IMG/VR virus record: IMGVR_UViG_3300047319_000115 | Span: 1-23,381 of that record | Source: a virus | Length of the DNA: 23,381 bases | Strand: one strand, 5' to 3' | Part shown: piece by piece, positions 1-23,381 of the stretch | Layout of the letters: each line of letters opens with the position of its first letter | Position numbering within the stretch: the first letter of the stretch is position 1 | Made by a program: the position numbers and the translations under genes | Notes under the pieces: generated by a model | What the model was told of the DNA's origin: nothing | What the model saw: only the letters and a program-made list of their open reading frames with translations | Databases searched by the model: none

Positions 1-1
1 C

Positions 2-517
2 GTCGCGGCTCTCGAGTCTGGCAAGACGAACGATTCGGACGAAAAGACCGAAGAGAAGAAGGAAGAAACCAAGGACGACGATGGTGATGGCGACGGCGAC
101 GACGACATGACCGAAGACGAAGAGGAAAAGAAGGACGACAAGACCTACGATTCCGCCTCGTTCCTCGACGAATTCCAGGATGCCAAAGCCCGCGCTGAAA
201 TCCTCGCACCCGGCGTGAAGCTGCCGACGTTCGATGCGAAGGCCGCCGGCAAGACGACCGCTGATTCGATCTGCGTGCTTCGCCGTCGCGCCCTGCGTGC
301 CGCGCTGACCAACGACAACGCTGACCTGGTGCGAGCAATCACTGGCGACGCTGATGTGTCGAAGATGGACTGCGCTGCCGCCAAGATGGCATTCCATGCC
401 GCATCGGAACTCGTCAAGCGCAAGAACATGACTGTTGCGCGCAAGACGACCGACGCTGCAGCCGAAGCAACAGACATCAACAAGATCCACGCCGATTTCT
501 GGGCGAACCGTAAGTAA
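2..517 (+). CDS. DUF2213-type capsid maturation/scaffold protein, C-terminal part
   Basis: The reading frame is already open at base 2 and runs to a stop at 515-517, so the start lies outside the window. The visible 171 residues begin with a highly charged Asp/Glu/Lys low-complexity stretch (roughly residues 10-50), followed by a helical C-terminal domain ending in FWANRK. DUF2213-type proteins sit just before the cement and major capsid genes in many myophages and are thought to carry protease and/or scaffold functions; an acidic flexible stretch fits a scaffold-like tail. A methionine codon at 107 lies inside the acidic stretch and is unlikely to be the true start. The family name is inferred from the C-terminal domain and gene order; the protease part, if present, is not visible. 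Confidence 0.7.
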   Translation, partial: VAALESGKTNDSDEKTEEKKEETKDDDGDGDGDDDMTEDEEEKKDDKTYDSASFLDEFQDAKARAEILAPGVKLPTFDAKAAGKTTADSICVLRRRALRAALTNDNADLVRAITGDADVSKMDCAAAKMAFHAASELVKRKNMTVARKTTDAAAEATDINKIHADFWANRK

Positions 518-529
518 GGAGCCTCTGAC

Positions 530-1036
530 ATGCCCTCGTTGCAAGCTTATCAATTCCGCATGCCGGCAGGTTTCGCTGGCGATCTCCAGCGCGCTGAAGT
601 CGCGACGATCGAAACGCAGTTGATCGATTCGTCCGCCCCGCCGACCGTGTTTGGCGTGGCCGTCAAGTACGTGTCGGGCAAGGTGCAGCCGATCAACAAT
701 GCGGCCGACACTGCCGCTCTGGTTCAAGGCGTGAATCTGCGCCCCTACCCGATCCAGGGTAACGGCACGGACCCGCTGGGCACGTCGACGCCGCCGATCG
801 CAGGCGTGACCGACATCCTGAAGCGCGGCTACGTGATGGTCTCGCTGGGCGGTGTCACTGCCGCGACCAAGGGCGGCACCGTGTACGTGCGCGTCGCTAC
901 GCCGTCTGCTGGCAAGCCGCTCGGTGGCTTCGAAGCCGCGTCGGACACGACCAACACGGTCGCCATGCCGTCGAACTGGTACTTCACTGGCCCCGCAGAT
1001 GCCTACGGGATCACAGAAGTCGCGGTGAACATCTAA
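530..1036 (+). CDS. Capsid cement/decoration protein (Gp24-like)
   Basis: This 168-residue protein starts 12 bases after the preceding stop, with a strong AAGGAG ribosome site 8 bases before the ATG. It is rich in beta-strand-forming Val/Thr/Gly, has no enzymatic motif, and lies between the DUF2213-type gene and the major capsid gene, the usual place of the structural cement protein that stabilises the expanded head. The N-terminal pattern (QAYQFRMPAGFAGDLQR followed by IET) resembles the cement family seen in phages with a DUF2184 capsid. Its role would be to bind the outer surface of the capsid lattice. The function is inferred from resemblance and gene order. Confidence 0.7.
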   Translation: MPSLQAYQFRMPAGFAGDLQRAEVATIETQLIDSSAPPTVFGVAVKYVSGKVQPINNAADTAALVQGVNLRPYPIQGNGTDPLGTSTPPIAGVTDILKRGYVMVSLGGVTAATKGGTVYVRVATPSAGKPLGGFEAASDTTNTVAMPSNWYFTGPADAYGITEVAVNI

Positions 1037-1067
1037 ATCCCCGGCGCGTAACAACGCACCTATCAGA

Positions 1068-1088
1068 GCCCCGCTTCGGCGGGGTTTT
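1068..1088 (+). terminator. Hairpin with T-run before the major capsid gene
   Basis: CCCCGC and GCGGGG pair around a stable TTCG tetraloop and are followed by TTTT. The T-run ends only 22 bases before the capsid ATG at 1111, and the ribosome site (GGAG, 1097-1100) lies between. No promoter fits in that gap, so capsid mRNA must read through or come from a promoter inside the upstream gene. The element may therefore act as a partial terminator or as a 5' stabilising hairpin. Confidence 0.75.
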
Positions 1089-1110
1089 GCATTTCTGGAG
1101 CAATAAATCA

Positions 1111-2172
1111 ATGGACATGTCTGTTCAAAAATTCCTCAAGCGCCGGGAAATCGCTGAAGCGTCGCGCAAGTTCGCACGTCACTTCACGACCGATGGCATG
1201 ATGACCTACGATCAGATGACGATCGACTCGACCGGTGCATTCCTGATCGGCCAACTCGAACGTCTTGACCAGACGCTCAACGAGCCGCTGGTCGAATTCA
1301 CCTGGTCGCGTGACGTCGCAATCCGCACGGACGTTTCGCCGGCTGACGAACTCGCGTCGTTCACCAACTCGGCATTCGCCATGAACGGCGGCATGACGCC
1401 GGGCGGCATCAACTGGATTTCGAACGAAGGCAACGCGATTGCCGGCCCGTCGCTCGACATCGGCAAGACCGCTCAGGCAGTGCGCCTGTGGGGTGCTGAA
1501 GTCAAGTACACCGTGCCCGAACTGGTGAAGGCGCAAGCCCTCGGCCAGCCGGTCGATGCGCAGAAGGTCGAAGCAATGAACCTCAAGCGCAACATGGACC
1601 TGGATAACCTGGTCTATTTCGGTGATTCGACGATCGGCACGTCTGGTCTGGTCAACTCGACGGCGATCATCACGCCGACGAACGTACCGACCGGTGGATC
1701 GGGCACGCAATGGACGACGAAGACGCCCGCCCAGATCCTCGCGGACGTCAATGAAGTCCTGACGACGACCTGGCAGAACGCCGGCTGGAAGGTCATGCCG
1801 AACCGCCTCCTGTTGCCTCCGGCGCAGTATGGTTACCTCGCTGCGACGATGGTCAACACCGCGGCGAACTACTCGATCCTGACGTATCTGCTCGAGAACA
1901 ACATCTGCACCAAGTCGGGCACGAAGCTGGAAATTCTCCCGCTGAAGTGGCTGATCGGCGCGGGTGTCGGTGGCACGCCGGGTGTGCTCGGTACGGTTGA
2001 CCGCATGGTCGCGTACAACAACGACAAGAAGTACGTTCAGTACCCGATGACGGAACTGCAGCGCACGCCGCTGGAATATCGTTCGCTCTACCAGATCACG
2101 ACCTATTGGGCGCGCTTTGGTCAGGTCGAATTCCGTTACGCAACCACGTTCGGTTATCGCGACGGCATCTAA
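1111..2172 (+). CDS. Major capsid protein (DUF2184-type)
   Basis: This 353-residue protein forms the icosahedral shell. I chose the ATG at 1111 (product starting MDMSVQKF). The longer frame opens at a TTG at 1087 that lies inside the terminator T-run and upstream of the GGAG ribosome site, so it cannot be the real start. The GGAG is 10 bases before the ATG. Seen in the protein: an amphipathic N-terminal region, then a long central region (PVDAQKVEAMNLKRNMDLDNL) and a C-terminal TYWARFGQVEFRYATTFGYRDGI-like ending typical of DUF2184 capsids with an HK97-type fold. Its position after the cement gene supports the call. Confidence 0.85.
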   Translation: MDMSVQKFLKRREIAEASRKFARHFTTDGMMTYDQMTIDSTGAFLIGQLERLDQTLNEPLVEFTWSRDVAIRTDVSPADELASFTNSAFAMNGGMTPGGINWISNEGNAIAGPSLDIGKTAQAVRLWGAEVKYTVPELVKAQALGQPVDAQKVEAMNLKRNMDLDNLVYFGDSTIGTSGLVNSTAIITPTNVPTGGSGTQWTTKTPAQILADVNEVLTTTWQNAGWKVMPNRLLLPPAQYGYLAATMVNTAANYSILTYLLENNICTKSGTKLEILPLKWLIGAGVGGTPGVLGTVDRMVAYNNDKKYVQYPMTELQRTPLEYRSLYQITTYWARFGQVEFRYATTFGYRDGI

Positions 2173-2177
2173 GCGGC

Positions 2178-2211
2178 TGCCGGGAGCCGTTGCAATCGAC
2201 GCCTCCCGGCA
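2178..2211 (+). other. Nine-base-pair hairpin after the major capsid gene
   Basis: TGCCGGGAG (2178-2186) is exactly complementary to CTCCCGGCA (2203-2211) across a 16-base loop. No T-run follows, so this is not a classic intrinsic terminator. It lies between the capsid stop and the next ribosome site and could protect the 3' end of the capsid message or lower downstream expression. Confidence 0.5.
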
Positions 2212-2228
2212 AATTCCCGGAGCATAAT

Positions 2229-2420
2229 ATGACCCGTATCGCCAATCAGGATTTCACCCTGACCCGCGACGATTACCGGCCGCTGTATTTCAAGGCGGGC
2301 GATGAGATCCCCGCAGAGTACGAATCGCACTGGTTCGTGCTGCATCACACAGACGAAGTGCGCGCAGTCGAAGTAGAACCCGAAGAGAAACGCAAACCCG
2401 GCCGACCTGCTAAATCATGA
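2229..2420 (+). CDS. Small head-region protein with a basic, AT-hook-like tail
   Basis: This 63-residue protein starts at an ATG preceded by GGAG with a 6-base gap. An upstream in-frame start lies inside the capsid gene and has no ribosome site. The body (residues 1-45) is mixed and acidic towards its end; the last ten residues (KRKPGRPAKS) include a GRP core like that of AT-hook DNA-binding peptides. Small proteins of this type follow the capsid gene in related phages, but their role is not known. It might contact packaged DNA or a head vertex. It overlaps the next gene by four bases (ATGA). Confidence 0.65.
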   Translation: MTRIANQDFTLTRDDYRPLYFKAGDEIPAEYESHWFVLHHTDEVRAVEVEPEEKRKPGRPAKS

Positions 2421-2818
2421 CAGTCACCCCTGCTCAGCTACGCTCTGACTTCCCGGAATTCGCGGATCTCGTGCAATACCCGGATTCGCTGGTCCAGACA
2501 TGGCTGACGGTGGCGGCGTCTCTGGTCAATCCGACCAGATGGGTTGAGTTGACCAACATCGGCATCGAGCTCGTGACGGCGCACCATCTGGTGCTGTCGA
2601 TGCGCGATCAGACCGCCGCGGCAGTTGGCGGCATTCCCGGAACGATGACCGGCCCGACGTCGGCTAAGGCTGTCGACAAGGTCAGCACGAGCTACGACAC
2701 CGGCGCTGCTGCGCTGGATGGCGCAGGATTTTGGGCGCTCTCGTCGTACGGAATTCGGTATTTAAGCCTCGCCCGCATGATGGGAGCGGGTGGTCTTCAG
2801 ATAAACGGACGATGTTGA
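2417..2818 (+). CDS. Head-tail connector/adaptor protein (DUF4054-type)
   Basis: This 133-residue protein opens with a pattern (LRSDFPEFADLVQYPDSLVQTWL) typical of DUF4054 adaptors, in which a short helix-rich N-terminus sits beneath the portal. It contains 'LVTAHHLVLS' and ends in a short glycine-rich segment (RMMGAGGLQING). In these phages the protein joins the portal ring to the neck. The start overlaps the previous stop (ATGA), which implies translational coupling. The family call rests on the recognisable N-terminal motif and the location between capsid and tail-completion genes. Confidence 0.75.
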   Translation: MTVTPAQLRSDFPEFADLVQYPDSLVQTWLTVAASLVNPTRWVELTNIGIELVTAHHLVLSMRDQTAAAVGGIPGTMTGPTSAKAVDKVSTSYDTGAAALDGAGFWALSSYGIRYLSLARMMGAGGLQINGRC

Positions 2819-2819
2819 A

Positions 2820-3386
2820 ATGAAATCTGGCGCAACGATGACGACTGACAAGATGCAGTCGATTATCGACGCCATCAACAAGCTCACAAAGAAGGATGTG
2901 CTGGTCGGCATCCCCGACAGCGCTCCTGAGCGAACCGACACGCCGATCACGAATGCTCAGATCGGCTACGTCATGGAGACCGGCTCTCCTGCCCATAACG
3001 TCCCTGCCAGACCGTTCCTAGTGCCTGGCGTCGCCGATGTGCAGGACCAATGCGCTGACCGACTTGGGAAAGCCGCCGATGCCGCGCTGAGCGGAAATCA
3101 GGCCAGCGCAGAACGGCAGATGACGGCAGCCGGGTTAATTGCCGAATCGTCCGTCAAGAAAAAGATTGGCAGCAACATCCCGCCCGCCCTGTCACCCGAA
3201 ACGATCCGCAATCGCCACAAATCGCGTCAGACAAAGAGCATACGCGCTGACGAGAACGCATATCTGAAGGCGGTTGCTTCAGGAACTGATCCGGCGCAGG
3301 CCCAGACTGAGGCGGGCATCATCCCATTAATAAACAGCGGTGCCCTTCGCAATTCAATTACCCACATCGTGCGCGACAAAGACTAG
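2820..3386 (+). CDS. Neck/tail-completion protein (virion morphogenesis-like)
   Basis: This 188-residue protein contains the signature 'LVGIPDSAPERTDTPITNAQIGYVMETGSP...VPARPFLVPGV', seen in phage virion morphogenesis and tail-completion proteins of the HK97 gp10/neck type. It ends with 'LINSGALRNSIT', also common in this group. It probably caps or terminates the tail and mates it with the head. The first ATG (2820) follows the previous stop by one base and has no clear ribosome site. A second ATG seven codons in (2838-2840) is a possible alternative start. Confidence 0.7.
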   Translation: MKSGATMTTDKMQSIIDAINKLTKKDVLVGIPDSAPERTDTPITNAQIGYVMETGSPAHNVPARPFLVPGVADVQDQCADRLGKAADAALSGNQASAERQMTAAGLIAESSVKKKIGSNIPPALSPETIRNRHKSRQTKSIRADENAYLKAVASGTDPAQAQTEAGIIPLINSGALRNSITHIVRDKD

Positions 3387-3388
3387 CC

Positions 3389-3772
3389 ATGCCCCCACTT
3401 TTGGACGTCAGCGAAATTTTATTGGACATCGATTTCGTCGATAGCCTGGTCTGCGCGCGGCAAACTCAGACCGTTGATGACAATGGCATCGCGACGGATA
3501 GCGCAGTACCAACGCCCTTCTACGGCGTCGTGACAAACAACACGGGCGACCTGTTGATGCGTCTGGCTGAAGGGTCGCATATCAATGGCTCGATCACGGT
3601 ACACAGCCGTTTCCTGCTGCAGGCTGGCAGTGACGGGCAGGACGCCGACATCGTGACGTGGAACGGCAGGAGTTATACCGTTACCAACGTCGGTGACTGG
3701 TCCCGGTTCGGTATCGGCTTCACTGCGGCGAATTGCGAACTGATCCCGCTTTCAGGGGGTTCCAATGGCTAA
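3389..3772 (+). CDS. Neck/head-closure protein
   Basis: This 127-residue, beta-rich protein contains 'ADIVTWNGRSYTVTNVGDWSRFGIGFTAANCELI', a pattern often seen in small head-closure or stopper proteins that follow the tail-completion gene. It starts two bases after the upstream stop and has only a weak ribosome site, so expression is probably coupled. It overlaps the next gene by eight bases. The role is inferred from position and general fold character; no catalytic motif is visible. Confidence 0.6.
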   Translation: MPPLLDVSEILLDIDFVDSLVCARQTQTVDDNGIATDSAVPTPFYGVVTNNTGDLLMRLAEGSHINGSITVHSRFLLQAGSDGQDADIVTWNGRSYTVTNVGDWSRFGIGFTAANCELIPLSGGSNG

Positions 3773-4340
3773 CGATTCGAGCGCTGCGGGATACCTCCAG
3801 CCAACAGGTTCGGCACCGCCAGAAGACGCAGACCTCGATTCGATCTTTCAACAACTGATCGTCGGCATTACTGGATTGCCCGGCAACATGGTTCGGCCTC
3901 GCTGGCAGGCGACAGTACCGAAGCAGCCCGAGCCCGCGACGAACTGGTGCGCGGTCGGTGTGACGGGTATCGAGCACGACGCTAACTCGTACGAACAGCT
4001 TAATCCTGCTGGCAACGAAACGTTTATCCGGCACGAAATCATCACGGTCCTGTGCAGTTTCTACGGCACCGGCGCACTGAACTTTGCCTCTCAGGCGCGA
4101 GACGGCATGTATGTCGCGCAGAACAATTCGACGCTCGACCAGTTCGAAATGGGCCTCGTTGAAGTCGGGTCGATCGTGACCGCTCCAGACCTCATCAATC
4201 AGCAATGGGTGCGCAGGTTCGACCTGTCCATGCGAATCCGCCGGCGCATCGTCCGCACATACCCGATTCTCAACATCCTGTCCGCACAGGCGACAGCGAA
4301 GTCTGAAACCCAGACTGAGCAGATCATCGTCGACCAGTAA
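3765..4340 (+). CDS. Neck terminator/tail-completion protein (gp12-like, LIC_12616 family)
   Basis: This 191-residue protein starts inside the last codons of the preceding gene, with a GGGGG ribosome site 5 bases before the ATG. The central pattern (MVRPRWQ, NWCAVGVTGIEHDANSY, ITVLCSFYGTGA, GMYVAQNN, WVRRFDLSMRIRRR) matches the neck terminator family found immediately before DUF3383 sheath genes. It probably forms the ring that ends tail-tube and sheath growth. The last ~15 residues are polar and probably flexible. A terminator-like hairpin follows 20 bases after the stop. Confidence 0.72.
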   Translation: MANDSSAAGYLQPTGSAPPEDADLDSIFQQLIVGITGLPGNMVRPRWQATVPKQPEPATNWCAVGVTGIEHDANSYEQLNPAGNETFIRHEIITVLCSFYGTGALNFASQARDGMYVAQNNSTLDQFEMGLVEVGSIVTAPDLINQQWVRRFDLSMRIRRRIVRTYPILNILSAQATAKSETQTEQIIVDQ

Positions 4341-4360
4341 CACCTCACGCAACGCTTTCT

Positions 4361-4386
4361 GAGCCCGCCACTGCGCGGGCTTTTTT
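4361..4386 (+). terminator. Intrinsic terminator-like hairpin before the sheath gene
   Basis: GCCCGC (4363-4368) pairs with GCGGGC (4375-4380) around a six-base loop and is followed by six T. The stem, loop and first four T are identical to the element at 14721-14744. Only 17 bases separate the T-run from the sheath ATG, so the sheath gene has no room for its own promoter in this gap. Confidence 0.8.
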
Positions 4387-4403
4387 CATTGGGATATCCA
4401 CAA

Positions 4404-6218
4404 ATGACGACGAGTCAACTTCCTATCTCTCGCCTGATTCAGGGGACAGTGAATCTGTCGCCGAACGCGGCACAGGCGCAGAACCTGAATACCGAGTTGA
4501 TTCTGGGCTCGTCGCCTGTGATCGATGTCGCATCCCGGATGCGCGAGTACTTCAGTTCGTCGGCAGTCGCCGCGGACTTCGGCACGACGGCGCCTGAATT
4601 CCTTGCCGCACAGGCATGGTTCGGCCAGTCGCCGCAGCCGGCCAACGTGCTGATCGGTCGCTGGGCACAGACGGCCACGAACGCGCAACTGTTCGGCGCG
4701 ACGCTTTCGGTTGCCCAGCAGGCTATCGGCAACTTCACGCCGATCACTGCCCCCGCTTTCTCGATCACGATCAACGGTACGCCTTTCACGATCTCGCCCG
4801 CCAGCTTCGGTTCGTCGGTCAACCTGAACGGTATCGCTGCACTGATCCAGACGGCCCTTGCTGCCGCAGTCGCCGGTTCGACCTGTGTCTGGAATTCGAG
4901 CTTCGCACAATTCCAGATCACGGACGGCACGACGGGCGCAACGTCGACGCTTAGTTTCGCCTCGGCTCCGACTGCGTTCGGCTCGCTCACTTTCGCACTG
5001 AACCCGAGTGCAGCTGCCACGATCACGATCGGCGGAACTGTCGTGACGTTTGTGACGTCGCTGACAACTGGCAATCAGATTCTGATTGGCGCGAACCTCG
5101 CCGCGACGCTCGCGAATGCCGTTACGTTCCTCAACCAGTCGTCTGACACGAATCTGGTCAAGGCAACCTACTCGGTCAATCAGGCTGGCACTGCGATCCA
5201 GGTTGTCTACAAGACGCCTGGCACGGCTGGCAATGCATTCACGCTTGCCGCATCGGTTGCAACTCCTTCCGGCGCGACCCTGACGGGCGGCAGCGGTACG
5301 GACATCTCGGCATTGCTCGGCATGACCTCGGCATCGTCGGGCGCATTCGTCGCCAACGGCGTAGCGGCAGAAACGGCAGTTCAAGCCGCTGCGCTGTTCG
5401 ATAACCAGTTCGGCCAGCAATGGTACGGCCTGACCGTCCCGCAAGCAGCGGATGCAGATCATCTCGCGCTCGCAGCGTTCATCGAGTCGACGAACAACAA
5501 GCACTTCTACGGCGTCACCACGCAGGAAGCGGGAGTTCTCAACTCGGTCACGACGACCGACATCGCCTCCCAGCTTCAGGCTCTCGGCTTCAACAAGACG
5601 TGCAGCCAGTTCTCGAGCAACAGTGCGTATGCGGTGAACTCGCTGCTCGGTCGCCAGTTGACGGTGGATTACACCGGCAACAACACGGTGATCACGCTGA
5701 TGTTCAAGCAGGAGCCGGGTGTTGCGGCGGAAACGCTCAACGCCACGCAGATGTCGGCTCTCGAAGGCAAGAACTGCAACGTCTTCGTCGCGTACAACAA
5801 CGGCACGGCAATCATCGAGCCGGCCAAGGTCGCATCGGGCGAGTACATCGACACGATCGTCGGCATGGATGCGTTCTGTATCGATGTGCAGACGGCGCTG
5901 TTCAACCGCCTGTTCACGAGCACGACGAAGATTCCGCAGACCGATCCGGGGATGCACATCCTCGCGACCGACATCGAAGGGGTCTGCCAGCAGTACGTCA
6001 ACAACGGTCTCTTTGCTCCTGGCGTCTGGAATAGCGGTGGCTTCGGCACGCTGAACCAGGGCGACTTCCTGCCGAAGGGCTACTACGTCTTTCAACCCCC
6101 GGTTGCATCGCAGAGCCAGGCCGATCGCGCTGCACGCAAGTCAGTACCGTTCCAGATCGCTGTGAAGCTGGCTGGTGCAGTGCACTCGATAAATTTTGCA
6201 GTAACCGTTCAGCCGTGA
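4404..6218 (+). CDS. Tail sheath protein (DUF3383)
   Basis: This 604-residue protein would polymerise around the tail tube and contract on infection. The chosen start (MTTSQLPISRL) is the ATG after a weak GGGAT ribosome site; an upstream in-frame TTG at 4389 overlaps the terminator region and is rejected. The N-terminus ('ISRLIQGTVNLSPNAAQAQNLNTELILG') and C-terminus ('PLP-like GYYVFQPPVASQSQADRAARKSVPFQIAVKLAGAVHSINFAVTVQP') are typical of DUF3383 sheaths. The middle (about residues 120-320) contains two Thr/Ala/Gly-rich, beta-sandwich-like insertions that probably lie on the sheath surface. Size and the following tube gene agree with the call. Confidence 0.88.
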   Translation: MTTSQLPISRLIQGTVNLSPNAAQAQNLNTELILGSSPVIDVASRMREYFSSSAVAADFGTTAPEFLAAQAWFGQSPQPANVLIGRWAQTATNAQLFGATLSVAQQAIGNFTPITAPAFSITINGTPFTISPASFGSSVNLNGIAALIQTALAAAVAGSTCVWNSSFAQFQITDGTTGATSTLSFASAPTAFGSLTFALNPSAAATITIGGTVVTFVTSLTTGNQILIGANLAATLANAVTFLNQSSDTNLVKATYSVNQAGTAIQVVYKTPGTAGNAFTLAASVATPSGATLTGGSGTDISALLGMTSASSGAFVANGVAAETAVQAAALFDNQFGQQWYGLTVPQAADADHLALAAFIESTNNKHFYGVTTQEAGVLNSVTTTDIASQLQALGFNKTCSQFSSNSAYAVNSLLGRQLTVDYTGNNTVITLMFKQEPGVAAETLNATQMSALEGKNCNVFVAYNNGTAIIEPAKVASGEYIDTIVGMDAFCIDVQTALFNRLFTSTTKIPQTDPGMHILATDIEGVCQQYVNNGLFAPGVWNSGGFGTLNQGDFLPKGYYVFQPPVASQSQADRAARKSVPFQIAVKLAGAVHSINFAVTVQP

Positions 6219-6231
6219 TCGCCTAACCAAG

Positions 6232-6247
6232 CGGAGAATTCAAAATT
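6232..6247 (+). promoter_or_regulatory. Ribosome site plus non-canonical AUU initiation codon
   Basis: GGAG (6233-6236) lies 8 bases before ATT (6245-6247), which opens the conserved tube reading frame. The frame has an upstream stop at 6224-6226 and no ATG, GTG, TTG or CTG between that stop and the ATT. AUU is a rare start that is discriminated against by initiation factor IF3; well-known cases are infC and pcnB of E. coli. Confidence 0.65.
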
Positions 6248-6688
6248 AGCACGTACTCATTCCAGGATTTTGCGCTCACGCTGACCGGCCCTGGCGGTTC
6301 AATCACTCTCGGTGACGGCGCGGGCGATGCAAAAGAAGGTGTCACCTTCGAGTTCGTCGAAAACGCCAACACGATGGTCATCGGCGCAGATGGCACCGCC
6401 ATGCACAGTCTGAACCCAGGCAAAGGTGGCCGCGCCACTGTTCGCCTGCTGAAGACCTCGCCGACCAACGGTAAGCTCTCGGCGATGTACAACTTTCAGC
6501 GTACGTCGTCAGCCAACTGGGCGCAGAACGTCATGGCTGGCTCGGACATCGTCCGTGGCGAGCAGTATTCCTGTCAGCAGGTAGCGTTCTCGAAGTTCCC
6601 GAACAACACCTTCGCGATGGAAGCCGGCACGATCGAATGGGTGTTCGACATCGGCGTGATGGACCCGGCTCTTTCGATCGGGATCTAA
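6245..6688 (+). CDS. Tail tube protein (DUF3277-type), AUU start
   Basis: This 147-residue protein is the inner tube subunit. The family N-terminus (a TYSFQDF-like sequence followed by ALTLTGPGGSI) is encoded from 6245 onward, but the codon in the methionine position is ATT. The first in-frame ATG (6374) would remove 43 conserved residues and is not a credible start. Family features seen: 'GADGTAMHSLNPGKGGRATVRLLKTSPTN', 'SAMYNFQRTSSANWAQN', 'GSDIVRGEQYSCQQVAF' and the ending 'GVMDPALSIGI'. It follows the sheath gene by 26 bases and precedes the tail chaperone, the normal order. A single-base sequencing error or real A-to-T-type change at the start codon is the alternative to AUU initiation. 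Confidence 0.85.
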   Translation: MSTYSFQDFALTLTGPGGSITLGDGAGDAKEGVTFEFVENANTMVIGADGTAMHSLNPGKGGRATVRLLKTSPTNGKLSAMYNFQRTSSANWAQNVMAGSDIVRGEQYSCQQVAFSKFPNNTFAMEAGTIEWVFDIGVMDPALSIGI

Positions 6689-6691
6689 CCC

Positions 6692-7075
6692 ATGAATGAC
6701 ATCGTAGAAGTCGGCGGCCAGAAGTACCGGATTGGCCGCATCGACGCGCGCAAACAGTTCCACGTTGCACGTCGGTTGGCTCCGTTGCTGGCTGGCATGA
6801 GCAGTGTGCCGGACAAGAGCGCGGGATTTGCCGCGTTCCTCGGTCCGCTCACCGATGCGCTCTCCGGCATGTCGGACGAGGACGTGGATTACGTTCTGGA
6901 CATCTGCTTGGGCGTATGCCAGCGCATCCAGCCAAACGGCCAGGGCGCACCGGTAATTGCCCGCGGCGGCAGCCTCATGTTCGAAGACATGGACATGGGC
7001 CAGATGATCCAGCTTGCAGTGAAGGTGATCCAGGAGAATTTGGGCGGTTTTTTTCCCGGCGAGGCAGCGGCGTAA
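6692..7075 (+). CDS. Tail assembly chaperone, short (0-frame) product
   Basis: This 127-residue protein lies between tube and tape measure, where myophages and siphophages encode the tail assembly chaperone (lambda G equivalent). It begins 'MNDIVEVGGQKYRIGRIDARKQFHVARRL' and ends in '...NLGGFFPGEAAA'. The codons GGT TTT TTT CCC near its end include the slippery heptamer T TTT TTT, so a fraction of ribosomes is expected to move into the -1 frame and make a longer protein. It starts 3 bases after the tube stop. The chaperone would bind the tape measure during tail assembly and is normally absent from the finished virion. Confidence 0.8.
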   Translation: MNDIVEVGGQKYRIGRIDARKQFHVARRLAPLLAGMSSVPDKSAGFAAFLGPLTDALSGMSDEDVDYVLDICLGVCQRIQPNGQGAPVIARGGSLMFEDMDMGQMIQLAVKVIQENLGGFFPGEAAA

Positions 7076-7284
7076 GCGCGAGCCAATCGGCAAACGTCTC
7101 GCTGCTTTCGCTGCCTGATGGCGAGGACTGGCTACTACAGCCTGTCATGGAAGGTCTGTGCAAGTACGAATCCCTGATAGACGGGACTCTCGCGCTGGAG
7201 GATGTAGCGCTTCTTAACGACGCGCTGGCCGTGAGAAATGCCAATGAAGAAATAATGCGACAGCAAGCGGAGCGTAATCGATGA
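6692..7284 (+). CDS. Tail assembly chaperone, -1 frameshift product (GT-like)
   Basis: A -1 shift at 7048-7054 joins the first 121 codons of the chaperone gene to 76 codons in the next frame, giving about 197 residues and ending at 7282-7284. The extension contains 'SLPDGEDWLLQPVMEGLCKYESLIDGTLALEDVALLNDALAVRNANEE' and an Arg/Gln-rich helical end. The extension has no start codon with a ribosome site of its own (the first ATG near its start, at 7147, lacks one), which supports synthesis by frameshifting. Its stop overlaps the tape measure start (ATGA). The equivalent lambda GT protein binds the tape measure through its extension. The family-wide mechanism is established; its use here is inferred from sequence. 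Confidence 0.8.
7048..7116 (+). promoter_or_regulatory. Programmed -1 ribosomal frameshift site with downstream stem
   Basis: Seven T (7048-7054) form the in-frame slippery heptamer T TTT TTT. The spacer is seven bases (7055-7061). AGGCAGCG (7062-7069) is then complementary to CGCTGCCT (7109-7116), with a 39-base loop that itself contains GC-rich segments and might allow further pairing. Slippery site, spacer length and stem match the usual architecture of -1 frameshift signals. Confidence 0.75.
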
Positions 7285-8963
7285 GCGATTCTGGAGTATT
7301 GCGCGAGTTTCTCGTCCGCTTGGGATTTTCTGTCGACGCCGCCTCGATGAAGAAGTTCGAGGCATCCGTCGAAAGCGTCACGAAGTCGGTCAAGGAAGTT
7401 GGGATCGGTGTCGCCGCTGCTGCAACCGGCATCGTTGCAGGCGTAAAGATCATCTCCAGTCAGATGGAGAATCTTTACTACGCCTCACAGCGTACTGGCG
7501 CGACGGTCGGCAACATCATGGCGCTGCGGTATGCCGCCGGCCAGATCGGACTCACTGCAGACCAAGCGCAGGGTGCATTAGAAAACTTCGCGCGGACGCT
7601 GCGCCTGAATCCCGGTTCAAGTAGCCTGCTCGATTCGCTAGGCGTCACCGGCAAAGACCCGGCAGAGAAGTTCGACAGTTTCATCGCGAAAGCGAAGACG
7701 ATGCAGCCCTATGTGGCTGCAGCCTATGCGCAGTTGTTCGGCATCGACGCCGACACGCTGCTGATGCTCGAGAACGGGCAAGACAAACGTCTTGAGGCTG
7801 AGCGTCAGTATCACCAGAAGCTCGCCGCGTTCGGCATCGACCCCGATCAAGCCGCAAAGGCCGGCGTCGATTTCAATAACTCGCTTCGGTCGGTCAAGGA
7901 CACGTTTAGCGATCTGTGGATCGTTATCGAGTCCAAGCTAGCGCCCGTCCTCACGCCACTGGTCGACGAGTTCGAGAAGTTCGCCGAGAATCATGCTGGC
8001 GAGGTGGCGCAGGGAATCGCCGATGCGGTGCAAAGCCTTGCCAACTGGATTCAGAGCGTCAACTGGAAGAAGGTTGGCGACGACATAACGACTGTCTACC
8101 ATGCGATTGGCGGGCTGAAAGGCATCCTGATCGGTCTCGCTGCGATCCAACTGATGCCGCTCGTGACGGGCATTCTCAATCTGGTGTCGGCAGTTGGCAA
8201 ACTAGGCGCGGTCGCAGCAGGCGGCGCAATCGGTGGGTTGCTGAAGGTGTTGGGACCGATCGCGCTGATGTTCCATAGCGAAGACCTGGACACCGGCGAA
8301 GACGAGTACCTGGCGAAAAGGCGCGGCGGCGCTCCGACGATTGATGGGCCGCAGGCGAATGACGGCGAACAATTCGGGCAGATCATTGAATTGCCGCCTG
8401 AGACTCAGAAGTCTACCGCACAGGCTCCGAGGGGCATCCGCAACAACAATCCTGGAAACATCGTCTACGGCAAGTTTGCGCAGTCGATGGGCGCAACCGG
8501 ATCGGATGGCCGATTCGCCGTGTTTCAGTCGATGGAAGACGGCATCAAGGCCGCGGTCAAGTTGCTCGAAGGCTATGTCGCCAAAGGCACCGACACCGTG
8601 CGGAAAATCATCTCCAAGTGGGCGCCGGCTAACGAGAACAACACCGCGGCGTATGTCGATGCAGTCGCCAAGAAACTCGGCATTTCTGCCGACACCAAAC
8701 TGAGCGGCGATCAACTCGGCGGCGTTGCCAATGCGATCTTCCAGCATGAGAACGGACGGGCCTTCGGAAACGTCAGTTCGCTCAGTGGCGCGCGCCTCGG
8801 CGCTGGTGGCGGCAATTCGTCTCCGAGCATCAACATCCAGCAGCAGAACACGTTCCATATCCCCGGCTCGTCAGATCCGCAAGGTACGGCACGCGCTGTC
8901 GGTGGAGAGCAAAGCCGTGTTAATGGCGACCTCGTAAGAAACTTCGCTGGAGCATTTAGATGA
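7281..8963 (+). CDS. Tape measure protein with C-terminal RNNNPGN muralytic-like domain
   Basis: This 560-residue protein sits directly after the chaperone frameshift gene, overlapping it by ATGA, with GGAG 8 bases before the ATG. Residues 1-130 are helical with a hydrophobic stretch (about 39-56). Residues 273-327 form a long hydrophobic Gly/Ala/Leu region typical of tape measures that insert in the host membrane. From about residue 382 the motif 'RGIRNNNPGNIVYGKF' starts a lysozyme-like domain also seen in phage structural proteins with peptidoglycan-cleaving activity; it runs to about 'FQHENGRAF' (near residue 493). The C-terminus contains 'NTFHIPGSSDPQGTARAV'. It sets tail length, so its small size predicts a short tail. 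Confidence 0.82.
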   Translation: MSDSGVLREFLVRLGFSVDAASMKKFEASVESVTKSVKEVGIGVAAAATGIVAGVKIISSQMENLYYASQRTGATVGNIMALRYAAGQIGLTADQAQGALENFARTLRLNPGSSSLLDSLGVTGKDPAEKFDSFIAKAKTMQPYVAAAYAQLFGIDADTLLMLENGQDKRLEAERQYHQKLAAFGIDPDQAAKAGVDFNNSLRSVKDTFSDLWIVIESKLAPVLTPLVDEFEKFAENHAGEVAQGIADAVQSLANWIQSVNWKKVGDDITTVYHAIGGLKGILIGLAAIQLMPLVTGILNLVSAVGKLGAVAAGGAIGGLLKVLGPIALMFHSEDLDTGEDEYLAKRRGGAPTIDGPQANDGEQFGQIIELPPETQKSTAQAPRGIRNNNPGNIVYGKFAQSMGATGSDGRFAVFQSMEDGIKAAVKLLEGYVAKGTDTVRKIISKWAPANENNTAAYVDAVAKKLGISADTKLSGDQLGGVANAIFQHENGRAFGNVSSLSGARLGAGGGNSSPSINIQQQNTFHIPGSSDPQGTARAVGGEQSRVNGDLVRNFAGAFR

Positions 8964-9673
8964 GCGCAATTGGGAACGCAGTTGCGGCAGGACAGATCCT
9001 GATCCAACTGCTAACCCATAAACCGAAGCGTGGGTTTGATGATGGATCGGGATCGTTGTTCGTTCCGGACGCGACGATCGAGGAAGTGCATAGTGACGAT
9101 CTTGAAATCACCGACCATCCCGTCGAACAGGGAACGGTAATTTCGGATCACGCTTTCAAGCGTCCATCCGAGTTGATTATCACGGCCGGCTGGTCGGACA
9201 GCCCGAACAACTCCGGCCTGGCCAACCAGATCGTAGGCGCAGCAGCAAACGCCAGCCCAGCGTTGCAAGCCATCCTAGGTGTGACGCGTACCATCGGCGG
9301 CATCGTTGACATGTTCGCTACTAGGGGATCCGTGTCGCCGTCCCAGGCCGCATATGATCAACTGCAGGACATGCAGAACAATCGCATCCTGTTCACGATA
9401 TTCACCGGGAAGCGCGTCTATCGGAACATGCTGGTCAAGTCGCTCGCAACGACGACGGATGCGAAGACCGAAAACAGTCTGGTCATCCGCATTGGATGTC
9501 GACAGCTTTTGATGGCGCAGACGCAGACTGTCACGGTGCCTGACTCGTCGGTGATGGCGAACCCCCAACAGAACGGCGCGACGGTGAATAGCGGTGTCAA
9601 GTATCCCCTGCCCTCGCCGAACATCAACACGACCGCTCTACCGCAGTTCAACTCGTCGGGTCAGCAGGTATGA
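8960..9673 (+). CDS. Dit-like baseplate hub protein
   Basis: This 237-residue protein overlaps the tape measure stop (ATGA). The N-terminal half contains 'SLFVPDATIEEVHSDDLEITDHPVEQGTVISDHAFKRPSELIITAGWSDSP', the hallmark of the Dit-like N-terminal domain of myophage baseplate proteins. The middle has 'ILFTIFTGKRVYRNMLVKSLATTTDAKTENSLVIRIGCRQLLMAQTQTV', consistent with the same family. It likely forms the ring joining the tail tube to the baseplate. The last 50 residues are polar and probably disordered. Confidence 0.8.
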   Translation: MSAIGNAVAAGQILIQLLTHKPKRGFDDGSGSLFVPDATIEEVHSDDLEITDHPVEQGTVISDHAFKRPSELIITAGWSDSPNNSGLANQIVGAAANASPALQAILGVTRTIGGIVDMFATRGSVSPSQAAYDQLQDMQNNRILFTIFTGKRVYRNMLVKSLATTTDAKTENSLVIRIGCRQLLMAQTQTVTVPDSSVMANPQQNGATVNSGVKYPLPSPNINTTALPQFNSSGQQV

Positions 9674-9981
9674 CGACCTATTTTGAAATCCCGCTTTCGC
9701 CCGAGCCGCAGACTTTCAATATCGCACTGGCTGGCGTGACCTACGGATTCACGGTTCGCTGGAATGTGCCGAACGCCTCATGGATCATCGACATCTCAGA
9801 CGCGAGCGGCAACCCGATCGTGTCGGGCATTCCGATGGTGACGGGAGCCGATCTGCTCGAGCAATACGGCTATTTGTCGTTCGGCTTCGCATTGGTTGCG
9901 CAGACCGATAACGCTCCTGACGTCGTGCCGACATTCGACACGTTGGGGCAGACTAGCCACCTCTACGCCATAACCCCATGA
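9670..9981 (+). CDS. Baseplate plug protein (Pam3 gp18-like)
   Basis: This 103-residue beta-rich protein overlaps both neighbours (ATGA at each end). It contains 'YFEIPLSPEPQTFNIALAGVTYGFTVRWN...WIIDISDASGNPIVSGIPMVTGADLLEQYGYLSFG', matching the small plug protein found between the Dit-like and hub genes in phages such as cyanophage Pam3. There it closes the central channel of the tail at the baseplate. The call comes from motif pattern and order. Confidence 0.75.
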   Translation: MTTYFEIPLSPEPQTFNIALAGVTYGFTVRWNVPNASWIIDISDASGNPIVSGIPMVTGADLLEQYGYLSFGFALVAQTDNAPDVVPTFDTLGQTSHLYAITP

Positions 9982-10943
9982 ACCAGTTCGGACGCAAAGC
10001 AACGTTGGTCGTCTCGACGGGTACGGTTGGTCTTGATCTGTCGGATTTCCGCTTTACGTTCCGGACGACGAACTCGGACGCGCAGACGCCGAATACGCTG
10101 TATGTCCGGGTGTACAACCTCTCGCCGCAGACCGTCGCGAAGATCGGCACGAACACCAGCACTGAGTTCAGCACAATCACGCTCCAAGCTGGATATGAAG
10201 GCGGGAACTTCGGGATTATCTTCAGCGGTTCTATAAAGCAGACGGCGACGGGCCGTGAGCGCAATGTCGACTCGTATATCGACATATGGGCCGCTGACGG
10301 CGATCTGTTCTCGAACTACGCAATCAGCAACTTCTCTCTTGCTGCTGGACAGTCGCCTAAGCAAGTCATCGATGCAATCACGGGTGCAGCATCGTCCAAC
10401 GGTGCGCCTCCGATCAAGTTCGCGAGCGACGCAAATACGCTGATCGAGGGATCGGCGGCCGGCACTGCCACCGTTCTTTCGCGGGGGAAAGTGCTTTTTG
10501 GGATGTCCCGCGACTATGCGAGAGACTGGGCCGACAAGTATGGCTTCCGCTGGTCGATCCAGAATGGCGAGTTCGTGCTGGTGCCCATTGCTGGTTATCG
10601 TCCGGGAGAAGCGGTTGTTCTGTCATCGACGACCGGCCTTATCGGCGTGCCTGAGGCAACGGACGGAGGCGTCCGCGTCCGCGCCCTGCTCAATCCACTG
10701 ATCCGCATCGGCTGTCTCGTGCAGATCGCAAAATCGGATATCAACCAGATCACGACGCAGCAGCAGGGTTTGAAGTATGCGCCGGCCATCGCGACCGTAG
10801 TAACGGCGGCGGGCACATATCGAGTGATGCAAGCAGAGTTTTCGGGCGATTCCAGGGGCGCCGAGTGGTATGTCGACATGATCTGCCTTGCGGTGGACGT
10901 CTCGGCGAGCAACCAAAGCCAGTCTGTTGCGGCGGCGGGTTAG
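9978..10943 (+). CDS. Baseplate hub protein (gp27/gp44-like)
   Basis: This 321-residue protein starts in the last bases of the plug gene. It contains beta-rich segments near the N-terminus ('DFRFTFRTTNSDAQTPNTLYVRVYNLSPQTVAKI') and 'RALLNPLIRIGCLVQI' followed by 'GTYRVMQAEFSGDSRGAEWYVDMICLAV' near the C-terminus, as in the hub proteins that carry the tail spike. Its stop overlaps the stop of the minus-strand gene that follows (convergent, TAG on plus and TAA on minus sharing 10941-10942). In related phages the spike gene comes directly after the hub, so the minus-strand gene appears to be inserted here. Confidence 0.78.
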   Translation: MNQFGRKATLVVSTGTVGLDLSDFRFTFRTTNSDAQTPNTLYVRVYNLSPQTVAKIGTNTSTEFSTITLQAGYEGGNFGIIFSGSIKQTATGRERNVDSYIDIWAADGDLFSNYAISNFSLAAGQSPKQVIDAITGAASSNGAPPIKFASDANTLIEGSAAGTATVLSRGKVLFGMSRDYARDWADKYGFRWSIQNGEFVLVPIAGYRPGEAVVLSSTTGLIGVPEATDGGVRVRALLNPLIRIGCLVQIAKSDINQITTQQQGLKYAPAIATVVTAAGTYRVMQAEFSGDSRGAEWYVDMICLAVDVSASNQSQSVAAAG

Positions 10944-11431
10944 CGCTCGACCATGTTCGGGATTGTGACGCCCGCAAATGGTCGACCATCCTTCATCTTG
11001 CCCCAGACTACCGGGATAACACCCATCTCCATCCTGACATTCATCGGCGTTCCCTCCGGAACAAACTGGCACCGGTAGTCCGATGGTCGGGGCTCCGCGC
11101 CATAGTCGTAGCCATTGAGCAATGCTCCCTGCTTTCTCAATTCCGGCGATAGCGACTGGCGGGCATGTCGGGCCTGGTTTATCTGACCGTATAGCCAGTT
11201 CGCCTCATCCATTGACGGGCAGACGATCGCGCCGTCGACTAGATCCATGCCTTTGGCGGTAGGTTGCTTCGGTTCGGGCTTAGGCGTGAGCATTACTTGA
11301 TCTGCGGGCTTTGGGCGAACGGTGTAGTTATTTCCTGCCCACCGTTCAAACACGCGAGAAGCGTAATCACCAGTCTGCCCAAAAGCTGGCATGGCAATCG
11401 TGGCCATAAGCGCAAAAGCGGAAATTTTCAT
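10940..11431 (-). CDS. Secreted protein of unknown function, inserted on the opposite strand in the baseplate operon
   Basis: This 163-residue protein begins MKISAFALMATIAMPAFGQ, a clear Sec signal peptide with likely cleavage after AFG or AFGQ. I chose the ATG at 11431 because GAGG lies 6 bases before it. The ATG four codons upstream (11443) has GGAG only 1 base away. The mature part has a Lys/Pro-rich linker (about residues 37-58), two cysteines far apart (VCPS and YRCQF) that could form a disulphide in the periplasm, and a C-terminus 'GVIPVVWGKMKDGRPFAGVTIPNMVER'. No known family is recognised. It is the only minus-strand gene between 1 and 15.9 kb, filling the space between hub and spike without intergenic DNA: a typical 'moron' arrangement. 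A periplasmic role in the lysogen or in blocking other phages is speculation. Confidence 0.75.
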   Translation of the reverse strand: MKISAFALMATIAMPAFGQTGDYASRVFERWAGNNYTVRPKPADQVMLTPKPEPKQPTAKGMDLVDGAIVCPSMDEANWLYGQINQARHARQSLSPELRKQGALLNGYDYGAEPRPSDYRCQFVPEGTPMNVRMEMGVIPVVWGKMKDGRPFAGVTIPNMVER

Positions 11432-11441
11432 CTGATACCTC

Positions 11442-12167
11442 ATGCTCCAGTTAGAACGCGTTAATGACTCGCAGGAAGCGTTACGCCTGGCGCTGGACGG
11501 GCATCAGGCGCAGGTCTGGACGGCGCTGCCGGCGATTATAGAGAGCTTTGATCCGGGCGCTGTGACGTGTGTCGCCCAGCCTGCAATCAAGGCTCAGGTT
11601 CGGGCGCCGGATGGCTCGACGCAATGGGTCTCATTGCCCCTTCTACTCGATTGCCCCGTCGTGTTTCCCCGCGGTGGCGGCTGCACGCTAACATTCCCGG
11701 TCGCACAAGGCGATGAATGCCTGGTGATCTTCGCCTCGCGCTGCATTGATGCGTGGTTCACCGCGGGCGGCGTCCAGGTTCAATCCGAATTCCGGATGCA
11801 CGACCTGTCGGACGGCTTTGCCCTTCCCGGCCCGTTCTCGCAGGCCACGAAGATCAGCGGTATCAGCACGAGCAAGGCGCAACTGCGCAGCAATGACGGC
11901 TCGACATTCGTTGAACTCGATCCCGCCGGCCAGATCGTCAATGTCGTGGCACCGGGTGGCATGACGCTCACGACGCCCACAGTGACGATCACTGGCGTCA
12001 TCAACGTTCAGAACCAGCAGGGAGCGCCAACGGCAAGCACCATAGCCGGCAGCATGACTGCGAGCGGCACGATCACCGGCCAGACAGACGTAGTCGGTGG
12101 CGGGAAGTCACTCAAAACTCATACGCATAGCGATCCCCAGGGTGGAAATACGGGGCCGCCGAACTAA
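11442..12167 (+). CDS. Baseplate spike protein (Gp138 N-terminal domain)
   Basis: This 241-residue protein carries the Gp138-type OB-fold N-terminal domain ('ALRLALDGHQAQVWTALPAIIESFDPGAVTCVAQPAI', then 'FPRGGGCTLTFPVAQGDECLVIFASRCIDAWF'), a repetitive Thr/Val beta-helix region (about 150-215), and ends with 'KTHTHSDPQGG' and 'TGPPN'. The His-Thr-His motif (227-229) is the iron-binding HxH found at the tips of membrane-piercing spikes. The ATG at 11442 has no clear ribosome site, and the coding start abuts the 5' end of the divergent secreted-protein gene, 11 bases away. Confidence 0.88.
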   Translation: MLQLERVNDSQEALRLALDGHQAQVWTALPAIIESFDPGAVTCVAQPAIKAQVRAPDGSTQWVSLPLLLDCPVVFPRGGGCTLTFPVAQGDECLVIFASRCIDAWFTAGGVQVQSEFRMHDLSDGFALPGPFSQATKISGISTSKAQLRSNDGSTFVELDPAGQIVNVVAPGGMTLTTPTVTITGVINVQNQQGAPTASTIAGSMTASGTITGQTDVVGGGKSLKTHTHSDPQGGNTGPPN

Positions 12168-12175
12168 GGATTCGC

Positions 12176-12529
12176 ATGAGATACCGGACGCTAGACAGCA
12201 ATTCGGACTACACATTTGGTCAGGCTGGTCAAAATTTCCTCGTCGATTCCCCTGCTGCGGTCGCCCAAGCCATCCAGACGCGCCTCAAATTGATAGCCGG
12301 CGAGTGGTTTTTGGACCAGACCGCCGGCACGCCCTACAACTCGCAAATCCTCGGCGCAGGCACTGAAGCGACGCGCGATCTCGCGGTGCAAACCGTCATC
12401 CTCGAGACGCAGGGCGTGACCGAGATCGTCGATTACGCAAGTTTTCTTGATCCATCGACGCGCCAATTCACCGTCGCCGCGACCGTCAATACGCAATTCG
12501 GCCAGACAACTATCACCCAGGCTCTCTGA
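12176..12529 (+). CDS. Sheath initiator/baseplate wedge protein (gp25-like)
   Basis: This 117-residue protein follows the spike by 8 bases and overlaps the next gene (the A of TGA at 12529 is the A of ATG). It contains 'DYTFGQAGQNFLVDSPAAVAQAIQTRLKLIAGEWFLDQTAGTPYNSQILG', a pattern common to the small wedge proteins located just before the J gene, which nucleate sheath assembly at the baseplate. The call rests on this pattern, its length and the neighbouring J gene. Confidence 0.75.
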   Translation: MRYRTLDSNSDYTFGQAGQNFLVDSPAAVAQAIQTRLKLIAGEWFLDQTAGTPYNSQILGAGTEATRDLAVQTVILETQGVTEIVDYASFLDPSTRQFTVAATVNTQFGQTTITQAL

Positions 12530-13965
12530 TGGCGACAACTTTTCCGCTTACGACGTTGGCTGCCACGATCTCGTCGACGGGGATTAGCGCGCCCTCATTC
12601 AACGACATTCTTTCCAGTCTGACTGCATCGTTCCAGAGCATCTACGGCAGTGACATTTATGTCCAGCCCGATAGCCAAGACGGGCAATTGCTGGCGTTGA
12701 TCGCCCAGATCATCAATGACGGCAACCAGGCCGACATCACCACATACAACGGCTACTCTCCGACCTTCGCCCAAGGCGCAGCGCTTTCGAGCCAGGTCAA
12801 GATCAACGGCTTGCGCCGCGACGCATCGAGCAACAGCACGGCGGTCGCATCACTGGTTGGTCAGGTCGGCACGCCGATCAATAACGGCGTTGTGCAGGAC
12901 ACGAATAAGAATCTGTGGAACCTGCCGGCGTCTGTTGTCATCCCGGTTAGCGGGACCATCGACGTCACTGCAACTGCGCAGCAACCGGGCGCGATTACGG
13001 CCATTGCCGGCGCGATCAATGGGATTAATACGCCGACACGCGGATGGCAATCGGTGACGAATGCTGCTCCGGCAACGCCAGGCGATCCGGTCGAGACTGA
13101 CTCGGCACTTCGCCAGCGTCAGGCTACGTCAACGTCGCTAGCCGCTCTGACGCCTCTGCAGGCCATCAAGGCCGCTGTCGGCAACGTGCCCGGTGTTGGT
13201 CGGTTCGAAGTCTATGAGAATCAGACTGGCACCACGGATGCCAACGGTGTGCCGGGTCACTCGATCGCTGTTGTTGCCGAAGGTGGCGACATCACGACGA
13301 TCGCCCAGACCATCGAGGCGAAGAAATCGCCGGGTACAGGTACGTTTGGCACGACTTCCGTCACTGTCACCGATCCTGCTGGCGTGCCGATCACGATCAA
13401 TTTCTTTGAGATGACCGAGGAAGCGGTTCTCGTTCAGGTCAAGATCGTCCCGATGACCGGCTTTGTGTCGACGACGTTCACCCTCATCACGAACGCGCTA
13501 GTGACGTATCTGACCAGCTTCGCCATCGGGCAGGATTCGCTGCTCGGCAAGCTGTTCGGCGCGGCCAACCTGTACGGCGACGCGGCGACATCCAGTTCGG
13601 GACTATCGCAGGCGCAACTCGACGTGTTGAGTAACACCTACAACCTGCCGGTCACGAACATCTTCCAAGGCCGCGGCGACATGCTTGTGACGGGTGGGCC
13701 GTATAACGCTGGCGCCGTGACGATCAATGTTGCGAACGTTGCGAGTCTCGCGAACGGTCGATCGATCATCGTCAACCAGACGGACGGCTCGCAACTGACA
13801 GCCACCATCACCGGCATCGTCGGAAGCGTAGTGACGTTCACGCCGGCCATCGCAGCAGGCAAGACGATCAACGCAGGCGCGCAGGTGCTGGTGAACGGCG
13901 ATCTGGTCATAGCGTTTAACGAAGGCGCGCAATGCGTCGCTGCTGACATCAATGTGACGACGTAA
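12529..13965 (+). CDS. Baseplate J-like wedge protein
   Basis: This 478-residue protein starts on the last base of the previous stop. The N-terminal part has 'FNDILSSLTASFQSIYGSDIYVQPDSQDGQLLALIAQIINDGNQADITTYNGYSP', typical of baseplate J proteins; the middle has 'ETDSALRQRQATSTSLAALTPLQAIKAAVGNVPGVGRFEVYEN', the most conserved J motif. A beta-rich segment of about 60 residues (near 385-445, 'GAVTINVANVASLANGRSII...') looks like an extra surface domain. It forms the wedges of the baseplate together with the DUF2612 protein that follows without a gap. Confidence 0.85.
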   Translation: MATTFPLTTLAATISSTGISAPSFNDILSSLTASFQSIYGSDIYVQPDSQDGQLLALIAQIINDGNQADITTYNGYSPTFAQGAALSSQVKINGLRRDASSNSTAVASLVGQVGTPINNGVVQDTNKNLWNLPASVVIPVSGTIDVTATAQQPGAITAIAGAINGINTPTRGWQSVTNAAPATPGDPVETDSALRQRQATSTSLAALTPLQAIKAAVGNVPGVGRFEVYENQTGTTDANGVPGHSIAVVAEGGDITTIAQTIEAKKSPGTGTFGTTSVTVTDPAGVPITINFFEMTEEAVLVQVKIVPMTGFVSTTFTLITNALVTYLTSFAIGQDSLLGKLFGAANLYGDAATSSSGLSQAQLDVLSNTYNLPVTNIFQGRGDMLVTGGPYNAGAVTINVANVASLANGRSIIVNQTDGSQLTATITGIVGSVVTFTPAIAAGKTINAGAQVLVNGDLVIAFNEGAQCVAADINVTT

Positions 13966-14691
13966 ATGGCCGCTCAACTCACCGACTACACATCGCTCAT
14001 AACGTCGGAGCATGCGGACAAGCCGAATTTCATGGCAATGGTCTCGCTGCTCGCTCAGTGGGCGGTGGACCGGCGGAATCTGCTGGCGTCGATTCCCGGT
14101 CTGTATGACATCGATAGCGCGGTAGGTCAGCAACTCGATCGCGTGGGCGAATGGGTGGGGATAACGCGCAATCTTGAGTTGCCCCTGACCAGCGTCTACT
14201 TCAGTCTTGACGCAACCGGGCTTGGCTTTGATCAGGGGACCTGGAAAGGGCCATTCGATCCGACGACGGGTCTTGTCGCCCTGCCAGATGATCAATACCG
14301 GATTCTTCTCTATGCAACCATCGCGGCCAACAGTTGGGACGGGACGGTTCCCGGAGCCTACGCAGCATGGGACACGGTTTTTCGGCCGCTAGGGTATTCA
14401 ATCCTGATTCAGGACAATCAGGATATGACGATGACCGTCGCGTTGACGGGGCCCGCTCCGGATGCTGTGACCTATGCGCTTTTCACGGGTGGCTACCTAA
14501 ACCTTCGGCCTGCCGGCGTTGGGATAACTGGGTACTACCTGCCCAGCATTCCTGGCCAACCGATTTTTGGCCTCGACGTTGAGAACGCTGCCCTCGCGGG
14601 GTTTGATGTAGGTTGCTGGGCCACGCTGAACCAGAACGGATTGCGAGTCCTGGACTTCACCTTCATTCTCGACACATCTACGCTGGCATAG
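13966..14691 (+). CDS. Baseplate protein (DUF2612)
   Basis: This 241-residue protein begins immediately after the J stop. It contains 'LLASIPGLYDIDSAVGQQLDRVGEWVGITRNL', 'LPDDQYRILLYATIAANSWDGTVPGAYAAWDTVF' and 'ILIQDNQDMTMTVALTGPAPDAV', matching the DUF2612 family, which takes the place of tail protein I as the attachment point for tail fibres. The C-terminal 45 residues ('GLDVENAALAGFDVGCWAT') probably contact the fibre. A terminator-like hairpin follows. Confidence 0.85.
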   Translation: MAAQLTDYTSLITSEHADKPNFMAMVSLLAQWAVDRRNLLASIPGLYDIDSAVGQQLDRVGEWVGITRNLELPLTSVYFSLDATGLGFDQGTWKGPFDPTTGLVALPDDQYRILLYATIAANSWDGTVPGAYAAWDTVFRPLGYSILIQDNQDMTMTVALTGPAPDAVTYALFTGGYLNLRPAGVGITGYYLPSIPGQPIFGLDVENAALAGFDVGCWATLNQNGLRVLDFTFILDTSTLA

Positions 14692-14720
14692 CCCGGCCGC
14701 CACACATAACCCCATTCCCC

Positions 14721-14744
14721 GAGCCCGCCACTGCGCGGGCTTTT
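14721..14744 (+). terminator. Intrinsic terminator-like hairpin before the tail fibre gene
   Basis: The stem GCCCGC/GCGGGC with a six-base loop and TTTT is base-for-base identical over 24 bases to the element at 4361-4384. The following bases TTTTGCATTT also match the sequence after the capsid-gene hairpin at 1085-1094. The tail fibre ribosome site (GGAG, 14754-14757) comes 9 bases later, leaving no space for a promoter. Confidence 0.8.
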
Positions 14745-14762
14745 GCATTTTCCGGAGCATGA

Positions 14763-15770
14763 ATGTCCGCAGAACAAGACTTCCTCCCGTTTGCCGTTGG
14801 CTCGGGCGCAAACGTGCTGTCCCAGTCGGCATATGCGGCCTTGACCGCCATCATTCAGAATGGCTATCAGTCAGGCATCGCCAATTCTTCGCAGATGAAC
14901 AAGACGTGGCGCCAGTCGTCGATCATGGCGTCGGTGCTTGCACAGTTCATCGTGCAGCAGACCGGTCAGCCGGCGATCGATGATGGCACGACGGCGACGT
15001 TGCTGGAGAATCTGACGGCGGCAGTTGGCGCGCAATCCGTGGTGCCGGTTGGCGCTGCGCGTAACCTGTCGATGAACGTGACAACGGCATCTGCGACGGC
15101 GACGATGACGGCCGAGGAGATCGTCGTCGGCTCTGCGCTCGGCGGCCTGAAATACACGCTCGCAAGCTTCAACAAGACTATCAACCTCGCGACGACTGGC
15201 GCGGGCGGCATGGACACTGGCACGGCGCCTGTATCGGGATGGATCGCTATCTATGCCATCTACAATCCGACAACCGGGACAAGCGCACTTCTCGCTACGA
15301 ATGCGACTTCCGTGTCCGCACCCGAGGTCTATGGCGGAGCCAATAGGCCGGCAGGATATACGGCATCGGCGCTTGTGAGTGTCTGGAATACGAACGGAAG
15401 CGGGCAATTCGTTGTAGCCGTGCAACTAGGCAGGTGCATCGACTATCCTCCTCGCACGGAAATCACCATCAGCACAGCAACCAGCGGATTTACTCAGTCC
15501 GGGACCATTGCTGACATCCCGCTCAATGCGAGATTTGTAAACGGCTCCGTCACGTTTTCTGCATCGACGACGGGCAATCCGTCATTGAGCGTTGCAGCTG
15601 ATGCGTCTGGAAGCGGGACGAAACAGCACCTGTTTCAGGGCGCAGCCGGAAACTATGGAAACTCTTTCTCGTCTCTCAAATTGACGGTCGCCCGTGCGAT
15701 TTTCTTTGCCCTAAATCTTGGTGGCGCAACCGGTACGGCCACTTACTTTTTGACCGGATACGAGTTCTGA
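14763..15770 (+). CDS. Tail fibre protein
   Basis: This 335-residue protein has GGAG 5 bases before the ATG. The N-terminal 90 residues ('QDFLPFAVGSGANVLSQSAYAALTAIIQNGYQSGIANSSQMNKTWRQSSIMASVLAQFIVQQTGQPAIDDGT') are the conserved baseplate-attachment module of many Burkholderiales phage fibres. The rest is Ser/Thr/Gly-rich and beta-like, ending 'TYFLTGYEF', as in trimeric fibre tips. It probably recognises the host surface. A small companion gene follows two bases after the stop. Confidence 0.82.
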   Translation: MSAEQDFLPFAVGSGANVLSQSAYAALTAIIQNGYQSGIANSSQMNKTWRQSSIMASVLAQFIVQQTGQPAIDDGTTATLLENLTAAVGAQSVVPVGAARNLSMNVTTASATATMTAEEIVVGSALGGLKYTLASFNKTINLATTGAGGMDTGTAPVSGWIAIYAIYNPTTGTSALLATNATSVSAPEVYGGANRPAGYTASALVSVWNTNGSGQFVVAVQLGRCIDYPPRTEITISTATSGFTQSGTIADIPLNARFVNGSVTFSASTTGNPSLSVAADASGSGTKQHLFQGAAGNYGNSFSSLKLTVARAIFFALNLGGATGTATYFLTGYEF

Positions 15771-15772
15771 CT

Positions 15773-15955
15773 ATGAAACTGAACGTGATTTTCGAGGACT
15801 CATCGCAAACGATCATTTGCGGATGGTTTGCTGATCCACAGGAAACGTCGATCTGGCCTAATTTTTCTCAGATCGAAGACACAGATCAGAGATGGGCAAA
15901 CTATTTCAACGGTTTGCCCGATTCAGTCAAATCGACTTTACCTCATCCGGCATAG
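15773..15955 (+). CDS. Small tail-fibre companion protein
   Basis: This 60-residue protein starts two bases after the fibre stop. It contains 'WPNFSQIEDTDQRWANYFNGLPDSVKSTLPHP'. A W-P-x-F/Y-x-x-I/V-x-x-x-D-x-R-W pattern near the end is common in small proteins and tail-fibre-assembly C-termini located after fibre genes. It may help fibre folding. It ends one base before the convergent minus-strand gene and marks the end of the leftward-to-rightward structural operon. Confidence 0.6.
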   Translation: MKLNVIFEDSSQTIICGWFADPQETSIWPNFSQIEDTDQRWANYFNGLPDSVKSTLPHPA

Positions 15956-15956
15956 G

Positions 15957-16148
15957 TCATGTCAGATTGTGCTCCCAGTACCGCATAGCTTTAAGCGCAT
16001 GGTGGATGCAGTCCGGGCAGGGGACGAATGCGTTCCCCTGAGAACCGTTTTCGGCGGCATGATCGAGGTTCAGGAAATTCCAGCCGGCTGCCTGTCCGCA
16101 CCATGTTCCCTTGTCGCCTCGTGCAATGTGGTGCACTTCCTTTTCCAT
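15957..16148 (-). CDS. Small Cys/His-rich protein of unknown function
   Basis: This 63-residue protein has a very strong ribosome site (AAGGAGG, 6 bases before the ATG). Histidines and cysteines (H6, H7, C17, H30, C44, C47, H49, H50) include a C-x2-C-x-H-H cluster at 44-50, which suggests zinc binding, though no known finger is recognised. The upstream region holds a 19-base palindrome (16172-16190) with a TATAAT-like hexamer, so this gene probably has its own regulated promoter. It is the last gene of the minus-strand island, converging on the tail-fibre operon. Confidence 0.65.
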   Translation of the reverse strand: MEKEVHHIARGDKGTWCGQAAGWNFLNLDHAAENGSQGNAFVPCPDCIHHALKAMRYWEHNLT

Positions 16149-16171
16149 ATTTAGCCTCCTTCATGTGGGGG

Positions 16172-16190
16172 TGACGATTATATATCGTCA
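16172..16190 (-). promoter_or_regulatory. Perfect-arm palindrome with a TATAAT hexamer (promoter/operator)
   Basis: TGACGAT (16172-16178) and ATCGTCA (16184-16190) are exact inverted repeats around TATAT. On the minus strand the sequence contains TATAAT (16182-16177), about 29 bases before the small Cys/His-rich gene. No good -35 hexamer is seen at the right distance, so expression may need an activator or be driven by the barrel-gene transcript. The AT-rich palindrome stands out from its GC-rich surroundings and looks like a repressor or activator binding site. Confidence 0.5.
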
Positions 16191-16192
16191 AA

Positions 16193-16966
16193 TTAGAACC
16201 GATACGTCGCCATCAACACATGCGCGCCGGTCGCCAAGCCAGGGTATGGATTCCATTTCTGGCTGACCTGATAGTACCGATACGACAGCGAGATGGAGCC
16301 GCGCTCGACACTTGCACCAACGACATAGCCAACCTGCGGCGTCGTCTTGTGCGACAGGTCATGCCATTCGTTGTCCAGGCCATACAGCGACTCATGCCAG
16401 GTCTGCCAGTAGACCCACGCGCCGGCCTCGGCGCCAAGGCGCCAGCCGCGGTAGGTGTAGCCGACGTCGAGCGTCACGGGTATGCCTTGTAGATGACCGT
16501 GGCCGCTGAATGGGCTGTAGCGCTCGCCGCCGTAGTCGACGATCTGGTGCGTCTTGGGGTTGTACTGGTCGTCAGGTACTCCCATGACGGATGCGCGTTG
16601 CTCGCCGAGGTAGGTGTAGCCCAGATGCCATCGTACGTCCCAAGGCCCGCGCGACCAGACTGGTCCAGTGAAGCCCGCCAAAATGGCCGGGAAAGTCAGC
16701 TTCTCGTGATTGTCGGGCGAGCCGTCTTGGATCCAGACGCCATCGCCCATGTCTTTTGCAACACCGAAGCCTAGTCCGGCTTCGAAGCGGATGTAATCGG
16801 TTATGCCATCTGCATGAGCGCCGGCAGCCGCGCAGCCGAGCGACATCGCGACAGCCGCAGCCCGCCAGCGCGAGCCAGCAGTGCGATTCGATCGCGGAAC
16901 GGCTACAGGTTGATGTACAGCGCGACGAACTCGTGAAGCTTGAACCACCCGATTTTGTGTGTGCAT
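16193..16966 (-). CDS. Outer-membrane beta-barrel protein
   Basis: This 257-residue protein has an Arg-rich 30-residue lead, then a signal peptide (about residues 33-52, RWRAAAVAMSLGCAAAGAHA) with cleavage expected after AHA. The mature part alternates hydrophobic and polar residues with aromatic girdles ('VRWHLGYTYLG', 'IPVTLDVGYTYRGWRLGAEAGAWVYW', 'SISLSYRYYQVS') and ends 'VLMATYRF'; a terminal Phe is the usual BAM insertion signal. The length fits about eight strands. GGAG lies 9 bases before the ATG, inside the end of the upstream lipoprotein gene, whose stop is one base before this start, so the two are probably co-translated. No family is recognised with certainty; a lipid A-modifying enzyme or a passive surface barrel are both possible. 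Confidence 0.75.
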   Translation of the reverse strand: MHTQNRVVQASRVRRAVHQPVAVPRSNRTAGSRWRAAAVAMSLGCAAAGAHADGITDYIRFEAGLGFGVAKDMGDGVWIQDGSPDNHEKLTFPAILAGFTGPVWSRGPWDVRWHLGYTYLGEQRASVMGVPDDQYNPKTHQIVDYGGERYSPFSGHGHLQGIPVTLDVGYTYRGWRLGAEAGAWVYWQTWHESLYGLDNEWHDLSHKTTPQVGYVVGASVERGSISLSYRYYQVSQKWNPYPGLATGAHVLMATYRF

Positions 16967-16967
16967 T

Positions 16968-18152
16968 TTATTGTGCTCCGACGACGGTCCGAACGAGCGG
17001 CGCGATAACAGCCTGCTCCTGCTTGGCTTTCAGTTGGGCGATGTAGGCGTCCGGGTAAAATCCGCTCGCCATATGATTGCACCAGCCAGTGACGCTCGAG
17101 ATGTACGCGTACTGCTGGATCAGCGGGGCCTTGAACTGCGCCGCCGCGTCATCCATCGCCTGCACGTATGCGGCAAGTTGGGGATGGTCGCTATCGCAGA
17201 CCGGCCCTGACTCTTCGAGAACCGGAACCTTGCCGGCTGCTCGAACTGCCACAACCCATGCCGCAAGATACTGCCGATAATCGTTGACCGTCTCGCCGCC
17301 AAGGGCATCATTCAGCGTGTGGCTTTCGATGACGATGGAGGCGGCGGAAGTCTTGATCCGGTCAGCGAATGGTGCTCCATTGCCGTCCATGCCCAGCATC
17401 TCGTTCTGAAGGCTGCTCGACGTCCCGCCTGTCGCGTGACTGCCGACCATGATCCCAGTATCGTTGAACTGGCTCTGTAGCAGTGCCTGGAGCGATTGCG
17501 GTTCGCTCGGCGTCACGAGCGACATCATGCCGAAACTGTTCGTTGTGAAGCCCGCAATCCCATCGTCGCCATAGACGTCGATCAGAACGACTGGCGTGGA
17601 TGCCGGGACTGGCGCCGCAGCTGGAGTTGATGCGGGCTCGGGACTCGACGCTGGGACTGGCTCAGAGGCGATCGGCTCTGGTGTAGTTGGATCTGGCTCA
17701 GTCGGATTCGATGCCGAAACAGGCGCACTGGCCGGGATAGCCACTGGAATGATGGGCTTGGCTACGGCGGTTGGATCTGCGCTTGATCCGCCGCCACATG
17801 CCGCCAGACATACGCTCAGTCCGGCTATGACTCCTGCTCGCCAGCGGATTCCAGGTCGATCGTGGCCCCTGCCCGGCGCATGCGTTCCAATACGCGGGCG
17901 ATAGCCTCGGCACCCAGTTCGTGTCGCGCCAACCCGAAGAACAGAGTCTGCGCGCTGATCTCCCGCCGCTTGTCTCCATTGTCCGTGTAGCCGCGCCAAT
18001 GCCGGCCGCTCGATAGGCCGAACAGTTTCGCCATCTGTGCGCTCGACAGGCCCAGTTCGTCCTTGAGGCGCTGAAGCGCGTCCGCTGAAGGTGCTTCGTA
18101 CTTCATGTCGAAGTGATCCATTGCCATTGAAGGCGCGAAAAATCCGGTCCAT
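16968..18152 (-). CDS. Lipoprotein with degenerate SGNH/GDSL-hydrolase domain (start uncertain)
   Basis: Numbered from the ATG at 18152 (AGGA 7 bases upstream), the frame has 394 codons. A type II signal (RWRAGVIAGLSVCLAAC) has its lipobox LAAC with Cys119, so about 276 residues are expected as mature lipoprotein. A Pro/Ser/Glu/Thr-rich linker (about 125-188) leads to an SGNH-like domain: block I 'LIDVYGDD' (GDS expected), block III 'IVIESHTLND', block V 'SGFYPD' (D-x-x-H-P expected). Thus Ser, Asp and His of the usual catalytic triad appear replaced by Asp, Ser and Tyr. The first ~115 codons overprint the regulator gene and look like noise; no ATG, GTG or TTG occurs in frame close before the signal sequence. 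The biological start is therefore unresolved. Confidence 0.65.
   Translation of the reverse strand: MDRIFRAFNGNGSLRHEVRSTFSGRASAPQGRTGPVERTDGETVRPIERPALARLHGQWRQAAGDQRADSVLRVGATRTGCRGYRPRIGTHAPGRGHDRPGIRWRAGVIAGLSVCLAACGGGSSADPTAVAKPIIPVAIPASAPVSASNPTEPDPTTPEPIASEPVPASSPEPASTPAAAPVPASTPVVLIDVYGDDGIAGFTTNSFGMMSLVTPSEPQSLQALLQSQFNDTGIMVGSHATGGTSSSLQNEMLGMDGNGAPFADRIKTSAASIVIESHTLNDALGGETVNDYRQYLAAWVVAVRAAGKVPVLEESGPVCDSDHPQLAAYVQAMDDAAAQFKAPLIQQYAYISSVTGWCNHMASGFYPDAYIAQLKAKQEQAVIAPLVRTVVGAQ
17825..18127 (-). CDS. Small helix-turn-helix regulator
   Basis: This 100-residue protein has a helix-turn-helix region ('ALQRLKDELGLSSAQMAKLFGLSSGRHWRGYTD', about residues 17-50), followed by 'ISAQTLFFGLARHELGAEAIARVLERMRRAGATIDLES'. 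It resembles small Cro/XRE-like phage regulators. It is the first gene of the minus-strand island and lies 80 bases after a likely promoter containing a palindrome, suggesting autoregulation. Its ATG (18127) lacks a ribosome site, whereas the ATG of an overlapping frame at 18152 has one. Either translation is coupled, or a one-base indel separates the original start from the regulator body. An alternative start is the ATG at 18106. Confidence 0.65.
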   Translation of the reverse strand: MAMDHFDMKYEAPSADALQRLKDELGLSSAQMAKLFGLSSGRHWRGYTDNGDKRREISAQTLFFGLARHELGAEAIARVLERMRRAGATIDLESAGEQES

Positions 18153-18206
18153 GTTGTTGTCCTCTCGGGGATTTTGGCCGCGCAATGTGCGCTTCCAGTA
18201 ACGCGA

Positions 18207-18236
18207 ATGGTAGGCGCAAAGTGCCTACGCAGTCAA
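18207..18236 (-). promoter_or_regulatory. Minus-strand promoter with overlapping operator
   Basis: On the minus strand, TTGACT (18236-18231) and TACCAT (18212-18207) are 18 bases apart. The inverted repeat GTAGGC-N7-GCCTAC (18210-18228) fills the spacer and touches the -10, the expected place for a repressor operator. Transcription would start near 18200 and run into the regulator, lipoprotein and barrel genes. Confidence 0.6.
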
Positions 18237-18259
18237 GTAGAAACGCGCACAAATAAATG

Positions 18260-18288
18260 TTGTCGATCGTACGCAGCTAGCGTATAGT
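18260..18288 (+). promoter_or_regulatory. Toxin-antitoxin promoter with overlapping inverted repeat
   Basis: TTGTCG (18260-18265) and TATAGT (18283-18288) are separated by 17 bases. TACGC (18270-18274) and GCGTA (18280-18284) form an inverted repeat that overlaps the -10, consistent with repression by the HigA-type antitoxin. The predicted transcription start (about 18295) coincides with the toxin start codon at 18296, so the message would be leaderless for the toxin. Confidence 0.7.
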
Positions 18289-18295
18289 ACTCTCC

Positions 18296-18658
18296 ATGCG
18301 AGCAACCTTCGTCGAACTTCCACCGTTCCAGAAGTATCGGGCTGACTATTTGTCGGATGATGAATATCGGCTACTGCAGGAACAGATGCTCCTGAAGCCA
18401 GATTCCGGCGACGTGATCAAAGGGACTGGCGGCTTGAGGAAGTTACGCTTCGGCGACAAGCGGCGAAATAAGAGGAAGCGAGGCGGCTTGCGCATCATTT
18501 ACTACTACTGGATCGAGGGCACCCAATTCTGGATGTTTTCTGTCTATGACAAGGACGAGATGGCCGATCTGTCCTCGGATGAGCGCAAATCCTTCGCTGC
18601 GTTGCTTGCGTTGGAAATTCGGATAAGGAGCACTCATGAAAAGGAATCTATTCGCTGA
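18296..18658 (+). CDS. higB: HigB-type toxin (RelE superfamily)
   Basis: This 120-residue protein has the hallmark of RelE/HigB mRNA interferases: 'YLSDDEYRLLQEQMLLKPDSGDVIKGTGGLRKLRFGDKRRNKRKRGGLRIIYYYW' and 'FWMFSVYDKDEMADLSSDERKSFAALL'. The basic stretch (about 60-70) and Arg in GGLRIIYYYW are expected to position ribosome-bound mRNA. The antitoxin gene follows and overlaps by 23 bases, the toxin-first order that is typical of Hig modules. No ribosome site precedes the ATG. Whether it stabilises a prophage or defends against other phages cannot be told from sequence. Confidence 0.82.
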   Translation: MRATFVELPPFQKYRADYLSDDEYRLLQEQMLLKPDSGDVIKGTGGLRKLRFGDKRRNKRKRGGLRIIYYYWIEGTQFWMFSVYDKDEMADLSSDERKSFAALLALEIRIRSTHEKESIR

Positions 18659-18947
18659 ACTCAAGGAAGGCATGGAAGCGTTGGCCGCCGAGCGGGATGG
18701 CAAGGTAACGCTTCACAGGGTTCGCGTTGAAGTCCCGGATGCGGTGCAGGTCTCGGCAGATGAGATCAAGGCTGTCCGTGAATCTACCCATTCCTCGCAA
18801 GCTGTGATGGCAGCGCGCCTGCGCGTCAACAAGCGAACATATGAGAACTGGGAGCAAGGAAAGGCTAAGCCCAATGCCCAGGCTGCAGTGCTGATCAAAC
18901 TGGTCGAAAAGCATCCCGAGACCTTAGCGCTGCTCGAAGAACTATGA
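18636..18947 (+). CDS. higA: HigA-type antitoxin with helix-turn-helix
   Basis: This 103-residue protein has a helical N-terminal part (about 1-45, toxin-neutralising in relatives) and a C-terminal helix-turn-helix ('IKAVRESTHSSQAVMAARLRVNKRTYENWEQGKAKPNAQAAVLIKLVEKHP', about 48-98). A strong AAGGAG site lies 6 bases before the ATG. It starts inside the toxin gene, giving coupled expression, and is followed by an intrinsic terminator. It would bind HigB and repress the shared promoter. Confidence 0.82.
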   Translation: MKRNLFAELKEGMEALAAERDGKVTLHRVRVEVPDAVQVSADEIKAVRESTHSSQAVMAARLRVNKRTYENWEQGKAKPNAQAAVLIKLVEKHPETLALLEEL

Positions 18948-18967
18948 GCATCTGAAGCGCAATAACG

Positions 18968-18992
18968 AAACCGGCCCCGAGCCGGTTTTTTT
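18968..18992 (+). terminator. Intrinsic terminator of the toxin-antitoxin operon
   Basis: CCGGC (18971-18975) pairs with GCCGG (18981-18985) around CCCGA, flanked by AAA before and seven T after. It lies 20 bases after the antitoxin stop. Confidence 0.88.
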
Positions 18993-19160
18993 ACGCCTGC
19001 TGCTCGCGGCGGTCCGCCCGCAGAAGCCTTTGTCCACAAGGGTTCGCAAAGTTTTTAGGCCAGCAAACGAGCAAATCCGGGCCGCCCGCTGCGCGTCGGT
19101 ATTAATCACAAATTCAGACCATCCATGCCGCCCCACGCGGCCCTAGCATCAGGAGTCCCC
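18993..19160 (+). other. Gap between terminator and tailspike gene
   Basis: This 168-base stretch has no convincing gene. It contains the tailspike ribosome site (AGGAG, 19151-19155) and a GC-rich inverted patch (GCCGCCCCACGCGGC, 19127-19141). A promoter is expected because a strong terminator precedes it, but no clear -35/-10 pair is visible (only TATTAA near 19099). Confidence 0.4.
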
Positions 19161-21557
19161 ATGCGCCTCAAAGCGTTCCTCGCCGCTTTCCTGCTTTCCA
19201 CTGCGGCACATGCCCAGTTCACCCCTGGCCAGGTATTGACGGCGGCCCAACTCAATAGCCAGTTCAGCCTCAAGACGAGCAATGCTGCTGCAGCTATTAC
19301 TGGTGGCACGATTACTGGCGCTACGATCTCCGGCCTGTTTGCGCCGATTCCGATCTCATCGGGCGGCACTGGTGCTACTACGGCAAGTGCGGCGCTCACC
19401 AACCTTGGTGGCGGCATCCTGACCCAGACTCTGTACGTCAGCAACACGGCAGGAAACGGGATGCCGGTGGGTTCTGACGCCAATCAGGGTGGATTCTCAG
19501 CTCCTTTCCTGACGCTTCAGCATGCTTTGTCGCTTGCTCCCGCGAACACCAAGATCGTGCTGAACTGCGGCACCTACACGCCATCAGCCGGGAACAACTT
19601 TGCAATCTCGAAGTCGGTCACTATCCAGGCTATCCAGAGCACATCACTTAGTTCACCTACCTGCGCAGTCCTTCAAGCCGCCTCGGGTCAGGCATCTATC
19701 GTCGAGGTGACCGGCAACGGAGTGTCCGTGACCCTGGATGGGATCGCCCTGGACGGCCAGAACGCCACCACACAGGCAATGCGGGTGGATAACTCCACGA
19801 CTCCTGACGCTATCATGCTGAAAGGAGTGCTGTTCGCCAACGTCGGCGTTGACGGTCTGTCTGAAGGCACTGCCGGCAATTTCGCTCTGACGGCAACAAA
19901 CATTGGTTGCGTCGGGTCACTGTCGGGGTCGTGCATCGATACCGGCCGCCATGCCGCTGGTAACGTCTCGATCAACGGTTTAACAGTCAATCTGACGACG
20001 AATGGATCGGGGTCGGCAGGCTACCTGTTCGACTTCGATGCCGAGACGGCCGGACTGACTGGCTCGATCTCCAACTGGTCCGGCTCGGTAGCCGTGACTG
20101 CTACGTCCAACCCCAATCACGCCATCCGCATCCTGAATTCACCGGGAGCATCAGTCACCTATGGCGGCGTGCCGTACGGGCAGACGACCTCGACTGGCTT
20201 CTTTTTGATGCAGGGCACGAGTTCGGGCAATTGCACGCCGGTGCTGATCGGAAACGACGGCACCAACCCGATAGAGGCAGACAACCCGGTCTACGCCTAC
20301 AACCGGGTAGAGCAAGACTGCGTTGATGGTGGCCACTCGTCGATTCTTTGGGTGGCGGACGGCGATCCTGGCGTTCCCCTGCGCAACCTCGTCAAGCACG
20401 CCCGAAGCTATAACAACGTGGACATGGCGGGCCCGCACACGACGGCCGCAGACAACGTAGAGGGGCCCCTTTGCGGCTGGACATCAGACTGCTGGATTTA
20501 CGACAACATCGTCCAGGGCTATCCGGGCATGCTGAATGGCGCTTACGGGGCTATCGAGAAGGGCGTTACTGGCGGATATGTTTTTGGCAATTTGGTCATA
20601 AACCCAGGGCATACCGGGCTGCTGGCGAAAGGGGGATCAGATTGGAACGGAGGTGTCGGGCCGCAGTTCTGGAACAATCGGGTTGTTGTTACCATTCCAT
20701 TCTCCAGTGCCGTGATATGCCTGAATCAAGTCGTGGACGAAGCCGGGAATCCGGCGACTGGCTGGGTATTCGCCAATAACGATTGTGATTATCTTTTTTC
20801 TGGTTCTGCGCCGATCAGATATACAAGCCAAACCGGAAACGGTAATACCGGGACTTACGCAACCAACAACTATTTCACGACCGCAACGATCACTGGCTCT
20901 GCGTGGGAAGCGTGGAATACAGGCACCTCTGCCTCCGGGTTTGCCTCTACGCTATCCGCATGGCAAGCACTGCCTGGCGGCGAGCCTACCGCGCTCGGCA
21001 GCAATCCGGCACTGACGAATACTTTTGCGCTCAACGCGGGATCTCCGTTGATCGCGGTTGGCACGGCGGTTCCGGCCTCGGTCTTCCCCGATCTGGTGGG
21101 CAGCCCGTTCGCAGCAGTGCCATCGATCGGCCCGTTTCAGTATTTTGGGCCTAACAACGTTATCGGAGCGACCGCAAAGATTCCGCTAATGGCCAGCAAC
21201 GCAGCGTCTGACGCAGCAGGCACCACCTACTTTTTGCCTTGCTCGGGGGCTCTCCTCGCAGTCAATACGGGTGAGACGGGTGTCTTCCAGCTCTCGGCGG
21301 TCTCAGGGACGCTGCGCAACCTGTATGCCAATCTGGGAACGGCGCCAGGCACTGGCAACACTGCAACAGTGACGGTGATGACCAACACAAGCGCTACACC
21401 GTTGACCTGTACGGTATCGGATACGAATACGACCTGTAGCGATATGACCCACACCGCGCCGATCAGCGCAGGGCAGTCATGCAACATCCAGTACGTATTT
21501 AGCGCATCGGCGACGGGTTCAAAAATCGGAACCGGGGTTGAGCTGGACACGCAATAA
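19161..21557 (+). CDS. Tailspike-like beta-helix protein with Sec signal peptide
   Basis: This 798-residue protein starts at the ATG at 19161, preceded by AGGAG with a 5-base gap; an in-frame upstream start at 19125 lacks a ribosome site. Residues 1-18 (MRLKAFLAAFLLSTAAHA) form a clean signal peptide. Next come 'FTPGQVLTAAQLNSQF' and 'ISSGGTGATTASAALTNLGG', sequences common near the N-termini of phage tail fibres. Residues about 90-560 are Asn/Gly/Val-rich with repeating short beta segments, as in right-handed parallel beta-helix (pectate lyase-like) spikes that bind or degrade surface polysaccharide. The last ~110 residues have paired cysteines in a beta domain. A signal peptide is not expected on a virion protein, so it may be exported or the N-terminus kept for another reason. 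Confidence 0.75.
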   Translation: MRLKAFLAAFLLSTAAHAQFTPGQVLTAAQLNSQFSLKTSNAAAAITGGTITGATISGLFAPIPISSGGTGATTASAALTNLGGGILTQTLYVSNTAGNGMPVGSDANQGGFSAPFLTLQHALSLAPANTKIVLNCGTYTPSAGNNFAISKSVTIQAIQSTSLSSPTCAVLQAASGQASIVEVTGNGVSVTLDGIALDGQNATTQAMRVDNSTTPDAIMLKGVLFANVGVDGLSEGTAGNFALTATNIGCVGSLSGSCIDTGRHAAGNVSINGLTVNLTTNGSGSAGYLFDFDAETAGLTGSISNWSGSVAVTATSNPNHAIRILNSPGASVTYGGVPYGQTTSTGFFLMQGTSSGNCTPVLIGNDGTNPIEADNPVYAYNRVEQDCVDGGHSSILWVADGDPGVPLRNLVKHARSYNNVDMAGPHTTAADNVEGPLCGWTSDCWIYDNIVQGYPGMLNGAYGAIEKGVTGGYVFGNLVINPGHTGLLAKGGSDWNGGVGPQFWNNRVVVTIPFSSAVICLNQVVDEAGNPATGWVFANNDCDYLFSGSAPIRYTSQTGNGNTGTYATNNYFTTATITGSAWEAWNTGTSASGFASTLSAWQALPGGEPTALGSNPALTNTFALNAGSPLIAVGTAVPASVFPDLVGSPFAAVPSIGPFQYFGPNNVIGATAKIPLMASNAASDAAGTTYFLPCSGALLAVNTGETGVFQLSAVSGTLRNLYANLGTAPGTGNTATVTVMTNTSATPLTCTVSDTNTTCSDMTHTAPISAGQSCNIQYVFSASATGSKIGTGVELDTQ

Positions 21558-21600
21558 AACTTTTCACGGTAGGGGCGCCCCGCGCAGCATCCCATCCCCA

Positions 21601-21622
21601 AGCCCGCCCCGCGCGGGCTTTT
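21601..21622 (+). terminator. Intrinsic terminator after the tailspike gene
   Basis: GCCCGC (21602-21607) pairs with GCGGGC (21613-21618) around a five-base loop, followed by TTTT and GCATTTCT. It is a close relative of the hairpins at 1068, 4361 and 14721. A second small inverted repeat, GCCGC/GCGGC (21642-21657), follows. Confidence 0.8.
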
Positions 21623-21679
21623 GCATTTCTAGACCATACAAGCCGCCATCGAGCGGCATTTCATTTACGGGCCCACCCA

Positions 21680-21901
21680 ATGACCAGCCACGACGACACG
21701 CAATCCGCCATTGCCGATAACGAGAAGCGTATCGAGGTTCATGAAGCCGTTTGTGCCGAGCGATATCAAGGGATTCTCGATCGCTTCGTGCGAGGCGACC
21801 GGCGCATGCAGCGCATCGAGTACGTCCTTTATTTCCTCGCGCTGGTTGCCATTTTCGGGCGGGATGGTGCGCTGAAATTGGTCGAAGTTCTGTTCAAGTA
21901 A
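21680..21901 (+). CDS. Small one-helix membrane protein (holin candidate)
   Basis: This 73-residue protein has a charged, coiled N-terminal half (residues 1-45, rich in Asp/Glu/Arg) and a single hydrophobic helix (IEYVLYFLALVAIFG, about 46-60), followed by a short amphipathic end. Such proteins are common immediately before endolysin genes and may be holins or antiholins with one membrane span. No ribosome site is obvious before the ATG. It is the first gene of the lysis cassette. Confidence 0.6.
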   Translation: MTSHDDTQSAIADNEKRIEVHEAVCAERYQGILDRFVRGDRRMQRIEYVLYFLALVAIFGRDGALKLVEVLFK

Positions 21902-21903
21902 CA

Positions 21904-21925
21904 GCCCGCTACGCACGGGTTTTTT
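21904..21925 (+). terminator. Weak hairpin with T-run before the endolysin
   Basis: GCCCG pairs with CGGGT (one G-T pair) around a seven-base loop, followed by six T. The sequence after it (ATTGGGAT) repeats that found between the hairpin and the sheath gene (4388-4395). Confidence 0.6.
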
Positions 21926-21940
21926 ATTGGGATGTTCGCC

Positions 21941-22498
21941 ATGCAACTCAACGCCGCCATCATCGCTGCCGGGTGCGGCGCGACCATTCTTCGAGCTTCG
22001 CAATGGGTGCAGCCATTGCAGGCAGCATGCGAAAAATACTCGATCGCCGCCCCGCTCGACATCGCAGCTTTCCTCGCGACAGTCGGCGTGGAGTCTGGCC
22101 GGATGGTCTACACCCGCGAAATATGGGGACCGTCAGAGGCGCAGCACGGTTATGAGGGCCGCGTGGACCTCGGCAACAATCAGCCTGGCGACGGTAAGCG
22201 ATTCATGGGCCGCGGACTCATTCAGGTTACCGGTCGCCGGAATTACCTGCTCTGCGGCATGGGATTGAATCTCGACCTGATCGCGCATCCGGAGTTGCTT
22301 GAGCAGCCGAACGACGCCGCGCTGTCTGCCGGCTGGTTCTGGCACAACAACAAGTTAAGCGCACTCGCTGGTGATTTCCTCGCTGCATCACGCGCGGTCA
22401 ATCTCGGCAATCCGCATTCGAAGGCCATGCCAAACGGCTACTCCGAACGGCTTGCCCTTTACGGAGCGGCGAAGAAAGCACTCGGAATATCTGTCTGA
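21941..22498 (+). CDS. Endolysin, glycoside hydrolase family 19
   Basis: This 185-residue enzyme cleaves the glycan strands of peptidoglycan to burst the cell. Family 19 features seen: 'FLATVGVESGRMVYTREIW' with the likely catalytic Glu51 and a second acidic residue near Glu60, then 'GYEGRVDLGNNQPGDGKRFMGRGLIQVTGRRNY' (about 70-102) and 'SAGWFWHNNKLSALA'. I prefer the ATG at 21941 (MQLNAAIIAAGCG, like relatives) over the one three codons upstream because of the GGGAT 7 bases before it. No signal or SAR helix is present, so a holin must release it. Confidence 0.88.
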   Translation: MQLNAAIIAAGCGATILRASQWVQPLQAACEKYSIAAPLDIAAFLATVGVESGRMVYTREIWGPSEAQHGYEGRVDLGNNQPGDGKRFMGRGLIQVTGRRNYLLCGMGLNLDLIAHPELLEQPNDAALSAGWFWHNNKLSALAGDFLAASRAVNLGNPHSKAMPNGYSERLALYGAAKKALGISV

Positions 22499-22529
22499 CA
22501 CATAAGCGGCAATTATCCGCCAAACGAAT

Positions 22530-22552
22530 ACCGCCCGCGAGGCGGTTTTTTT
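22530..22552 (+). terminator. Intrinsic terminator-like hairpin after the endolysin
   Basis: ACCGCC (22530-22535) pairs with GGCGGT (22541-22546) around CGCGA, followed by seven T. It lies only 11 bases before the next ATG, again leaving no room for a promoter. Its end (CGGTTTTTTTACG) matches that of the toxin-antitoxin terminator. Confidence 0.75.
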
Positions 22553-22562
22553 ACGTCAAAAC

Positions 22563-23135
22563 ATGACCGAAAACGCACCCGTTATCCCGCATGAACATCT
22601 CGTCAAGGTGACTGACGTCGAGATGGAATATTACCCCGATCACCCGCCGCGAACTGAATCCGCCACGTTCCGACATACGAAGGCAGCGGGACATAAAGTC
22701 GGTCTCCGCTGTGCGATCAGCGGCCAGCCGAACCCTGAGTATCACCATATCTGGTGCGAAGAAGCTGACATGGCCGCCGTAGATTGGGTGGCCGTGAAAG
22801 CGATCGCAACCGGCGAAATCACCGAGATTCCGGTCCTCGATCCGATCACCGATCAGCCGACCGGCGAGACGTTCCCGGCTGAGCAATCGGCGGTCTGGAT
22901 GATCTGCAAGATTACCGAGGCGCGTGGCTTCGACTGGCATGCATTCGATCCCGGCAAGCCTGAGACCTTCGTCGACTCGATCCAGAACATGCTACCGCTG
23001 GCCGAAAAGTTTCACCGCTCGTCGACGCACGGTATTCACCACAGAAGCCTACCTACATTCGTTTTCCAAGCGTACCCGCGCAAGGCTGGGTTCGTCTTTA
23101 CCCCGGACGAGATTGTCCAGAAGGAGCAAGCATGA
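22563..23135 (+). CDS. Conserved lysis-region protein with Cys/His clusters
   Basis: This 190-residue protein has 'LRCAISGQPNPEYHHIWCEEADMAAVDW' (Cys50, His61, His62, Cys65), and a second cluster 'FHRSSTHGIHHRSLPTFVFQAYPRK' about residues 148-172. This pairing resembles metal-binding sites of HNH-type folds but lacks a confident HNH signature. I recognise this kind of protein as a recurrent unnamed product in Burkholderiales phages. It sits between endolysin and holin candidate, overlapping the next gene by four bases (ATGA), which suggests co-expression at lysis or DNA-packaging time. The function is unknown. Confidence 0.7.
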   Translation: MTENAPVIPHEHLVKVTDVEMEYYPDHPPRTESATFRHTKAAGHKVGLRCAISGQPNPEYHHIWCEEADMAAVDWVAVKAIATGEITEIPVLDPITDQPTGETFPAEQSAVWMICKITEARGFDWHAFDPGKPETFVDSIQNMLPLAEKFHRSSTHGIHHRSLPTFVFQAYPRKAGFVFTPDEIVQKEQA

Positions 23136-23335
23136 ACAAGGCAATTATTAGCGGCGGCCTCACGGTAAGCGCCGCCGAACTCGTTCCAACGGTCGAGTGG
23201 GCGCTCAGCGGATTCCGCGGCCCGGTGCCGGCCAATCTGTCGGCACTCATCGCTGGCGCGATCGTGATGTCGCTGCATGCTGGCTACAACTGGCTCGCGG
23301 CCCGCTCTGCTGCGAAGTCCGCTCCGGCTGCATGA
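23132..23335 (+). CDS. Small membrane protein, holin candidate
   Basis: This 67-residue protein has a moderately hydrophobic N-terminal segment (about 4-26) and a clear membrane helix 'LSALIAGAIVMSLHAGYNWLAA' (about 36-57), then a short positive tail (ARSAAKS). Size and topology fit a small holin. AAGGAG lies 5 bases before the ATG. It overlaps the next gene by ATGA, with an Rz1-like start, as in a normal holin-spanin arrangement. Confidence 0.65.
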   Translation: MNKAIISGGLTVSAAELVPTVEWALSGFRGPVPANLSALIAGAIVMSLHAGYNWLAARSAAKSAPAA

Positions 23336-23381
23336 TCCGCATCGCCCTTTGTCTGTTGCTCGGCGGCTGCGTCCAAGTGCT
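23332..23381 (+). CDS. Start of Rz1-like lipoprotein spanin (partial)
   Basis: Only 16 codons are visible. They encode a very short lipoprotein signal (MIRIALCLLLGGC) with lipobox LGGC and Cys13. A tiny lipoprotein beginning in the last codon of the holin candidate is typical of outer-membrane spanin subunits (or a unimolecular spanin), which fuse the membranes at lysis. The rest lies beyond the window. Confidence 0.65.
   Translation, partial: MIRIALCLLLGGCVQV

Follow-up and report, generated by a model that had tools for sequence, protein, structure and literature searches.

Lom, a barrel, and Bor, a lipoprotein, are morons of the temperate phage lambda, and in the Rz/Rz1 pair two functional proteins, one of them a lipoprotein, are made from overlapping reading frames. 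Prophages can also alter the cell surface by modifying its glycans: SF6 Oac, a phage-borne O-antigen acetylation gene, prevents SF6 from superinfecting (PMC9558356), and gtrABC of P22 likewise changes the surface and blocks superinfecting phages (PMC10883804).

We analyzed a 23.4-kb virus record (23,381 nucleotides, all of it referred to here as the window), whose head, sheath, tape-measure, baseplate and tail-fibre genes identify it as a myophage; it is a temperate phage of soil relatives of Burkholderia. Past the tail fibre come a minus-strand island and a RelE/antitoxin pair, and beyond these an 810-aa ORF, an endolysin of GH19 type and an HNH gene. The toxin-antitoxin pair (18296-18947, plus strand) consists of a RelE-like toxin and an MqsA/HTH antitoxin. 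The 810-aa ORF (19125-21557) has a signal-like N-terminus and a DUF1565 match, belongs to no PHROGs family, and is probably a spike or secreted beta-helix. The features of the island are as follows, those of the promoter, operator and Shine-Dalgarno sites being read from the sequence.

15957..16148, minus strand: Cys/His-rich ORF of 63 aa (phrog_4090, E = 1e-4, a family of unknown function)
16193..16966, minus strand: barrel of 257 aa, with a basic leader (MHTQNRVVQ...RWRAAAVA), a signal peptide and an 8-stranded barrel at residues ~57-257
16976..16979, minus strand: Shine-Dalgarno site GGAG, which serves the barrel and lies within the 3' end of the lipoprotein gene
16968..18152, minus strand: long ORF of 394 aa, with an extension over the regulator (MDRIFRAFNG...), a signal peptide, the lipobox LAAC, a Pro/Ala/Ser linker and an SGNH domain
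16977..17594, minus strand: SGNH-fold domain of the lipoprotein (AlphaFold2 pLDDT 84; class alignment)
17825..18127, minus strand: nested XRE-like HTH regulator, 100 aa from the first ATG and 93 aa from the conserved Met at 18106
18160..18165, minus strand: Shine-Dalgarno site AGAGGA, seven bases before the ATG at 18152
18207..18237, minus strand: promoter, with -35 TTGACT (18237-18232) and a weak -10 TACCAT (18212-18207)
18210-18228, minus strand: operator palindrome GTAGGC-N7-GCCTAC, in the spacer between -35 and -10

An earlier note on this DNA described four minus-strand ORFs, a promoter with a palindrome, and a one-base gap between the lipoprotein and barrel genes, all of which are present in the sequence. 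It also treated the regulator and lipoprotein as simply consecutive genes, and this does not hold. The lipoprotein frame is open upstream across the entire regulator to the ATG at 18152, so that the regulator gene lies wholly inside the front of the lipoprotein gene in a different frame. Between this ATG and the signal peptide the lipoprotein frame contains no ATG or GTG codon and one TTG, with a weak Shine-Dalgarno site. The nested regulator is the novel part of the locus and our main discovery; literature searches retrieved no paper describing such an arrangement. We favor, with moderate confidence, the explanation that the island is a lysogenic-conversion cassette whose repressor is nested in the ORF of an exported protein.

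The lipoprotein matches phrog_8011 (E = 1e-29); weak matches are to two tail spikes, those of Pectobacterium phage PP99 (annotated as a putative deacetylase) and Escherichia phage HHU8. Its signal peptide and lipobox, RWRAGVIAGLSVCLAAC-GG with the Cys codon at 17798-17796, are kept in relatives. Its structural model aligns best with 1yzf (VIA-align Z = 22.9, rmsd 2.6, 186 residues aligned), followed by carbohydrate acetylesterases and phage tail proteins, and on this model the protein is predicted to contain a domain of SGNH fold that resembles carbohydrate esterases and is related to the deacetylases of phage tail spikes. In the window, Asp90 (codon 17564-17562) replaces the catalytic Ser, residues 88-90 being GDD and not GDS. 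The block III Asn is kept (N174, invariant in A7), and the block V D-x-x-H is absent, with SGFYPD in place of DCxHP. The nucleophile and the block V His are coupled in the 70 relatives that were classified, 21 having GDS with DxxHP and 42 having GDD without it. GDD occurs in 45 of the 70, a few being linker miscalls; three of the 45 also have the His, but at least two of the three (L093 and L246) seem to be spurious calls within a Gly-rich linker. In four GDS sequences no block V motif was recognized. The GDD class has its own conserved His, with WxxH in 41 members and a CDxxHP loop in 36. This loop contains a second DxxHP, distinct from block V. Judging from these residue patterns, the GDD class probably has a remodelled site, for binding instead of hydrolysis.

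The AlphaFold2 model of the barrel (pLDDT 80) has eight long strands and matches OmpA (Z = 18.3), NspA (16.9), PagL (16.4), PagP (12.2) and Ail (11.9), which makes it a predicted 8-stranded outer-membrane barrel of the OmpA/NspA/PagL kind; the PagL and PagP matches are matches of fold alone, and we make no enzyme claim from them. By sequence it is not an ordinary host porin: it has no match to any Pfam family at E ≤ 1, including Ail/Lom, or to a PHROGs family. Barrel relatives are found at 70 related viral loci. The DNA of the barrel's first nine codons (16966-16941, ATGCACACGCAAAATCGGGTGGTTCA) is near-invariant in seven loci whose barrels differ widely, and is perhaps a recombination seam.

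By scanning viral contigs with the barrel, lipoprotein and regulator we found about 200 loci, some of them overlapping. The order that recurs starts with lysis-type genes and the promoter, followed by the regulator, the lipoprotein and/or barrel and, often, an AT3 acyltransferase, and ends at convergent tail-fibre genes. The earlier note called for a search for the lipoprotein and barrel genes together in other prophages, and a lipoprotein does lie directly upstream of 16 of 74 distinct barrels. Its broader proposal stands insofar as the exported lipoprotein and the outer-membrane barrel share a dedicated promoter that seems to be autoregulated, but not in regarding the two as a coupled unit, as the regulator lies directly upstream of 28 of the 74 barrels, and the lipoprotein often occurs without a barrel. 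Nor is the Cys/His-rich ORF a member of the module, being carried only by the window and L002, within a 1.5-kb block that is identical between them. Other proteins in the slot include SGNH lipoproteins that have all the catalytic residues (PF13472), as well as two lipoproteins with GH43/GH32/GH130-like similarity, in both cases weak. These payloads are found mainly in Burkholderiaceae phages, and the named hosts in our genome scan are mainly soil and plant-associated Paraburkholderia, with one Ralstonia. PADLOC matched neither the regulator, the lipoprotein, the barrel nor the Cys/His-rich ORF to a known defence-protein family, and there is no Rfam match within 15600-18400.

The neighborhood is mosaic. 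The window and L002 are identical from ~16810 to 15310 (barrel, Cys/His-rich ORF, ORF60 and fibre tip) and strongly different in the regulator and lipoprotein, while L030 is ~98% the same as the window from 18950 to 18000, including the toxin-antitoxin pair and the island promoter region, and then diverges. The barrel shows no significant covariation with the fibre tip or with the regulator, indicating that the parts reassort. A barrel matched to the tail-fibre tip was among the candidates we rejected, since the absence of covariation over 33 loci (Mantel r = 0.02, p = 0.34) argues against a matched receptor pair. In L022 (5414-5998) an HNH-type ORF takes the lipoprotein's place between regulator and barrel, and keeps the lipoprotein's C-terminal tail (ELAVIAPMVKAQIGE).

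The presence of O-acyltransferases in a slot beside the tail fibre fits surface conversion, and we infer that surface conversion or superinfection exclusion is the best reading of the cassette's role. The acyltransferases also raise the possibility of split O-acylation, in which the SGNH lipoprotein partners an AT3 acyltransferase, moving acyl groups to the surface and changing O-antigen or other glycans. Of 74 loci, 24 have an AT3 gene (PF01757) downstream of the regulator, and such a gene lies within 600 nt of 25 of the 74 distinct barrels; O-acetylation by SF6 provides a precedent for superinfection immunity. PMC9558356 raises the question of a separate SGNH partner being required by AT3-only proteins, and the occurrence of AT3 beside stand-alone SGNH lipoproteins bears on it. 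However, we identified no AT3 gene in the window, the acyl-transferring Ser is missing from the GDD class, and AT3 is also found with barrels alone. We give this explanation a fairly low probability.

We find it doubtful that the cassette is instead a virulence or stress moron like Lom or Ail, acting in serum resistance or adhesion with no role in phage exclusion. An 8-stranded barrel among tail genes does recall lambda Lom, and Ail is among the structural matches, but it is a weaker match than OmpA, NspA and PagL, the barrel has no Pfam match to Ail/Lom, and the named hosts are the Paraburkholderia and the Ralstonia mentioned above.

The evidence for nesting comes mainly from comparison among loci. 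All 68 viral loci in which an exported gene was recognized have it in the -1 frame with respect to the regulator, and in each of them that frame is open across the regulator, whereas synonymous recoding of each regulator with the codon usage of its own locus predicts 1.5 of 68. This rules out base composition as the source of the openness. The remaining alternative frame is uninterrupted in just 4 of the 68. The 68 regulators fall into 19 clusters at 70% identity with a median pairwise identity of 44%, so the openness does not come from one recent clone, but the loci share ancestry and the counts should not be read as literal probabilities. In independent Burkholderiaceae genomes the frame is open in 18 of 20 loci with an exported payload, compared to 2.2 expected; in the two closed loci, L246 and L258, the exported genes plausibly start after the regulator. 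The long frame reaches the upstream start region in 66 of the 68 viral loci, the others being cut by a contig end (L032) or starting closer (L085). Across 74 loci the upstream start is 43-55 nt before the regulator's conserved domain, and usually reads M-x-x-x-F-R. A strong Shine-Dalgarno site (duplex energy ≤ -4 kcal/mol) precedes it in 95% of these loci but precedes the regulator's ATG in 5%. Eighteen loci have no in-frame ATG, GTG or TTG at all between the upstream start and the exported part.

The regulator matches phrog_20491 (E = 1.3e-27) and, below the family cut-off, the Pfam family Xre-like-HTH (E = 2e-4). It is present in 55 of 398 Burkholderiaceae genomes, and the module is absent from some of these. 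Free-standing relatives with the other frame closed exist, for example in Bordetella phage IFTN8 and Serratia phage BZS1, and many relatives without an exported payload have the long frame closed. Because such homologs are closed while the long frame is open in all 68 viral exported-gene loci, far above the recoding expectation, we regard the two genes as an overprinted pair with both frames under selection. The frequent closure of the frame elsewhere suggests that the regulator probably came first and was overprinted later by N-terminal extensions of exported lipoproteins and barrels. We also noticed a second group of overlapping regulators (L234, L237, L260, L261, L262 and L114) whose long frame runs into a terminal tail that is not exported, ..ARDALRAAAxAPTxxDALDVAGEALRRLAEL.

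Some observations count against our preferred explanation. The peptide in the overprinted frame exceeds the conservation expected from recoding by only a little (identity 0.23-0.33 versus 0.20-0.28), which suggests that its readability matters more than its sequence; on these alignments the peptide itself may have no importance. Some slot lipoproteins (e.g. L086 and L095) have an ATG of their own after the regulator. An extension of ~100 residues before a signal peptide is also unusual, and could hinder Sec export. Long leaders seem to be tolerated here, however, because basic leaders precede the signal peptide in second-gene barrels too. Autotransporters often have exceptionally long signal sequences (PMC2805444).

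The weak conservation of the overlapping peptide, the separate lipoprotein ATG in some loci, and the overlap of the regulator's stop codon with the signal-peptide coding region in the window would all suit a scheme in which the long frame is only a coupling device. The lipoprotein would then start at an ATA/ATC at the regulator stop by re-initiation, or be reached by a -1 frameshift, and the upstream ATG would yield nothing important. This is unlikely in our judgment, as such a device needs neither a frame open across the whole regulator nor an upstream ATG with its Shine-Dalgarno site, both of which are kept in nearly every locus, and on inspection we saw no slippery heptamer at the end of the regulator in the window.

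UUU-CGN is a known +1 slip site in influenza PA-X. It is quite improbable that a +1 slip of ribosomes translating the long ORF, at the conserved TTT-CGC (codons 5-6), produces the regulator and gives both proteins in a set ratio from one start. TTT CG[CT] is the commonest codon pair at that point, and the +1 frame, which is the regulator's, stays open beyond it, but the ATG at the regulator's start is kept in 74 of 74 loci and the TTT is absent from several (e.g. L046, L087, L114 and L128).

In the promoter region most relatives have a palindrome at the equivalent place between TTGAC and the -10, with a sequence that differs from clan to clan (for example TAGGCCGAATCGGCCTA, ATCACCCTAGGGGTGAT and GTTCCCTTTGGGAAC). 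Such change is expected for autoregulators with shifting specificity, and the palindromes are candidate operators for them. The leader that separates promoter and Shine-Dalgarno site (18166-18206) has in relatives a recurrent inverted repeat, GGG..GCGC-loop-GCGC..CCC. RNAalifold found no consensus structure in a MAFFT alignment of the 5' UTR. Taken one at a time, the sequences are modestly more stable when folded than their shuffled versions (mean z = -1.4), and a leader hairpin is thus no more than suggestive.

In the lysogenic-conversion explanation that we prefer, the cassette occupies a variable slot in Burkholderiaceae myophages, with tail-fibre genes on one side and lysis genes on the other, and would be transcribed as one mRNA from the promoter with the palindromic operator in its spacer. 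Ribosomes would load at the strong Shine-Dalgarno site before the ATG at 18152 and make an N-terminal extension of ~100-115 residues, continuing into the signal peptide and lipobox and then the SGNH lipoprotein, with the barrel made through translational coupling to the lipoprotein. The XRE regulator would be read in the +1 frame from its own SD-poor ATG inside the extension, giving little protein per message, and would probably repress the shared promoter. The exported proteins would go to the outer membrane, where the SGNH domain most likely binds, and does not hydrolyse, an acylated surface glycan; together with the barrel it would change or mask the cell surface, making the lysogen resistant to other phages. 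The logic of the overlap is likely to be regulatory, one promoter serving strong initiation for the exported protein and weak initiation for the repressor, with neither lost alone.

On balance we think it probable that this is a general expression platform of Burkholderiaceae phages, in which a repressor gene is overprinted by the leader of interchangeable exported proteins and cannot be separated from them by recombination. The exported proteins of the platform would comprise, with the same degree of probability, SGNH esterases, pseudo-esterases, glycosidase-like lipoproteins and outer-membrane barrels. If this is true, a repressor and a surface effector are made from one stretch of DNA in two frames. 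Among double-stranded DNA phages, few fully nested pairs with both frames selected have support of this strength, and the dozens of loci constitute a natural experiment. Exported proteins of this kind may carry wrong annotated starts or be missed, because the regulator occupies the same DNA. By grouping many surface-acting proteins beside the tail fibre, the slot is also a catalogue of candidate surface-conversion genes.

Among known systems, the window cassette resembles lambda Lom and Bor in that a temperate phage carries a barrel and a lipoprotein, but the lambda proteins are of other families, in separate operons, and have no nested regulator. In Rz/Rz1 a lipoprotein is nested in a lysis protein, whereas here a DNA-binding regulator is nested in a lipoprotein/barrel ORF. 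The XRE-OafA cassette of Serratia phage vB_SspM_BZS1 also lies next to tail genes and has an O-acetylase downstream of a homologous regulator, but that regulator is not nested and its other frames are closed. SGNH/GDSL carbohydrate esterases and tail-spike deacetylases share the fold (1yzf) and sequence similarity (PP99, HHU8) with the window's class, which differs from them in being lipid-anchored, in being without the catalytic Ser and block V His, and in having its own conserved D213xxH216 and H253. SF6 Oac and P22 gtrABC are prophage surface-conversion genes, as those of this cassette may be, and relatives have AT3 in the equivalent slot; in place of an identified AT3 the window has an SGNH lipoprotein and a barrel, with the regulator nested in the lipoprotein ORF. 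By analogy, the cassette would act at the same surface as the O-antigen conversion genes, with different proteins.
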